Positions 1-64,000 of a DNA stretch of 64,000 nucleotides are shown piece after piece. A model generated the notes under the pieces. It did not search any database, was not told the origin of the DNA, and saw only the letters and a list, made by a program, of their open reading frames with translations. A program made the translations under genes and the position numbers. The stretch is taken from assembly GCF_018860745.1 (NCBI RefSeq), contig NZ_JAHKPY010000014.1, forward strand, positions 558,001 to 622,000. Reading direction: 5' to 3'. This DNA is from Zobellia uliginosa (GTDB taxonomy: Bacteria > Bacteroidota > Bacteroidia > Flavobacteriales > Flavobacteriaceae). The first letter of the stretch is position 1, and every line of letters starts with the position of its first letter.

Positions 1-3000
1 CTTCAGAATAGCAACCTTAATGGACAAGGTGATTTACGTGCAGTGGCTAGACCTATTGCCCGCAAGAAAATTACTTTGGCCAATTTATCTAGTAATAGTG
101 GAAAATGGGTTGCTCACGCGCTTGATCTCAAAACGCTAATTACGCCGGAAGTAGGTGCTATCTATAGAGTTGAACTGGATTTTGGACCAGAAGACAGTGC
201 ATATGGTTGTGAGGATTCAAATTTTGATCCTGTATTGGAAGAAAAGGATAATTTTGATGAAGAAAAGGAGAACAGTGCTTGGGACAATGTAGAGAACTAT
301 TATTATAACGATTACTACTACGACTATAACTGGAACGAGAGGGAAAACCCCTGCGATAAATCGTATTACTACAACAAAAAAATAGGAATGAACATTTTGG
401 CGTCAGATATAGGCGTGACGGTCAAAAAGGGAGTCAATAAAAGCTATTTTGTTGCCGTAACCGATATTTTGGATGCCAAACCTGTAGCAAGAGCTAAGGT
501 TACCTTTTATAACTACCAACAACAGCCTATAGGAGAAGTAGTGACAGATGTAGAAGGGCTAGCCATGTTTGATGATGGAAAGCTGGCGTATTTTGCAGTA
601 GTGGAAAGCAAAGGTCAAAAAACCTATGTAAAACTAAATGACGGTAATGCGCTTTCCGTAAGTAAGTTCAAAGTTTCGGGAGTAGAGCTTCAAAAAGGTC
701 TTACAGGTTTCGTTTTTGGCGAAAGAGGTGTTTGGAGACCGGGAGATGACATTTTCCTTTCTTTTATGCTGAATGATAAGGCGCATGGGTTACCGGAAAA
801 TCACCCTGTGAAGTTAGAGCTGTATGACCCCTATAATAAAGTTGTTCATCGTGAAGTAAGAACTAACGGGCTCAATAATTTTTATCAGTTTAATCTTAAA
901 ACAGATGAAAATGCACCTACCGGTAATTGGTTGGCTAAGGTTTCGGTTGGGGGTGCTACGTTTACAAAGTCACTTAAAATAGAGACTATCAAGCCAAATC
1001 GATTAAAGATAAAAACGGAGTTTGATGATGATATTCTAAATGCGTCAAAACCCATTACCGGTAAGATGGAAGTGAAGTGGTTGCACGGTGCAATAGCTAA
1101 AAACCTAAAAGCGGATATTACAGCTAAATTCAATGCAAAGAATACTGCATTCAGTGCATTTCCAGGTTATGTTTTTGATGACCCCACCCGAAGCTTTTCG
1201 GTAGAAGATCAAGTAGTTTTTGATGGTAAGGTAGATGCAGAGGGTAAAACACAATTCAGTATGAATCCTCAGTTTACCAGCATGGCTCCCGGTATGCTAA
1301 AAGCGGCGTTTATAACCAAAGTATATGAAAATGGGGGGGATTTTAGTACAGATGTGTTCTCTAAAACATATTCGCCTTATGGCACTTATGTGGGTTTGAC
1401 TATTCCTAAAGGCGATAAAAATAGAGGGATGCTTTTAACGGATACACCTCATACATTTGATGTAGTTACAGTTGACGAAAAGGGCAATCCTAAGGCCACT
1501 AAAAACATTAATGTAACCATTCACAAAATAAGTTGGAGATGGTGGTGGGATACCTCTGCGGATAATTTATCTAATTACAGTAGTGGTCAATATCATGAGA
1601 AAGTTTTTGAAAAAACACTTAGTACTAATGCCAGTGGTAAGGCCAACTTTAATTTTGAATTAAAGTATCCGGAATGGGGTAGGTATTTGGTACGTGTAGA
1701 AGATCCAAATGGAGGTCATGCCACAGCAAAGACAATATACATAGATTGGCCGGGATGGGCTGGGAAATCTCGTAAAACAGACCCTTCTGCAGCTACCATG
1801 TTGGTATTTTCTACAGACAAAGAAACCTATAATGTTGGTGAAACCGCTACGGTTACCTTCCCTAGTTCAGAAGGAAGTCGTGCTCTGGTTACGGTAGAGA
1901 ATGGTACGGAGGTTTTAAAAAGCCTTTGGGTAGATACGGCCAAGGACGAGACCAAGTTTCAACTAGAAATGAATGCGGAATACGCGCCCAACGTTTTTGT
2001 TCATGTTTCCTTATTGCAGCCACATGCGAGTACCTTAAATGATAACCCTATTCGGTTGTATGGTGTTATTCCGGTTTCTGTGGAAAATCCAACTACAAAA
2101 ATGAAACCTGTTATTGCAATGCCCGAAGTATTGCAACCGGAAGAAACTATTACGGTTAAGGTAAGTGAGAAGAACAAAAAGGCAATGACGTATAGTATTG
2201 CTATTGTAGATGAAGGCTTGTTAGATTTAACCCGTTTTAAAACCCCGGACCCATGGGGCACTTTCTATGCTCATGAAGCACTTGGGGTAAAAACCTGGGA
2301 TGTCTTTGATGATGTTATCGGTGCTTTTGGTGGTAAGGTTAACCAAGTATTTGCTATTGGGGGTGATGGCGAACTAGCAGGTGCAAAAAATAAAAAAGCG
2401 AATCGGTTTGAACCAATGGTAGTTCATTTAGGTCCTTTCAGTTTGAAAGAAGGAGAAACTAAATCGCATGATATTAAGATTCCTAAGTATGTTGGGTCTG
2501 TTCGGACCATGGTTATAGCGGGTAATTCACAAACCGAAGCTTATGGAATGGGCGAAAAAACAACTCCCGTGCGTAAGCCTTTAATGGTGCTGGCTTCGTT
2601 GCCTAGAAAAATTACACCTGGTGAAACCGTAACCCTACCTGTAACGGTATTTGCCATGGAAAAGAAGGTGAAAAATGTAACTTTAAAATTGAAGTCGGAT
2701 CCATCTTTCACTATTTCAGGTGATGCTACCCAGTCACTAACTTTTACACAGCCCGATGAGAAAATGGCATACTTTCAGTTGAAGGTGGCTGATTTTAAAG
2801 GGATAGGTAAGGTAATTGTTGAGGCTTCCGGTAATGGGGAAAAGGCTTCTTTTGAAATCCCTATAGATGTGGTAAACCCAAATCCGCTTACCTCGGAGAT
2901 ACAAAATATTATATTGGAACCTAATTCTGCACAAACCATAAGCCTAGAAACTTTTGGTGTTTCAGGAAGTAATTTGGCGGAAATAGAACTTTCTACTTTG

Positions 3001-4386
3001 CCTCCAATGAATTTTAATGGGCGTATGCAAAATCTTATTAGATATCCTCACGGATGTTTGGAACAGTCCACATCTGCAGCGTTTCCACAGTTGTATCTTT
3101 CGGATATTTTTGATTTGGATGGCAATAAGAAGAAAAGTATTCAGCAAAATGTAGTGAGAGCTATTAAACTTCTGGGCGGTTATCAAAATGCTACGGGAGG
3201 ATTTTCATATTGGCCTGGGCAGAACTATTCTAATGATTGGGGAACTTCGTATGCCGGCCATTTCTTGTTAGAGGCGGAAAAGAAAGGCTATGTCCTGCCA
3301 ATTGGTTTTAAATCTAGTTGGTTGAAGTATCAGCAGAACAATTCAACACAATGGCGTTCTGGTACAAATAGTTCGGATTTGGCACAAGCGTATCGTCTGT
3401 ATACTTTGGCGCTATCGGGAAATGCAGATGTATCTAGTATGAACCGGTTACGAGAAACTGGGAATTTGTCCAGCGAGGCTAAATTCCGTTTAGCTGCTAG
3501 TTACGGATTAATTGGACAAACCAATGTAGCCAAGGAAATTTTGAGCACGGCAAAACTTGATTTTGAAAATAACGGGTTTGATTATTATACCTATGGTTCT
3601 TCGGACAGAAATAGGGCTATGGCCTTGGAGACATATGTGCTGCTAAAAGATAAAGCAAAAGCGCAAGATATGGCAAAAACAATTGCTGAACGTATTTCTG
3701 AGTCTAGATGGTTGAGCACACAGAGCACGGCATACAGTTTAATTGCAATGGCCAAGTTTGCCAATTTAGTAGGTGGTAAGGGTATAAAAGCTTCGGTGGT
3801 AGTCAATGGAAGTTTGGAAGAGGTGGGCACGGCAAAGACATTAGCAACTCGTGAACTTTCAATAAAAAGAGGAACTAATATAATCGAACTTAAAAATACT
3901 GAAGCCGGTACATTGTTTGCCTCAATAGTAAACCAAGGAATTTTACCTGTAGGTAAGGAGAAATCAATTCAGCGGAACTTAGCGGCTAAAACAGTTTTTA
4001 AAGGTCGAAACGGCTCGGTATTAAATATCGCCCAAATAACGCAAGGTACGGACTTTGTGGCTGAGGTTACTTTGACGAATACTACTGCTAAAGCAATAAA
4101 GAATGTAGCGCTAACAGAGATTTTTCCAAGTGGGTGGGAAATTGTAAACACGCGTTTTACTGATTTTGGTGAGTTTGCGGACAACCAAGTAACATATACA
4201 GATATTCGTGATGACCGTAGCAACTTTTATTTTGACATGGATAAAAACGAAACAAAAACGTTCAGGGTGCTGTTGAATGCCTCTTATTTAGGCCGATACT
4301 ACTTGCCAGGTGTTCAAGCAGAGGCTATGTACGATAATGAATATATGGTACGTACCAAAGGTCATTGGGTAGAGGTAGTTCAGTAA
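1..4386 (+). CDS. alpha-2-macroglobulin family protein, C-terminal part (5' end outside window)
   Basis: The frame is open from base 1 without a start, so the gene begins upstream; 1461 residues are visible. It contains macroglobulin beta-sandwich repeats (MG2-type, visible residues about 110-600), a bait-like region, and the thioester motif GCLEQ with Cys codon 3055-3057 (visible residue 1019), followed by an alpha-alpha toroid-like domain and a C-terminal receptor-binding-like sandwich ending in WVEVVQ. Bacterial A2Ms are periplasmic or surface protease traps that covalently tether attacking proteases. With the thioester present, trapping activity is plausible. The usual genomic partner, PBP1C, lies 2.5 kb downstream at 6888. 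An Asp/Tyr/Asn-rich, probably disordered insert lies at about residues 60-125. The gene ends at a strong hairpin terminator. Family assignment is firm; the missing N-terminus hides the signal peptide or lipobox. Confidence 0.93.
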   Translation, partial: LQNSNLNGQGDLRAVARPIARKKITLANLSSNSGKWVAHALDLKTLITPEVGAIYRVELDFGPEDSAYGCEDSNFDPVLEEKDNFDEEKENSAWDNVENYYYNDYYYDYNWNERENPCDKSYYYNKKIGMNILASDIGVTVKKGVNKSYFVAVTDILDAKPVARAKVTFYNYQQQPIGEVVTDVEGLAMFDDGKLAYFAVVESKGQKTYVKLNDGNALSVSKFKVSGVELQKGLTGFVFGERGVWRPGDDIFLSFMLNDKAHGLPENHPVKLELYDPYNKVVHREVRTNGLNNFYQFNLKTDENAPTGNWLAKVSVGGATFTKSLKIETIKPNRLKIKTEFDDDILNASKPITGKMEVKWLHGAIAKNLKADITAKFNAKNTAFSAFPGYVFDDPTRSFSVEDQVVFDGKVDAEGKTQFSMNPQFTSMAPGMLKAAFITKVYENGGDFSTDVFSKTYSPYGTYVGLTIPKGDKNRGMLLTDTPHTFDVVTVDEKGNPKATKNINVTIHKISWRWWWDTSADNLSNYSSGQYHEKVFEKTLSTNASGKANFNFELKYPEWGRYLVRVEDPNGGHATAKTIYIDWPGWAGKSRKTDPSAATMLVFSTDKETYNVGETATVTFPSSEGSRALVTVENGTEVLKSLWVDTAKDETKFQLEMNAEYAPNVFVHVSLLQPHASTLNDNPIRLYGVIPVSVENPTTKMKPVIAMPEVLQPEETITVKVSEKNKKAMTYSIAIVDEGLLDLTRFKTPDPWGTFYAHEALGVKTWDVFDDVIGAFGGKVNQVFAIGGDGELAGAKNKKANRFEPMVVHLGPFSLKEGETKSHDIKIPKYVGSVRTMVIAGNSQTEAYGMGEKTTPVRKPLMVLASLPRKITPGETVTLPVTVFAMEKKVKNVTLKLKSDPSFTISGDATQSLTFTQPDEKMAYFQLKVADFKGIGKVIVEASGNGEKASFEIPIDVVNPNPLTSEIQNIILEPNSAQTISLETFGVSGSNLAEIELSTLPPMNFNGRMQNLIRYPHGCLEQSTSAAFPQLYLSDIFDLDGNKKKSIQQNVVRAIKLLGGYQNATGGFSYWPGQNYSNDWGTSYAGHFLLEAEKKGYVLPIGFKSSWLKYQQNNSTQWRSGTNSSDLAQAYRLYTLALSGNADVSSMNRLRETGNLSSEAKFRLAASYGLIGQTNVAKEILSTAKLDFENNGFDYYTYGSSDRNRAMALETYVLLKDKAKAQDMAKTIAERISESRWLSTQSTAYSLIAMAKFANLVGGKGIKASVVVNGSLEEVGTAKTLATRELSIKRGTNIIELKNTEAGTLFASIVNQGILPVGKEKSIQRNLAAKTVFKGRNGSVLNIAQITQGTDFVAEVTLTNTTAKAIKNVALTEIFPSGWEIVNTRFTDFGEFADNQVTYTDIRDDRSNFYFDMDKNETKTFRVLLNASYLGRYYLPGVQAEAMYDNEYMVRTKGHWVEVVQ

Positions 4387-4407
4387 AATTGGAAGAATGC
4401 AAGCAAT

Positions 4408-4437
4408 AAAAAAGACCCTTCACAAGGGTCTTTTTTA
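4408..4437 (+). terminator. intrinsic terminator after the A2M gene
   Basis: Perfect stem AAAAGACCCTT/AAGGGTCTTTT with a 3-nt loop (CAC), followed by a T-run. A-runs on the opposite side mean it can also work for the convergent lipoprotein gene on the minus strand. Confidence 0.9.
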
Positions 4438-4460
4438 TTCTTAATTAATTGAATTATTTT

Positions 4461-4880
4461 TTATTCTTTCTTGTATTTCTTGTGGTATTCGCCATTACCT
4501 TCATCAAAGGTAAGTGTAAGAACATCACCGGAAACTTTATATTTTGCTACCATTATGTTTGATTTTTCTTCCGTACCATGGTCCAGCTGAACTTTACTGT
4601 TGAACAAATAAGACCATGATCCGGAATCATGCGTTCCTTCTATACAATCACCGCTAGCACTATCCGTACTATGGTATTCATAGTCTAAAACATTCCCGTC
4701 TTTAAAGCGTAAAATGTCCATACTCTGACATTCGTTAGCAAGTACTTCGCCATCATCATCAATATATGCTGTTAAGGACCATGTGCCTAGTAAATCACCA
4801 TTATCTCCTGAGTCATCTTGTTTACAAGAAGTGAAAGTACAGCCTATGGCAAGAAGTAATATAAGTAGTGGTTTTTTCAT
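4461..4880 (-). CDS. small lipocalin-like lipoprotein, function unknown
   Basis: I chose the ATG at 4880 (MKKPLLILLL) because it opens a typical SpII signal peptide ending in TSC; the longer in-frame start at 4943 would bury that signal. About 139 residues. After the lipid-anchored Cys and an acidic linker comes LLGTWSLTAY, the opening strand typical of the lipocalin-like lipoproteins common in Flavobacteria, followed by alternating beta strands and a Lys-rich tail. No catalytic motif is seen. It is convergent with the A2M gene and shares its terminator. Likely periplasmic-facing or surface-anchored; function not inferable. Confidence 0.75.
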   Translation of the reverse strand: MKKPLLILLLAIGCTFTSCKQDDSGDNGDLLGTWSLTAYIDDDGEVLANECQSMDILRFKDGNVLDYEYHSTDSASGDCIEGTHDSGSWSYLFNSKVQLDHGTEEKSNIMVAKYKVSGDVLTLTFDEGNGEYHKKYKKE

Positions 4881-4964
4881 TTTTACCTGATTTGGTGAAA
4901 TATTAAAACGTCCATGCATTTTAGAAATTACATAAAATGGCATGTTTTAGAGGAAATGCTACTT

Positions 4965-5714
4965 TTACGGATGAAGTTGATATTTTAATAAACGCTTTAT
5001 TCGATACTTAATTAGTCTCCAAAAATAGTTTTTTCTATTTGATGCTAGAAAATAAAAATTAGGATTCCCGGTTCGTATATCTCCAGGCATAATCGTGTAG
5101 TTAAATTTATTCTTCCAAGCAACGTAATTAAAACTTAGTTGATCACGGAGACTTTGGGTCGAAACAAACTCCCACCAGTCTTCCATAACCTTTATAACCT
5201 GTGTGTCATTATGTCTTCTAATGAGAACACCTCCACAGATGAGACCATTGTTTGGAGGATAATTTTGGTCCTTAAAAAACAGAATCTGTTTTTCCATAAC
5301 CTTGGGGTTATCTTTATACACCCCTCTTTGTTCGCCTAGTTCCAGGATTGCCTTGTATTCTTGATAAACGCAATTTCTTGTGTCATCACTTTGATTATGA
5401 TCAAAGAGAGCCATTTTAAAACCATTCAAATTTTTTATGAGTTCCTTGATATTTCCGATAATCAAAAAATTACTATCAATATAAATACTGATATCGTACT
5501 CGCTAAAATAAAGATGGGGCAATAACTTTGGGTGACGAGACCTTAAACGTTCATTATCCTTAAAATCCTCTTTCAACAAAATAGGTGTCCATGGCTTACA
5601 GACTTTTTTAGGATTGTCCGTAAAAGCAAAGAAGTCTACGTCTCTAATATTTTTCTGCGGAACGAAACCGAATTTAGGCCCCAGGGCAATAGTATAAATG
5701 ACAAGCTTAGGCAT
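4965..5714 (-). CDS. DUF616-type glycosyltransferase-like protein
   Basis: 249 residues without signal peptide or membrane segment. The pattern matches the DUF616 (TOD1/MUCI70, GT-A-like) family: an N-terminal VIYTIALG strand, FFAFTDNP, a basic RLRSRHPKLLPHLYF stretch, IYIDSN (Asp-containing sugar-nucleotide/metal site, about residue 78), FDHNQSDDTRNCVYQE, and a late RDQLSFNYVAW motif. The C-terminus is strongly basic (KYRIKRLLKY), suggesting membrane or nucleic-acid proximity. It stands alone: no other glycan-biosynthesis gene lies near it, so acceptor and donor are unknown. Family call is from motif pattern recognition; activity is inferred. Confidence 0.7.
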   Translation of the reverse strand: MPKLVIYTIALGPKFGFVPQKNIRDVDFFAFTDNPKKVCKPWTPILLKEDFKDNERLRSRHPKLLPHLYFSEYDISIYIDSNFLIIGNIKELIKNLNGFKMALFDHNQSDDTRNCVYQEYKAILELGEQRGVYKDNPKVMEKQILFFKDQNYPPNNGLICGGVLIRRHNDTQVIKVMEDWWEFVSTQSLRDQLSFNYVAWKNKFNYTIMPGDIRTGNPNFYFLASNRKNYFWRLIKYRIKRLLKYQLHP

Positions 5715-5813
5715 GTATGTTTTTATATTTTAAGGCAAGGTCCATTCCCTATTCATAATAAGAAGCAACTCTAGATACTGATTGAGACTTTTTATTATCG
5801 TATAATTTAGAAA

Positions 5814-6347
5814 TTATATACTTGCCTGAAGCGTTTCTTTTTCTACTTCACCTTTAGGAGTTATTTCCTCTTTAAGAACATTGTCAAATATAAATGCACC
5901 AATTTCTTTTATAGGTCCGTAAAGAACGGACTTTTGCATGGTTTCATCCTTGACAACACCTGCAGAATTATTTACGCGCTCAAAAAAGATGAGCAGAGCC
6001 CCAAGAATGACCGCTACTTTCACCACACCAAAAATTCCGCCGGCAACTTTGTTCAAAAGTCCTAGCATAGCAAAGTTGGCTATTTTGGTAAGGAACCTCC
6101 CCGCTAATTGAACAGCAAGAACAATAACTATAAATGTGATTACAAAGGCCGCAATATTAATATACCGTTCGTTCCATTCCATATTGTCGGAAAGGTAGTC
6201 CCCGGCATAATAGGAGAAATGTATAGCTCCATAAATACCTGCAATTAAGGCAACAATGGAAGCTAATTCAACAAAAAGTCCGTTTTTTAGGCCTTTCCAT
6301 AGTCCGTATAATAGTAGTAATCCTAATAAAATATCTAAGAAACTCAT
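5814..6347 (-). CDS. CvpA family integral membrane protein
   Basis: The start at 6347 (MSFLDILLGL) is preferred over the upstream 6395 start, because CvpA proteins begin directly with the first helix. About 177 residues with four predicted membrane helices (about 3-22, 26-46, 64-86, 100-126) and the family-typical pattern G-x-W-K-G-x-x-x-G-x-x-x-E early (LWKGLKNGLFVE) and a Gly-rich LLNKVAGGIFGVVK third/fourth helix. E. coli CvpA is needed for colicin V production and envelope homeostasis; the biochemical role is unsettled. It is divergent from the small gene at 6432, with a candidate promoter for that gene in the gap. Confidence 0.85.
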   Translation of the reverse strand: MSFLDILLGLLLLYGLWKGLKNGLFVELASIVALIAGIYGAIHFSYYAGDYLSDNMEWNERYINIAAFVITFIVIVLAVQLAGRFLTKIANFAMLGLLNKVAGGIFGVVKVAVILGALLIFFERVNNSAGVVKDETMQKSVLYGPIKEIGAFIFDNVLKEEITPKGEVEKETLQASI

Positions 6348-6384
6348 GGTTAATGTCTTTCCACAAAAGTAGTATTTTGATTTG

Positions 6385-6392
6385 TACCTTTG
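6385..6392 (+). promoter_or_regulatory. candidate -7 box for the 6432 gene
   Basis: TACCTTTG followed by CA fits the flavobacterial TAnnTTTG -7 element and lies 39 bases before the ATG. No good -33 TTG at normal spacing was found, so this is tentative. Confidence 0.45.
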
Positions 6393-6431
6393 CAACTTAT
6401 ATCCAATCCGCGGAAAAACGCAAAAATATTA

Positions 6432-6785
6432 ATGGCAAGAGACGAAGAGTTAAAAGAGAGATGGAATGTCTTAGTGGGTAAGTTATCCGAGCAATTTGCT
6501 AGCGGGGATACTTTAGAACTTGACGCAATAATATACCTGGTAGGGGTTCAGGAACTTGGACAATACCACAGAAAATATAAAAAAAACGATAAGTTAGACT
6601 TAATGCATATTGCTATTTGTCGTTTATTGGAGCCATATGGTTATTATGAGTTTGAGTTTTTTGATGAAGATGGCTGGCCTCATTATAAAACCAAAGAAGA
6701 GTTGCCGGCATTAAAAGCAGGGGAGCAATCTGTTTTAATGAAGGAGGCGATTGTTGGCTATTTTCTTGAGAAGGAATATATATAG
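6432..6785 (+). CDS. small conserved-looking cytosolic protein, unknown function
   Basis: The ATG at 6432 (MARDEELKERW) is chosen over the in-frame one at 6390, which overlaps the CvpA upstream region and the -7 box. 117 residues, no signal or membrane segment, rich in charged residues. Readable blocks are DAIIYLVGVQELGQ, HRKYKKNDKLDLMHIAICRLL and a GYYEFEFFDEDGWPHY beta region. I do not recognise a named domain. It precedes pbpC by 102 bases, but pbpC seems to have its own promoter-like box, so operon membership is uncertain. Confidence 0.7.
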   Translation: MARDEELKERWNVLVGKLSEQFASGDTLELDAIIYLVGVQELGQYHRKYKKNDKLDLMHIAICRLLEPYGYYEFEFFDEDGWPHYKTKEELPALKAGEQSVLMKEAIVGYFLEKEYI

Positions 6786-6875
6786 AAGGGTTTCCTCATA
6801 TTCAGGCTTTGAGAAGTGAATAATAGCTTGTCTAGTTACCATGTTTTCAAATAATGTACGTGAAGAATTGGCTTC

Positions 6876-6883
6876 TAATTTTG
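6876..6883 (+). promoter_or_regulatory. TAnnTTTG box immediately before pbpC
   Basis: TAATTTTG ends 4 bases before the pbpC ATG. If used, the transcript would be leaderless or nearly so. No well-spaced -33 element is evident; weak candidate. Confidence 0.3.
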
Positions 6884-6887
6884 TAAT

Positions 6888-9233
6888 ATGAAGAAAATTT
6901 GTTCTGTAGGTAAGAAGCATCTAAAAAAGCTGATTTTACTAATCATTGTACTTGCTGCATATTACTTCTGTCTCCCCAAGAACCTATTCAAATCTCCTAC
7001 GGCTACTGTGGTAGAAAGTAAACAGGGCGGTTTGTTAGGTGCTATGATTGCAGAAGATGGTCAGTGGCGGTTTTCAGAAGTAGATAGTGTGCCCGCTAAG
7101 TTTAAAACCTGTATTCTACAATTTGAGGATGCTTATTTCTACAATCACCCTGGTTTTAATCCTTTTGCAATAACAAAGGCTATAGGAGCTAATTTAGAGG
7201 CAGGTAGAACTGTGCGTGGTGGTAGTACCCTAACGCAACAAGTAATTAGGCTCTCTAGAAAGGGAAAAGAACGATCTTATCTTGAAAAATGCATAGAACT
7301 TATCTTGGCTACTCGCCTTGAATTCAACCGCTCCAAAGATGACATTCTTAGGTTATACGCCAGCCATGCTCCTTTTGGAGGTAACGTTGTTGGTATTGAT
7401 GTTGCCGCATGGCGGTATTTTGGATTGCGTCCGTATCAGCTTTCATGGGCAGAGTCCGCTACGTTGGCGGTTTTACCCAATGCGCCAAGTCTTATTTATC
7501 CAGGAAAAAATCAAACCAAACTTCTAAACAAACGAAATCGCCTATTAGAAAAGCTTTTTGAAAATGGGTTTATAAACAGAACAACGTATGACCTTTCTCT
7601 TTTAGAAAATCTTCCGCAGAAACCTTATCAGTTACCTAGAACAGCACCACATTTAGTACAGTATTTGGCAAAAGAGAATAAGGGAAAACGTATCAAAACT
7701 ACTGTAGATGAGAATTTACAGCGAAATGTAAATGCTATAGTTCAAAAGCATCATCAAAATCTCAAACAAAATCAAGTACACAATGCTGCTGTTTTGGTTC
7801 TAGATGTTCATACAAGAAAGGTTTTGTCATACGTAGGCAACACACCTACATCAAAAGAGCATCAAAAAGATGTGGATATGGTACAAGCAAACAGAAGTAC
7901 AGGAAGTGTTATAAAACCGTTACTTTATTCCGCTATGTTGGATGCCGGTGAATTGCTTCCGGACATGTTAGTTGCCGATGTTCCAACCCAAATAGCAGGG
8001 TATACACCTGAAAATTTTAACGAAAAATACAGTGGAGCCGTAGAGGCAAAAAAGGCTTTGGCCCGTTCTTTGAATATTCCCGCGGTTCGTTTGTTACAAC
8101 AATATGGATTAGAAAAATTCAGAGGTCAATTAGATTTTTTTAAGCTGGGGGGAATCAATAAATCTGCAGATCATTATGGGTTAACGTTAATTCTGGGAGG
8201 CGCGGAAAGCAACTTGTGGGACCTTTGTAAAACCTATGCTAATTTGGCGTCTACTTTAAATCATTATAATGAAAGTTCAAGCGAATATTTTAATAATGAA
8301 TTCACGAATTTAATTTTAAAAACCGACCGTGTAGTCGATTTTGGTGAAAAATCAATAGAGAAAACCATGTTTGATGCGGGAAGCATTTATCTGACTTTTG
8401 AGGCTATGAAGGAGGTAAATAGACCAGAAGGCGATGAATCTTGGCAGTTCTTCGATAGTAGTAAAAAGATTGCCTGGAAAACAGGAACCAGTTTTGGAAA
8501 CAAAGATGCTTGGGCTATTGGAGTAACAGCAGACCATGTGGTCGGTATATGGGTTGGGAATGCAGATGGAGAGGGAAGACCAAATGTTTCAGGAGTGTCT
8601 TCTGCGGCGCCCTTATTATTCGACATCTTCAATGTACTTCCGCAAAGCAAATGGTTTCAAAAACCATTGGATGAGTTTATAGACATAAAGGTGTGCGCCC
8701 AAAGTGGATATCTTGCTACGGCTATTTGCCCATCAAAGACTATTTCTATTCCCAATAAACAGAACTACGTTTCAGAATGTAAATTTCATCAAACCATTTA
8801 TTTAGATCAAGCAAGGCAATTTAGGGTCAATTCTTCCTGCTCGCAATTGGCTTCGGCCGTTTCGGAACCTTGGTTTATCTTGCCTCCTTTAATGGAGTTT
8901 TATTATCGCTCTAGCCATCCAACATATAAAGTGGTCCCTCCTTTTCTTAAAGGTTGTAGTAACGATATGGAATCGCAAATGGAATTTATTTACCCTACAA
9001 ACGGAAGGCGTATTACCTTAACCAAAGGTTTTGATGGAAAAACGAACGAGCTCATTTTAAAATTAGCACATTCTAAGCCAGAAACTGAAGTATATTGGTA
9101 TGTTGATGAAGAATTTGTTGGTCAAACTAAGAATTTTCATGAAATGGCTGTTCTTCCCAAGGTTGGCAAGCATAAGATCATGGTTTTGGATGCCTATGGC
9201 AATGAGATATTTGCGATGATATCAATAGAATAA
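6888..9233 (+). CDS. pbpC: penicillin-binding protein 1C (bifunctional transglycosylase/transpeptidase)
   Basis: 781 residues. An N-terminal membrane anchor (about residues 14-30) is followed by a GT51 glycosyltransferase with the EDAYFYNHPG catalytic-Glu motif and GGSTLTQQ. The transpeptidase domain has SVIK (SxxK nucleophile motif, within RSTGSVIKP), SLN (SxN) and KTGTS. The C-terminal BiPBP_C-like domain (about 690-781), with its GRRITLTKGFDG and YWYVDEEFVG strands, is diagnostic for PBP1C rather than PBP1A. PBP1C polymerises and crosslinks peptidoglycan at the inner membrane. It is the standard genomic companion of bacterial A2M (gene at the left edge), where it is thought to repair wall after an envelope breach; here the pair is separated by four small genes. 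Confidence 0.93.
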   Translation: MKKICSVGKKHLKKLILLIIVLAAYYFCLPKNLFKSPTATVVESKQGGLLGAMIAEDGQWRFSEVDSVPAKFKTCILQFEDAYFYNHPGFNPFAITKAIGANLEAGRTVRGGSTLTQQVIRLSRKGKERSYLEKCIELILATRLEFNRSKDDILRLYASHAPFGGNVVGIDVAAWRYFGLRPYQLSWAESATLAVLPNAPSLIYPGKNQTKLLNKRNRLLEKLFENGFINRTTYDLSLLENLPQKPYQLPRTAPHLVQYLAKENKGKRIKTTVDENLQRNVNAIVQKHHQNLKQNQVHNAAVLVLDVHTRKVLSYVGNTPTSKEHQKDVDMVQANRSTGSVIKPLLYSAMLDAGELLPDMLVADVPTQIAGYTPENFNEKYSGAVEAKKALARSLNIPAVRLLQQYGLEKFRGQLDFFKLGGINKSADHYGLTLILGGAESNLWDLCKTYANLASTLNHYNESSSEYFNNEFTNLILKTDRVVDFGEKSIEKTMFDAGSIYLTFEAMKEVNRPEGDESWQFFDSSKKIAWKTGTSFGNKDAWAIGVTADHVVGIWVGNADGEGRPNVSGVSSAAPLLFDIFNVLPQSKWFQKPLDEFIDIKVCAQSGYLATAICPSKTISIPNKQNYVSECKFHQTIYLDQARQFRVNSSCSQLASAVSEPWFILPPLMEFYYRSSHPTYKVVPPFLKGCSNDMESQMEFIYPTNGRRITLTKGFDGKTNELILKLAHSKPETEVYWYVDEEFVGQTKNFHEMAVLPKVGKHKIMVLDAYGNEIFAMISIE

Positions 9234-9274
9234 AAATTGACTCTTTTCTCTGTGGATTATTGCGTATATTTATT

Positions 9275-9282
9275 TATATTTG
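9275..9282 (+). promoter_or_regulatory. candidate glpK promoter -7 box
   Basis: TATATTTG matches TAnnTTTG exactly and lies 51 bases upstream of the glpK ATG. A weak -33 (CTGTGG, around 9250-9255) is at acceptable spacing. Confidence 0.5.
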
Positions 9283-9315
9283 CTGTGCTACACTATGCTA
9301 CTTTGTGTGGTTTAA

Positions 9316-10815
<1,500 letters not shown>

Positions 10816-10852
10816 GGAATAGTGAAAACTGTACATAGAAAGATATAGACCT

Positions 10853-12520
10853 ATGAAAAATATAAGGTTCTCAAATTTAGATAGAGCAAAAACAATACAG
10901 GATTTAACCAATGACACATACGATTTGGTTGTGATTGGTGGTGGTATTACTGGCGGTGGAATTGCTTTGGATGCAGCTTCACGCGGATTGAAAGTGGCCT
11001 TAGTTGAAAAAGGCGACTTTGCATCTGGTACCAGTAGTAAATCCACCAAACTAATTCATGGTGGGTTGCGTTACTTAAAGCAATTTGATTTTTGGTTGGT
11101 GAAAGAAGTAGGGTCAGAGCGGGCAATCGTTCACAAGTTGGCGCCGCACTTAGTACTTCCGGAAAAAATGTTGTTGCCCCTTATCGAAAACGGTTCGTAC
11201 GGAAAATGGTTAACATCCATTGGGTTAAAGGTGTATGATATTTTGGCACAGGTTACCGGAGAGGACAAACGTAAGATGTTAGAGAAGAAAGAGGCTATGA
11301 AGTTAGAACCTTTACTTCCTAAAAAAATAGTAAAAGGTGCTGGATACTATGCAGAGTACCGTACAGATGATGCGCGTTTAACAATCGAGAATATCAAATC
11401 CAGTTTATTGTTTGGTGCCCAGGCATTGAATTACGCTTCTGTGGAAGATTTTATTTATGTAGATGATAAAGTGGCTGGGGTTAAGGTGAAAGACGGTGTT
11501 AGTGGTGCTACATTCAGTATTAAGTCCAAATATGTTATAAGTGCAGCTGGCCCATGGGTAGATGAGCTAAGAAGCACTAACAATTCCAAAAAGGGAAAAC
11601 AGTTGCATTTAACCAAAGGGGTTCATTTGGTATTTCCAAAAGAAAAATTGCCAATAAAACAATCGGTATATTTTGATGTTCCAGATGGTAGAATGATGTT
11701 TGCCATTCCGCGTGGAAAAATAACCTATGTAGGTACAACAGATACCAATTTTAATAAGGACAAGGATAATGTTCGTACAGATTTGGCGGATGCTATCTAT
11801 CTTATTTCTGCGGTAAACAATATGTTTCCTAGTATTAATTTAGAAATGGAGGATATTGTTTCTTCTTGGGCAGGTTTACGTCCATTAATTCATGAAGAAG
11901 GTAAATCTGCTTCTGAGCTATCTAGAAAAGATGAAATTTTCACTTCAGATACGGGTCTTATTAGTATTGCGGGAGGTAAGCTTACGGGTTATCGTAAAAT
12001 GGCAGAAAGGGTTGTGGACCGTATAGCCAAGAAAATGGAAGAGGAAGATGGTACTGAGCTAAAAGATTGTTTTACGGAAAAGATATTCTTATGTGGTAAT
12101 GTGGACTTCAAGAAATTTAAGCATGTAGAAAAGTATATTTCCGAAGTTTATAGTCGCATTAAGCCCGAAGGTTTCTCCAAACATGATGCATGGTTCTTAG
12201 TTACCAACTACGGTAAGCAAACCGAAATGATTCTTGATGATTATGCGGTTTTAAAGGATACTGACAAGTACGTTCGTATGGCAAAAGCCGAACTTCATTT
12301 TGGTATTGATTATGAAATGGTTCAAAATCCAATGGACTTCTTTATTAGAAGAACAGGTAGATTATATTTTGATATTGATAGCGTTCGTTTGTTAATGGAA
12401 CCTATCCTAGAAGAATTTAAATCTATTTTTTCCGTTGATGATGAACAGGTTTCTCAATGGAGAGAAATTTTAATGAAAGAATTAGACGAACACTCCAACT
12501 TTACGCTAGACAGAATATAG
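10853..12520 (+). CDS. glpD: FAD-dependent (aerobic) glycerol-3-phosphate dehydrogenase
   Basis: 555 residues. The N-terminal FAD Rossmann motif VVIGGGITGGGIALDAA (about residues 26-42) is followed by EKGDFASGTSSKSTKLIHGG, the family signature. The mid-region GRMMFAIPRGKITYVGTTD and SSWAGLRPL are typical of GlpD/GlpA, and a C-terminal helical DAO_C domain is present. It oxidises glycerol-3-phosphate to DHAP at the inner membrane, passing electrons to quinone. It is operonic with glpK and ends at a bidirectional terminator shared with the convergent gpsA. Confidence 0.96.
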   Translation: MKNIRFSNLDRAKTIQDLTNDTYDLVVIGGGITGGGIALDAASRGLKVALVEKGDFASGTSSKSTKLIHGGLRYLKQFDFWLVKEVGSERAIVHKLAPHLVLPEKMLLPLIENGSYGKWLTSIGLKVYDILAQVTGEDKRKMLEKKEAMKLEPLLPKKIVKGAGYYAEYRTDDARLTIENIKSSLLFGAQALNYASVEDFIYVDDKVAGVKVKDGVSGATFSIKSKYVISAAGPWVDELRSTNNSKKGKQLHLTKGVHLVFPKEKLPIKQSVYFDVPDGRMMFAIPRGKITYVGTTDTNFNKDKDNVRTDLADAIYLISAVNNMFPSINLEMEDIVSSWAGLRPLIHEEGKSASELSRKDEIFTSDTGLISIAGGKLTGYRKMAERVVDRIAKKMEEEDGTELKDCFTEKIFLCGNVDFKKFKHVEKYISEVYSRIKPEGFSKHDAWFLVTNYGKQTEMILDDYAVLKDTDKYVRMAKAELHFGIDYEMVQNPMDFFIRRTGRLYFDIDSVRLLMEPILEEFKSIFSVDDEQVSQWREILMKELDEHSNFTLDRI

Positions 12521-12561
12521 GTAAGTTAGGGAAGATATTTAAAGTAATTATGTTGAGTGAG

Positions 12562-12602
12562 AAATCGGTCCGTTATCCAAAGAAACGGGCCGATTTTATT
12601 TT
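12562..12602. terminator. bidirectional terminator between glpD and gpsA
   Basis: A 12-bp stem AATCGGTCCGTT/AACGGGCCGATT (one G-T wobble) with a T-rich tail. It sits in the convergent gap and can serve both strands. Confidence 0.8.
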
Positions 12603-12617
12603 TTCTATACTCATAGG

Positions 12618-13613
12618 TTAGTCCAGCTTATCCGTTAGGGCCTTAAATACTTTTTTAGCACTTTTATCTTCATAAAGTACAGCATATACGGCATCAATAA
12701 TTGGGACTTTCACCTTCTTTTTAAACTTTGATTTTATTTCATAGGCACTTTTGGCGGCATAATAACCTTCGGCTACCATACGCATTTCCATTTGAGCGCT
12801 TTTTACGGTATACCCTTTCCCTATCATATTACCAAACATACGGTTGCGACTAAAAGTAGAATACCCAGTAACCAATAAATCACCTAGATAGGCAGATTCA
12901 TTAATATTGCGATCTATTTTATGAATACGTTTGGTGTAACGTTTCATCTCACGGATGGCGTTGCTCATCAGCACGCTTTGGAAATTATCTCCATAACCCA
13001 ATCCATGGGCAATACCTGCAGCAATTGCATAAATGTTTTTAAGCATTGCTGCATATTCTGTTCCTATAATATCATTAGTGACTTTAGTTTTTATATAATC
13101 GCTACTTAAATTTTTTGCAACATATTCAGCTTTTTCCGTATCTGCACAAGCAATAGTAAGGTATGACAAACGCTCTAGTGCAACTTCTTCTGCATGGCAT
13201 GGACCTGTAATTACCCCAATATTCTCAAAAGGAATACCATAAGTCTCATGAAAATGCTCGCCAACAATCAATCCGGTTTCAGGAACAATACCTTTTATTG
13301 CGGAAAAAACAATTTTATCCTTTAACGATGTTTTTATTTTCTTCAATTCTCCACCAACAAATGCAGATGGAATTGCAAATATTAATATATCGGAATTGCT
13401 AACGGCCTTGTTAATATCATCCGTTAACTCTAATTGATTCGTATCAAAAGTAACCGAGGTTAAATAATTTGGATTGTGTTTTTGAATGTTGATAAAACCC
13501 ACGGCATCTGAGTTCCGCATGTACCAACCTACTTTTTCTTGGTTTACACAGAGCATTTTAACAATGGCCGTGGCCCAGCTTCCGCCGCCTAATACTGTAA
13601 ATTTTTGGTTCAT
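12618..13613 (-). CDS. gpsA: NAD(P)-dependent glycerol-3-phosphate dehydrogenase
   Basis: 331 residues. The N-terminal GGGSWATAIVKML is the dinucleotide-binding loop, IFAIPSAFV the second Rossmann half, and VITGPCHAEEVA plus EYAAMLKNIYAIAAGIAHGLGYGDN (read as two adjacent blocks) give the substrate/catalytic region with the family's Lys. It makes glycerol-3-phosphate from DHAP for phospholipid synthesis in the cytosol. It is convergent to glpK-glpD, so the biosynthetic and catabolic G3P enzymes face each other. ATG start at 13613. Confidence 0.95.
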   Translation of the reverse strand: MNQKFTVLGGGSWATAIVKMLCVNQEKVGWYMRNSDAVGFINIQKHNPNYLTSVTFDTNQLELTDDINKAVSNSDILIFAIPSAFVGGELKKIKTSLKDKIVFSAIKGIVPETGLIVGEHFHETYGIPFENIGVITGPCHAEEVALERLSYLTIACADTEKAEYVAKNLSSDYIKTKVTNDIIGTEYAAMLKNIYAIAAGIAHGLGYGDNFQSVLMSNAIREMKRYTKRIHKIDRNINESAYLGDLLVTGYSTFSRNRMFGNMIGKGYTVKSAQMEMRMVAEGYYAAKSAYEIKSKFKKKVKVPIIDAVYAVLYEDKSAKKVFKALTDKLD

Positions 13614-13787
13614 AGCGCTAAAATAAATGGCTTACTTACTATTAAGTGGTTGATTATCGGTATTGGAGTTTCGCTCGGTACAAAATTAGTTAATTTATAA
13701 ATTTAAACCTTAAGGTCTGATTAATAGCACGTTAAGAATAATGGCATGGTGCTTGTTTTATGTTGTAAGAATCACAACACCAGTATT

Positions 13788-14699
13788 ATGAAGACAAAAC
13801 TACTTTTAACTTCCATTTTGATAGCCACTTTAATGACCTCGTGCTATACTGAGGTTATTGTAGAAGATGAATTTATAGATGAGCCAGTATATAATACGAG
13901 CCAAGTATTGCACTCCTATGACCTTTGGTATGTAGATATAAACGCAACTAGGGGACACGGTGAAGTTCCTTTTATCCAAAGGGCATTTACCATCTCTTTT
14001 AATAGAGGCACATTATATGCTAACAATAACATTGTAGGTATAGGTAAGACCGGAAACGGTTTTGGTATAGATATAGGGTATTATGATACGGTTCGTGGTG
14101 CTGTAGACATTGATCATGATATAGATGGACAATGGTTTTTAGATGTTTTTGCCGTAAATGGGAATACTATAGAATTATATGATGCCCGTTCGGATACTTC
14201 ATATTATTTAAAAGGATATGATATAGGGAATTTTGATTATGACATGTTGTTCTATGAGAACATAAATTACTTTTTACAGGAATATGATGCTTGGGAAAAA
14301 ACCTATACAAGTCTTGAGGGAGCGTTAAATGAGTTTGATAATGAGAACTTTTTACAGTTTCAACCTACCTTCTTTAGGTCGTCTATTGACCCAGTAGGAA
14401 CACCTCTGGTAAACCTTAAGTGGGATTTTGAAGGAGATTACTCGGTGTATGACACAGCAGCCGATGAAACGCTTAAAACTTTAACACTGGCGTACCGTTC
14501 ATCGAGCAATGATTACTTTGAATTGTACGTTATTAATGAGAGCACAATTGAGCTTTATCACCCAAGTAGTAAAACAGTATATGAGTTTCGGGGAAAAGGA
14601 TATCAAGAGTACTTAAAAGCCGGAAAGGGCACAGTAGAAAAAAAGAGAAAAAAGACTTCTAATCCCATTATGAATGTGAAAAGAAGTAGAGATATATAA
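13788..14699 (+). CDS. lipoprotein with two internally repeated beta domains, unknown function
   Basis: The ATG at 13788 (MKTKLLLTSI) is chosen because it gives an SpII signal ending in MTSC; the frame is open back to 13746. 303 residues. Two related halves are visible: the first contains WFLDVFAVNGNTIELYDARS (about 123-142), the second DYFELYVINESTIELYHPSS (about 240-260), each followed by a YYLKGYD or YEFRGKGY strand. This suggests a duplicated lipocalin-like fold. The C-terminus is strongly basic (KKRKKTSN). No catalytic motif. The 3' end carries the conserved GGTTGGTTATTTAG element and terminator that also end the small RNA at 43911. Gene is real; function unknown. Confidence 0.8.
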   Translation: MKTKLLLTSILIATLMTSCYTEVIVEDEFIDEPVYNTSQVLHSYDLWYVDINATRGHGEVPFIQRAFTISFNRGTLYANNNIVGIGKTGNGFGIDIGYYDTVRGAVDIDHDIDGQWFLDVFAVNGNTIELYDARSDTSYYLKGYDIGNFDYDMLFYENINYFLQEYDAWEKTYTSLEGALNEFDNENFLQFQPTFFRSSIDPVGTPLVNLKWDFEGDYSVYDTAADETLKTLTLAYRSSSNDYFELYVINESTIELYHPSSKTVYEFRGKGYQEYLKAGKGTVEKKRKKTSNPIMNVKRSRDI

Positions 14700-14705
14700 A
14701 CGTTT

Positions 14706-14722
14706 TTTGGTTGGTTATTTAG
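14706..14722 (+). repeat. 17-nt motif TTTGGTTGGTTATTTAG, copy 1
   Basis: Begins 7 bases after the stop codon of the preceding lipoprotein gene and lies just before a strong terminator. An identical 17-mer lies at 43963-43979, again just before a terminator. The arrangement suggests a conserved 3'-end RNA element. Confidence 0.7.
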
Positions 14723-14726
14723 TTAG

Positions 14727-14765
14727 AAATCGCCCTGGGCAGCAATGCTTGGGGCGGTTTTTTTT
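14727..14765 (+). terminator. GNRA-loop terminator of the 13788 gene
   Basis: Stem CGCCCTGGGCA/TGCTTGGGGCG (11 bp, three G-T wobbles, flanking A-T pairs) closed by a GCAA tetraloop and followed by eight T residues. Its GCCCTG/TTGGGGC arms resemble those of the terminator at 43981-44015. Confidence 0.88.
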
Positions 14766-14896
14766 ATCTCTTAATTGCGCGTTATAATTTTCAAAATAAT
14801 GGATTATAGGTAACTTTCTGGTTTACAGATAACTGTTTAAGTATATTTTGAAATGCATTTAATCTCTAAGTCTATGGCTTATAGGGTATTTTGACT

Positions 14897-14904
14897 TATT
14901 TTTG
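14897..14904 (+). promoter_or_regulatory. candidate -7 box for the SulP gene
   Basis: TATTTTTG followed by C lies 21 bases before the GTG start and fits TAnnTTTG. The -33 region is unclear. Confidence 0.45.
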
Positions 14905-14925
14905 CCCGCTTAAAATCCCAATGTC

Positions 14926-16509
14926 GTGAAGAAGTATCTTAATTTGTTCGATTTTAAGCAAAAGGTGGATTATAAGACCGAGATTCTTTCCGGCCTAACT
15001 GTAGCCTTGGCTTTGGTTCCTGAAGCTATTGCGTTTGCCCTCATTCCGGGTTTTTCTCCCTTAACAGGTTTGTACGCTGCGTTTATACTTTGTTTGGTAA
15101 CCTCTATTTTAGGGGGTCGCCCTGGTATGATATCCGGAGCTACGGGTGCCGTTGCAGTTATTTTTGTTGGACTTATCTTAGAATTAAAGCGCACTTTTCC
15201 TGGTATTGAACCAGAAACGATATTGAATTATGTCTTTGCGACCGTGATTATTGCGGGTGTACTACAGATATTGGCCGGTGTGCTTAGGCTAGGTAAATTT
15301 ATTCGTTTGGTACCGCATCCCGTAATGTTCGGATTTGTAAATGGGTTGGCCATCATTATTTTTATGGCGCAATTTCCTAATTTCTATCAAAAGGGAACAG
15401 AAGATTTATTAACAGGGTCACCTATGTACATTATGTTGGGGCTCACGCTTTTAACAATGTTGATTATATGGGGTTTTCCTAAGTTGACTAAAGCTATACC
15501 TTCTTCTTTGCTCGCTATTATCGTTGTTTCAGGAATCGTTATTGGTTTTGGTGTAGATACGTTAACAGTTGCGGATACTATGGGGCCAGGTGAAACCATT
15601 AAAGGTGGTTTTCCTCCATTGTCCATACCTCAGTTGCCAATGACGCTTAAAACATTGAGTATTATATTTCCTTACGCCGCAATTGTTGCTGGTGTTGGTC
15701 TGATCGAGAGCTTGTTGACATTGAATATTATTGATGAAATTACGGATACCCGCGGTAGTGGTAACAAAGAATGTGTAGCTCAGGGTACAGCGAATATCCT
15801 ATCCGGATTCTTATCTGGTATGGGTGGTTGTGCTATGATCGGACAGAGTTTAATTAATACATCTTCGGGTGCAAGAGCGCGTTTGTCCGGTATTACTGCA
15901 GCCGTAATGCTTTTAGTATTCATAATGTTCGGTTCTAGCCTAATCGAGCAATTGCCTATGGCGGCTTTGGTAGGCTTGATGTTTATGGTTGCCATCGGTA
16001 CTTTTGAATGGGCTAGCTTCAAGACTTTTGGAAAAATGCCGAAGTCGGATGTTGTGGTTATGGTCTTAGTAACGTTGATTACAGCTATTACGCACAACCT
16101 TGCTATTGCTGTTCTATTAGGTGTTGTGATTTCTGCATTGGCATACTCTTGGGAAAATGCAAAACGTATTAGAGCAAGAAAATTCACAGATGACAATGGC
16201 GTGAAACATTATGAAATATACGGACCGTTATTTTTTGGCTCAACTACCTTGTTTGCTGAGAAATTTGATATTCAGAACGACCCAAAAGAAGTTATAATCG
16301 ACTTTAAAGAAAGCCGTGTAGCGGATATGTCCGGTATAGAAGCACTGAATAAAATTACGGAACGCTACGCAAAAGCCGGTAAAAAAGTACATTTACGTCA
16401 CTTAAGTAAAGATTGCATTCGCCTTTTAGAAAATGCTGTTGATATTATTGATGTAAATGTCTTAGAAGACCCTACTTACAAAGTAGCAGTTGATAAAGCG
16501 AATGCTTAG
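14926..16509 (+). CDS. SulP family anion transporter with STAS domain
   Basis: GTG start at 14926; an ATG at 14921 runs into a stop after one codon and is in another frame. 527 residues with about 12-14 membrane segments. The SulP signature begins at about residue 20 (SGLTVALALVPEAIAFA) and continues with the GLYAAF and GGRPGMISGATGAVAVI half-helix region, the anion-binding site in this fold. A C-terminal STAS domain (about 425-520; VIIDFKESRVADMSGIEAL) follows. It probably moves sulfate or bicarbonate across the inner membrane. No cysteine-biosynthesis or carbonic-anhydrase gene adjoins, so the substrate is unresolved. Confidence 0.93.
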   Translation: MKKYLNLFDFKQKVDYKTEILSGLTVALALVPEAIAFALIPGFSPLTGLYAAFILCLVTSILGGRPGMISGATGAVAVIFVGLILELKRTFPGIEPETILNYVFATVIIAGVLQILAGVLRLGKFIRLVPHPVMFGFVNGLAIIIFMAQFPNFYQKGTEDLLTGSPMYIMLGLTLLTMLIIWGFPKLTKAIPSSLLAIIVVSGIVIGFGVDTLTVADTMGPGETIKGGFPPLSIPQLPMTLKTLSIIFPYAAIVAGVGLIESLLTLNIIDEITDTRGSGNKECVAQGTANILSGFLSGMGGCAMIGQSLINTSSGARARLSGITAAVMLLVFIMFGSSLIEQLPMAALVGLMFMVAIGTFEWASFKTFGKMPKSDVVVMVLVTLITAITHNLAIAVLLGVVISALAYSWENAKRIRARKFTDDNGVKHYEIYGPLFFGSTTLFAEKFDIQNDPKEVIIDFKESRVADMSGIEALNKITERYAKAGKKVHLRHLSKDCIRLLENAVDIIDVNVLEDPTYKVAVDKANA

Positions 16510-16519
16510 GCTAAAGATG

Positions 16520-16538
16520 TGAGTAAGGCCTTTACTCA
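16520..16538. terminator. short hairpin between the convergent SulP and GH105 genes
   Basis: A 7-bp stem TGAGTAA/TTACTCA with a GGCCT loop sits in the 41-base convergent gap. It lacks a long T-run, so it is a weak terminator candidate. Confidence 0.4.
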
Positions 16539-16550
16539 TTTGTAATGCTG

Positions 16551-17666
16551 TTATTCTCCACCGTAAAGTTTGTAAACCTCAGAACCAGCGCTTAGAAAAG
16601 CCCCTGTGCCGTATACTTCGGTTTTGTCCGGCCAAGCTTTACCTGGTGCGGCACCAATTGGTTGTACATAGCCTAACATGCCGTCTTTGGTAACGTGTCC
16701 TACCATTGCATTCCAGCCTTTTTTTACCGCAGGCTCATAAGTGGCCTTGTCTAAAATACCATGGTTTATACCCCATGCCAATCCGTAAACATAAAATGAT
16801 GAACCGCTCGTTTCTGTTGTTGGGTAAAAGTCCAGTCCTAAAAGGCTCATGGCCCAATGTCCTTCTGGAGTTTGTATTTTGAGTATTTTTTCGGCCATTT
16901 TGGTATAGATATCCAAGAAGTATTTGTAGCCTTCGCTTTGCGGGTCTAGTTCGTTCATAATATTGGTGAGACCGGCAAAAACCCAGCCATTTCCTCTAGA
17001 CCAAAAGATTTTTGTGCCATTGTCCAGCTGACTAAAATAGCGTTCATCCCTGTAGTAAAGATTTTCGTCTTTATCAAAAAGAAAATCCGTTGAAGCCTTA
17101 AATTCACCGACCATAAAGTCTAGATACTTTTTCTCCCCTGTTTCTTTGTACAACTTAGCCCATACAGGAGGTGACATGAAAAGGGCATCACACCAGTTCC
17201 AGCGATCTTGGTGATATGGTGTTTCCCATTCCAAAGAGCTCAACGAAGGATGATACATGATAAAATTAAATTGTTCCTTGGTAGGGGCAATCATTCTTTC
17301 ATCTCCATATTTTCGGAAAAGTTCAACATACATCTGCCCTACGGCATGATCATCTGCATGATATTTTCGTTTGTACAGTTGCCATTCATTTTCTTCGCCT
17401 ATGTTTTTCAACCATTCATAATACGCATCATCGTCTGCCATAGCGGCCCATTTTACCATACCTACATAAAGCGCTGCATTTGTCCAATCTAACGGGTGAT
17501 GCGGCTGTTTACGATTGCTATAAAGCTCTTTGAAATTTTTAATTTGCCAATCGGCAACGCGTTGCATATTTTCTTTAACTTTTTTTGGTTTTATCTTTTG
17601 AGAAAAAGACGTGTTCGTACACGAAAAAACAAGGATGACAAGAGAAAAACGTAAAATTGATTTCAA
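16551..17666 (-). CDS. GH105/GH88 family unsaturated glucuronyl/rhamnogalacturonyl hydrolase
   Basis: TTG start at 17666, which opens a signal peptide (SLVILVFSCTNTSFSQ); no in-frame ATG lies nearby upstream. 371 residues forming an (alpha/alpha)6 barrel. DDHAVGQMY (Asp105/Asp106) and WNWCDALFM (Asp160) correspond to the two catalytic acidic sites of the YteR-like family, and SRGNGWV plus a late SSFYVYGLAWG are typical. Such enzymes hydrate the delta-4,5-unsaturated uronic residue left by polysaccharide lyases (pectin, ulvan or similar). It is exported, probably periplasmic. No lyase or SusC/D pair is adjacent, so it acts with genes elsewhere. Confidence 0.9.
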   Translation of the reverse strand: MKSILRFSLVILVFSCTNTSFSQKIKPKKVKENMQRVADWQIKNFKELYSNRKQPHHPLDWTNAALYVGMVKWAAMADDDAYYEWLKNIGEENEWQLYKRKYHADDHAVGQMYVELFRKYGDERMIAPTKEQFNFIMYHPSLSSLEWETPYHQDRWNWCDALFMSPPVWAKLYKETGEKKYLDFMVGEFKASTDFLFDKDENLYYRDERYFSQLDNGTKIFWSRGNGWVFAGLTNIMNELDPQSEGYKYFLDIYTKMAEKILKIQTPEGHWAMSLLGLDFYPTTETSGSSFYVYGLAWGINHGILDKATYEPAVKKGWNAMVGHVTKDGMLGYVQPIGAAPGKAWPDKTEVYGTGAFLSAGSEVYKLYGGE

Positions 17667-17773
17667 AATAATAGAGTTTAAGTGAAATGAGAACTACTAA
17701 TATATTCAAAAAAAATATGCCGTCACCTTATTTTTTAATAGGATAACGACATATTGATATAAAATTGATGCTA

Positions 17774-18259
17774 CTAAAGTGTGCGCAGGTACTCTGCAAC
17801 AGCTCTAGTGTCTTCCTCAGAAAGATTCTGATTTAGCATAATAGCATTATTATATTCCTTAAGTAACGCTTTTGCAATTGGATCTTCTTTAAGCATTTTG
17901 TCAGGGTTGGCAATCATGTTCATAACCCATGATGGACTTCTTCTTTCATAAACACCTTTTAAGGCTGGGCCAATTAAACGTTTGTCTACCATATGACAAG
18001 CAGTACAAACGGCCTTGAATTTTGCTTCGCCCGCAGCTGCCATTTCAGTATCGATATCCGCGTCAAAAGAAATATCTTTGTAGGGTCCAACACCTTGGTT
18101 ATCCATGTCTACGGGTACACCTTCGGATTTGGCTTCTACCGCTTTGGTTTCGGTTTTAGTTCTGTTCATTTCAAAACCACCCTTTTTTTCTTCTTTTTTC
18201 TCTTCGCCACAGCTGGCAAGTAAAGCACCAAGTGCTAATACGCTCAATAATTTTTTCAT
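17774..18259 (-). CDS. c-type cytochrome lipoprotein
   Basis: 161 residues. The SpII signal peptide ends LASC (Cys17), then a highly charged EEKKEEKKGG linker. One heme c site CTACH occurs at residues 85-89, and a distal Met (likely in NAIMLN, near 141) could ligate heme. The C-terminus NLSEEDTRAVAEYLRTL is the usual class I cytochrome c helix. It is a membrane-tethered periplasmic electron carrier. No terminal oxidase or reductase adjoins, so its partner cannot be named. Confidence 0.9.
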   Translation of the reverse strand: MKKLLSVLALGALLASCGEEKKEEKKGGFEMNRTKTETKAVEAKSEGVPVDMDNQGVGPYKDISFDADIDTEMAAAGEAKFKAVCTACHMVDKRLIGPALKGVYERRSPSWVMNMIANPDKMLKEDPIAKALLKEYNNAIMLNQNLSEEDTRAVAEYLRTL

Positions 18260-18332
18260 CTTATGCCTTTTTCAATGTTCAAGCCTTTAGTGCGGCTTTT
18301 ATTTGCGTCGCTAATATAACGATTCACTAAAT

Positions 18333-19295
18333 TTAAACCATGTCTTGCACAAATTTAATTGCTGTTTTTTCTGAGTAATATAGGTTAGAAGGCGCTACAA
18401 AGCCCACGTGACCACCAAAATCGGGAACTTTAAAATACAGATTTGAATTTTCCTTGGCTTCGGTATAAGGATAACATTCTTCGCCCAGAAATGAATCGTT
18501 CTTTGCATTTACTATAAGTGTTGGTACTTTAATCTTGGGTAAGAATTGACGGCAGCTACACTGTTCATAGTAATCAATTGCATTTTTGAAGCCGTGGGCC
18601 CTGCTTGTATAGATATCATCAAAATCCTTTAAGGTTTTGATCTGGTCTATATCATTTGTTGATAGGTTATCTGGAAACATTTTTTGTTTTGGATAGAGTT
18701 TTGCTACCAAGTGATTTTTAAATCGCTTTGCATAGAGGTAGTTTTTGGCGGACATTAGTTCTTTAAGTGAACTATGAAGGTTGCAAGGAACGGAAATGCC
18801 TATTACTGCTTTTAGTTCAGGAGGTAGTATACGATCTTCACCAGTATATTTTAAAGCCATATTCCCGCCCAAGCTTACTCCTTTTATATAGATTTCAGAA
18901 TATTCTTGCTTTTCTAGAATATGTTGCACCACTGCATCCAAATCTTCAGTTGCACCGGAATGGTAGGAGCGAAAAAGGCGATTGGTTTCTCCGCTGCATC
19001 CTCTAAAATTAACGGCACAGGCGTCAACTCCATCCAAGTTAAAGGCTTTTGCGCTTCCCGTTATGTAGGGGCGTTGCGCGTTTCCCTCAAGGCCATGCAG
19101 TAAAATAATTACCTTTTCTGATTTGGTTTTTGCATAGCTCCAATCCAAATCCATGAAATCACCATCCTCAAGTTCTAGCCGTTCTCTTTGTTGTTCCAGC
19201 CCTTCTATTCGTCTAAATAGACCGGAATATACGGTAGATAGATGTCCGTTTTTGAATATAAAATTAGGATTGTAATCAGAAGGAAGTATAGGCAT
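18333..19295 (-). CDS. YheT-type alpha/beta-fold hydrolase
   Basis: 320 residues, cytosolic. HGLEGNAQRPYI (oxyanion region, about 67-78), VNFRGCSGETN, the nucleophile elbow GVSLGGN (Ser141), NAKNDSFLG (Asp267) and GGHVGF (His296) give a full catalytic triad in the arrangement of the COG0429/YheT group. The natural substrate of YheT is not well defined; some relatives are esterases. It stands alone between the cytochrome gene and the divergent zinc-finger gene. Confidence 0.9.
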   Translation of the reverse strand: MPILPSDYNPNFIFKNGHLSTVYSGLFRRIEGLEQQRERLELEDGDFMDLDWSYAKTKSEKVIILLHGLEGNAQRPYITGSAKAFNLDGVDACAVNFRGCSGETNRLFRSYHSGATEDLDAVVQHILEKQEYSEIYIKGVSLGGNMALKYTGEDRILPPELKAVIGISVPCNLHSSLKELMSAKNYLYAKRFKNHLVAKLYPKQKMFPDNLSTNDIDQIKTLKDFDDIYTSRAHGFKNAIDYYEQCSCRQFLPKIKVPTLIVNAKNDSFLGEECYPYTEAKENSNLYFKVPDFGGHVGFVAPSNLYYSEKTAIKFVQDMV

Positions 19296-19406
19296 TTGAA
19301 ACTAGTATTTATGAACGAAACAGGTTGAATTATAGGCTATAACCACTCTCAAAAAATGATGCTATTTGAATGATTACCCATGTTAATCTTTATTGTAAAT
19401 TTAGCC

Positions 19407-19682
19407 ATGTCAAAAATAGCACGAAAATGTAGGCATTTAGACGCCATCACTGAAGTAAAGCAAAATCAGGTTTACGAATGTGAGGAATGTATAAAAATTG
19501 GCGATAGCTGGGTTCATTTGCGTACTTGCCAAACTTGTGGAACAACCCTATGTTGTGATAGTTCTCCCAATCAACATGCTAGTAAACACGCACAATCTAG
19601 CGGCCACCCCGTAATTAGCAGTGCAGAACCAGAAGAGAGATGGCTTTGGTGCTATCCTGATGAACTAATAGCTAGATACTAA
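19407..19682 (+). CDS. UBP-type zinc finger protein
   Basis: The ATG at 19407 (MSKIARKCRHLD) is chosen; the in-frame ATG at 19380 adds nine unlikely residues. 91 residues, essentially one ZnF-UBP domain. Ligand candidates are the CRHL pair, CEEC, CQTCG, CC, and a His cluster NQHASKHAQSSGHP; the C-terminal WLWCYPDE strand is typical. In eukaryotes this domain binds the ubiquitin C-terminus; bacteria without ubiquitin also carry it, with unknown ligand. Only 3 bases separate its stop from the next ATG, so it is almost certainly co-transcribed and translationally linked with the CNB-reductase gene. Confidence 0.88.
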   Translation: MSKIARKCRHLDAITEVKQNQVYECEECIKIGDSWVHLRTCQTCGTTLCCDSSPNQHASKHAQSSGHPVISSAEPEERWLWCYPDELIARY

Positions 19683-19685
19683 ATT

Positions 19686-21344
19686 ATGAACGATCCTAGA
19701 TTTCCGGAGTTACCGCAAAGCCATATCAATATATTAAAAGAATATGGTAAGGTGGAATCGTATACAGAAGATACCGTAATATTTGAGTTGGCAGAATTGA
19801 AATATGATTTTTTTGTTGTTCTAGAAGGCGAAATAGCGGTCTTGGACCCAAATAACGATAAGAAAATAATAGTGGTTCATGGTAAAAGTGAATTTTCGGG
19901 AGATAGTGGAATGCTTTCCGATCGTGGAGCTCAATTCAGGGCAGTTGCTAAGGCAGGTTCTAAGCTTTTAAGAATTACGCCTACCAAGTTAAAAGAAGCC
20001 ATTGCCAAGTATAGCAATTTAAGCGATTTGTTGCTTAACGCTTTTTTACAGCGTCAAGATACTATTTTGAATGAATACGTAGGCGGTATTAAACTAGTGG
20101 GATCCGGTAATTCAAAAGAAGCGTATGCTATTCGGGATTTCATGGACAAGAATTACATCTGGTATAACTTTTTGGATGTAGACCAAACAAATGAAGCCAA
20201 GGATTTGCTTAACAACTTTGACCTCTCTGATAACGACTTGCCCCTTATGATATGTAACGGCGGTCAGTTGCATATGAAACCAACATTGGACGAGGTGGCA
20301 CGCTTCTCTGGCGTTTTAATGGATTTTGAAGATAAGATATTTGATCTATTGGTTATAGGTGCAGGTCCTTCTGGTTTGGCGGCTAGTGTTTATGCGGCTT
20401 CCGAAGGCTTAAGCGTTGTAACCATAGATAGTAGTGCGCCAGGCGGGCAGGCAGGTAAAAGCTCAAAAATTGAGAATTATTTGGGTTTCCCCACGGGAAT
20501 TTCCGGACATGATTTGGCCAACCGCGCTTATGTTCAGGCTCAAAAATTTGGGTGTAATATCTCTATTCCGCACAGGGCGGAAAAGATTGAACACACAGGA
20601 ACTCATTTTATCCTTTCTGCCACTAACGGAAAAGTAATTAAGGCAAAGTCTCTCATGGCTGCTACGGGAGCAAATTATCGTCAATTACCTATTGATACGA
20701 TTGAGAAATACGAGGGTAGTGGAGTTTATTATTCGGCTACGGGTATGAATGCTTCGGCTTGTAAAAGCGAATTGGTTGGTGTTGTTGGTGGAGGGAACTC
20801 CGCTGGGCAAGCAGCATTATTTCTTGCCGATTATGCCAAAGAGGTGCATGTTGTGCTTAGGGGAGGAGATTTGGGCTCAAAAATGAGCGATTACTTGGTC
20901 CAGCGTATTGTGGCGGCACCAAATATACATGTGCAGTTACATTCTCAAGTAACGGAATTGTATGGAGAGCACCATTTGGAATCTCTTCTTTTGGAGACCA
21001 GTGAGGGTAAGAAAACCAAAATGAACATTACAAATCTGTTTACCTTTATTGGTGCAAAACCATGTACGGAATGGCTAGAAGGTGTCGTGGCAACAGATGA
21101 AAAAGGATTTGTTTGTACAGGTCCGGGCATTAATAAAGAAGACCTTCATATGTGCAATATTTACACGAAACGAAAACCGCAGTCTTTGGAAACCAGTATA
21201 CCGGGATTCTTTGCTGTAGGCGATGTTCGTAAGGGTTCTGTAAAAAGGGTAGCTTCCGCTGTAGGAGAAGGTTCAATGGCCGTTAGTCAAGTACATCAGT
21301 TCTTGGGCGAATTAAGAGCTTCAGAAGCAAGTATGCAAGCATAA
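19686..21344 (+). CDS. cNMP-binding / thioredoxin-fold / thioredoxin-reductase-like fusion flavoprotein lacking redox cysteines
   Basis: 552 residues with three parts: a cyclic-nucleotide-binding-like beta barrel (about 15-125, VVLEGEIAVLDP); a thioredoxin/glutaredoxin-like module (about 135-215, KLVGSGNSKEAYAIRDFM to the LPLMICNGG cis-Pro region); and a TrxR-like FAD/NADPH module (about 220-545) with VIGAGPSGLAA, GGQAG, ENYLGFP, VVGGGNSAGQAA and a late FAVGDVR. The position of the CxxC of standard TrxR (CATC) reads SATG here, and the glutaredoxin-like module has GSGNS where CxxC would be. FAD and pyridine-nucleotide sites are intact, so an NAD(P)H-driven flavoenzyme with a non-disulfide acceptor is inferred. 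It pairs with the UBP finger upstream. Confidence 0.88.
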   Translation: MNDPRFPELPQSHINILKEYGKVESYTEDTVIFELAELKYDFFVVLEGEIAVLDPNNDKKIIVVHGKSEFSGDSGMLSDRGAQFRAVAKAGSKLLRITPTKLKEAIAKYSNLSDLLLNAFLQRQDTILNEYVGGIKLVGSGNSKEAYAIRDFMDKNYIWYNFLDVDQTNEAKDLLNNFDLSDNDLPLMICNGGQLHMKPTLDEVARFSGVLMDFEDKIFDLLVIGAGPSGLAASVYAASEGLSVVTIDSSAPGGQAGKSSKIENYLGFPTGISGHDLANRAYVQAQKFGCNISIPHRAEKIEHTGTHFILSATNGKVIKAKSLMAATGANYRQLPIDTIEKYEGSGVYYSATGMNASACKSELVGVVGGGNSAGQAALFLADYAKEVHVVLRGGDLGSKMSDYLVQRIVAAPNIHVQLHSQVTELYGEHHLESLLLETSEGKKTKMNITNLFTFIGAKPCTEWLEGVVATDEKGFVCTGPGINKEDLHMCNIYTKRKPQSLETSIPGFFAVGDVRKGSVKRVASAVGEGSMAVSQVHQFLGELRASEASMQA

Positions 21345-21350
21345 AAATTA

Positions 21351-21404
21351 AAAAATGTCGTCATTATTAACCTTATGAAAAATAATACTGGTGACGACAT
21401 TTTT
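21351..21404. terminator. bidirectional terminator with long perfect arms
   Basis: AAAAATGTCGTC (21351-21362) pairs with GACGACATTTTT (21393-21404), and inner ATTATT/AATAAT pairs further. It lies between convergent genes and has A/T-runs on both sides. Confidence 0.75.
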
Positions 21405-21415
21405 ACAGAATGTTT

Positions 21416-22390
21416 TTACTTCGGATATTTTTCTAGAACCATTATCTGATTTTCAATAGCCGATTTAAACTCGGCTTTTAAATCGGAAATAAGTTCGGCT
21501 ACAGGAACAGAATTATCGATCATGGCGGAACCTTGTCCGGCAGACCAGATAGTTTTCCAAGCTTTTGCTTCGGTATCGAGCTCCTTACCAAAGTCAATCT
21601 TTGTGTCCTTTTTAAGATCTTCCTCGGTTATTCCAGCTGCTTTTAAGCTAGCACCCAAGAAATTGGCATGAACACCGGAAATAGAAGCGGTATACACCAC
21701 ATCATTTGCCCCTGCATCAATAATCATTTTTTTGTATTCGTCAGATGCTTTACTTTCGTCTGTGTTAATGAAGCGCGTGCCCATATACGCTAAATCCGCT
21801 CCCATTTGTAATGCCGAAGCAATGTCACGACCCGTACTAATACAGCCTGAAAGAATAATTGTTTTATGGAAAAACTTCTTTACTTCGGCAACTAAAGTCA
21901 TAGGGTTAATAGTACCTGCATGGCCACCTGCGCCTGCAGCAACTAAGATTAATCCATCCACACCAGCTTCCTGAGCTTTTTCTGCATGGCGTTTTTTGAT
22001 AATGTCGTGAAATACTAGTCCGCCATAACTATGAATAGCATCTACTACCATGGAAACCGCACCTAAAGAAGTAATTATAATAGGCACTTTATGTTTTACA
22101 CAGAGCTTTATATCTGCTTCAAGTCTTGGATTAGTTGGGTGTACGATAAGATTTACGCCAAAAGGTGCAGGTTTCTTGCCTGTTTCCTTTTCAAATTTAT
22201 CCAGTTCTGTTTTTATTTCAATTAGCCATTCTTCAAAACCTTCACTAGTGCGTTGGTTCAGTGCCGGAAAAGTTCCCACAATACCGTTTTTACAACATTC
22301 AGTAACCAATTTGGGGCCTGATATTAAGAACATTGGGGCTGCAATAGCGGGTAATGCCAATTCATTTATAAAGGAAGGCTTAGTGCTCAT
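21416..22390 (-). CDS. nitronate monooxygenase-family FMN protein (NMO/FabK-like)
   Basis: The ATG at 22390 (MSTKPSFINEL) is preferred over one at 22411. About 324 residues forming an FMN TIM barrel: PAIAAPMFLISGP near the N-terminus, PIIITSLGAV, VDGLILVAAGAGGHAG (FMN phosphate/His region), ILSGCISTGRDIASALQMGADLAYMGTRF (read in two blocks) for phosphate binding, and a late SAGQGSAMID. Nitronate monooxygenases oxidise toxic alkyl nitronates such as propionate-3-nitronate; FabK-like enoyl reductases share the fold. NMO is more likely because of AAGAGGHAG and the isolated context. It is divergent from a thioesterase gene. Confidence 0.82.
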   Translation of the reverse strand: MSTKPSFINELALPAIAAPMFLISGPKLVTECCKNGIVGTFPALNQRTSEGFEEWLIEIKTELDKFEKETGKKPAPFGVNLIVHPTNPRLEADIKLCVKHKVPIIITSLGAVSMVVDAIHSYGGLVFHDIIKKRHAEKAQEAGVDGLILVAAGAGGHAGTINPMTLVAEVKKFFHKTIILSGCISTGRDIASALQMGADLAYMGTRFINTDESKASDEYKKMIIDAGANDVVYTASISGVHANFLGASLKAAGITEEDLKKDTKIDFGKELDTEAKAWKTIWSAGQGSAMIDNSVPVAELISDLKAEFKSAIENQIMVLEKYPK

Positions 22391-22466
22391 ATCATCTGTT
22401 TTTAGAAACAATTAAAAATAGCTTTTAAATTTTAATGTGGAATTCCTCTGTTTATCAAAACTATGG

Positions 22467-22474
22467 TATTTTTG
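22467..22474 (+). promoter_or_regulatory. -7 box of the thioesterase promoter
   Basis: TATTTTTG followed by CAT fits TAnnTTTG and lies 39 bases before the ATG. The expected start point falls inside the palindrome at 22479-22498. Confidence 0.5.
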
Positions 22475-22478
22475 CATA

Positions 22479-22498
22479 TTATTATGCATGCATAATAA
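22479..22498. promoter_or_regulatory. perfect 20-bp palindrome, candidate operator
   Basis: The left half TTATTATGCA is the exact reverse complement of the right half TGCATAATAA. It begins 5 bases after the -7 box, so a bound dimeric repressor would cover the transcription start. It lies in the divergent gap between the NMO-like and thioesterase genes. No regulator gene is adjacent. Confidence 0.6.
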
Positions 22499-22513
22499 AT
22501 TAATTCGTGAAAT

Positions 22514-22990
22514 ATGTATCTAAAGAGCTTTGAAATACGTTGGAGCGATGTTGACGCGAACCGTCATTTGGCCAACTCTGCCTATGTTAATTTTATGAGC
22601 CACACCCGAATAACCTATTTAGCAGAAATAGGTTTTGGCCACGACATTCTTATGGAAAAGGAGATGGGTCCGGTTGTTTTTTACGAGCATATGTATTATT
22701 TCAAGGAAATTTTTCCCGGCAGACCTGTAAAAGTTTCTATGCAAGTGATGGGTATGAGTGAAGATGGAAAGTTTTTTAAGTTTCACCATAATTTTTACGA
22801 TTACAAAGGACGAAATTTTGCGCATTGCGAAATGATGGGTGCTTGGATGAATTTAAAAACCAGGAAACTAACTGGTTTGACCGATGACCTTTTAGCTAAG
22901 TTTAATGATGTTGAAAAACCTGAAGGTTATAGCGTGTTGAGTAAAGCAGATACTAGAAAGTTCGCTAAGGCTCCAAAGGATTTGGTTTAG
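22514..22990 (+). CDS. 4HBT hot-dog-fold acyl-CoA thioesterase
   Basis: 158 residues. FEIRWSDVDANRHLANSAYVNFM (in two blocks) holds the Asp of the 4-hydroxybenzoyl-CoA thioesterase class (WSDVDANRH), and the central helix with VVFYEHMYYFKEIFPG and the KFHHNFYDYKG strand are typical. It hydrolyses acyl-CoA thioesters; chain preference unknown. The last 26 bases overlap the convergent DMT transporter gene. A promoter and a perfect palindrome sit directly upstream. Confidence 0.9.
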   Translation: MYLKSFEIRWSDVDANRHLANSAYVNFMSHTRITYLAEIGFGHDILMEKEMGPVVFYEHMYYFKEIFPGRPVKVSMQVMGMSEDGKFFKFHHNFYDYKGRNFAHCEMMGAWMNLKTRKLTGLTDDLLAKFNDVEKPEGYSVLSKADTRKFAKAPKDLV

Positions 22991-23867
22991 GTTTTTTACT
23001 GGCCAAATAAACTCCTAGAAATACCAGGCAACCCGCTATGATTTTAAGCGTAGTAAGGTTATCCTGTCCTGTGGCTACTGCAAAAAGAATACCTAACAAT
23101 GGCTGAATGTACACGAACGCACTTAATGTGGATGCCTTTAGCTGTGTGAGGGCAAATATATTGAACAGGTAGGTGCAAAATGTAGTTCCTAAAACTACGA
23201 ATGCAATTTTCCACAAAGCTTCAAAAGGAAGATTGGACCAGTCTATGGCTAGAAATTCATGATACCCAAATGGCAAGCAAATAAGTATACCCATGGTAAA
23301 CAACCATTTCATAAAGGTAAAAGGATGGTACTTTGCAATCAAAGTTTTAGCGCCAATAAGGTAAGATCCATAAAATACGGAATTCATAAAAATGAGAAAA
23401 TTACCCAGTGGAATGTTGGGAGCGTCTTGTCTTGTCTCACTTCCAAAGAATATAAGGCCTAGAGCACCTAAAAGTCCGATTAAAATGCCCACTATCTTTT
23501 TAGGTATGATTTTTTCCTTTATCAGGACTGCGGAAAGTAGAACTACGATAATTGGCGTTGTAGTTATTAAAACGGCACTATTAATAGGAGTAGATAGCGA
23601 TAGTCCTTTAAAGAAAACCAACATATTAAAACCCATACCCAAGAGGGCGCAAACAAACATTCTGAGATAGTCTTTTCTTTCTATTTTTTCTTTTGGTCCA
23701 AAAAAAGAAATACTCCAAAATAGTATGGAAGCGCCAATAACCCGAAGCATAATAAAACCAAAAGGTTGCACATGGTTGGGCATCACCCCTTTTGCAATAG
23801 TGTGGTTAAGTGCGTAAATTATGGTTGCCCCTATTGCTGCTAATATGGCTAGTGTTCGTCTACTCAA
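22965..23867 (-). CDS. EamA/DMT-superfamily membrane transporter
   Basis: 300 residues with ten membrane helices in two EamA repeats, ending in a KKPKPN cytosolic tail. The start is TTG at 23867, overlapping by 4 bases the stop of the ArsC-like gene (TTGA), which indicates translational coupling. The internal pattern (STPINSAVLITTTPIIVVLLS; LKASTLSAFVYIQPLLGILFA, each in blocks) is typical of EamA. Drug/metabolite exporters of this family move amino acids or metabolites out of the cell; substrate unknown. Confidence 0.9.
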   Translation of the reverse strand: MSRRTLAILAAIGATIIYALNHTIAKGVMPNHVQPFGFIMLRVIGASILFWSISFFGPKEKIERKDYLRMFVCALLGMGFNMLVFFKGLSLSTPINSAVLITTTPIIVVLLSAVLIKEKIIPKKIVGILIGLLGALGLIFFGSETRQDAPNIPLGNFLIFMNSVFYGSYLIGAKTLIAKYHPFTFMKWLFTMGILICLPFGYHEFLAIDWSNLPFEALWKIAFVVLGTTFCTYLFNIFALTQLKASTLSAFVYIQPLLGILFAVATGQDNLTTLKIIAGCLVFLGVYLASKKPKPNPLEP

Positions 23868-24217
23868 TGGTGTAGAGCCTGTTTTGCGGCCTCCACCACT
23901 TTTTTACTGTTACCTACGAATATTTGGTCATTTATAATGATAACCGGTCTTTTCAAAAAAGTATAATGATTTAGAATCAAATCTTTCAACTCAGCTTCTG
24001 AAGATTGTTTTTCATGTAGCCCCATTTCTCTATAAAGCCTAGCTCTTTTGCTAAAAAGGGATTCATAGCTGCCAGCAAGTTTTTCCATTTGCTCAAGCTG
24101 TTCAACCGTTATGGCCTCTGTTTTAATATCTTGAAGAGTTACCCCATCCAAAGGTTGCAGTTCTTTAAGTATCCTTTTGCAGGTATCACAGGTACTGAGG
24201 TGGTAAATCTTTTTCAT
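23864..24217 (-). CDS. ArsC/Spx-like thioredoxin-fold protein
   Basis: The ATG at 24217 (MKKIYHLSTCDTCKR) is chosen; a longer frame opens at 24286 but lacks family similarity. 117 residues with CDTC at residues 10-13, where Spx/YffB-type proteins place CxxC. The late FLKRPVIIINDQIFVG is the ArsC-family cis-Pro/anion region. Such proteins are arsenate reductases, transcription factors (Spx) or of unknown role (YffB). With no ars genes nearby, arsenate reduction is not inferred. Coupled to the EamA transporter. Confidence 0.85.
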   Translation of the reverse strand: MKKIYHLSTCDTCKRILKELQPLDGVTLQDIKTEAITVEQLEQMEKLAGSYESLFSKRARLYREMGLHEKQSSEAELKDLILNHYTFLKRPVIIINDQIFVGNSKKVVEAAKQALHH

Positions 24218-24303
24218 ATTTCTTAACATTAATTCACTTTGCAAAGAAACCCAATTCAGTTCAATTGTACTATTTTTGAGCGCCACTTTAAAATAAATAC
24301 GCT

Positions 24304-24765
24304 TTGGAAAAACTTTTTGATGTTATTTTACAGAATAGAAAACGATTGTATAAAATCTTAGAAGAAACTCCCAAGGAGCAGCTACTTGAGATTCCCAAGG
24401 GTTTTAATAATAATATCTGGTGGAATATTGCGCATACGTTGGTTACTCCGCAAGTTTTGGCGTATAAGTTCAGCAATTTACAAATGAGGGTTCCGGATGA
24501 ATTCGTTGTAAAGTTCAGTAAAGGAACCAAACCGGACGGTACAGCAACTAAAGAGGAAATGATGATTATTGCAGATTTTCTTATTTCTACTTTGGAATGG
24601 CTCGTAGAGGACTATGAGGCCGGACTTTTTCAGGAGTATACGGAATATACTACCAGTGCCGGTGTTACATTAACCTCGGTTGAGGAAGCCGTAGCCTTTA
24701 CCGCTTATCACGAAGGTTTACACATGGGGGCAATTATTGCCTTACTTAAAATTGTGGCGAAATAA
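24304..24765 (+). CDS. DinB-superfamily four-helix-bundle protein
   Basis: TTG start at 24304 (stop at 24289 and no ATG between). 153 residues. Metal-site histidines are expected in WWNIAHTLV (helix 2) and AYHEGLHMGAII (helix 4, H-x3-H), giving the DinB/YfiT-type three-His site. Members are thiol-dependent S-transferases or of unknown role (the founding DinB is DNA-damage induced in Bacillus). Cytosolic. Divergent from the ArsC-like gene and convergent with the following lipoprotein, from which it is separated by one base. Confidence 0.85.
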   Translation: MEKLFDVILQNRKRLYKILEETPKEQLLEIPKGFNNNIWWNIAHTLVTPQVLAYKFSNLQMRVPDEFVVKFSKGTKPDGTATKEEMMIIADFLISTLEWLVEDYEAGLFQEYTEYTTSAGVTLTSVEEAVAFTAYHEGLHMGAIIALLKIVAK

Positions 24766-24766
24766 A

Positions 24767-25507
24767 CTAGGATTTACTCTTTACCAAATAAGGTTTGATA
24801 TCTGTGAAAGGCAGTGTCAAAACTATGGGGCCGTCTGCATATGAAGCAACCTCATAAGGGTTGTAGAGCAACTTTATGCCTTCCTCGGTAAACCCAATGT
24901 TTTCGGGAAGGTAAAATAAATCGCGCTCAAACATAAAACCAGTGCTGTTGATTGGACCGTCTAAGGGGATTTTTTCTTGGTTTCTGAATTTCTGTTCAGC
25001 AAACTTTTCAAAATCTTTACGGTCTTTAAAAATTTCCCAATTCTCCAGTTCCTTGCCTTTTTTCTTGTCAAAGTTCAAGAAATGTCGTGAGCTATACCCA
25101 TGCGCACCTCCCGTAAAAATATAGGAGTTAAGCTCAAGGGTGATAAAATTATCATCTTCATAGGTAACTTTACCCTCTATATTCGCTTCCCAGCCTATCG
25201 CTTCCTCTGGGTACAACTTTTTGAGCTCCCAATATCCATTGCTAAAGGATTCAACAGCATCCTTGATGGATGTAGCCTCTAATTCATCGTCATAGTTCAA
25301 GGTTTCTATGATTTCTTCATCAATAGCAGTATTAATAGTAGTAGCTATCTTAGAATTTTCAAGAGCCTTAGGAACGTTTATCCCCACGTTCGGACATTCG
25401 GAACAACGAGTCTCGTCAAGACTAACGGTCTCAAATGTTAGCTTGTTTTCTTTTTGACATCCTACAAGGGCTAAAAGCAAAATGATATAGGTAACTTGGG
25501 TTCTCAT
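24767..25507 (-). CDS. DUF4163/DUF3298 lipoprotein (RsiV-like C-terminal domain)
   Basis: 246 residues. The SpII signal peptide ends LVGC (Cys17). An N-terminal DUF4163-like part (about 45-125) is followed by DUF3298 (about 160-240): SYIFTGGAHGYSSRHFLNFD, ENWEIFKDRKDF and the terminal YADGPIVLTLPFTDIKPYL. In Bacillus RsiV the same module binds lysozyme, but here there is no transmembrane anti-sigma region, only a lipid anchor. A second Cys pair (RCSEC) lies near the N-terminus. Function unknown; extracytoplasmic. Confidence 0.83.
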   Translation of the reverse strand: MRTQVTYIILLLALVGCQKENKLTFETVSLDETRCSECPNVGINVPKALENSKIATTINTAIDEEIIETLNYDDELEATSIKDAVESFSNGYWELKKLYPEEAIGWEANIEGKVTYEDDNFITLELNSYIFTGGAHGYSSRHFLNFDKKKGKELENWEIFKDRKDFEKFAEQKFRNQEKIPLDGPINSTGFMFERDLFYLPENIGFTEEGIKLLYNPYEVASYADGPIVLTLPFTDIKPYLVKSKS

Positions 25508-25593
25508 ATAGGTAGTTCATTGGGGTGAGGCAGACCATACTGGATTATCCAATATCAAAGATAACGATAGATTTATACGAATAATTATAAAAA

Positions 25594-26748
25594 ATGAGCG
25601 AAAAAACGTTAAAATTTAATAGTAAGACCATTCACGGAGGTCAAAAGCCAGATGCTGCTTATGGTGCAGTAATGCCTCCTATTTATCAAACATCTACTTA
25701 TGCACAGACCACACCGGGCGGTCATAAAGGCTACGCATACTCTAGAAGTGCCAATCCTACCAGAACGGCTCTAGAAGATTCTTTGGCAAGTATTGAAAAC
25801 GGAACTCATGGTATGGCCTTTGCAAGCGGAATTGCTGCTATGGATGCTGTAATTAAATTGTTGAACCCGGGTGATGAAGTGGTTTCTACAAACGATTTGT
25901 ACGGCGGAACGTATAGGTTATTTAAAAAAGTGTTCGAAAAATTCGGGATAAAATTTGTTTTCGTGGATATGCAGGATGCCCAAGCTATTGAACCGGCAAT
26001 CAACAGCAGAACAAAATTGATTTGGGTAGAGACTCCTACGAACCCAATGATGAACATTATTGATATAAAGGCAATTGCTCAATTGGCTAAAAAGCATGAG
26101 GTGCTAATGGCCGTAGATAATACGTTTGCTACGCCCTATTTACAGACGCCGTTAGATTTAGGTGCGGATATTGTAATGCATTCTGCAACAAAATATTTAG
26201 GGGGACATAGTGATGTGGTTGCCGGAGCATTAATTGTGAAAGACAAAGGGTTGGCGGAAGAGCTATACTTTATTCAAAATGCAAGTGGGGCTATTTGTGG
26301 TCCTATGGATAGTTTTTTGGTATTGCGAGGTATAAAAACGCTTCATGTACGTATGGAACGTCATTGTGAGAATGGAGCCGCTATTGCTAACTATTTGGCA
26401 AGTCATACCAAAATAGAGAAAGTGTATTGGCCCGGTTTTGAAAGTCACCCCAACCATGAAATCGCCAAAAGTCAAATGAGCGGTTATGGAGGTATGATTT
26501 CTTTTGTAACCAAAGGTGCCAGTTATGAAGATGCCATTAAATTTGTAGAGAAGTTACAGATATTTACCTTGGCCGAATCTTTGGGAGGTGTAGAAAGTCT
26601 TGCGGGACATCCTGCCAGTATGACCCACGCGAGTATTCCAAAGGAAGAAAGGGAGAAAATCGGAGTTGTAGATGCACTAATACGCTTAAGTGTTGGTATT
26701 GAAGATGTAGAGGATCTTATAAACGACTTAAAACAGGCAATCGACTAA
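25594..26748 (+). CDS. cystathionine gamma-synthase/lyase-type PLP enzyme
   Basis: 384 residues, fold-type I PLP enzyme of the Cys/Met metabolism family. SRSANPTRTALE, ASGIAAMDAV, YGGTYRLF, VETPTNPMM, VDNTFATPYLQ and the PLP-binding SATKYLGGH (Lys200) are all present, as is the C-terminal SLGGVESLAGHPASMTHAS. It makes or cleaves cystathionine in the methionine/cysteine pathways. Distinguishing MetB from MccB or MetC needs alignment, so no symbol is given. No SAM-type leader is seen in the 86 bases before the ATG. Confidence 0.92.
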   Translation: MSEKTLKFNSKTIHGGQKPDAAYGAVMPPIYQTSTYAQTTPGGHKGYAYSRSANPTRTALEDSLASIENGTHGMAFASGIAAMDAVIKLLNPGDEVVSTNDLYGGTYRLFKKVFEKFGIKFVFVDMQDAQAIEPAINSRTKLIWVETPTNPMMNIIDIKAIAQLAKKHEVLMAVDNTFATPYLQTPLDLGADIVMHSATKYLGGHSDVVAGALIVKDKGLAEELYFIQNASGAICGPMDSFLVLRGIKTLHVRMERHCENGAAIANYLASHTKIEKVYWPGFESHPNHEIAKSQMSGYGGMISFVTKGASYEDAIKFVEKLQIFTLAESLGGVESLAGHPASMTHASIPKEEREKIGVVDALIRLSVGIEDVEDLINDLKQAID

Positions 26749-26777
26749 AATTTTAGTGGATTTTTAAAAAAAGGATG

Positions 26778-26805
26778 TTTTAGTTATATAAATAACATAA
26801 TTTTG
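26778..26805 (+). promoter_or_regulatory. candidate gdhA promoter
   Basis: A TTTT-type -33 near 26778, about 16 bases, then TAATTTTG (26798-26805) as TAnnTTTG. The ATG is 33 bases downstream. Confidence 0.5.
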
Positions 26806-26838
26806 TCGTTATAATCAAAATTCAACAAAAATCTCGTT

Positions 26839-28182
26839 ATGGATATTAAGATTAAGGACTTCATGGATGAAGTCAAAATGAGAAACGGGCATGAGCCCGA
26901 GTTCATTCAAGCGGTACAAGAAGTTGCTGAGACGGTAATTCCATATATCGCAAAGAATGAAATATATAATGGTAAGAATATCTTACTACGAATGGTTGAG
27001 CCGGAAAGGCTTATTTCTTTTAGGGTTGCCTGGGTAGATGATGAAGGAGAGATTCATGTAAATAGAGGCTACCGTATTCAGATGAATTCAGCTATTGGTC
27101 CATATAAGGGTGGTTTGCGGTTCCATCCATCTGTCAATGCCAGTATTTTAAAGTTCTTGGCCTTTGAACAGGTTTTTAAAAACAGCCTTACCACTCTGCC
27201 TATGGGTGGAGGAAAAGGAGGGTCGGATTTTGACCCAAAAGGAAAATCGCATGATGAAGTCATGCGTTTTTGTCATGCATTTATGCTAGAGCTTTGTCGC
27301 CATATTGGCCCTAATACAGATGTACCTGCGGGAGACATAGGAGTAGGTGCTCGTGAAATTGGATTTCTATTTGGGATGTATAAAAAAATCAGAAATGAAT
27401 TTACCGGTGTTTTAACTGGTAAGGGCCTTTCTTGGGGTGGTTCTAAAATTCGGCCGGAAGCAACGGGATACGGAACGGTATATTTTGCACAAAGTATGCT
27501 GAAAACAAAGAACGATACTTTTAAGGGAAAAACTGTTGTTATTTCAGGTTCGGGTAACGTGGCTCAATATGCGGCTGAGAAAGTTTTACAACTAGGAGGT
27601 AAGGTAGTAACTTTATCTGATTCTGGAGGATACATTTATGATTCAGAGGGTATTGATGCGGAAAAGCTGGCTTTCGTTATGGATTTGAAAAACAATAAGC
27701 GTGGTAGAATTTCTGAATATACTGAAAAGTATAAAAACTCGGAATACCATAAGGGTAAAACTCCTTGGGAAGTAAAATGTGATATTGCATTACCATGTGC
27801 TACCCAAAACGAATTATTGGTCAACGACGCAAAAATGTTAATGGCCAATGGTTGCATGTGCGTGGTAGAGGGCGCAAATATGCCCTGTGATACAGATGCA
27901 GTTCATGCATTCCATGAAGGAAAGATCTTATTTGCTCCGGGTAAGGCTTCCAATGCTGGTGGTGTTGCCACCTCCGGTCTTGAAATGTCGCAAAACTCAT
28001 TACGTATTAGTTGGACAAGAGAAGAGGTAGATGAGAGGCTTCGCGATATTATGGAAGATATTCATGACTCTTGTATTGAGTACGGAAAAGAGGAAGATGG
28101 CTATTGCAATTACGTAAAAGGCGCAAATATTGCGGGATTCGTTAAAGTTGCCGATGCCATGTTAGCACAAGGTGTAATATAA
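26839..28182 (+). CDS. gdhA: glutamate dehydrogenase (NADP type by length and motifs)
   Basis: 447 residues, the length of hexameric bacterial GDH. PYKGGLRFHPSVNASILKFL (substrate region), LPMGGGKGGSDFDPKG with the catalytic Lys, DVPAGDIGVGAREIGFL, and the Rossmann VVISGSGNVAQYAAEK are diagnostic. C-terminal SGLEMSQNSLRISW is conserved. It interconverts 2-oxoglutarate plus ammonium and glutamate in the cytosol. Monocistronic by the strong terminator downstream and the promoter upstream. Confidence 0.96.
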   Translation: MDIKIKDFMDEVKMRNGHEPEFIQAVQEVAETVIPYIAKNEIYNGKNILLRMVEPERLISFRVAWVDDEGEIHVNRGYRIQMNSAIGPYKGGLRFHPSVNASILKFLAFEQVFKNSLTTLPMGGGKGGSDFDPKGKSHDEVMRFCHAFMLELCRHIGPNTDVPAGDIGVGAREIGFLFGMYKKIRNEFTGVLTGKGLSWGGSKIRPEATGYGTVYFAQSMLKTKNDTFKGKTVVISGSGNVAQYAAEKVLQLGGKVVTLSDSGGYIYDSEGIDAEKLAFVMDLKNNKRGRISEYTEKYKNSEYHKGKTPWEVKCDIALPCATQNELLVNDAKMLMANGCMCVVEGANMPCDTDAVHAFHEGKILFAPGKASNAGGVATSGLEMSQNSLRISWTREEVDERLRDIMEDIHDSCIEYGKEEDGYCNYVKGANIAGFVKVADAMLAQGVI

Positions 28183-28204
28183 AAACATCAACCTACATAA
28201 TGGT

Positions 28205-28240
28205 AAGACCTGTAGCTTCTAAGGTTGCAGGTCTTTTTTT
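28205..28240 (+). terminator. gdhA terminator
   Basis: Stem AAGACCTG/CAGGTCTT (extended by AGC/GTT pairs) followed by a run of T. Confidence 0.88.
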
Positions 28241-28259
28241 TATTCTCTAATGGCTAATC

Positions 28260-28290
28260 TTTAATCACTTCCTATTTAAAGTTATCTTTG
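28260..28290 (+). promoter_or_regulatory. recO promoter candidate
   Basis: TTTA at 28260-28263, 19 bases, then TATCTTTG at 28283-28290 (TAnnTTTG), 20 bases before the ATG. Confidence 0.5.
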
Positions 28291-28310
28291 TTACAAACCT
28301 AATCTTGTAC

Positions 28311-29030
28311 ATGCAGGTAACTACAAAGGCCATAGTTCTTACATCTCTTAAATACGGCGATACAAGTTTAATTGTAAAGGCCTTTACGGAATCTGAAGGT
28401 GCAAAATCTTATTTACTGCGTGGTGTTTTGGCTTCCAAAAAAGGAAAATTGAAAACGGCTTATTTCCAGCCTTTAACTCAGCTTGAAATTGTTGCTAATC
28501 ACAAGAATAAAGGAGCTTTAGAAAGTATAAAAGAGGCAAAAATAAATTATCCTTATCAAACATTGCACTCGGATATTTCTAAGAATGCAATGACCTTGTT
28601 TCTTGCTGAAATGTTAGCAAATAGTATTCATGAAGAAGAATCCAACAAAACACTTTTTGAGTTCATAGAAGCTTCATTGCAATGGCTTGATGCGCAAAGT
28701 GATATCTCTAATTTTCATATCTATTTTTTGGTGCGCCTAACCCGGTATTTAGGTTTTTATCCGGATACGAATGAGATTCAGGCAGGCTATTTTGACTTGC
28801 TGGAAGGTGAGTTTACCCATACACTTTCATTGAATCCTATTTTAAGTGGAGAAAATCTTGACTACTTCAAAACCTTCTTGGGCATAAATTTTGATGAGAT
28901 ACATCATATCAAAATGAATAAAAGCAACCGTCAAGAACTTTTAAAATCATTAGTACTGTTCTACGAGTTGCATTTACAAGGATTTAGAAAGCCAAAATCC
29001 CTTGCCATCTTAAACGAAGTATTTAGTTAG
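28311..29030 (+). CDS. recO: DNA repair protein RecO
   Basis: The ATG at 28311 (MQVTTKAIVLTSLKYGDTSLIVKAFTE, in blocks) is chosen over a TTG at 28305. About 239 residues: N-terminal OB-fold (about 1-80), then a helical C-terminal domain with LRLTRYLGFYPD-like text (VRLTRYLGFYPD) in place of the Zn-binding segment of other RecOs. RecO loads RecA with RecR during recombinational repair. The next gene (TonB receptor) starts one base after the recO stop, so the two are co-transcribed. Confidence 0.92.
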   Translation: MQVTTKAIVLTSLKYGDTSLIVKAFTESEGAKSYLLRGVLASKKGKLKTAYFQPLTQLEIVANHKNKGALESIKEAKINYPYQTLHSDISKNAMTLFLAEMLANSIHEEESNKTLFEFIEASLQWLDAQSDISNFHIYFLVRLTRYLGFYPDTNEIQAGYFDLLEGEFTHTLSLNPILSGENLDYFKTFLGINFDEIHHIKMNKSNRQELLKSLVLFYELHLQGFRKPKSLAILNEVFS

Positions 29031-29031
29031 T

Positions 29032-31443
29032 ATGAACAAAGTTCTGTTTTTACTTGTTTTTCTGTGCTTTCACGTCGGATTTGCCCAACAAATCACGGTT
29101 TTGGATGTAGATACGCGTGAACCCGTTGGTAATGTCGCTATTTATAATTCTGACCATACAAAAACTGCCTTAACGGATTTTGATGGAAAGGTTGATTTAA
29201 AGATTTTTGGAAAGGAAGAACGCATTACTTTCCGTCATCTCAGTTACCAATCAAGGAAAAGTACCAAAGGTTCAATTCTTAGGCATGATAGCCGGTTTTA
29301 TTTGGTTATGAAAGCAGAAGAGTTGGATGAAGTGGTTATGTCTGTTTCTAAATGGGAGCAGCAAAAAAAGGATATTCCCAATAAAATAACAGTTATAGGT
29401 GCTAAGGATATAGAATTTTCAAGTCCGCAAACATCAGCAGACCTGTTGCAGAATAGTGGTAAGGTATTTGTTCAAAAAAGTCAACTAGGTGGCGGCAGCC
29501 CTATGATCAGAGGCTTTGCTACCAACCGTTTGTTGTTATCGGTAGATGGAGTACGTATGAACAATGCTATATTTAGAGGTGGAAATCTACAGAATGTAAT
29601 ATCTATTGATCCGTACTCCATAAAAAGTACGGAGATAATATTTGGCCCCGGTTCTGTTATTTATGGAAGTGATGCTATTGGGGGAGTGATGAATTTTTAT
29701 ACGAAAAAAGCTGAGTTTTCAAATACGAACAACTTATTGTTTTCCGGAAATGCAAGTTATCGTTTTGCTACGGTCAATACAGAAAATACATTTCACTTAG
29801 ATTTTAATTTAGGTAAAAAGAAATGGGCCTTTCTGACCAGTGCTTCGTACAACAGCTTTGATGACCTGAGCATGGGTTCTCATGGACCTGGTTCCTATTT
29901 AAGAAACCAATATGTATCAACGGTTAACGGAACCGATTTCCTGGTAGAGAATGAGAATCCAAAAAAACAGACTCCTACAGGGTATAACCAGTTTAATTTG
30001 ATGCAAAAAATAGCATTCAAACCAAATAATTCTTGGCACTACGATTTGGGTCTTCATTATTCTGAAACTTCCGATTATGCTAGATATGACCGTTTGATAC
30101 GGCCAAACAAAGCAGGAGACGGACTTCGTTCTGCGGAGTGGTTCTATGGCCCACAAAAATGGTTTATGAGTAATCTGCAGTTAAACAAAAGGGGTAAAGG
30201 TATTTTTTACGAGGGATTGAAAATAACAACTGCTTATCAACATTTTGAAGAAAGCCGAAATGACAGGTCTTTTCAAGATATACTTCGGTATACAACAAAA
30301 GAGAAAGTAGATGCGATTTCTACGAATATTGACTTTGAAAATAAGAAGATAGGCAATCTGCGCTTGTATTACGGAGGTGAGTATATTTTTAACAAAGTAG
30401 GTTCTTTGGGTAGTCAAGAAAATATTGAGACTAATCTGGTATCAGGTACGGCTTCTAGATACCCAGACGGGGCTACTTGGCAAACCTTAGCGGGTTATGT
30501 AAACGGAGAGTACAAGGCCAAACCCAATTTTACGATACTTTCAGGACTTAGATATAGTCATGTTTGGATAGATGCCGATTTTGATAAAACCTATTATCCA
30601 TTTCCTTTTGATGATGCCAATCTTAATAACGGTGCCTTAACGGGAAGTTTGGGTTTTAGTTGGTTTCCAAAAGCTGATTTACAGATTACCTTAAATAGTT
30701 CAACAGGTTTTAGGGCTCCCAATATAGATGATGTGGGTAAAATATTCGATTCGGAACCTGGCGCGGTAGTGGTTCCAAACCCTGATTTGGAACCTGAATA
30801 TGCTTATAATATTGAACTAGGCGTCTCCAAGAACTTTAATGATAAGTTGGTTTTTAAAAGTGCCGCGTTTTATACGTATCTGGTTGATGCTTTAGTGCGA
30901 AGGGATTATTTGTTTGATGCGGAAAGTGAGATTGTTTATAATGGCGAATTAAGTAACGTACAGGCCATACAGAATGCGGCAAAGGCTTTTGTTTATGGTT
31001 TTGAATTTGGGGCCGAAGCTTTTCTTACGGATAATCTATCTATAGTTTCTAATTTGACTATTACAGAAGGTATAGAAGAGGAAGAAGATGGTACGGAATC
31101 TCCAGGACGGCATGTTTCTCCCACTTTTGGCGATTTACATGTAATTTATAAAAACCAAAGGATGAAAACAGATGTGTTCGTGAACTATAACGGAGAGATT
31201 CCTTTTTATGATTTAGCTACTTCAGAACGAAGCAAGGAATATATTTATGCGTTAGATAGTGAAGGAAACCCTTATTCACCTTCTTGGTATACGCTAAATG
31301 TGCGTTCTCATTATGAACTTACAAATGCATTCAAGGTTTCTTTGAATCTAGAAAATATTACCGATCAACGCTATCGTTCCTATTCTTCGGGAATTTCTGC
31401 TCCGGGTATTAATGTTGTTCTAGGTGTAGGGTATAGGTTTTAA
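29032..31443 (+). CDS. TonB-dependent outer-membrane receptor, heme/iron-transferrin-like
   Basis: 803 residues. Signal peptide (VFLCFHVGFAQQ), then a carboxypeptidase-regulatory-like domain (about 22-98), a plug domain (about 115-230) and a 22-strand beta barrel ending in a terminal aromatic (YRF). The plug text SPMIRGFATNRLLLSVDGVRMNNAIFRGGNLQ (in blocks) resembles receptors of the hemoglobin/transferrin group, suggesting heme or iron-complex uptake. FGPGSVIYGSDAIGGVMNFYT closes the plug. No TonB/ExbB/hemophore genes adjoin. It starts one base after recO and probably depends on that transcript. Confidence 0.9.
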   Translation: MNKVLFLLVFLCFHVGFAQQITVLDVDTREPVGNVAIYNSDHTKTALTDFDGKVDLKIFGKEERITFRHLSYQSRKSTKGSILRHDSRFYLVMKAEELDEVVMSVSKWEQQKKDIPNKITVIGAKDIEFSSPQTSADLLQNSGKVFVQKSQLGGGSPMIRGFATNRLLLSVDGVRMNNAIFRGGNLQNVISIDPYSIKSTEIIFGPGSVIYGSDAIGGVMNFYTKKAEFSNTNNLLFSGNASYRFATVNTENTFHLDFNLGKKKWAFLTSASYNSFDDLSMGSHGPGSYLRNQYVSTVNGTDFLVENENPKKQTPTGYNQFNLMQKIAFKPNNSWHYDLGLHYSETSDYARYDRLIRPNKAGDGLRSAEWFYGPQKWFMSNLQLNKRGKGIFYEGLKITTAYQHFEESRNDRSFQDILRYTTKEKVDAISTNIDFENKKIGNLRLYYGGEYIFNKVGSLGSQENIETNLVSGTASRYPDGATWQTLAGYVNGEYKAKPNFTILSGLRYSHVWIDADFDKTYYPFPFDDANLNNGALTGSLGFSWFPKADLQITLNSSTGFRAPNIDDVGKIFDSEPGAVVVPNPDLEPEYAYNIELGVSKNFNDKLVFKSAAFYTYLVDALVRRDYLFDAESEIVYNGELSNVQAIQNAAKAFVYGFEFGAEAFLTDNLSIVSNLTITEGIEEEEDGTESPGRHVSPTFGDLHVIYKNQRMKTDVFVNYNGEIPFYDLATSERSKEYIYALDSEGNPYSPSWYTLNVRSHYELTNAFKVSLNLENITDQRYRSYSSGISAPGINVVLGVGYRF

Positions 31444-31466
31444 TGTGACTTAGGAATTTTAAATAA

Positions 31467-31495
31467 AAAAACCCTGGCCATAGGCCGGGGTTTTT
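31467..31495. terminator. bidirectional terminator
   Basis: A 13-bp stem AAAAACCCTGGCC/GGCCGGGGTTTTT (one wobble), 3-nt loop, A-run and T-run on either side. It serves the TonB receptor gene and the convergent repeat lipoprotein. Confidence 0.9.
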
Positions 31496-31519
31496 CGTTA
31501 TACTATATGTAACTTAAAA

Positions 31520-31960
31520 TTAGTTAACAGCAGATTTTGCTTTATCAAGAGCACCATTTGCAGCACCTTTGGCATCGTCACCTGCTTTGTTAGCAGCGTC
31601 TTTTGCTTTATTGGCAGCATCATTGGCACCTTCTTTAATGTCACTAGCAGCTTCATTAGCTTTAGCTTTGATATCGTCGCCTGCAGCTTCGGCCTTAGCC
31701 TTTAAATCGCCAGCAGCTTCTTCCGCACCGGCCTTGATGTCTTCACCTGCTTCAGCAGCTTTGTCCATAGCTTCGTTACCCGCTTCTTGTGCTTTGTCCA
31801 TGGCGTCAGACCCCATTTCCTTAGCATCTTCACCAGCCTGCTCCATGGCAGCACCAGCTTCATCGGTAGCACTCTTTGCTTTGTCGGCAGCTTCTCTACA
31901 AGAAACGAAAGAGATACTTAAAGCAAGCATCAAAACGGCACTTAAAATTACTTTTTTCAT
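31520..31960 (-). CDS. Ala-rich 11-mer-repeat lipoprotein (LEA/apolipoprotein-like helix)
   Basis: The ATG at 31960 (MKKVILSAVLMLAL) is chosen; the frame is open to 32038. 146 residues. The SpII signal ends VSC, then about 120 residues in about nine clean 11-residue repeats such as AMDKAQEAGNE, LKAKAEAAGDD, IKAKANEAASD and IKEGANDAANK, with Lys/Asp/Glu at fixed positions and no aromatic or Cys after the anchor. This undecad pattern gives a long amphipathic helix as in LEA group 3 and apolipoproteins, often linked to membrane or desiccation/osmotic protection. Function is inferred only. Confidence 0.85.
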   Translation of the reverse strand: MKKVILSAVLMLALSISFVSCREAADKAKSATDEAGAAMEQAGEDAKEMGSDAMDKAQEAGNEAMDKAAEAGEDIKAGAEEAAGDLKAKAEAAGDDIKAKANEAASDIKEGANDAANKAKDAANKAGDDAKGAANGALDKAKSAVN

Positions 31961-32087
31961 GATTTTGTGTTTAATAGTTTTGTTTAATTTTTTTAAATAT
32001 ACGTAAGAAACATTGTTTTGGACGCTATATTTTAACATTTTCTTACAATCTTGTTTTTCTTCCCGTATTTCAATTCTGTCAAATCGA

Positions 32088-32116
32088 TTTAATTTGGGTA
32101 AAAATCCCTAATTTTG
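32088..32116 (+). promoter_or_regulatory. ileS promoter candidate
   Basis: TTTA (32088-32091), 17 bases, TAATTTTG (32109-32116) followed by C. The ATG is 33 bases downstream. Confidence 0.5.
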
Positions 32117-32149
32117 CAGCCTTAAATTAATGCAGTAGAGCCACTTATT

Positions 32150-35100
32150 ATGAAGTTTGCGGAATATAAAGGATTGGATTTGCCCAAAGTAGCCGAGGAT
32201 ATACTTGATTACTGGAAACAAAACCAAATATTTGAGAAAAGTGTTACCTCTAGAGAGGGTAAACCTAGCTATGTGTTTTACGAGGGTCCTCCGTCAGCAA
32301 ACGGTATGCCAGGTATACATCACGTTATGGCACGTACCATTAAGGATATTTTTCCTAGGTATAAGACAATGAAAGGTTTTCAGGTAAAACGGAAGGCTGG
32401 ATGGGATACCCACGGCTTACCCATTGAACTGGGTGTTGAGAAAAAATTGGGCATAACCAAAGAGGATATCGGAGTTAAAATTTCGGTTGAAGAATATAAT
32501 GCTGCTTGTAAAAAAGCGGTAATGAGGTATACCGATGTTTGGAATTCTATGACCGAACAAGTTGGGTATTGGGTAGATATGGAAGATCCATATATCACAT
32601 ACAAATCCAAATACATGGAGACGGTATGGTGGTTGCTAAAACAGATTTATTCTAAAGATTTAATTTATAAGGGATATACCATACAACCATATTCCCCAAA
32701 AGCTGGTACCGGATTAAGTTCTCATGAGCTAAATCAACCAGGGACTTATCAAGATGTTACCGATACTACGGTAACCGCTCAGTTTAAAGCGGTAGAAGAA
32801 ACATTACCTGATTTTTTGCAGAATGAAGGCACCGTTTACTTTTTGGCTTGGACGACCACTCCGTGGACTTTACCTTCTAATACGGCGTTGACTGTTGGTC
32901 CTAAAATAGATTATGTTTTAGTCGAATCTTATAATCAGTATACTTTTGAGCCAATGAATGTAGTTCTTGCCAAGAATTTGGTAGGGAAACAATTCTCAGG
33001 TAAGTTCACAGAGGTTTCAGGAAAGTCAGAGTTGTTAGAATATAAGTCTGGCGATAAAAAAATTCCTTTCTATGTTGTAAAAGAATTTAAAGGAAAAGAT
33101 TTATTAGGTATTAGGTATGAGCAGTTAATGGATTATGTACTGCCCTATGAAAATGCAGAAAACGCTTTTAGAATAATTGCAGGTGATTTTGTAACTACAG
33201 AAGATGGTACAGGTATTGTTCATACCGCGCCAACTTTTGGTGCAGATGATGCTTTTGTTGCCAAGCAGGCAGTTCCAGAAATTCCGCCAATGTTAGTGTT
33301 GGATGAAAATGCAAATTTAGTTCCTTTGGTTGATTTGCAAGGAAAGTTCAGACCTGAGTTGAAAGAACTGGGAGGAAAGTATGTTAAGAATGAATACTAT
33401 GATGATGGTGAAGCTCCAGAGCGTTCTATAGATGTTGAAATTGCCATTAAATTAAAAGAAGAGAATAAAGCTTTTAAGGTAGAGAAGTATGTGCACAGTT
33501 ACCCTAACTGTTGGCGTACGGATAAACCGATATTATATTATCCATTAGATTCTTGGTTTATTAAAGTGACGGATGTAAAGGATAAAATGTTTGAATTGAA
33601 CCAAACCATAAACTGGAAACCAAAAGCAACTGGTGAAGGTAGATTTGGTAATTGGTTGGCAAACGCTAATGATTGGAACCTTTCTAGATCGCGTTATTGG
33701 GGTATTCCATTACCAATTTGGAGAACGGAAGACGGTAAAGAAGAAATAATCATTGGTTCTGTTGCAGAGCTAAAGTCAGAAATGGCTAAGGCAGTTGAAG
33801 TTGGAGTGTTGGAAAAAGATATTTATGCGGACTTCATTGTGGATGATATGTCTGATGAGAACTATGATAAAATAGATCTACATAAAAATATTGTTGATCA
33901 AATTACTTTAGTTTCCGCGTCGGGAAAACCAATGAAACGTGAGAGTGATCTTATCGATGTTTGGTTCGATAGTGGTTCTATGCCTTACGCTCAATGGCAT
34001 TACCCGTTTGAAAATAAAGAATTGATAGATGAGGGAAAAACATTTCCTGCGGATTTCATAGCGGAAGGCGTTGATCAAACACGTGGTTGGTTCTATACCT
34101 TGCATGCAATTGCAACTATGGTCTTTGATTCTGTTGCATATAAAAATGTAGTTTCCAATGGACTCGTTTTAGATAAGGACGGTAAGAAAATGTCTAAACG
34201 TTTAGGCAATGCCGTTGATCCTTTTGAAACGATGAACGAGCATGGAGCAGATGCTACAAGGTGGTATATGATCAGTAATGCCAACCCTTGGGATAACTTA
34301 AAGTTTGATACGGAAGGTATTGTGGAAGTAAAACGAAAGTTCTTCGGTACACTTTACAATACGTATTCTTTTTTCGGCTTATACGCCAATATCGATGAAT
34401 TTGATTATTCGGAAAAAGAGATTCCATTGAACGAAAGACCGGAAATTGACAGGTGGATTTTATCCGAGCTTCATTCCTTGATCAAAACGGTAGACGAAGC
34501 GTATGCAGATTATGAACCTACCAAAGCAACACGAGCTATTTCAGACTATGTTCAAGAGAATTTAAGTAACTGGTATGTGCGCTTGTGTAGAAGACGTTTC
34601 TGGAAAGGAAGTTATGAGAAAGATAAAATATCCGCCTACCAAACACTTTATACTTGTCTAGAGGCTGTGGCTAAATTATCGGCTCCCGTGGCTCCATTCT
34701 TTATGGATAGACTTTATAAAGATTTAACAAATACGACTCATACAGAGGCTTTTGAATCTGTACATTTGGCGAAATTTCCCGTTTATAATGAGGCAATTGT
34801 AGATAAAGATTTGGAAAGTAAGATGGAAAAAGCCCAGACTATTTCGTCTTTGGTACTTTCTATCCGTCAGAAAGAAAAAATAAAGGTACGACAGCCACTA
34901 CAGAAAGTGATGATACCTGTTTTAGATGAAAAACAGAAGCATGAGATAGAAGCAGTTGCAGATTTAATCATGTCAGAGGTTAATGTCAAAGAAATAGAAT
35001 TGTTAGATGATGCTTCCGGTATTCTAGTGAAGCAGATTAAACCTAATTTCAAGGTTTTGGGCCCTAAATTTGGGAAGGATATGAAAAAAATTGCTCAAGC

Positions 35101-35548
35101 TGTTGGTCAGCTAGGGCAAGAGGATATCCAAAAAATTGAACAGGAGGGCGAAATTTCTCTTGATATTGACGATAAAATTATTACATTACAATTGCAAGAC
35201 GTAGAGATAGCCTCTCAAGATATTGAAGGTTGGTTGGTTGCGAGTTCGGGAGCTATTACAGTAGCCTTGGATGTAACCATAAACGAAGATTTAAGAGAAG
35301 AGGGTATAGCTAGGGAACTTGTAAATAGAATTCAGAACATAAGAAAAGATTCTGGATTTGAAGTGACAGATAGAATTGACGTTAAGATTCTAAAAGATGG
35401 TTTTGTTGAAAAAGCGGTATCGAATAATTTAGATTATATAAAAACCGAAACCTTAACAGCAGAATTAGTTTTAGAGGAAAAATTGGAGAAAGGAGCCGAA
35501 ATTTCTTTTGACGAGGTGAACACTAAATTATTTATTGAAAAACATTAA
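32150..35548 (+). CDS. ileS: isoleucyl-tRNA synthetase with GxHH signature
   Basis: 1132 residues, class I synthetase of the longer IleRS2-like type. The first signature is GIHH (residues 55-58, bases 32312-32323) where HxGH is normal. The editing domain carries TTPWTLPSNTAL. The second signature is KKMSKRLGN. DVWFDSGSMPY and the anticodon-binding domain follow, with a C-terminal extension. It charges tRNA-Ile and clears Val-tRNA-Ile. The gene is followed 4 bases later by a DksA/TraR-like gene, so they share a transcript. The altered HIGH motif is discussed in the findings. Confidence 0.96.
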   Translation: MKFAEYKGLDLPKVAEDILDYWKQNQIFEKSVTSREGKPSYVFYEGPPSANGMPGIHHVMARTIKDIFPRYKTMKGFQVKRKAGWDTHGLPIELGVEKKLGITKEDIGVKISVEEYNAACKKAVMRYTDVWNSMTEQVGYWVDMEDPYITYKSKYMETVWWLLKQIYSKDLIYKGYTIQPYSPKAGTGLSSHELNQPGTYQDVTDTTVTAQFKAVEETLPDFLQNEGTVYFLAWTTTPWTLPSNTALTVGPKIDYVLVESYNQYTFEPMNVVLAKNLVGKQFSGKFTEVSGKSELLEYKSGDKKIPFYVVKEFKGKDLLGIRYEQLMDYVLPYENAENAFRIIAGDFVTTEDGTGIVHTAPTFGADDAFVAKQAVPEIPPMLVLDENANLVPLVDLQGKFRPELKELGGKYVKNEYYDDGEAPERSIDVEIAIKLKEENKAFKVEKYVHSYPNCWRTDKPILYYPLDSWFIKVTDVKDKMFELNQTINWKPKATGEGRFGNWLANANDWNLSRSRYWGIPLPIWRTEDGKEEIIIGSVAELKSEMAKAVEVGVLEKDIYADFIVDDMSDENYDKIDLHKNIVDQITLVSASGKPMKRESDLIDVWFDSGSMPYAQWHYPFENKELIDEGKTFPADFIAEGVDQTRGWFYTLHAIATMVFDSVAYKNVVSNGLVLDKDGKKMSKRLGNAVDPFETMNEHGADATRWYMISNANPWDNLKFDTEGIVEVKRKFFGTLYNTYSFFGLYANIDEFDYSEKEIPLNERPEIDRWILSELHSLIKTVDEAYADYEPTKATRAISDYVQENLSNWYVRLCRRRFWKGSYEKDKISAYQTLYTCLEAVAKLSAPVAPFFMDRLYKDLTNTTHTEAFESVHLAKFPVYNEAIVDKDLESKMEKAQTISSLVLSIRQKEKIKVRQPLQKVMIPVLDEKQKHEIEAVADLIMSEVNVKEIELLDDASGILVKQIKPNFKVLGPKFGKDMKKIAQAVGQLGQEDIQKIEQEGEISLDIDDKIITLQLQDVEIASQDIEGWLVASSGAITVALDVTINEDLREEGIARELVNRIQNIRKDSGFEVTDRIDVKILKDGFVEKAVSNNLDYIKTETLTAELVLEEKLEKGAEISFDEVNTKLFIEKH

Positions 35549-35552
35549 TACG

Positions 35553-35936
35553 ATGGCAGAAGATTTAAAAGTTAGATATTCGGATAAGGATCTTGCCGAA
35601 TTTAAGGTACTTATAGAAGATAAAATCGAAAAAGCAAAAAGTCATTTAGACTTGTTGAAGAGTTCTTATATGAATGATGGGAATAATGGTACGGATGATA
35701 CCTCGCCAACATTCAAAGCATTTGAGGAAGGTTCTGAGACTATGAGCAAAGAGGCAAATACGCAGTTGGCTATACGTCAAGAGAAGTTCATCAGAGATTT
35801 AAAAAATGCTCTTTTACGTATTGAGAACAAAACCTATGGCATTTGCCGTGTTACAGGAAAATTAATTGCTAAAGAGCGTCTTAAGCTTGTTCCACATGCT
35901 ACTTTAAGTATTGAGGCAAAAAACATGCAAAAGTAA
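35553..35936 (+). CDS. DksA/TraR-family protein with degenerate zinc site
   Basis: The ATG at 35553 (MAEDLKVRYSDKDL) is chosen; the frame extends back to 35535 inside ileS. 127 residues: an N-terminal coiled-coil (about 10-85) as in RNA-polymerase secondary-channel binders, then YGICRVTGKLIAKERLKLVPHATLSIE (in blocks), where the four-Cys zinc knuckle keeps one Cys. This is common in Bacteroidota relatives. It may modulate transcription with ppGpp, but that is inferred. Operonic with ileS, ended by a strong terminator. Confidence 0.88.
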   Translation: MAEDLKVRYSDKDLAEFKVLIEDKIEKAKSHLDLLKSSYMNDGNNGTDDTSPTFKAFEEGSETMSKEANTQLAIRQEKFIRDLKNALLRIENKTYGICRVTGKLIAKERLKLVPHATLSIEAKNMQK

Positions 35937-35962
35937 TTTCTACTCGATTAGAATAATAGGAG

Positions 35963-35996
35963 CCTACAAGAAATTAGTTCTTGTAGGTTTTTTTTA
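35963..35996 (+). terminator. terminator of the ileS-dksA-like operon
   Basis: Perfect 10-bp stem CCTACAAGAA/TTCTTGTAGG with a 5-nt loop (ATTAG) followed by nine T residues. Confidence 0.92.
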
Positions 35997-36006
35997 TAAA
36001 TAAAAC

Positions 36007-36621
36007 ATGAAAAGCTTTCTTGCATTCTTTCTCTTCTTCAATCTTGTGACAGCACAGAAGGTGGTGAAGAAAACTTTAGTTAATGATGCGGTTACAGCTA
36101 TTATTATAGATGTAAATACCTGTTATCAACTAATTTTGGAAACTTCTGAAAGCCAAGAAATGTCCGTTGAAGCGGTAATTGATGGAGAGTACAGGAAAGA
36201 CCTTTTACTGTCCGTAAAAGAAGAAGGTAGTTCAATTATGATAAGCAGTGGTTTTCAACCAAACTTTAAAAACCCTAATGATAAACTAAGTGCACATAAG
36301 GTAATTTCAATTGCCTTGAGGGTTATTTTGCCAAAGCACAAATATGTTACAGTTTTTGGCACAAGTTGTAATGTGATTGCAGATGGTGATTTTAGGGAAC
36401 TCAGTGTTTCTTTAAGCGATGGTCATTGCGAACTTTTTAATGTTCAAGAAAATGTAAAGGTGCACACGCAGAGCGGTGGGATTTTGGTGCACACGCTAAA
36501 AGCCGATATTAATGCCGTTAGTAAATACGGCGAAATTAACGAAGAACAGATTCCTAAGGGCAGTGCGGTGTATACCCTTACTTCTGTAACGGGTAATATA
36601 CGGATAAGGAAAACCGAATAA
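36007..36621 (+). CDS. exported beta-rich protein (DUF4097/DUF2807-like), unknown
   Basis: 204 residues. N-terminal signal peptide (SFLAFFLFFNLVTAQ). The rest is a repeated beta pattern: VTVFGTSCNVIADGDFRELSV, LSDGHCELFNV, VHTQSGGILVHTL, VTGNIRI, as in the adhesin-like parallel beta-helix family often found in Bacteroidota. No catalytic site is seen. It starts just after the ileS operon terminator and 37 bases before lspA; the gap carries a candidate lspA promoter. Confidence 0.72.
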   Translation: MKSFLAFFLFFNLVTAQKVVKKTLVNDAVTAIIIDVNTCYQLILETSESQEMSVEAVIDGEYRKDLLLSVKEEGSSIMISSGFQPNFKNPNDKLSAHKVISIALRVILPKHKYVTVFGTSCNVIADGDFRELSVSLSDGHCELFNVQENVKVHTQSGGILVHTLKADINAVSKYGEINEEQIPKGSAVYTLTSVTGNIRIRKTE

Positions 36622-36627
36622 TATACT

Positions 36628-36635
36628 TATTTTTG
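36628..36635 (+). promoter_or_regulatory. candidate lspA -7 box
   Basis: TATTTTTG followed by C (TAnnTTTG) 23 bases before the lspA ATG. The -33 would fall in the preceding coding end. Confidence 0.45.
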
Positions 36636-36658
36636 CGCATTCAAGTTGTATACGTACT

Positions 36659-37306
36659 ATGAATCTAAAGAAATCATTACTCATTATCATAGCAGTACTG
36701 TTAGTTGATCAGCTGAGTAAAATTTATATAAAAACCCATTTTATTTTGGGTGATTCCGTTGAGGTTTTTAGTTGGTTCAAAATTCTCTTTATTGAGAATT
36801 CAGGAGCGGCTTGGGGGGCTAAATTGAGTGATTTCTTGCCTATTTCCGAACCTACGGGAAAGCTGGTTTTAACTGTTTTTAGATTGTTTGCAGTTGCGGG
36901 TATTGGATATTGGTTATATGATACTATACGGAAAAAATCCTCTAAAACGCTTATTCTGGCAGTTTGTTTAATTTTTGCTGGAGCCTTGGGCAACATTATA
37001 GATTCTGTACTATATGGGGTTGTGTTTAGTGATAGCTATCAGCAGTTGGCAACGGCATTTTCTAATGAACCCTATGGAAGTCTGTTTTATGGGAAAGTAG
37101 TAGATATGCTTTATTTTCCCATGGTAGATACCACTTGGCCGGAATGGGTGCCTTATTTTGGAGGGTCTTCTTTTCGCTTTTTTGAACCGGTATTCAATAT
37201 AGCGGATATGGCCATAAGTACCGGTGTTGGGATTCTTCTAGTTTTTAATAAGAAAGCCTTTGGTAAAATAGAGGATGAGGAAGTTATAACAGAGGAAACA
37301 ATTTAA
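36659..37306 (+). CDS. lspA: lipoprotein signal peptidase II
   Basis: 215 residues, longer than the usual ~165 because of an insertion (about 121-170) between the two catalytic blocks, which is typical of Bacteroidota LspA. The catalytic aspartates are in GNIIDS (Asp115) and FNIADM (Asp183); the first helix carries LLVDQLSKIYIK and ENSGAAWG is conserved. It cleaves prolipoprotein signal peptides in the inner membrane, and so matures the several lipoproteins encoded in this window. Convergent with the cyclo-ligase gene, 4 bases apart. Confidence 0.95.
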   Translation: MNLKKSLLIIIAVLLVDQLSKIYIKTHFILGDSVEVFSWFKILFIENSGAAWGAKLSDFLPISEPTGKLVLTVFRLFAVAGIGYWLYDTIRKKSSKTLILAVCLIFAGALGNIIDSVLYGVVFSDSYQQLATAFSNEPYGSLFYGKVVDMLYFPMVDTTWPEWVPYFGGSSFRFFEPVFNIADMAISTGVGILLVFNKKAFGKIEDEEVITEETI

Positions 37307-37310
37307 AATT

Positions 37311-37874
37311 CTAAAAAGAATACGTTTTATTTGGTGTTACGCAGTAGTCCAATGGCACGTCATTGCTGTGAGTATCCGTAATAAGTTCTTCTTCTACCGT
37401 AAACATGGATAATCCTATTTTGATTATATCATTGCGGCATTCTCCCAAGAAGGCGTCATAGAATCCTTTACCGTAACCCACACGGTTTCCCTTTTTGTCA
37501 AAACCGAGTAGTGGCATAAAAACAACATCAATTTTGCCAATAGGTACTTCTATTCCATCAATTGGTTCGGGAATATTCCATTTGTTTTTTCTGATTCTTG
37601 TAGAATCCGTGAGTAAAAAATGTTGTAAGGTATTGTAGTCCGCTACTTTGGGCAGGACTACATTTTTATCTTTTCCTTGAAGGATGGAAAGGATGAAAGT
37701 AGTATCTACTTCTTTATTTTCTGAAATGGGTAAAAAAATGTGGTAGTAGTCATAAGACCATACCGGTAATTTTAAAAGTCCGTTTGCAATACTCAGACTA
37801 AAATCCGTTATTGATTTCTCGTCTAAAGCGTGTCTGCGATTTTTGTATAGTGATCTTAAATCTTTTTTAAGCAT
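37311..37874 (-). CDS. 5-formyltetrahydrofolate cyclo-ligase
   Basis: 187 residues. An N-terminal basic KKDLRSLYKNRR binds ATP, and VFMPLLGFDKKGNRVGYGKGFYDAFL (in blocks) is the family signature with the Gly-rich substrate loop. It converts 5-formyl-THF to 5,10-methenyl-THF in the cytosol. Start ATG at 37874. A 431-base non-coding gap lies upstream. Confidence 0.93.
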   Translation of the reverse strand: MLKKDLRSLYKNRRHALDEKSITDFSLSIANGLLKLPVWSYDYYHIFLPISENKEVDTTFILSILQGKDKNVVLPKVADYNTLQHFLLTDSTRIRKNKWNIPEPIDGIEVPIGKIDVVFMPLLGFDKKGNRVGYGKGFYDAFLGECRNDIIKIGLSMFTVEEELITDTHSNDVPLDYCVTPNKTYSF

Positions 37875-38305
37875 TGATTATGACCTCAGTACAATTGGGG
37901 AAACTCTAAAAAAGCCTATTCTTTTGCTGAAACAGTGTAATAAATCTTAAAAGATATCATTAAGATGAGATATAATCCGAGGGTTATTATGTATTTATCC
38001 ATGTGGTATATTGATTTTGATACTTAAAGCTAAATAAAAAAAATGATTGTTACACTGTAAACGGCATCTTTTTACCGATGAAATGCATTTTTTAGTGTTT
38101 TTTTAACAAATTTCAAGGTTTTGAGGTGTAAAATCACTTAAATATTCGATGTAGATAATTCCTACGGCTTATTCTTACAAATAGTTTCCTATGCCCCGTA
38201 TTCGTTAAAAAAGAGCAAAACGCTTAGCCCTTTTAATAAAACGTAGTAATTTAACATGATGGTAGCTCACTTACCTTACACCTAATTTAATAAACCGTTT
38301 TTGTA
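37875..38305. other. 431-bp AT-rich intergenic region with two TTACACTGT-type sites
   Basis: No convincing ORF, tRNA or terminator. ACAGTGTAA at 37932-37940 and its complement TTACACTGT at 38050-38058 are separated by about 109 bases; the second is part of an odd-centre palindrome TTACA-C-TGTAA (38050-38060). They could be operator sites for the divergent cyclo-ligase and uvrC genes. A weak A-rich/T-rich hairpin (about 38205-38238) is also present. Confidence 0.4.
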
Positions 38306-40093
38306 ATGCCCCAAGTACCTATTGAAGTACAACTTAGCACTTTGCCCCATAGCCCTGGGGTGTATCAATTTTATGATACAGAAGATAAAATACTTTATGT
38401 AGGGAAGGCTAAAAATTTAAAAAAACGGGTTTCGTCTTATTTTACCAAAAATCATGAGTATGGAAAGACCCGTGTTTTAGTAAAAAAAATAAAACGCATT
38501 AAACATATTGTAGTACCAACGGAGTCTGATGCTTTGCTTCTGGAAAACAATTTGATCAAGAAGCACAGACCTAGGTACAATGTGTTATTAAAGGATGATA
38601 AATCATACCCTTGGATATGTATTAAAAATGAGCGTTTTCCCAGAATTTTCCCTACAAGAAAACTCATAAAGGATGGTAGTGAGTATTTTGGGCCTTATAC
38701 TAGTATGAAAACTGTTCGGATTTTGCTAGATTTAATAAAGGGTGTCTATCCTTTGCGAACCTGCAATTATGATTTATCAAAAGAAAAGATAGAGGCTGGT
38801 AAATACAAAGTTTGTTTGGAGTATCATTTGGGCAACTGTAATGGACCTTGTGAGGATTTCCAGAGTGCAGAGGATTATAGTGAACAGATAGAGGATATTA
38901 GAAAAATAATCAAAGGAGATTTTAAATCTTCATTAAGTTATTTTAGGTCTCAGATGAAAACCTTGGCATCAGAAATGAAGTTTGAGGAAGCCCAGCAAGT
39001 AAAGGAGAAGATAGAGGTTTTAGAAAACTATCAGGTAAGTTCAACAATTGTAAATCCAAAGATTAATAATGTAGATGTGTTTTCGGTAATTTCAGATGAA
39101 ACGCATGCATATATTAACTTTTTGCAATTGTCCCATGGTTCAATTACACGTTCTCATACATTAGAGATTAAAAAGAAGCTTGATGAAACGGATGCGGACC
39201 TTCTTGCTCTGTCTATCATAGAAATTAGACAAAGGTTCAATTCTCTTTCTAGAGAGCTTTACCTCCCCTTTGAAGTGCCCGTAGAAGCACACTTAAAAGT
39301 AACTATTCCTAAGCTGGGCGATAAAAAGAAAATTCTGGAACTGTCCGAGAGAAATGCTAAATTCTATAGACAAGAACGATTCAAACAAATCATGATAATT
39401 GATCCGGATAGGCACACCAACCGGATTATGGCACAGATGAAAAAAGATTTACGCCTTTCAGAAGAGCCTAGACATGTAGAATGTTTTGATAATAGTAATA
39501 TTCAAGGAAGCAACCCTGTAGCAGCTTGCGTTGTCTTTAGAAATGGTAAACCCTCAAAAAAGGAATATCGTCATTATAATATTAAGACCGTAGAAGGGCC
39601 CGATGATTTTGCATCTATGGAAGAAGTGGTTTTTAGGCGTTATAAGCGTTTGCTTGCAGAGGCAGAACCCTTACCGCAATTAATTGTCATTGATGGTGGA
39701 AAAGGGCAATTGTCCTCTGCTCTAAAAAGTTTGGATATTCTTGGTTTAAGAGGAAAAATCGCCATTGTAGGCATAGCAAAACGTTTGGAGGAAATTTATT
39801 TTCCGGAAGACCCCATTCCTTTGTATTTGGATAAAAAGTCCGAAAGCCTAAAAATAGTCCAGCAACTAAGAAACGAGGCACACCGCTTTGGTATTACTTT
39901 TCATAGGAACAAGAGAAGCAAAGCTGCTATAAATTCCACATTAGAAAGTATTGAGGGCATCGGCGAAAAAACGGCTGAAGAATTGTTGAAGAAATTTAAG
40001 TCGGTAAAACGAATAAAAGAAGCTTCTATGGAAAACCTAACAGAAACAGTTGGTATGTCTAGAGCAAAAAAAATTTATGAAGCTTTTCATTAA
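38306..40093 (+). CDS. uvrC: excinuclease ABC subunit C
   Basis: 595 residues. N-terminal GIY-YIG nuclease (about 14-95; GVYQFYDTEDKILYVGKA), Cys-rich PLRTCNYDL to CLEYHLGNCNGPC region, UVR domain (about 205-245, EEAQQVKEKIEVLE), RNase-H-like 5' nuclease (CFDNSNIQGSNPVA and VIDGGKGQL), and C-terminal helix-hairpin-helix (IEGIGEKTAEELL). It makes both incisions in nucleotide-excision repair with UvrAB. The next gene starts 22 bases later. Confidence 0.97.
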   Translation: MPQVPIEVQLSTLPHSPGVYQFYDTEDKILYVGKAKNLKKRVSSYFTKNHEYGKTRVLVKKIKRIKHIVVPTESDALLLENNLIKKHRPRYNVLLKDDKSYPWICIKNERFPRIFPTRKLIKDGSEYFGPYTSMKTVRILLDLIKGVYPLRTCNYDLSKEKIEAGKYKVCLEYHLGNCNGPCEDFQSAEDYSEQIEDIRKIIKGDFKSSLSYFRSQMKTLASEMKFEEAQQVKEKIEVLENYQVSSTIVNPKINNVDVFSVISDETHAYINFLQLSHGSITRSHTLEIKKKLDETDADLLALSIIEIRQRFNSLSRELYLPFEVPVEAHLKVTIPKLGDKKKILELSERNAKFYRQERFKQIMIIDPDRHTNRIMAQMKKDLRLSEEPRHVECFDNSNIQGSNPVAACVVFRNGKPSKKEYRHYNIKTVEGPDDFASMEEVVFRRYKRLLAEAEPLPQLIVIDGGKGQLSSALKSLDILGLRGKIAIVGIAKRLEEIYFPEDPIPLYLDKKSESLKIVQQLRNEAHRFGITFHRNKRSKAAINSTLESIEGIGEKTAEELLKKFKSVKRIKEASMENLTETVGMSRAKKIYEAFH

Positions 40094-40115
40094 GAATCAC
40101 GACGAATACAATAGT

Positions 40116-42383
40116 ATGCAAAAAACTATTTTCGGTATTGGTTTGCTTTTGTTTACGCTGTTCTCCGCAGCGCAGGAACCATTGGGTGAAAATGTTAAGG
40201 TAGGACTGGTCCTCAGTGGAGGAGGGGCAAAAGGTATGGCGCACATAGGAGCTATTAAAGTTCTGGAAGAGGCCGGTATTCAAGTAGATTATATAGGAGG
40301 TACAAGTATGGGGGCTATTGTTGGTTCTTTATATGCAGCAGGTTATACGGGGAATCAGCTAGATTCAATTTTTAGAGCGACGGATTTTACCAATCTTATA
40401 CAAGATAACCTGCCTAGAAGTGCTAAAACTTTTTACGAGAAGGAAAATTCCGAAACATATGCGATCACCCTTCCTTTTGATAATTTTAAGGTATCTGTTC
40501 CACCAGCATACTCAGGGGGTCAAAATGTATATAATGAGTTAGTGAAATTCTTGTATCCAGTACGAAACATAAACGATTTTAATGACCTTCCTATACCATT
40601 TGTTTGTATTGCCACGGATGTAGAAACAGGAGAAGAGGTTGTTTTAAAAGATGGGTATTTACCGGAAGCTGTTATGGCTAGCGGCACCTTGCCATCACTT
40701 TTTGAACCTGCGCGGATCAATGGAAAGGTTTTAATAGATGGTGGAGTGGTAAACAATTATCCTATTGAAGAAGTCCGGAAAATGGGTGCGGATATTATAA
40801 TCGGAGTAGATGTACAACACGGATTGAGGGATAGGGAATCCCTATTGACGGCTACGGAGATTTTATTGCAAATAAACAATTACAGAACCGTGCTTGATAT
40901 GGAAGAGAAGTCTAAAAAGACAGATATATATATCAAACCGAATATGGATGACTATTCCATTATAGATTTCAATCTTGATGATGTTATTATCAAAAGTGGA
41001 GAAGATGCTGCACGAAAAAAGTATGACGCCTTAAAAGAAGTGGCCGCAATGCAAGGCAAGAAGAATAGGGTAAAAGAAAGAATTGTATCTACAGATACAT
41101 TGAGTATAAGTCATCTGGTGATATTGGAAAGTGAGAATTATAGTAGAGGTTATGTAAAAGGTAAACTGAGGTTTGATACGGATAAGCCAACAACATTTTC
41201 TAGGGTTCAGCAAGGTATTAGTAACTTGGCGGCAACTGGTAACTTCCATACCATTCATTATAAATTAAAAGATAATGAAGACAGTGATGAACAAGAAATG
41301 GTTCTTGATTTAAAGGAAAATAAAAGTAAATCATTTATAAGGTTGGGCGCGCATTACGATAATCTCTATAATACCGCGGCCATTCTAAATTATACAAGAA
41401 AAAGTCTGATTACTAGAGATGATGTTTCTTCCTTTGATTTTATTATTGGTGATAATATTAGATACAAACTAAGATATTATGTGGATAAGGGCTTCTATTG
41501 GAGTTTTGGTTTTAACTCAAGCTTTAATGAGTTTGAAAAGGATGTGAATTTTGATTTGGTGCGTAGTAATTTTGGTGTTCAGGCAGGGGCTAATCTAAAT
41601 ACTATTAATATAGATGTATCGGATTTTACCAATCAGGTTTATGTGCAAACCGTTTTAAGGGAGGAATTCGCTTTTAGAACCGGTATAGAGCATAAGTTTT
41701 TAAAATATAGTACAAAGACTTTAGGTCAGAATCCAAATACAGGTGCAAATCAAGTTGGGGGAAGTACGGGAGAAAGAACTTTTCTTGAAAAAAGTAGCTT
41801 TTATAGTGCTTTTGGGCAACTAACTTTTGATACCTACGACGATAAATATTTTCCTACCAAAGGGTTGTATTTTGATGGGGATTTTCACTTTTATGTTTTC
41901 TCATCGGACTTTAATGACAATTTCAAGGAGTTTTCAATTGCAAAGGCAAAAATGGGTACGGCTATTCCCTTCCTAAAAAACTTTTCTTTAATTGTAGAGG
42001 CAGAGGGAGGCTTTAAGCTTGGTACTTCAAATGTTTCTTCTTTTGATTTTATTTTGGGAGGTTATGGAACCAATCTAATAAACAATTTCACACCTTTCTT
42101 TGGGTATGACTTTTTAGCTTTACCGGGCAATGCATTCGTTAAGGCTTACGGAAGATTAGATTATAAATTTGCGCCCAAAAACCATATTATGTTTACCGCA
42201 AATTATGCAAATGTAGATGATGATCTTTTTAGAACGGGAGAATGGTTTACGTTGCCAAATTATTCTGGATATGGCTTAGGCTACGGATGGGAATCTTTCT
42301 TAGGGCCCATGCAGATCCATTATTCATGGTCTCCTGAGGGTAAGAGTAATAACTTCTTTTTTAGTTTAGGTTACTGGTTTTAA
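40116..42383 (+). CDS. patatin-like phospholipase with POTRA and Omp85-type barrel (type Vd-like)
   Basis: The ATG at 40116 (MQKTIFGIGLLLFTLFSAAQ) is chosen for its signal peptide; the frame extends into uvrC. 755 residues. Patatin domain (about 28-310): GGGAKGMAHIG oxyanion loop, GTSMG nucleophile (Ser64), DGG (Asp208) completing the dyad. A POTRA-like segment (about 330-410) and a C-terminal beta barrel (about 410-755, ending FFFSLGYWF) follow. This is the layout of PlpD-type Vd autotransporters, so a surface-exposed or periplasmic phospholipase is inferred. Confidence 0.9.
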   Translation: MQKTIFGIGLLLFTLFSAAQEPLGENVKVGLVLSGGGAKGMAHIGAIKVLEEAGIQVDYIGGTSMGAIVGSLYAAGYTGNQLDSIFRATDFTNLIQDNLPRSAKTFYEKENSETYAITLPFDNFKVSVPPAYSGGQNVYNELVKFLYPVRNINDFNDLPIPFVCIATDVETGEEVVLKDGYLPEAVMASGTLPSLFEPARINGKVLIDGGVVNNYPIEEVRKMGADIIIGVDVQHGLRDRESLLTATEILLQINNYRTVLDMEEKSKKTDIYIKPNMDDYSIIDFNLDDVIIKSGEDAARKKYDALKEVAAMQGKKNRVKERIVSTDTLSISHLVILESENYSRGYVKGKLRFDTDKPTTFSRVQQGISNLAATGNFHTIHYKLKDNEDSDEQEMVLDLKENKSKSFIRLGAHYDNLYNTAAILNYTRKSLITRDDVSSFDFIIGDNIRYKLRYYVDKGFYWSFGFNSSFNEFEKDVNFDLVRSNFGVQAGANLNTINIDVSDFTNQVYVQTVLREEFAFRTGIEHKFLKYSTKTLGQNPNTGANQVGGSTGERTFLEKSSFYSAFGQLTFDTYDDKYFPTKGLYFDGDFHFYVFSSDFNDNFKEFSIAKAKMGTAIPFLKNFSLIVEAEGGFKLGTSNVSSFDFILGGYGTNLINNFTPFFGYDFLALPGNAFVKAYGRLDYKFAPKNHIMFTANYANVDDDLFRTGEWFTLPNYSGYGLGYGWESFLGPMQIHYSWSPEGKSNNFFFSLGYWF

Positions 42384-42390
42384 TTTTCTT

Positions 42391-42412
42391 AAACTCAGGT
42401 TGAGGTTTTTTT
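42391..42412 (+). terminator. weak terminator after the patatin gene
   Basis: Short stem CTCA/TGAG with a 3-nt loop, one mismatch and flanking A-T pairs, followed by a T-run. Confidence 0.4.
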
Positions 42413-42473
42413 CCGATATTTGTGATATATGCTACGATTAAGAGTTGATATTACCGCTCACCTTAGAGCTATG

Positions 42474-42494
42474 TGGTAAATAACCATGTTACCA
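42474..42494. promoter_or_regulatory. inverted repeat upstream of hpd
   Basis: TGGTAA, nine bases, TTACCA, with AACCATGTT inside. It lies 78 bases before the hpd ATG and could be a regulator site. Not tied to a known family. Confidence 0.35.
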
Positions 42495-42571
42495 TAGTTC
42501 ATGTATAAGCGTGGGCTAAATTCTATTGTTTTTCAACTTTTATACTAATTACTTCACTAAAACATTTACAC

Positions 42572-43714
42572 ATGTCAACTTTAGACAATACCTCATTGCA
42601 CCTACCCAAAGAAAACCCGGACGCAGAAGACTTCCTTCCTTTGTTAGGAACGGATTATATAGAACTTTATGTAGGAAATGCCAAGCAGGCCGCCCATTAT
42701 TACATGTCCGCTTGGGGATTTCAACCCTTGGCATATGCTGGTCTTGAGACAGGTTTAAAAGACCGTGTTTCTTACGTACTTCAACAAGATAAAATAAGAT
42801 TGGTGCTTACTTCTCCTTTAAATTCTGGCGGTGATATAAATAAACATATTGATGCTCATGGAGATGGTGTCAAGGCAATCGCTTTATGGGTAGATGATGC
42901 ATCTAAAAGTTATTCTGAAACAACAAAAAGAGGGGCGGAAAGCTATTTAGAGCCTAAAACCGTCAAGGACGATAGTGGCGAAGTTGTATTATCAGGAATC
43001 CATACTTACGGAGAAACAGTTCATGTTTTCGTGGAGCGGAAAAATTACAAAGGTGTTTTTATGCCGGGTTATAGAGCTTGGAATCCACATTACAAACCTG
43101 CTGACGTAGGACTTAAATTCGTAGATCATATGGTGGGTAATGTGGGGTGGAACGAAATGAACAAGTGGTGCGAGTTTTATGCCAAGGTTATGGGCTTTGC
43201 CCAATTGGTATCTTTTGATGATAAGGATATTTCTACAGAATATACAGCACTAATGAGTAAGGTGATGAGCAATGGTAACGGGCGCATTAAATTTCCTATT
43301 AACGAACCCGCAGATGGTAGAAAGAAATCTCAGATAGAAGAATATATAGATTTTTATAACGGAGCAGGAGTACAGCACATGGCTTTAGCAACGGATAATA
43401 TTATTGAAACCGTTACGGCACTACGAGATCGTGGCATTGAGTTTTTAACAGTGCCTTCAAGTTATTATGAAGAAGTTCTAGATCGTGTTGGTGAAATAGA
43501 TGAAGACTTGGCGCCTTTAAGTGAGTTGGGAATTTTGATTGACAGGGATGAAGAAGGATATTTACTTCAAATATTTACTAAGCCTATTTTGGATAGACCA
43601 ACCATGTTTATTGAAATAATTCAAAGAAAGGGAGCAAAATCATTCGGGAAAGGAAATTTTAAGGCACTTTTTGAAGCTATAGAAAGAGAACAGGAATCTA
43701 GAGGTACCCTGTAA
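42572..43714 (+). CDS. hpd: 4-hydroxyphenylpyruvate dioxygenase
   Basis: 380 residues, two VOC domains. Iron ligands are His186 (VDHMVGN), His269 (VQHMALATDN) and Glu348 (MFIEIIQR), and the C-terminal GKGNFKALFEAIEREQ is typical. It converts 4-hydroxyphenylpyruvate to homogentisate in tyrosine degradation. Homogentisate dioxygenase is not in the window. It is followed by a small-RNA candidate and then the tryptophan dioxygenase operon, so aromatic amino acid catabolism genes sit together. Confidence 0.96.
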   Translation: MSTLDNTSLHLPKENPDAEDFLPLLGTDYIELYVGNAKQAAHYYMSAWGFQPLAYAGLETGLKDRVSYVLQQDKIRLVLTSPLNSGGDINKHIDAHGDGVKAIALWVDDASKSYSETTKRGAESYLEPKTVKDDSGEVVLSGIHTYGETVHVFVERKNYKGVFMPGYRAWNPHYKPADVGLKFVDHMVGNVGWNEMNKWCEFYAKVMGFAQLVSFDDKDISTEYTALMSKVMSNGNGRIKFPINEPADGRKKSQIEEYIDFYNGAGVQHMALATDNIIETVTALRDRGIEFLTVPSSYYEEVLDRVGEIDEDLAPLSELGILIDRDEEGYLLQIFTKPILDRPTMFIEIIQRKGAKSFGKGNFKALFEAIEREQESRGTL

Positions 43715-43875
43715 TTTGATTTTTGATTGGTTTATGACGGAAAAACAGATTGAATTTTGTCAAAAAAGAGATGGCTGCTAAACCTTAACAGGTCGTCATA
43801 TCTTAATGAATTGCCAATTTTAGAGTAGTAAGTAAAAAGAACTGTTAATGTAATAGTTAAAGTAAGTTAAAACGA

Positions 43876-43905
43876 TTTGAGGATTAAAAGTATGCCTTAA
43901 ATTTG
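43876..43905 (+). promoter_or_regulatory. promoter of the candidate small RNA
   Basis: TTTG (43876-43879), 18 bases, TAAATTTG (43898-43905): the best full match to the flavobacterial -33/-7 pattern in the window. Expected start point is about 43911. Confidence 0.65.
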
Positions 43906-43962
43906 TACTCGTAAGGGGTGGTTCCCTTACAACTTTAAGTATTGGTTTTTCATAATTTAAAG

Positions 43963-43979
43963 TTTGGTTGGTTATTTAG
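43963..43979 (+). repeat. 17-nt motif TTTGGTTGGTTATTTAG, copy 2
   Basis: Identical to 14706-14722. Here it lies between hairpin 2 and the terminator of the small RNA; its first two bases also close hairpin 2. Confidence 0.7.
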
Positions 43980-43980
43980 G

Positions 43981-44015
43981 AAAAGCCCTGACATTTAATG
44001 TTGGGGCTTTTTTTT
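43981..44015 (+). terminator. terminator of the candidate small RNA
   Basis: AAAAGCCCTGACAT/ATGTTGGGGCTTTT stem (two G-T wobbles), TTA loop, T-run. Confidence 0.9.
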
Positions 44016-44192
44016 AGCTCGTTTTTTTAATAAAAGTTCATAATAACGTCACTATTGTTATTGGGTCATAAAATATCAGAAAGATATGGTTTGGTACTGC
44101 ATGCAATACTTTGGAATAAATTTTGTTTAAGTAATTGTAAGCCCTTAATTTAATACAACAGTGTTTTGTATTTTTATCGTAATACTACAGCT

Positions 44193-44972
44193 ATGAAAAA
44201 AGCATTTACATTACTTTTTCTTTTTGTCATTTTCTCTTCTTACTCACAAAATAGTAAGTCGGCTTTTGATCCCGGTGAATGGTTAAAGTTTAGAATGCAC
44301 TATGGTTTTCTAAATGCCAGTTATGCTACGCTGCATGTAAAGTCTGATGTGGTAGATGATGTACCCGTTTATCATGTAGTTGGTCGTGGTGAGACCACTG
44401 GTTTTGCCAGTGTGTTTTTTAAGGTAGACGATACATACGAAAGCTATTTTGGACAGGAAGATGGTAAACCTTATAGATTTATTCGAAAGATAAACGAAGG
44501 AGGTTATACAAAAGACATTGAGATAAACTTTGATCATAAGCAAGATAAAGCGGTTCTCAACGATAAAAAACACAATAAAAAGTATAATTTTGATTTACAG
44601 GATAGCATTCAAGATTTAATATCTGCTTTCTATTATCTTCGGAATAACTATGAGCCTAGTGAATTAGTAGTTGGAGAAGCGGTAAAATTGAAAATGTTAT
44701 ACGATGATGATGGTATTTTTAACTTCAAACTTAAATATTTAGGTACAGAAGTACTTAAAACTAAGTTCGGTAAGGTAGAATGTTTTAAATTTAGGCCCTT
44801 GGTTCAGTCGGGTCGTGTTTTCAAGGAAAAAGAAAGCCTTTCATTATGGGTTTCAGCAGATGATAACAGAATACCTATTCGAATTCAAGCAGATTTAACT
44901 GTTGGAGCTATTAAGGCGGACCTTGATGGGTATAACGGATTAAAGCACCAGTTCAAGATAATAATGGATTAA
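44193..44972 (+). CDS. DUF3108 exported protein
   Basis: The ATG at 44193 (MKKAFTLLFLFVIFSS) is chosen for its signal peptide; the frame opens at 44166. 259 residues. GEWLKFRMHYGFLNASYATL, DVPVYHVVGRGETTGFA and LWVSADDNRIPIRIQADLTVGAIKADL (in blocks) match DUF3108, a beta-rich periplasmic family. Function unknown. First of three tightly spaced genes (7 bases to TDO, then 1 base to the M23 peptidase). Confidence 0.85.
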   Translation: MKKAFTLLFLFVIFSSYSQNSKSAFDPGEWLKFRMHYGFLNASYATLHVKSDVVDDVPVYHVVGRGETTGFASVFFKVDDTYESYFGQEDGKPYRFIRKINEGGYTKDIEINFDHKQDKAVLNDKKHNKKYNFDLQDSIQDLISAFYYLRNNYEPSELVVGEAVKLKMLYDDDGIFNFKLKYLGTEVLKTKFGKVECFKFRPLVQSGRVFKEKESLSLWVSADDNRIPIRIQADLTVGAIKADLDGYNGLKHQFKIIMD

Positions 44973-44979
44973 CACCCCA

Positions 44980-45951
44980 ATGAGAGATAAAGAGCGAATA
45001 GATTCACAAATTTCAAAATTAGAAGAGAAGTATAAAGATTCCGGTCAGGATTTAAGTTCTTATTTAGATGGGCTTCTTTACCAACGTTATCTTACCTACT
45101 GGGATTATATTCATCTAGATACCCTTTTGAGCCTTCAAGTGCCCCGCACGTATTTTCCCGATGAGGAAATTTTTATCATGTACCATCAGATAACCGAGCT
45201 GTATTTTAAGCTTATTCTACATGAGCAAAAACAGTTAGTGGATGATAAATCTCAGAATGTAGATTTCTTTATAGAAAAAGCAAGGCGCATCAACAGCTAT
45301 TTTAAAGCATTGATATCTTCTTTTAGTATTATGATAAAAGGTATGGAGAGAGAGCAGTTTCTCCAGTATAGGATGGCATTGCTTCCGGCCAGCGGTTTTC
45401 AGTCCGCGCAATATAGGATGATAGAGATTTATGCAACTCCTTTGGAGAATTTGGTACACCATACAGAAAGAGAATCGTTTTCGGTAGAAAATAGCATAGA
45501 AGAGCTTTACGAAGGAATATATTGGAAGAGAGGTGCTACGGATTTATCAACAGGAGAAAAGACATTGACCCTAAAACAATTCGAGTACAGATATACCCCG
45601 CGTTTGATCAGGATTGCCAAGCAAGTAGAACAAAACACCATTTATCAAAAATATCAGCAATTACCAGCGGATAAGAAAGATAATAAAGAGTTGATAGAAG
45701 CGTTAAAGACTTTGGATATGAACGCTAATGTTAATTGGCCTTTGATGCATATGGGTTCTGCCCATCGCTATTTAGGAAAGGACAAGGAACAGATAGATGC
45801 TACAGGAGGAACAAATTGGAAGGAGTATTTACCGCCAAGTTTTCAGAAAATTATATTTTTCCCTGAGATCTATTCAAAACAAGAGTTAAATGATTGGGGT
45901 AAGCAATGGGTAGACCATATCTTTAACCCCGATAAGAAACAAACAGAGTAG
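44980..45951 (+). CDS. tryptophan 2,3-dioxygenase family protein
   Basis: 323 residues, all-helical heme dioxygenase. FIMYHQITELYFKLILHEQ (distal His69) is the family signature, GSAHRYLG with His257 (LMHMGSAH) matches the axial heme ligand, and DATGGTNWKEYLPP resembles the GTGGSSG loop. It would open the indole ring of L-tryptophan to N-formylkynurenine. Kynurenine-pathway partners are not in the window. It is sandwiched between a DUF3108 protein and an M23 peptidase in one operon, an odd combination. Confidence 0.9.
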   Translation: MRDKERIDSQISKLEEKYKDSGQDLSSYLDGLLYQRYLTYWDYIHLDTLLSLQVPRTYFPDEEIFIMYHQITELYFKLILHEQKQLVDDKSQNVDFFIEKARRINSYFKALISSFSIMIKGMEREQFLQYRMALLPASGFQSAQYRMIEIYATPLENLVHHTERESFSVENSIEELYEGIYWKRGATDLSTGEKTLTLKQFEYRYTPRLIRIAKQVEQNTIYQKYQQLPADKKDNKELIEALKTLDMNANVNWPLMHMGSAHRYLGKDKEQIDATGGTNWKEYLPPSFQKIIFFPEIYSKQELNDWGKQWVDHIFNPDKKQTE

Positions 45952-45952
45952 C

Positions 45953-47248
45953 ATGAACAAATATTGGGGCCTTCTTTTCGTTATTTTAATATCTTTCTCC
46001 TGTAAGGATGACAAGCCTGTTTTGAAAGAACCGGTTGTTAAGCAAGTAGCTTCCATTGTTCCTGATAAACCCGTTATGAAACAATTCGGGTTTAATTTAG
46101 ACGACTTCACTGTACAGCTAGATACTGTAAAAAGGGGTGACAGTTTTGGAGAATTAATGCTTCAGAATAAAGTAGATTACCCAAAAATCGCCAAAATAAC
46201 CCAAGAATTCAAAGATACTTTTGATGTTCGCAGAATTCGTGTGGGTAAACCCTATATTATTTTAAAATCAAAAGATACTACAGAGGCAGCTCAAGTTTTT
46301 ATATATGAGAATGACCCAATTAACTATACCGTAGTGGATTTACGGGATACGGTCAAAGCTTACAAAGATAAAAAAGAAGTAACCTATGTAGAGCGTGAAG
46401 CTTCTGGGGTCATAGAAACGTCTTTGTCTCAAGCAATCTTGGACCAGGGTATAGATTATACCGTTACCAATAGTTTATCTGAAGTATATGCTTGGACCAT
46501 AGATTTCTTTCGCCTTCAAAAAGGAGATAAATTTAAAGTGGTTTATAAAGAAAAGTACATTAATGATACTATCTACGCAGGAGCTGGCCCTATTGAAGCG
46601 GCTTATTTTGAACATAGCGGGAGACCCATCTATGCTTTTGCTTACGAAAACGACTCTTTAAAAAATATAGTTGATTATTTTGATGAAGAAGCTAACAATT
46701 TAAGAAGAACGTTTCTTAGGGCACCGGTTCAGTTCAGTAGAATTTCTTCTAGATATAATTTGAAACGAAGAATACGTTATTACGGAAACAAAGTAAGGCC
46801 TCATATGGGAACTGATTATGCAGCACCAAGAGGTACGCCTATTTTGGCAACTGCAGATGGTACCGTAACGGAGTCTACAAGAAGGGGAGGCAACGGTAAA
46901 TATGTGAAAATTAGGCATAACGCAACCTATTCTACGCAGTACTTGCATATGAGCAAGCAGAACGTAAAGCGTGGAGCATATGTAAAACAGGGAGATGTAA
47001 TTGGTTGGATAGGGATGACCGGGAATACTAGTGGTCCTCATGTCTGTTATCGTTTTTGGAGAAACGGAAGGCAGGTAGACCCGTTAAAAGAAGAACTTCC
47101 TTTGGCAGAGCCTTTAAATGAGACGCTACAACCAGATTACTTCAATTACATCAGTCCAATAAAGGATCAGTTAGACTGTATGGAATATCCAGAAAGTCCA
47201 GTAGAAGAAGATATTCTAGCAGAAGATCTGGCATCCGCTGAAAAATAA
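45953..47248 (+). CDS. M23 family metallopeptidase lipoprotein with H-x-C zinc site
   Basis: 431 residues. SpII signal ending SFSC, then a LysM/OapA-like opening (DDFTVQLDTVKRGDSFGELM) and a C-terminal LytM domain: RPHMGTDYAAP (His284, Asp288), QYLHM, and GPHVCYRF, where the usual HxH is His363-Val-Cys365. It probably cleaves peptidoglycan crosslinks in the periplasm. The Cys-for-His change in the second HxH position is discussed in the findings. The gene follows TDO by one base. Confidence 0.9.
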   Translation: MNKYWGLLFVILISFSCKDDKPVLKEPVVKQVASIVPDKPVMKQFGFNLDDFTVQLDTVKRGDSFGELMLQNKVDYPKIAKITQEFKDTFDVRRIRVGKPYIILKSKDTTEAAQVFIYENDPINYTVVDLRDTVKAYKDKKEVTYVEREASGVIETSLSQAILDQGIDYTVTNSLSEVYAWTIDFFRLQKGDKFKVVYKEKYINDTIYAGAGPIEAAYFEHSGRPIYAFAYENDSLKNIVDYFDEEANNLRRTFLRAPVQFSRISSRYNLKRRIRYYGNKVRPHMGTDYAAPRGTPILATADGTVTESTRRGGNGKYVKIRHNATYSTQYLHMSKQNVKRGAYVKQGDVIGWIGMTGNTSGPHVCYRFWRNGRQVDPLKEELPLAEPLNETLQPDYFNYISPIKDQLDCMEYPESPVEEDILAEDLASAEK

Positions 47249-47277
47249 CGACACTAAGGGTTTTGGTTTAGTATGAA

Positions 47278-47297
47278 TATGGCTTATTTTAGCCATA
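47278..47297. terminator. hairpin between the M23 gene and pgi
   Basis: Stem TATGGCT/AGCCATA with loop TATTTT, 7 bp. No T-run; may be an operator or attenuator rather than a terminator. Confidence 0.35.
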
Positions 47298-47327
47298 GAG
47301 AATTACTAACACTATAAAATACCTAGA

Positions 47328-48965
47328 ATGTCATTACAGAGCACAAACCCTACTGAAACTTTGGCTTGGAAGGAACTTGCCCAGCACTTTGCAGATACTA
47401 AAGAAGACCAGTTAAAAGACCTTTTTGCTTCTGATGCAACTAGGGCCGAAAAATTCACTTTAAAGTGGAATGATTTCTTAGTAGATTTCTCAAAAAACAG
47501 AATTACGGACAAAACATTACAGTTGCTTCTTAAATTAGCGGAAGAGGTAAACCTGTCCGATGCAATCCAAAAGCAATTTGCAGGAAATCATATCAATCAG
47601 ACGGAAGGCCGTGCCGTATTACATACCGCATTACGGGCTAAAAAATCTGATACTATTATTGTAGACGGTGAAAATGTAGTTGAAGAAGTCTATCAGGTTA
47701 AAGAACATATAAAAGCATTTACGGAAACAATTATTTCAGGAAGTGCAACCGGGTACACGGGTAAATCTTTTACAGATATTGTGAACATTGGTATTGGAGG
47801 TTCCGACCTAGGGCCCGCAATGGTAACTGAAGCACTTAAGTTTTATAAAAATCATCTAATGCTTCATTTTGTAAGTAATGTAGATGGGGATCATGTAAAT
47901 GAAGTTATAAAAGAACTTGATCCGGAAACAACCCTCTTCGTGGTTGTTTCAAAAACTTTTACTACACAAGAAACATTAAGCAATGCCACCACTATCAAGA
48001 AGTGGTTTTTAAAACATGGTACCCAAGAGGATATTGCTAAACACTTTGCGGCAGTATCTACTAATACAGAAGCGATTGCCGAGTTTGGTATAGCTCCTGA
48101 AAACGTGTTCCCTATGTGGGACTGGGTAGGGGGTCGTTTTTCTTTATGGAGTGCAGTTGGTTTATCAATAGCATTGGCCGTAGGTTTTGAAAATTTCGAT
48201 AAGTTATTGATGGGTGCCAATGAAATGGACGAGCATTTCAAAAACACGGAATTCAAAGCAAATCTTCCTGTAGTATTGGCACTTCTAAGCGTTTGGTACA
48301 ACAATTTTTATGGAGCAGAGACTGAAGCTATTATTCCTTATACACAGTATTTAAGTAGATTTTCAGCCTATTTGCAACAAGGTATCATGGAGAGTAACGG
48401 CAAAAGCGTAGACCGTAACGGGAAACGTGTAGGTTATGAAACCGGTACTATTATATGGGGAGAGCCAGGAACCAACTCACAGCATGCCTTCTTTCAGTTA
48501 ATTCACCAAGGAACAAAACTTATACCAGTAGATTTTATTGGGTTTAAGAATTCCCTTCATGGTGATGTTGATCATCACAATAAATTAATGGCAAACTTTT
48601 TTGCACAGACCGAAGCCTTAATGAACGGTAAGACTGCCGAACAAGTTCGCGAAGAGCTGGAAAGTAAAAACATGCCTGAAAGTGAAATCGAAAAACTATT
48701 GACGTTTAAGATATTTGAAGGTAATAAACCTACAAATACGATTCTTATGGATAAGTTATCGCCCAAAAGTTTAGGTAGTTTAATTGCACTTTACGAGCAC
48801 AAAATCTTCGTACAGGGAATAATTTGGAATATCTTTAGTTACGATCAATGGGGCGTGGAGCTTGGCAAACAATTAGCGGGTACCATTTTGAAAGATATAC
48901 AAGGTTCAGAAATTGCCGATCATGATAGCTCTACTTTACAACTTTTAAGATATTTTAAGGGTTAA
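47328..48965 (+). CDS. pgi: glucose-6-phosphate isomerase
   Basis: 545 residues, two SIS domains. [14 protein letters not shown] and [16 protein letters not shown] bind the phosphate, [14 protein letters not shown] and the late [17 protein letters not shown] carry the signature and catalytic Lys, and [16 protein letters not shown] is near the active-site His. It interconverts glucose-6-P and fructose-6-P in the cytosol. Confidence 0.97.
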
Positions 48966-49039
48966 AATAGGGTTTTCTCAGTTTTTTATAATTCTGGCGG
49001 AATTTCTTGTTTTTTAAGAGGAGTTACGCGCTCATATAG

Positions 49040-49047
49040 TACATTTG
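49040..49047 (+). promoter_or_regulatory. -7 box for the Oar-like receptor gene
   Basis: TACATTTG followed by C, 89 bases before the ATG; TAnnTTTG match, with weak -33. Confidence 0.4.
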
Positions 49048-49136
49048 CGAAAATGTTATTTAACCTTTACTTAACATTCGCAAGCCTAAAACGCCGCACT
49101 TTTGCAGCAAATTGAGAAAACGTAAAAACTGAACAA

Positions 49137-52100
49137 ATGAAAAAGATTTATTTCGCTTATGTCGCATTTCTTATGACGGCAATGGCTTTTTCACAAGGTG
49201 TTACAACATCTTCACTGGGGGGTCAAGTAACAGACAATCTAGATGAGCCACTTTTTGGGGCCAATATCATCGCAATTCATACGCCTTCGGGAACTAAGTA
49301 TGGTGCAACGACGGATTTTGATGGCTACTACCGAATATCGAACATGAGAGTTGGTGGTCCTTATACAGTTACTATTTCGTACGTAGGATTCAATAACTTT
49401 GAACGAACAGGGGTTTTTCTTAACCTTGGTGAAACCGTAAGGATTAGTGCTGAAATGGCTGAGTCTTCTACTGAATTGGATGAGGTGGTTGTAACGGCCA
49501 GTCCAACGGGAGTTTTTGATTCTGATAAGACTGGTGCTTCAACTAGAATTAATCAAAGGGATATTGCTACTGTACCATCAGCTTCAAGATCTATTGCGGA
49601 TTTCGTTAGGTTAACACCACAAGCACAAATATCGGAAGGAGACGATGGCTTTTCAATTTCAATTGCTGGTCAAAACAACCGTTACAATGCAATCTATATT
49701 GACGGTGCGGTGAACAATGATGTATTTGGGTTAGCTGGATCTGGAACTAACGGAGGTCAAACAGGTGTAAATCCATTCTCAGTAGACGCAATTGAGTCAT
49801 TTCAAGTAAGTGTTGCTCCATTTGATGTGAAGATTTCAGGATTTTCAGGTGGTGCTATTAGTGCGATTACTAGATCAGGTACAAATGAAGTTGAAGGTTC
49901 GGCATACTATTTCTACAGAAGTCAGGATTTAGCTGGGAAAACTCCAGTAGAATCTGCTGGTGACGGTGAAAGAACTAAGCTTAATGACTTTACAGCTCAG
50001 ACCTATGGGGTTAGAATTGGTGGGCCAATTGTAAAGGACAAGCTTTTCTATTTCGTTAATTACGAAAGACAAAATGATGAAACACCACAGCCTTTTAATA
50101 TTAATAATTACAGTGGTAATTCTTCTGCGAACGACTTAAATACGTTAAGAGAATTTCTTATAAACAGTTACGGATATGATCCGGGCTCGTATGATAATAA
50201 CACACGTACGCTTGAGAGTAATAAATTGACTGCTAAAATTGATTGGAACATTAATGATGACCATAAACTATCATTAAAACATAGTTATGTTGGTGGAGAG
50301 AATCTTGAAGCTAGGACATCTGATAATAATGATATAGGTTTTATTAATGGTTCTGAGTTTTTCAAGACAACAACAAATACCACTTCGTTAGAGCTTAACT
50401 CGCGTTTTGGAAATAAGTTTTCAAATAGTTTTATTTTAGGATATACATCGGTTAAAGATGATCGTGATCCAGATGGAAGCCCTTTTCCTTACATTGATAT
50501 AAATGATGGTGCTAGCGGTAGTGATATAACAGTTGGTGGTGAGCGATTCTCAACAGCTAATTTGTTAGATCAAAATATTTTGACCCTTACCAATAATTTT
50601 GAAATTTACTCAGGTAGACACACAATAACTGTTGGAACACACAACGAATACTCTAAGGCCAAGAATTTGTTCTTCGCTTCTAATTATGGTAATTATGAAT
50701 ATAATAGTCTCAATGACTTTTTGACAGGTGAGCGACCTAATATTTACCAAAGAGGTTATTCCTTAATTAGTGATGGAGTTGGTGATACTTCTTCAGGTGC
50801 TTCCGAGTTTTCTGTTTTTCAAATGGGTTTTTATGTTCAAGATGAAATTCAGTTTACCGATAATTTCAAATTTAGACTTGGTTTGAGGTTGGACACGCCT
50901 TTCTGGGAAGATGGTTCGGTTAATGAAGATTTTAATACTAGAACAATACCGTTACTTGAGGCTGCTGGAAAAAATTTACAAGGAGCAGAAGTAGGTAAAA
51001 AGGTATCTACTTCATCTTATTTATCTCCACGTGCTGGATTTAACTGGGATGTTAAAGGAGATAGAAGTACACAGATTCGTGGTGGGATAGGAATTTTCAC
51101 TTCAAGATTACCATTAGTATGGCCTGGCGGAACATATAATAACAATGGTGTTACCGGCGGATATACTTTTCAGGGTTCTTGGTTTACAGAAACACCTCTT
51201 TTCAATCCTGATGTAAATACTCAACCAGTAGGAGCACAACCGGGAACTGGGGAAGTTGGTGGAAATATAGATTTATTTGCTCCGGATTTCAAATTACCGC
51301 AAGTTTTGAAATTGAATATAGCAGTGGATCAAAAATTACCGATTTGGAATTTGGTAGCTTCTGCAGATTTCCTTTGGAACGACAATATTAATGCTATTTA
51401 TTATGAAAACTTAAATGTTCCTTCCCCTATAGGAAATCTTACGGGATCAGGTGATAGTAGACCTATTTATTCAGGTGGAGATATAGACAGTACTTATGAT
51501 AGAATTATTTTAGCTTCAAATACAGGTGATGGAAGTTCTTATAACGCCTCTTTCACTTTAAGAAAGCCTTTCCAAAATGGTTTTGCCGGTCAAGTATCAT
51601 ATAGCTACGGAGATTCTGATGTAATCTTTGAAGGTACTTCTTCACAAAATAGTTCTCAGTGGAGAGGTATTCAAACTGTGAATGGTAAGAACTCAAGGTT
51701 GCGTGTTGCTACTTCAGACTTTGCTCAAGGTCATAGAATTTCAGCTAATGCATCTTATGAATTTAAGTGGAATGACAATCTTAAAACAACATTAGGGGTG
51801 TTTTATGAAGGTGTTAATGGTAGTCCGTTCTCATATATTTATGGAACTCCAAATGGAGATTATTTGCTTAATGATGATTCTCGTGATAATGCTTTGATTT
51901 ATGTTCCTGCTAATAGTACGGATATTAATTTAGTAGATATCGTTGATGGTGATGATAATGTTATCGTTCCGGTAGCTGAACAATGGTCTGCTTTAAACGG
52001 ATATATTAATAACAATGAATATTTGTCCTCTAGAAAAGGTGAGTATGTAGATAGAAATGCAGATCGAGGTCCATGGAGTCATATCGTAGATTTAAAGGTA

Positions 52101-52391
52101 CTGCAGGATATCTCTATGAATTTTGGAGGAAACAAAAAACATACACTTCAACTTTCTTTTGATATATTTAATTTCACCAATCTTTTGAATAAGAATTGGG
52201 GTGTTTTAAAAACAGTAGGAAATTTTGATTCTGTATCTTTAATTGACTTTGAAGGGTTGGAAGCTGATGGTACCACGCCTCAGTTTACATTTAACCCATC
52301 TACTATTGATAGAATAGAGCAGATAGATGATTCTGGTATTCAGAGTTCAAGATGGCAAGCACAGATAGGTGTTCGTTATATCTTTAAATAA
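49137..52391 (+). CDS. Oar-like TonB-dependent outer-membrane receptor
   Basis: 1084 residues. Signal peptide, a carboxypeptidase-regulatory-like domain (about 25-110, GQVTDNLDEPLFGANI), TonB/plug region with LDEVVVTASPTG and YIDGAVNNDVFGLAGSGTNGGQ (in blocks), GGAISAITRSGTNEVEGSAY, then a large barrel ending in YIFK. The large Oar-type barrel is associated with uptake or secretion of peptides in Bacteroidota. No SusD partner adjoins. Strong terminator downstream. Confidence 0.92.
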   Translation: MKKIYFAYVAFLMTAMAFSQGVTTSSLGGQVTDNLDEPLFGANIIAIHTPSGTKYGATTDFDGYYRISNMRVGGPYTVTISYVGFNNFERTGVFLNLGETVRISAEMAESSTELDEVVVTASPTGVFDSDKTGASTRINQRDIATVPSASRSIADFVRLTPQAQISEGDDGFSISIAGQNNRYNAIYIDGAVNNDVFGLAGSGTNGGQTGVNPFSVDAIESFQVSVAPFDVKISGFSGGAISAITRSGTNEVEGSAYYFYRSQDLAGKTPVESAGDGERTKLNDFTAQTYGVRIGGPIVKDKLFYFVNYERQNDETPQPFNINNYSGNSSANDLNTLREFLINSYGYDPGSYDNNTRTLESNKLTAKIDWNINDDHKLSLKHSYVGGENLEARTSDNNDIGFINGSEFFKTTTNTTSLELNSRFGNKFSNSFILGYTSVKDDRDPDGSPFPYIDINDGASGSDITVGGERFSTANLLDQNILTLTNNFEIYSGRHTITVGTHNEYSKAKNLFFASNYGNYEYNSLNDFLTGERPNIYQRGYSLISDGVGDTSSGASEFSVFQMGFYVQDEIQFTDNFKFRLGLRLDTPFWEDGSVNEDFNTRTIPLLEAAGKNLQGAEVGKKVSTSSYLSPRAGFNWDVKGDRSTQIRGGIGIFTSRLPLVWPGGTYNNNGVTGGYTFQGSWFTETPLFNPDVNTQPVGAQPGTGEVGGNIDLFAPDFKLPQVLKLNIAVDQKLPIWNLVASADFLWNDNINAIYYENLNVPSPIGNLTGSGDSRPIYSGGDIDSTYDRIILASNTGDGSSYNASFTLRKPFQNGFAGQVSYSYGDSDVIFEGTSSQNSSQWRGIQTVNGKNSRLRVATSDFAQGHRISANASYEFKWNDNLKTTLGVFYEGVNGSPFSYIYGTPNGDYLLNDDSRDNALIYVPANSTDINLVDIVDGDDNVIVPVAEQWSALNGYINNNEYLSSRKGEYVDRNADRGPWSHIVDLKVLQDISMNFGGNKKHTLQLSFDIFNFTNLLNKNWGVLKTVGNFDSVSLIDFEGLEADGTTPQFTFNPSTIDRIEQIDDSGIQSSRWQAQIGVRYIFK

Positions 52392-52411
52392 GAATACAAG
52401 CTCATAATTTT

Positions 52412-52441
52412 AAAAACCCTGCCAGATGGCAGGGTTTTTTT
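52412..52441 (+). terminator. terminator of the Oar-like receptor gene
   Basis: Stem AAAAACCCTGCC/GGCAGGGTTTTT with AGAT loop and T-run. Confidence 0.93.
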
Positions 52442-52484
52442 GTAATCAAAAATCAGTACATTTAAGCCTTAAAATATATCTATT

Positions 52485-52925
52485 ATGTATGAAGTTATTC
52501 AGGTTGTCCACTCTTATTTGGCCTATATTGTTTTGGCCCTTTTATTTTTTGCGGTTGCCAATGCTATTATGGGGTTGGCGGGTAATAAAATGTTTACGAT
52601 GGAAAAAGATTTTCGTTTAAGCCTCTTTACCTTAATTCTAGCTCATATTCAGCTATTGGTAGGCTTAATATTATACTTTATTTCTCCAAGTGGTCTACAG
52701 GCTATTCAGGCATTAGGAATGGGAGGCCTTAACTCTGCATCAAGATTATTGGCCGTAGAGCATCCTTTTATTAATATAATTGCCATCGTTTTGATTACCG
52801 TTGGTTGGTCTCGGCACAAGAAATTTATGGAAGGGAATAAAAAGTTCAAGAGCATAGCTATTTTCTATGGTCTTGGTCTAATTTTGATTCTTAGCCGTAT
52901 ACCATGGAGTAAATGGCTGGGTTAA
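52485..52925 (+). CDS. four-helix membrane protein with conserved His (cytochrome b-like), unknown
   Basis: 146 residues, four membrane helices (about 6-30, 44-66, 92-112, 125-143). His residues sit at helix ends: VVHSYLAY, LAHIQLLVG, VEHPFINI, a pattern that could hold heme, and database names such as cytochrome B are often given to such proteins. No further evidence. It is followed 38 bases later by the DUF1080 gene. Confidence 0.75.
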   Translation: MYEVIQVVHSYLAYIVLALLFFAVANAIMGLAGNKMFTMEKDFRLSLFTLILAHIQLLVGLILYFISPSGLQAIQALGMGGLNSASRLLAVEHPFINIIAIVLITVGWSRHKKFMEGNKKFKSIAIFYGLGLILILSRIPWSKWLG

Positions 52926-52963
52926 GGACTGAACTTAGCAATGTATGAACTCAAATAAGAATC

Positions 52964-53557
52964 ATGAAACAGCTGTTAGTAGTAGCCTGTATATGTTTTA
53001 CGACATTTCTATTTTCCCAAGAAAAGACACTTTTTAATGGTGAAAACCTAGAAGGATGGACTGTCTATGGAACCGAACAATGGTACGTAGAAGATGGTCT
53101 TTTGGTTTGCGAAAGCGGACCTGATAAGCAGTATGGATATTTAGCGACCGATAAACATTTCAAAAACTTTGAGTTAACCTTAGATTTTAAGCAATTGGCG
53201 AATGGCAATAGTGGAGTTTTCATTAGGTCTACAGTAGAAGGAACTACGGTTAGCGGTTGGCAGGTAGAAGTTGCACCTCCTGGTTTTGATACGGGTGGTA
53301 TATATGAGTCTTATGGCCGGCATTGGTTGGTGAAACCTGCACCTGAAAAAGACAAAGCTCTGAAAATGGGTGACTGGAACACTATGAAAATACGTGTAGA
53401 GGGAGATAATGTTACCTCATGGCTTAACGGTACCGAAATGGTAACGTTAACCGATAAAATAGTGGGTGTTGGTGAGGGCTCTGTAATTTTACAGATTCAT
53501 GATGGTGGAGGTATTAAAGTACAGTGGAAAAATATTAAAATTAAAGAATTGGAATAG
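52964..53557 (+). CDS. DUF1080 (3-keto-disaccharide hydrolase-like) exported protein
   Basis: 197 residues. Signal peptide (VVACICFTTFLFSQ), then the whole DUF1080 jelly-roll: LFNGENLEGWTVYG, WYVEDGLLVCESG, FELTLDFKQLANGNSGVFIRS, GDWNTMKIRVEGDNVTSWLNG, and the terminal IQLHDGG-like IILQIHDGGG region. The family binds carbohydrate, and some members hydrolyse 3-keto-glycosides. Periplasmic. No matching GFO/IDH oxidoreductase adjoins. Confidence 0.9.
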   Translation: MKQLLVVACICFTTFLFSQEKTLFNGENLEGWTVYGTEQWYVEDGLLVCESGPDKQYGYLATDKHFKNFELTLDFKQLANGNSGVFIRSTVEGTTVSGWQVEVAPPGFDTGGIYESYGRHWLVKPAPEKDKALKMGDWNTMKIRVEGDNVTSWLNGTEMVTLTDKIVGVGEGSVILQIHDGGGIKVQWKNIKIKELE

Positions 53558-53576
53558 TTCTTTGGTCTTAAACTAT

Positions 53577-53617
53577 AAAAGGGACCTTTTGGCATGTCAA
53601 TGTTCATAGGTCCTTTT
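53577..53617. terminator. imperfect bidirectional hairpin
   Basis: AAAAGGGACC/GGTCCTTTT (one extra G) in the convergent gap before the nuclease gene. Confidence 0.5.
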
Positions 53618-54663
53618 CATTTTTCCGCCATAGGTTTTATGAGATACATATATACAGGAAAGTGGTCTGAATAACCGCCGGTATAACTTCCGCCCGCATA
53701 CGTCCTTTGTGGATATCCTTTATATTGGCCTTTTTTGGCTATTAAATAGGGTTTGTTGAACACTGTGGCTTTCCAAAATTTGTAATTCCCTTCTTTAGGA
53801 TGTAGTAAGTTTTCGGTGAAGAAGATTTGATCAAATAGGTTCCACTTGTCCCTATACGCTAAAGAACCTATTCCCATTTTATAGAGTTTTTCCATTGGAT
53901 TAAAAAGACTTTGTTTTTCCAGTTCCTTCGGTTTCCCAACAGTCTTTAGTATTTTTTTGAAACTGTCATTATTGGGGTCGTCGTTAAAATCACCCATACT
54001 TATAATTTTGGCATTATAATCTAACTGTTGTAAAGAATCTATAATACGTCTGCTAAGTTTTGCCGCTGCCATCCTATTAGGTTTGCTTCTTGCTTCGCCA
54101 CCACTTCGGGAGGGCCAATGGTTGACCATAAAGAATAGTTGCTCGTCATCTAATAGACCTCCTACTATGAGCTGGTCTCTTGTATAGTTTCTTTCATCAT
54201 CGTCATTGATCAGTAACAATCTACGGCTAGCGGAAGAGGTGGGTAGAAATACGGACTTCTTATAAAGCAGGGCAACGTCTATACCGCGTTCATCCGGTGA
54301 GTCATAATGAACTATACCATAATCTTTGGTAATTAGGTTAGGGTGATTGATCAAATCTTCAATAACCTTGCGGTTTTCAACTTCGCATATACCAATAATA
54401 TCTGGTGATGTCTTACTTGCGCTTTTCCCAATTTCCGAGAGAACGCGCGAAAGGTTATCAAGCTTTTTAAGGTAACGTTCTTTAGTCCAATGATCTTTTC
54501 CTTCAGGTGTCCGGTCATCATCAAAAATAAGGGTATCATTCTCAGTATCGAATAAATTCTCAAGATTGTAGAACGCAATTGTGCGTATTCTATACGATTT
54601 GTTTTCCTGTGAATTTGCTAGAAATGTGAGTAATAGAAAAGGTATAGTAAGTCTAATTTTCAT
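53617..54663 (-). CDS. exported endonuclease/exonuclease/phosphatase-family protein
   Basis: 348 residues. Signal peptide (TIPFLLLTFLANSQE). The EEP fold is complete: AFYNLENLFD (Asn), IIGICEVENR (Glu), NHWPSRSGGE, SMGDFNDDPN (Asp/Asn) and YSDHFPV (Asp-His). Metal-dependent phosphodiesterase or nuclease acting outside the cytoplasm. Divergent from a TonB receptor and a DUF5689/lamin-tail lipoprotein; together they suggest a nucleic-acid or organophosphate scavenging locus. Confidence 0.92.
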   Translation of the reverse strand: MKIRLTIPFLLLTFLANSQENKSYRIRTIAFYNLENLFDTENDTLIFDDDRTPEGKDHWTKERYLKKLDNLSRVLSEIGKSASKTSPDIIGICEVENRKVIEDLINHPNLITKDYGIVHYDSPDERGIDVALLYKKSVFLPTSSASRRLLLINDDDERNYTRDQLIVGGLLDDEQLFFMVNHWPSRSGGEARSKPNRMAAAKLSRRIIDSLQQLDYNAKIISMGDFNDDPNNDSFKKILKTVGKPKELEKQSLFNPMEKLYKMGIGSLAYRDKWNLFDQIFFTENLLHPKEGNYKFWKATVFNKPYLIAKKGQYKGYPQRTYAGGSYTGGYSDHFPVYMYLIKPMAEK

Positions 54664-54784
54664 AGAATCAGATAGATATAAATGTCAATTAACGAAAAAA
54701 CGATGGATTTTGTAGGGGTTTTTTGCAAGTCATTTTAAGTTTTCGATATCTTGTCTGAGTTCACCGACCATTAAACCCCCGTTA

Positions 54785-57514
54785 ATGCGATTTTCTTTTT
54801 TCGCCATCTTTTTTCTCTTATGGCAAACAAACGTATGGGCTCAAACGAGCTATTCTGTTGAAGGTGAAATTTTTTCTCTTCGATCCAAAACACCTATTGT
54901 AAAAGCTAAAATCAACGTAGAAGGTCTTTTAATTTCTGAACAAACGGATAACGATGGGAAGTTTACTATTAACATACCAAATTCAGGAGCGTATATTTTA
55001 TCTATAGAGGCTGCTGATTATATTATAAAACGTTTGCCTATTTCTGTTGAGAATTCAAGTCTTAATTTAGGAACACTCTTCTTGGAACGGGATATTCAAG
55101 TTGAACAGTCCGATAATATCATTATGTTGAGCGATTCGGAGCTGCTGGATGATGAGGTTAGTTCAAATTCATCCGGTTTGTTACGAGCCACCAGAGATTT
55201 ATTTCTCAATAGAGCCGCTTTTGATTTTGGTCAAGCGTTCTTTCGTGTTCGTGGTTATGATTCACAAAACGGTACGGTTCTTTTGAATGGCATACCAATG
55301 AACAAGTTCTACGACGGTAGACCGCAATGGAATAATTGGGGAGGAATGAACGACGTAACCAGAAATCAGCAATTCACGAATGGCCTAGAGGCATCAGACT
55401 ATACTTTTGGTGGTATTCTTGGCAATACCAATGTAGATACAAGGCCTTCTGGGTTACGCCCGGGAACGCGTTTATCAACTTCATACTCCAATAGAACCTA
55501 TGCAGGTAGGTTAATGGCCACCTATACATCAGGGGTTCAGGAAAACGGTTTGGCTTATAGTGTTTCGGGATCAAGAAGGTGGGCCAAACAAGGGTATATA
55601 GATGGAACGTTATATGATGCATTTTCATTTTTCGGTGCTTTAGAATATCAATTTAACGAGAAAAACAGCCTAAATCTTACAGCCTTGTGGGCATCCAATA
55701 GAAGGGGGCGTTCCTCTGCGATTACTGAGGAAGTCTTTGATTTAGTAGGTAAGAAGTACAATCCTTATTGGGGGGATCAAGAAGGTAGTATTAGAAATTC
55801 AAGAGAGCGAAAAATAGCAGAACCTATTTTGATGTTCAATTACTATTTTAACTCGGACAAGTTTAATCTAAACACGGGTGCAGCATACCAGTTTGGTAAT
55901 AATTCTAGAAGTAGGTTGGGATATTACAATGCACCAAATCCAGACCCAACATATTATAGATATTTACCAAGTTTTTATACGAACAGTCCAGTGGGAGCCA
56001 ACTTTATTAGCGCGAATACCTCAAGAGAAGGTTTTTTAAATAGCCCTCAGATGGACTGGAGTCAGATTTATATTGCCAACTCAAAAGGGCGGGCAGCTTA
56101 TATCTTGTATGATGATGTGGCAAATGATACTCAAATGAGCTTAAATACCGTAGGGAATCTAATATTGACGGATAACCTTTTAATGGATTTTGGCATCACG
56201 TATAAAAACCTGAGTTCAGAAAACTATGCAAGAATCAATGATTTAATAGGAGCGGATTATCATTTGGATATTGATCCTTTCTCAGATACATTAAACGACA
56301 CTAATAGTAAGGTGGAAAAGACCGAAGATGATATTTTCAATTATCGATACCGGATGAATGCCCATCAGTTTATATCATTTTTTCAATTTAGGTACAATCA
56401 AGATAAATGGAGCGCATTTATATCTGGAAAATATGCAACGACCAATTACCAGCGAAAAGGACTTTTTAAGAATGAGCGTTATGCGGATGATTCTCTGGGT
56501 GAAAGTGAAACTATTGGTTTTAACACGTTTGGCGGTAAATCTGGTTTCACCTATAAACTAACGGAGAGGCATTGGCTGTCCGCTCACGGTTCATTCGCGA
56601 AGAGGCCTCCGGTTCTTCAAAATGTTTTTATTAACCCTAGGGAAAATAATACGGTCGTTCCTGATATAAATAATGAAATAATTACCCCTTTAGATCTTAA
56701 TTATTACTTGCGCCTTCCAAAATTGACAGGGAGGCTTACAGGTTTCTATACCCGCTTTCAAAACACAACGGATGTAAATTTCTTTTTTGTTGATACCGGT
56801 ATTGGATCGGACTTTGTTCAAGAAGTGCTCACGGGTCTGGATAAGCTTCATATGGGCACGGAATTAGGTCTCGATTATCAATTGTCATCTACGGTAAAAT
56901 TAACCGCTGTAGCAGCTATAGGAAAGTATGTATATGCTAGTAACCCTAACGTGGCAATCAATTTTGATACGGCAGGAAGGGAAGAAGAGCTTATTAATTT
57001 AGAAGGAACAGTTGATTTAGGAGTTGCCAAGGTCAAAGATTACAAGTTGGCTCAGGGTCCACAGCAAGCCTATGCGATTGGCGTGGAGTATCGCGACCCT
57101 AAATATTGGTGGGTAAGTGCAACAACAAATTACTTGGCGAACAACTATGCAAATATCTCAACCATCACAAGAACAAAAAGTTTTTATTTGGATCCGGAGA
57201 CAAATCTTCCTTTTGCCGATGCCACAGATGAAAATATTAACAAAGCTCTAGCTCAAGAACCAATGGACAATTTCTATCTGCTAAATTTAGTAGGGGGTAA
57301 GTCTTGGTTGAAAAAGGGTAAGTACATAAGTGTTTTTGCAAGTGTAAATAATCTGTTCGATGCGGTATATAGAACTGGCGGCTATGAACAAAGTAGGAAT
57401 GGTAATTATGGTCAGTTTAAACAAGATAATCTAAGTGGAACACCATCTTTTGCACCCAAGTATTGGTATGGCTATGGCCGCACCTATTTTTTGAATTTAG
57501 CCTATAGTTTTTAA
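54785..57514 (+). CDS. TonB-dependent receptor with carboxypeptidase-regulatory-like domain
   Basis: 909 residues. Signal peptide (FAIFFLLWQTNVWAQ), regulatory-like beta sandwich (about 22-95), plug with FFRVRGYDSQNGTVLLNGIPMNKFYDGRPQWNNWGGMND (in blocks), then barrel ending AYSF. The plug lacks the classical TonB-box/heme signatures. The next gene starts 10 bases after its stop. It lies between a secreted EEP nuclease (divergent) and a DUF5689 protein. Confidence 0.9.
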   Translation: MRFSFFAIFFLLWQTNVWAQTSYSVEGEIFSLRSKTPIVKAKINVEGLLISEQTDNDGKFTINIPNSGAYILSIEAADYIIKRLPISVENSSLNLGTLFLERDIQVEQSDNIIMLSDSELLDDEVSSNSSGLLRATRDLFLNRAAFDFGQAFFRVRGYDSQNGTVLLNGIPMNKFYDGRPQWNNWGGMNDVTRNQQFTNGLEASDYTFGGILGNTNVDTRPSGLRPGTRLSTSYSNRTYAGRLMATYTSGVQENGLAYSVSGSRRWAKQGYIDGTLYDAFSFFGALEYQFNEKNSLNLTALWASNRRGRSSAITEEVFDLVGKKYNPYWGDQEGSIRNSRERKIAEPILMFNYYFNSDKFNLNTGAAYQFGNNSRSRLGYYNAPNPDPTYYRYLPSFYTNSPVGANFISANTSREGFLNSPQMDWSQIYIANSKGRAAYILYDDVANDTQMSLNTVGNLILTDNLLMDFGITYKNLSSENYARINDLIGADYHLDIDPFSDTLNDTNSKVEKTEDDIFNYRYRMNAHQFISFFQFRYNQDKWSAFISGKYATTNYQRKGLFKNERYADDSLGESETIGFNTFGGKSGFTYKLTERHWLSAHGSFAKRPPVLQNVFINPRENNTVVPDINNEIITPLDLNYYLRLPKLTGRLTGFYTRFQNTTDVNFFFVDTGIGSDFVQEVLTGLDKLHMGTELGLDYQLSSTVKLTAVAAIGKYVYASNPNVAINFDTAGREEELINLEGTVDLGVAKVKDYKLAQGPQQAYAIGVEYRDPKYWWVSATTNYLANNYANISTITRTKSFYLDPETNLPFADATDENINKALAQEPMDNFYLLNLVGGKSWLKKGKYISVFASVNNLFDAVYRTGGYEQSRNGNYGQFKQDNLSGTPSFAPKYWYGYGRTYFLNLAYSF

Positions 57515-57524
57515 GACATTGATT

Positions 57525-58904
57525 ATGATGGGAGACTTTAATTATAGAAGATTGCTTTTGAGATTTACAGTCCTTATGACCATATGTTTCTATAGTTGTG
57601 TAAAGAGCCGTAGTTATGATGTGCCACCGGATAATTGTGTTTCGGGATTGGTAGCCAATACAACGTATACAGAGGTTAAAAATCTTTACAAAGGGAATAC
57701 TTTTCAAATTCAGGATGATTTGATAATTGAAGGTTACGTTATTTCGTCGGATAGTGATGGAAACTTTTTTAGTGTGTTATATTTTCAGGATAAAGCTATA
57801 GCTCCAACCGAAGGTTTTCAAATAGAAATAGATGTTCGCGATTCTCATTTGTTTTATCCCGTGGGAACAAAAATAAAAATCAAACTTAAAGGATTGTATC
57901 TGGGTAAAAGTAAGGACATATTTAAACTGGGCGCTACTTTCACTTCTTTTGGGAATGTTTCCGTAGGCAGATTGCCCGCGGCTATAGTAGCTGAGCACAT
58001 TTTCAAATTTTGCGATGCTCAAGCACCTATTGAGCCTACGAAAATCACTATAAATGATATAAAGGAAGAATTGACCAATACCTTAGTCACAATTACCGAT
58101 GTGGAGATTAAAGAGGAAGAGGTGGGGCTAAGTTTTGCTGAAGTAGGGGAGGAGACAGAACGTATCTTAATAGATTGTGATGATAACGAGATTGCCTTAT
58201 TAAATAGCGGATATTCAGATTTTCAGTCTGAGCTTCTTCCAGAAGGAAGAGGGAATTTAACAGGTGTATTATTGAGAGAGAATAATAATTACATGATCAG
58301 CGTTCGCAGCACTGCGGATATCAATTTCAGCAAAGAACGTTGTGCTGAATTAGTAGATGAGTTTACTTCTGATAATATATTTATTTCTGAACTGGCAGAC
58401 CCTGATAATAATGCTTCGGCAAGATTTGTGGAGCTTTATAACTCATCTATGGAAGACTTAAGTCTAAAAGGATGGAAATTGAAACGCTATACCAACGCAA
58501 ATACAGTGGTTAGCTCAGAAATAGATTTATCTACCTTAACTATTGAAGCAGATGATTTTGTTGTGATTTCGCCAAATGCAGAGGAGTTTGAAATTGTTTA
58601 TGGGTTTGCTCCGGATTTAGGTGTAGGTACGAACAGTCCGGCAGATTCAAATGGAGATGATAATTTACAATTGGTAGACCCTTTTGGAGCTATAATAGAC
58701 GTTTTTGGAGTTGTTGGCGAAGATGGAACTGCTACAAATCATGAGTTTGAGGATGGTAGAGCCTTACGGAAATCAGAAATCCTAAAAGGGAGCGCAGTTT
58801 ACGTAATTGAGGAATGGCTTATCGCTAATGACAGTGGCGAGGCGGGAACAATTAAGCAACCAAAAATAGCTCCTGATGACTTTTCTCCAAGAAATAGAAA
58901 CTAG
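57525..58904 (+). CDS. DUF5689 lipoprotein with C-terminal lamin-tail domain
   Basis: The ATG at 57525 is preferred over a TTG at 57519. About 459 residues. SpII signal ending YSC, then DUF5689 (about 45-260), an OB-fold-like module (LIIEGYVISSDSDGNFFSVLYFQD, YPVGTKIKIKLKGLYLG), then a lamin-tail domain (about 285-415: IFISELADPDNNASARFVELYN, GWKLKRYT, DDFVVISP). These modules bind DNA or proteins and are often surface-exposed. Co-transcribed with the TonB receptor. Confidence 0.87.
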   Translation: MMGDFNYRRLLLRFTVLMTICFYSCVKSRSYDVPPDNCVSGLVANTTYTEVKNLYKGNTFQIQDDLIIEGYVISSDSDGNFFSVLYFQDKAIAPTEGFQIEIDVRDSHLFYPVGTKIKIKLKGLYLGKSKDIFKLGATFTSFGNVSVGRLPAAIVAEHIFKFCDAQAPIEPTKITINDIKEELTNTLVTITDVEIKEEEVGLSFAEVGEETERILIDCDDNEIALLNSGYSDFQSELLPEGRGNLTGVLLRENNNYMISVRSTADINFSKERCAELVDEFTSDNIFISELADPDNNASARFVELYNSSMEDLSLKGWKLKRYTNANTVVSSEIDLSTLTIEADDFVVISPNAEEFEIVYGFAPDLGVGTNSPADSNGDDNLQLVDPFGAIIDVFGVVGEDGTATNHEFEDGRALRKSEILKGSAVYVIEEWLIANDSGEAGTIKQPKIAPDDFSPRNRN

Positions 58905-58914
58905 TGGCTATTCT

Positions 58915-59307
58915 TTAAGCTAAAATACTTTGTAGCTTTTCTGCGTATATAGGTTTAATGAGATAGTTGTTCTCCAAATTAAATGCTTTTGCGGTTTCAA
59001 TATCCTGTGGGCTTATGGAAGAAGTCATCATATAAACGGTTGGCTCTTTTATATCTTTAGGCCAAATACCGCGCATTTCCGAAATAAAGTCCCATCCGCC
59101 CATAACAGGCATGTTAATATCTATTAATATGAGAGATGGTAATTCCATATTTTCGGCAATCATTTGCTGAAAACTTTCAATTGCATCAAGGCCATTTTCA
59201 TAAACAAGAGGTTCCACAGGAAACTCCATTGCTTGCATGGCACGTTTTATACTAAAAACAACTATTGCATCATCATCTACAATACAAGTTTTGCTAAAGT
59301 TCTTCAT
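58915..59307 (-). CDS. stand-alone response-regulator receiver 2
   Basis: 130 residues, only a receiver: acidic VDDDAIV near the N-terminus, phospho-acceptor Asp in LIDINMPVMGG, MMTSS (Thr/Ser switch), and LIKPIY with the conserved Lys. No output domain. Third gene of the kinase cluster, 75 bases after receiver 1, so it is probably the terminal or second output of a phosphorelay. Confidence 0.93.
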   Translation of the reverse strand: MKNFSKTCIVDDDAIVVFSIKRAMQAMEFPVEPLVYENGLDAIESFQQMIAENMELPSLILIDINMPVMGGWDFISEMRGIWPKDIKEPTVYMMTSSISPQDIETAKAFNLENNYLIKPIYAEKLQSILA

Positions 59308-59382
59308 GTATACTTAGGTAGGATGGTTAGGACTAAATGTTATTTGTTATATCCAAACGGTTTTAAAAGCAAAAAAATACCC

Positions 59383-59793
59383 TTAGCTGCTAATATTTTG
59401 AAGAATATTATGAAGATCGTTTATTGAAATGGGTTTCAGGATATAATTATTCACAATCTCATATTCTTGTATTTTGGCAATGTCACGCGGGTCAACAGAA
59501 GAACTTATGATGTATATGATAATTTCTTCACTGTTATTATTTGGCATTTGAACAAATTCGTCTAAAAATTCCCATCCGTTCATTATGGGCATATTAATAT
59601 CTAAAAAAATCATAGAAGGAAGTTCTTCTCCCTTTGCGGTCATTGCCTTTAACCCTTCTATAGCTTGTTGCCCATCATTATACACAACAATTTCTTCTGT
59701 AAAATCTACTTCGTTCATGATACGCTTTGTACCATAAATGAAAATTGGATCGTCATCTATAATGCAGACACTTTTAATTTTAGTTACAATCAT
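59383..59793 (-). CDS. stand-alone response-regulator receiver 1
   Basis: 136 residues. IIDDDPIFIYGTKR, phospho-acceptor Asp in FLDINMPIMNGWEF, IISSSVDPRD and ILKPISI give a complete receiver. No output domain. It follows the histidine kinase by 8 bases and is clearly co-transcribed. Related to receiver 2 by likely duplication (similar length and LDINMP/LIDINMP core). Confidence 0.93.
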   Translation of the reverse strand: MIVTKIKSVCIIDDDPIFIYGTKRIMNEVDFTEEIVVYNDGQQAIEGLKAMTAKGEELPSMIFLDINMPIMNGWEFLDEFVQMPNNNSEEIIIYIISSSVDPRDIAKIQEYEIVNNYILKPISINDLHNILQNISS

Positions 59794-59801
59794 ATTCTTT
59801 A

Positions 59802-62006
59802 TTATGTTAATGGTTTTCCAAAGTATATTTTAAAAGTACTACCTATATCTACAGTGCTTTCCACTTCAATCTTTCCATTCATGGCTTCAATCTGATTCTT
59901 TGTAATGAAAAGACCAATACCTTTAGCGTCTTTATTGCGGTGAAAAGTTTTATACATGCCAAACAGCTTATCTCTATTTCTGGTTAGGTCAATGCCTAAG
60001 CCATTATCTTTAAATGAAACTGATATGGTATCCTCCCTTTTTTCAGCGGTAATTTCAATTAATGGTCTTCTTTTTGGAGAACTATATTTTAGACTATTTG
60101 TAAATAGGTTTAATACAATACTATCCAAATAAGCAGGTATAACTCTAATCATTAGGTTTTTTGGGATGTTTATCTCACAAACCGCATCTTTTTCCTGAAT
60201 AATTAGACTTAGGTTTTTTTCAACATTTTTTATAGTATCGTATAAGTTGATGTTCTTCATCTTTTCATTAGAACCAACTTTTACTTGTACAACCTCATTT
60301 AAATGTAGTATGGTGTCATTAAGACTTTCGGAAGCGCCACGGAGCATGTCTAAAAGATTTTTTCGTTCTTTATCGCTATTTTCCTTCATAAGAAAATTGG
60401 TAAGCATAGATAGGTTGCTAGAATGCGAACGTAAGTTGTGGGATACGATATGTGCAAAATTTAAAAGGCTATCATTTTGTTCCGTAGTAATGTCCACTAA
60501 ACGCGTTAGCTTCTTTTCATTCTTTATTTGCGGAGATATATCCGTTATTTGAGAAATAAAATGGAGAAGTTTGCCGCCTGCATCCTTTACTGCTGTTGCT
60601 GTTAATATGCCGTACACAATGCTACCGTCTTTATGAAAGTATCTTTTTTCTAATTTATAGCTAGACCTTTTCCCTCCTATTACCTCGTTAAGTAAATGAA
60701 CGTCCCCTTCATAATCGTCCGGATGGGTTACATCCTTAAAATTCATGGATTGTAATTCTTCTTCTGAATATCCAAGGCTTACACAGAGACTTTGGTTTAC
60801 TTTTTCCACGGAGCCATCAATATTTACTATAGCCATTCCAGTATCCGAGTTTTCAAAAGCACCGTGAAAAGACTCTTCACTTTTTTGGAGCATCTGTTGG
60901 GTGTTTTTCAACTCCGTTATATCGTAATTGGTTCCTACCATTTTCACTGTTTGTCCATCTGCATTTTCGTGCCTTACCCCAATAGCTTTAATATGCCTTA
61001 TTTTACCATTAGGCAAAACAATACGAAATTGAGTGTCAAAATCTTTTACACCGGCAATTGCCATTTTAACCTCTTTGTGGCTGCGTGTTCTGTCTTCGGG
61101 ATGAACACTCTGTAGCCAATCTTCATAGGTTACTTCATCTACATTTTTTTCAATTCCAAAAAGGCTGTACATGATGTCATCCCATACCAATTTTTTGGAG
61201 AGTAAATCATACTCCCAAATACCAACATTAGCACCTTTGGTGGCCAAAGCCAAACGTTCACTTACTTTTCTAAAACTAAGTTCCGTTATTTTTTTTTCGG
61301 TTATATCTTGAAAAGTTCCATATAACCGTACACACTTGCCATTTAAAAATTCTACCTCGCCTTTTGCTCGTACCCAGATTTCGTTTCCTTTGGCAGAAAT
61401 GATAATTAATTCAGTGTCCCAAGGTGTCCCTTCCGTAATTGCATTGGTTACAAGATTAGTAATTTTCTCTCTGTTTTTACCCTTTTTGTAAAAGTTGATA
61501 CTTGTCTCTAAATTAGGTTGATAATCATCGGCAACTTGATGGATGTCTTTCGTTATATCCGTCCAAAATACATCGTTTGTTGTCATATCAACTTCCCAGC
61601 CGCCAATTTTGCCTACTCTCTCTGCTTTTTCATAAAGTTCTTCACGCCTACTCCTTTCGGTCACATCTTCAAGAAGTACAATTAAACCTCCTATTTTCTC
61701 ATCAGCATTGGTCCAAGCATTAATTTTCCATTTTAACCATTGTACTTTACCATTGGGATAAATGAATTTCTCACTATTGGAGAGACTCTCTTTTCCTTTG
61801 TTTAAGCATTCTTCTAAAATTGCTTTTAATTTGCTGGGTGTCTCGGGCAGGACATCAAAGTAATTTTTACCTCTTATGGATTCGTAGCCTGGACAGAACT
61901 CATCTAACCATACTTTGGAGTAACCAGAAAAACATAGTTGCTTATCTAAAATAGCAACTGCACTTGGGGAATCTTTGATTAATGAGGTAATAGAGAGAGT
62001 TTGCAA
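59802..62006 (-). CDS. multi-PAS sensor histidine kinase
   Basis: TTG start at 62006; no ATG lies near. 734 residues, no membrane segment, so cytosolic. At least four PAS/PAC units (about 8-120, 130-245, 250-370, 380-505) are followed by a HisKA-like dimerisation domain with VSHNLRSH (His523) and a HATPase domain with NLFTNSLKYSS (N box), DNGLGID and GIGLFITKNQIEAMNG (G boxes). It heads an operon with two receivers. The ligand is unknown. Confidence 0.93.
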   Translation of the reverse strand: MQTLSITSLIKDSPSAVAILDKQLCFSGYSKVWLDEFCPGYESIRGKNYFDVLPETPSKLKAILEECLNKGKESLSNSEKFIYPNGKVQWLKWKINAWTNADEKIGGLIVLLEDVTERSRREELYEKAERVGKIGGWEVDMTTNDVFWTDITKDIHQVADDYQPNLETSINFYKKGKNREKITNLVTNAITEGTPWDTELIIISAKGNEIWVRAKGEVEFLNGKCVRLYGTFQDITEKKITELSFRKVSERLALATKGANVGIWEYDLLSKKLVWDDIMYSLFGIEKNVDEVTYEDWLQSVHPEDRTRSHKEVKMAIAGVKDFDTQFRIVLPNGKIRHIKAIGVRHENADGQTVKMVGTNYDITELKNTQQMLQKSEESFHGAFENSDTGMAIVNIDGSVEKVNQSLCVSLGYSEEELQSMNFKDVTHPDDYEGDVHLLNEVIGGKRSSYKLEKRYFHKDGSIVYGILTATAVKDAGGKLLHFISQITDISPQIKNEKKLTRLVDITTEQNDSLLNFAHIVSHNLRSHSSNLSMLTNFLMKENSDKERKNLLDMLRGASESLNDTILHLNEVVQVKVGSNEKMKNINLYDTIKNVEKNLSLIIQEKDAVCEINIPKNLMIRVIPAYLDSIVLNLFTNSLKYSSPKRRPLIEITAEKREDTISVSFKDNGLGIDLTRNRDKLFGMYKTFHRNKDAKGIGLFITKNQIEAMNGKIEVESTVDIGSTFKIYFGKPLT

Positions 62007-62423
62007 TGTGTTGTTGTTTTTTGTAAAAATAGGATTTAACTATGAATTGTAAGATTTGAGATGATTTAATGGAATACCAGGAAATAATATACGAAAAATC
62101 TGTCAGAAGAATAAACTTAGCTATTACTAAATAAAAGTTTTGTACTTGGAAACCTAATGATGTGTAGTCCATCAAACAAGCGGTGTTTAATTTTAAAAAT
62201 CACCAGGTCCTTAAAAAAGCAGTCTTTACCTCATGCCAACTATTTGTTTTGAAAGGAAAAACAAGGGATGAATTTAAATATTGGAAGCTAAAATTAATCT
62301 AATGTACAAAAGAAGAGCGCTATTACAGATACCGTAGCTCTTTTGTTTAAATTTATAGAATGAAAAAGAAAGAGGTATTTACTTTACCTTATCTTCTTTA
62401 AGTAATTTAGACACTACGCTATT
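62007..62423. other. 417-bp intergenic region with a terminator-like hairpin
   Basis: The region separates the divergent kinase and ankyrin genes. A hairpin at about 62309-62346 (AAGAGC-type arms either side of TATTACAGATACCG) is followed by TTTTGTTT. No ORF or tRNA is seen. Confidence 0.35.
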
Positions 62424-62897
62424 ATGAACGATATGTTTTTTGATGAAATACGTTTGGGCCATACGGAAGCCGTGGCTTCAATATTGGAAGATAATCCTAA
62501 ATTGGTCAATACCATTGATGCAAGGGGGTCAACACCATTAATTTTGGCAACCTACTACGGACATGTGGGAACTGCTGAAGTGTTATTGAATAAAGGTGCT
62601 GAGATAGATGCTGTAGATGAGTCCGGAAATACGGCATTGATGGGTGTTTGTTTTAAAGGCTTTTTTGAGGTCGCCAAAATGCTGATAGAGAAGGGAGCCA
62701 ATGTAAATAAACGTAATTCTATGGGCGCAACGTGCCTTATTTATGCAGCAACTTTCAATCGGCCTGAAATCGCCAAATTATTACTTGAAAACGGTGCGGA
62801 TACAATGGTTAAGGATAGTAGAGGTAATACCGCATTGGCCCATGCAAAAAATCAGGGTGTTCAAGAACTGATAGAATTGTTGGATAATGTCAATTAA
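62424..62897 (+). CDS. ankyrin-repeat protein
   Basis: 157 residues, cytosolic, four ankyrin repeats with the GSTPLILATYYGHVGTAEVLLNKGAEID, GNTALMGVCFKGFFEVAKMLIEKGANVN, GATCLIYAATFNRPEIAKLLLENGAD and GNTALAHAKNQGVQELIELL pattern (given as blocks). A protein-binding scaffold; partner unknown. 9 bases before the NUDIX gene, so co-transcribed. Confidence 0.93.
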   Translation: MNDMFFDEIRLGHTEAVASILEDNPKLVNTIDARGSTPLILATYYGHVGTAEVLLNKGAEIDAVDESGNTALMGVCFKGFFEVAKMLIEKGANVNKRNSMGATCLIYAATFNRPEIAKLLLENGADTMVKDSRGNTALAHAKNQGVQELIELLDNVN

Positions 62898-62906
62898 TGA
62901 ATTAGA

Positions 62907-63521
62907 ATGAAGCAGCTAGAACGATTAAAACGTATAAAAGCACTGGCGGAAACTGGTCTTGTTTACGCTGAGGATGAGTATAATCGTGAACGGTACGAAG
63001 AACTGAAAGAGATTGCCTTAGAGCTGATTTCCGACGTTGCCGATAGGCCTTTGCCTGTTTTGAAGGATTTCTATATGCCCGTTATTGATTACCCCACCCC
63101 AAAAGTAGATGTGCGTGGGCTAGTTTTAAATGAAAAAAATCAGGTTTTAATGGCCAAGGAAAGTATTGACGGTAAATGGACGATTCCTGGCGGATGGGCA
63201 GAAGTAGGCTTCCCTCCATCTAGTTGTGTTACAAAGGAGATAGAGGAGGAAACAGGTCTAGATACTAAGGTTTTGCGGCTGTTAGCTGTCTATGACAAGC
63301 AATCACACCCGCATCCGCCCCAGCCTTTTTACATTTATAAACTGTGTTTTCTTTGCAAATTAATAGGAGGGGAACTCAATCATGGTTTTGATATGCAGGA
63401 TGCTGCTTTTTTTGATATTGATAATTTACCAGAACTTTCAAAAGATCGTATTTTAGAATCTCAACTTAAGCAATTGCACACCATGGCTGTCAATAATTTA
63501 AAGGATGTATATTTTGACTGA
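62907..63521 (+). CDS. NUDIX hydrolase with N-terminal helical domain
   Basis: 204 residues. An N-terminal helical domain (about 1-65) precedes a Nudix fold whose box reads GGWAEVGFPPSS then KEIEEETGL: Phe replaces the first Glu and Lys the Arg of the consensus. Relatives of this architecture act on ADP-ribose-like or nucleotide-sugar substrates. The catalytic EEE cluster is kept. Coupled to the ankyrin gene upstream and the nitrilase gene downstream (8 bases). Confidence 0.9.
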   Translation: MKQLERLKRIKALAETGLVYAEDEYNRERYEELKEIALELISDVADRPLPVLKDFYMPVIDYPTPKVDVRGLVLNEKNQVLMAKESIDGKWTIPGGWAEVGFPPSSCVTKEIEEETGLDTKVLRLLAVYDKQSHPHPPQPFYIYKLCFLCKLIGGELNHGFDMQDAAFFDIDNLPELSKDRILESQLKQLHTMAVNNLKDVYFD

Positions 63522-63529
63522 TTTTTACT

Positions 63530-64000
63530 ATGGATAAAGTTTTGAACGTAGCCTTAATACAAACATCTTTGGTATGGGAAAATCCACAAGCCAATAGAGA
63601 ATCATTAGCTGTTAAAATAAAAGCGATTCTTCCTAATGTTGATTTGATTATACTTCCGGAGATGTTTACTACAGGTTTTACCATGTCTCCCCAGAATATA
63701 GAAAAAGAAGAAGGAGAGCAAACCCTGGTTTGGATGCAGCAAAAAGCCAAAGAGAAAGATGCGGCTATAGTTGGAAGTCTAGTTTTTCATGAAAATGGGG
63801 CGCATACCAACCGTTTACTTTTTGTTGAACCTAATGGAAAAACATCTATCTATGACAAGCGGCATACTTTTACGCTTGCAGGTGAGGATAAAGTGTATAA
63901 AGCAGGTAAAGAACGACTTATCGTTAACTATAAGGGCTTTAAGATTTGTCCTATGATCTGTTACGATTTACGATTTCCCGTATGGGCAAGAAATACAGAA
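63530..64000 (+). CDS. carbon-nitrogen hydrolase (omega-amidase-like), 3' end outside window
   Basis: Frame open from the ATG at 63530 to the window edge (157 codons). Nitrilase-superfamily triad visible: Glu in ILPEMF, Lys in IYDKRHTF, Cys in MICYDLRFP. GFTMSP and FTLAGED are typical of the YafV/omega-amidase group, which hydrolyses 2-oxoglutaramate or similar amides. Cytosolic. Truncated by the window edge, not by a mutation. Last of the ankyrin-NUDIX-amidase operon. Confidence 0.9.
   Translation, partial: MDKVLNVALIQTSLVWENPQANRESLAVKIKAILPNVDLIILPEMFTTGFTMSPQNIEKEEGEQTLVWMQQKAKEKDAAIVGSLVFHENGAHTNRLLFVEPNGKTSIYDKRHTFTLAGEDKVYKAGKERLIVNYKGFKICPMICYDLRFPVWARNTE

Follow-up and report, generated by a model that had tools for sequence, protein, structure and literature searches.

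The window, that is, the whole 64,000-nt stretch of Zobellia uliginosa DNA analysed here, carries on its plus strand an hpd-like dioxygenase gene (42572..43714; open reading frame with Pfam matches to Glyoxalase and HPPD N-terminal), followed by a gene for a DUF3108 protein (44193..44972, ATG at 44193; Pfam PF11306) and a tryptophan 2,3-dioxygenase-like gene (44980..45951; Pfam PF03301); an M23 peptidase is also encoded downstream. The region between hpd and the DUF3108 gene contains a promoter and a terminator for a small RNA (sRNA) and, judged from its sequence, very probably represents a real RNA gene. Direct reading of the plus strand places the promoter where the preliminary description had put it, with TTTG at −33 (43876–43879), a spacer of 18 bp, and TAAATTTG at −7 (43898–43905). 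In 78 aligned rows (the window and those 77 of the best 80 of at least 548 loci that have enough upstream sequence; 3 of the 81 rows are too short), TAnnTTT is found at the −7 place in 77, and 49 of these 77 have TAnnTTTG. The latter is the flavobacterial −7 consensus given in PMC9723704. A three-part TTAA box, TGTTAA-N6-AGTTAAAGTAAGTTAAA (43843..43871, plus strand), is located upstream of the promoter and is by its sequence a possible activator site. It occurs nowhere else in the genome at three or fewer mismatches, and a looser form of the box precedes the sRNA promoter in 74 of the same 78 rows (the window and 77 of the best 80 of at least 548 loci).

The transcribed part consists of two hairpins, a linker, and a terminator, all on the plus strand. 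The hairpins had been described as perfect, with 7 and 8 bp, and both of them exist. Hairpin 1 (43911..43930; GTAAGGGG-TGGT-TCCCTTAC, or GUAAGGGG-UGGU-UCCCUUAC in the RNA), with a covarying stem and a nearly constant tip, has 8 bp when the closing G-U is counted, and hairpin 2 (43931..43964), the 3' half of which contains the start-codon antisense segment described below, is not a perfect 8-bp stem but one of 10 bp including G-U pairs, together with an inner 3-bp helix. The linker GGTTGGTTATTTAG (about 43965–43979) and the terminator with its T-run (about 43980..44015; recognised from sequence, predicted fold, and covariation) are present as previously proposed, and the reading of the plus strand confirmed that no ATG precedes the terminator. 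The minimum free energy of 43876–44015 is −41.6 kcal/mol, as compared with −22.7 kcal/mol (sd 3.2) in 200 shuffles, none of which equals it (z −5.91).

The position of the RNA was compared among 80 named loci, the best 80 of at least 548 by DUF3108 similarity, in all of which (80/80) it lies immediately upstream of the DUF3108 gene. Because the loci were selected in this way, the count speaks for close relatives, some of them near-identical; the closest named relatives among the DUF3108 matches listed are Zobellia species. An hpd gene followed by the DUF3108 gene occurs in 44 of these best 80 (of at least 548), with the RNA between them in 44/44 and a gap between the two genes of 307 to 638 nt, measured in some cases to an internal residue. 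In the other 36 of the best 80, the RNA is present and no hpd is found within the fetched stretch, the copy of locus L118 being cut by the contig end. The terminator of the sRNA is separated from the DUF3108 start by a promoter-like motif, TTTGGAATA, and such a separate motif (TTTGGAAYA) stands ahead of the DUF3108 gene in 77 of the 78 rows (the window and 77 of the best 80 of at least 548 loci).

The RNA was found in all nine genomes of the genus, including that of the window, at 94–100% identity. Across the window and the best 80 of at least 548 loci, 46 of the 47 columns from 43933 to 43979 are invariant (80–81 rows each), and the single variable column has T in 71 rows and G in 10. In the 44 loci with hpd (of the best 80 of at least 548), the 71-nt RNA body is identical to that of the window at a mean of 0.993 (minimum, 0.958), and 30% of the four-fold sites of hpd are identical. 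Why 46 of 47 bases should be fixed across 81 sequences (the window and the best 80 of at least 548) is a good question in itself. A model, R1, built from 46 sequences (45 of 70 distinct sequences and that of locus L019), detected the RNA in 72 of 397 genomes of the family at an E value of 1.5e-16 or better, and in 262 of the 397 at E ≤ 0.01, a number that includes weak putative matches. When 20 further places were fetched, 19 of them weaker R1 matches, 15 adjoined hpd and/or DUF3108 and five did not. Model R2, searched against 296 genomes of the order, matched 67 at E ≤ 0.001, with the strong matches confined to the same family (including, among those listed, 25 genomes of g142, a large genus that may be Flavobacterium) and a weak putative match at E 1.1e-5 as the best in other families. 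DUF3108 adjoins the RNA in 46/46 loci from the R1 and R2 searches, the window itself among them. Copies of this class, hereafter class 1, also occur in tandem (L173) or without the hpd and DUF3108 neighbours (L168). Neighbouring duplicates are located at L173:2425-2533 and 2707-2821 (minus strand), near hpd, and at G247:C122:29499-29605 and 29818-29925. The genome of the window has a weak second R2 match (G000:C12:29301-29401, minus strand; E 3.0e-4), possibly a paralogue or a chance match.

The preliminary description had made conservation of the stems in relatives a touchstone of its proposal, and the stems are conserved. Among 22 family members, 29 of 36 pairs are changed on both sides and 92.5% of the cells pair, in an alignment that was fitted to the model and favours the structure to that extent; none of 500 shuffles reaches this level, and sliding the partners abolishes the pairing signal. 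The main stem of the terminator (helix 6) is paired in 99.1% of the cells, with double changes in 9 of 10 pairs. Direct inspection of hairpin 1 revealed many compensated stems around the UGGU tip (the stem in L091 was misread by the script). The right half of hairpin 2, UUUUCAUAAUUUAAAGUUUUGGUUGGUUA, is kept by sequence where the left arm is altered or absent, for example, in L019, L171, and L177. What is conserved here is the sequence, and not structure alone.

Read in antisense, the invariant part of the RNA resembles a flavobacterial start region (CCAAACUUUAAAUUAUGAAAAA). The segment 43943..43978 (plus strand; UGGUUUUUCAUAAUUUAAAGUUUGGUUGGUUAUUUA), invariant in the 81 rows, is proposed as the target-pairing segment on the basis of this antisense character and the pairing tests given below, and has at its centre UUUUUCAUAAU, the part complementary to start codons. 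BLAST returned two weak matches in other genera, both of them unrelated gene starts matched in reverse complement. We surveyed 318 ORF-based gene starts from 400 kb of stretches and the window, taking the first ATG of ORFs of at least 100 codons as the start and using a crude hydrophobicity rule for "exported-like" genes. The three 9-mers of the sRNA that are commonest as complements at these starts all fall in TTTTTCATAAT, and the complement of TTTTTCATA was found at 16 of the 318 starts, as compared with none among internal windows. The anti-start score calculated with a start-region matrix was equalled by 2 of 5000 dinucleotide shuffles. Predicted duplexes favour start regions over internal windows, to a degree shown by none of 100 shuffles.

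SusC-like transporters gave the clearest signal. With TIGR04056, 56 matches were obtained in the genome, of which 30 loci were taken and 28 used, leaving out L284 (in-frame stop) and L303 (part of the gene of L302). At these 28 starts (of 56 matches), the segment gave a mean pairing energy, calculated irrespective of accessibility, of −15.91 kcal/mol vs −12.01 kcal/mol (sd 0.96) for shuffled segments, none of 300 being as good, and the duplexes mostly straddle the start codon. Exported-like gene starts (60 drawn from 117) were likewise matched by none of 300 shuffles, SusD-like second genes (27) by 8 of 300, and other genes (60 drawn from 197) by 70 of 300. The difference between SusC-like and other genes was reached by 1 of 300 shuffles, and those between SusC-like and exported-like and between SusC-like and SusD-like genes by 5 of 300 each. 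Since the exported-like genes also score well, part of the pairing signal is general start context. Upon splitting the segment, the SusC preference was found to reside more in the centre (matched by 1 of 60 shuffles) than in the linker (by 11 of 60), and neither hairpin 1 nor the left arm of hairpin 2 showed any preference when tested for SusC pairing. The earlier suggestion that GGTTGG may be the pairing part is partly supported, in so far as this motif lies within the longer conserved segment 43943–43978; the linker alone discriminates SusC weakly, and the genome shows hardly any enrichment of AACCAACC at a short distance ahead of ATG. As a leader motif, AACCAACC-N-ATG was rejected, with 74 occurrences against 58 for the reversed pattern.

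Pairing with SusC starts recurred in three other genera. When the sRNAs of genomes G165, G133, and G338 were each set against 10 SusC starts of the same genome, z was −4.4, −4.0, and −3.8, respectively, and in each case none of 200 shuffles was as good; internal windows, as controls, gave z −0.5 to −0.9. The SusD-like starts of these genomes scored z −1.8 to −2.8, and in G133 their energies are as low as those of SusC. A lineage-specific match between sRNA and SusC starts was not seen: for the SusC starts of the three genomes, the segment of the window was a better partner than the segments of those genomes themselves.

These statistics concern classes of genes, and no single conserved target of the sRNA was found. 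In a search for a long unique target, the 24-nt complement matched, at three or fewer mismatches, the sRNA itself only in 8 of 9 genus genomes, with one extra site in G002; the reversed control had a single site in G003 and another in G007, and this kind of target was rejected. The 17-nt complement matched 18 places at two or fewer mismatches, including the sRNA itself, vs 5 for the reversed pattern, and 7 of the other 17 places open an ATG reading frame of at least 100 codons. The start of gldL (L041:1500-1530; G000:C8:955135-955151) includes 15 nt, AAACTTTAAATTATG, that are perfectly complementary to the sRNA. In a search of 30 genomes, in which 28 of the 30 loci were read, this complement was kept in none of the 27 other genomes readable (of 29), and gldL was rejected as a family-wide target.

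A sister class of RNAs (class 2) was recognised in four of the five loci without hpd or DUF3108 neighbours (L172:2307-2771, minus strand; L174:2413-2506, minus; L175:2123-2679, plus; L178:2383-2463, minus). These RNAs consist of a hairpin, GGUGUGGUUACC, followed by CAUAUUUUUGGUUGGUUAGU and a terminator, with three tandem copies each in L172 and L175. The copies share the GUGGUU hairpin tip and UUUUUGGUUGGUUA, L178 doing so in part only; with its divergent sequence and other spacing, L178 is the least certain member of the class. Upstream of 7 of the 8 copies is TTTGGCAC-N5-TTG, which we take to be the sigma-54 promoter pattern. Tandem sRNAs with sigma-54 promoters recall the Qrr RNAs of Vibrio. 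When four of the class-2 RNAs were paired with the SusC starts of Zobellia, not those of their own genomes, 0, 3, 0, and 0 of 100 shuffles were as good; for one of them, that of L174, ordinary genes also gave good pairing (z −3.45).

Altogether, we hold with moderate confidence that the best explanation of these features is a trans-acting sRNA that would block translation initiation of SusC-like and other exported proteins. The stand-alone regulatory RNA suggested in the preliminary description is well supported at the level of sequence comparison: it has a promoter and a terminator of its own, its stems covary, its conservation is extreme, and tandem or displaced copies occur elsewhere. In the proposed mechanism, a base-pairing RNA of about 105 nt would act in trans, its segment 43943–43978 opening out of hairpin 2 and pairing across the start codon (roughly from −25 to +12). 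Its targets would be the mRNAs of SusC-like TonB-dependent transporters and, to a lesser degree, those of other exported proteins. Such pairing would keep ribosomes away, and the synthesis of these proteins would fall. Hairpin 1 with its UGGU tip may serve stability or protein binding, and the TTAA box may make transcription of the sRNA depend on some regulator.

The nearest competitor is a structural or protein-binding RNA, in which the invariance would come from an RNA-binding protein that recognises the UGGU tip and the GGUUGGUUA linker and is perhaps titrated by the RNA, the resemblance to start regions being secondary. The 46 invariant columns of 47 exceed what a short seed requires, and UGGU and GGUUGGUUA are the best-shared parts of class 1 and the sigma-54 class; both points speak for a protein-binding RNA. 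However, 21 of 22 class-1 sequences retain CAUAAUUU and 6 of 8 class-2 rows CAUAUUU, in four genera the SusC starts are paired better than by shuffled segments, and the genome of the window gave no match to RRM_1 or Hfq at E ≤ 0.001 (a Bacteroides ihuae control gave an RRM_1 match), so that we regard this explanation as rather unlikely. Still less probable is a leader or attenuator of the DUF3108–tryptophan dioxygenase operon instead of a free RNA. The constant place of the RNA upstream of DUF3108, both in the best 80 of at least 548 loci and in the 46 loci found by the RNA itself, would suit a leader, as would the terminator ahead of the operon, which could permit read-through control; against it speak the separate promoter-like motif between the terminator and DUF3108, the variable gap between hpd and DUF3108 in the 44 loci (of the best 80 of at least 548), the tandem copies of L173, and the copies of L168 and the sigma-54 class, which lack these neighbours. 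A small peptide, encoded by an 8-codon minus-strand ORF (MKNQYLKL; about 43927–43958, reading AAATT ATG AAA AAC CAA TAC TTA AAG TTG TAA, with a typical flavobacterial start) or by plus-strand TTG/GTG ORFs, is highly improbable, because synonymous substitutions are not scattered through a block in which 46 columns of 47 are fixed, the plus strand is the one with the conserved promoter and terminator and has no ATG ahead of the latter, and the MKNQYLKL-coding stretch is altered or lost in distant homologues.

Returning to the trans-acting sRNA, a wider proposal may be offered tentatively, which we think possible without considering it the likelier case: the RNA between hpd and DUF3108 and the sigma-54 sister class in other genera, whose copies are often in tandem, might each carry an antisense of the typical start region and form a family-wide "anti-start" system that jointly sets the levels of SusC-like and exported proteins, and does so without Hfq or RRM_1 detectable in the genome of the window. 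In the sea, much of the degradation of algal polysaccharides is due to Flavobacteriaceae, in which SusC-like transporters decide uptake; we found little in the literature on their post-transcriptional control in this family. An invariant and widespread RNA at a fixed locus could be deleted or probed across many species.

A search of the whole window against Rfam 15 gave no match at the gathering threshold. The highest sub-threshold match within 43700–44200 was PyrR, with 26.3 bits vs the threshold of 54, and no match named FopS or GibS appeared there at E ≤ 10 in an Rfam copy that may not hold the FopS model. Among ten relatives, no family reached threshold in the sRNA, and only two DUF805b matches, outside it, were obtained. 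DUF805b RNA motifs (Rfam RF02914) are located at L173:1594-1628 and 2286-2318 (plus strand), near the duplicated sRNA copies. In the listed titles and abstract openings from the open literature, no description of any sRNA in Zobellia, or of one between hpd and DUF3108, was found. The general kind, a trans-acting base-pairing sRNA, is already known, and the family, its invariance, and the sister class with sigma-54-type promoters are absent from Rfam at threshold and from the literature listings searched. The RNA, which had been called new, is so with respect to Rfam, and may still be identical to Rfp18 of Flavobacterium psychrophilum.

As described in PMC9723704, Rfp18 resembles the Zobellia RNA in being conserved beyond its species, with a strong fold, several stem-loops, and several predicted mRNA partners. 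The predicted targets include metalloproteases, two such mRNAs falling in the deletion mutant, and the pairing part is the third stem-loop, unlike in the Zobellia RNA; compared by description only, Rfp18 may or may not be the RNA seen in Zobellia. Rfp36 of the same species (PMC9723704, Table 2) has a sigma-54 promoter and can be likened to class 2 by promoter type alone. FopS and GibS of Bacteroides (PMC11697453) are Bacteroidota sRNAs like the Zobellia RNA. GibS binds translation initiation regions, and FopS acts near SusC start codons, as is proposed here. FopS has a single-stranded 5' seed stretch followed by a terminator, whereas the pairing segment of the Zobellia RNA lies behind a 5' hairpin that is predicted, conserved, and covarying, and thus is not a seed of the FopS type. 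FopS is bound by the RRM-1 protein RbpB, whereas the Zobellia genome has no RRM_1 match at E ≤ 0.001. BatR of Bacteroides thetaiotaomicron, compared by description (PMC10861873), differs in its locus, its conservation among Bacteroides species, and the release of its seed by processing; like the Zobellia RNA, it is intergenic, forms hairpins, and pairs at translation initiation regions, and its pairing with surface genes has been tested.
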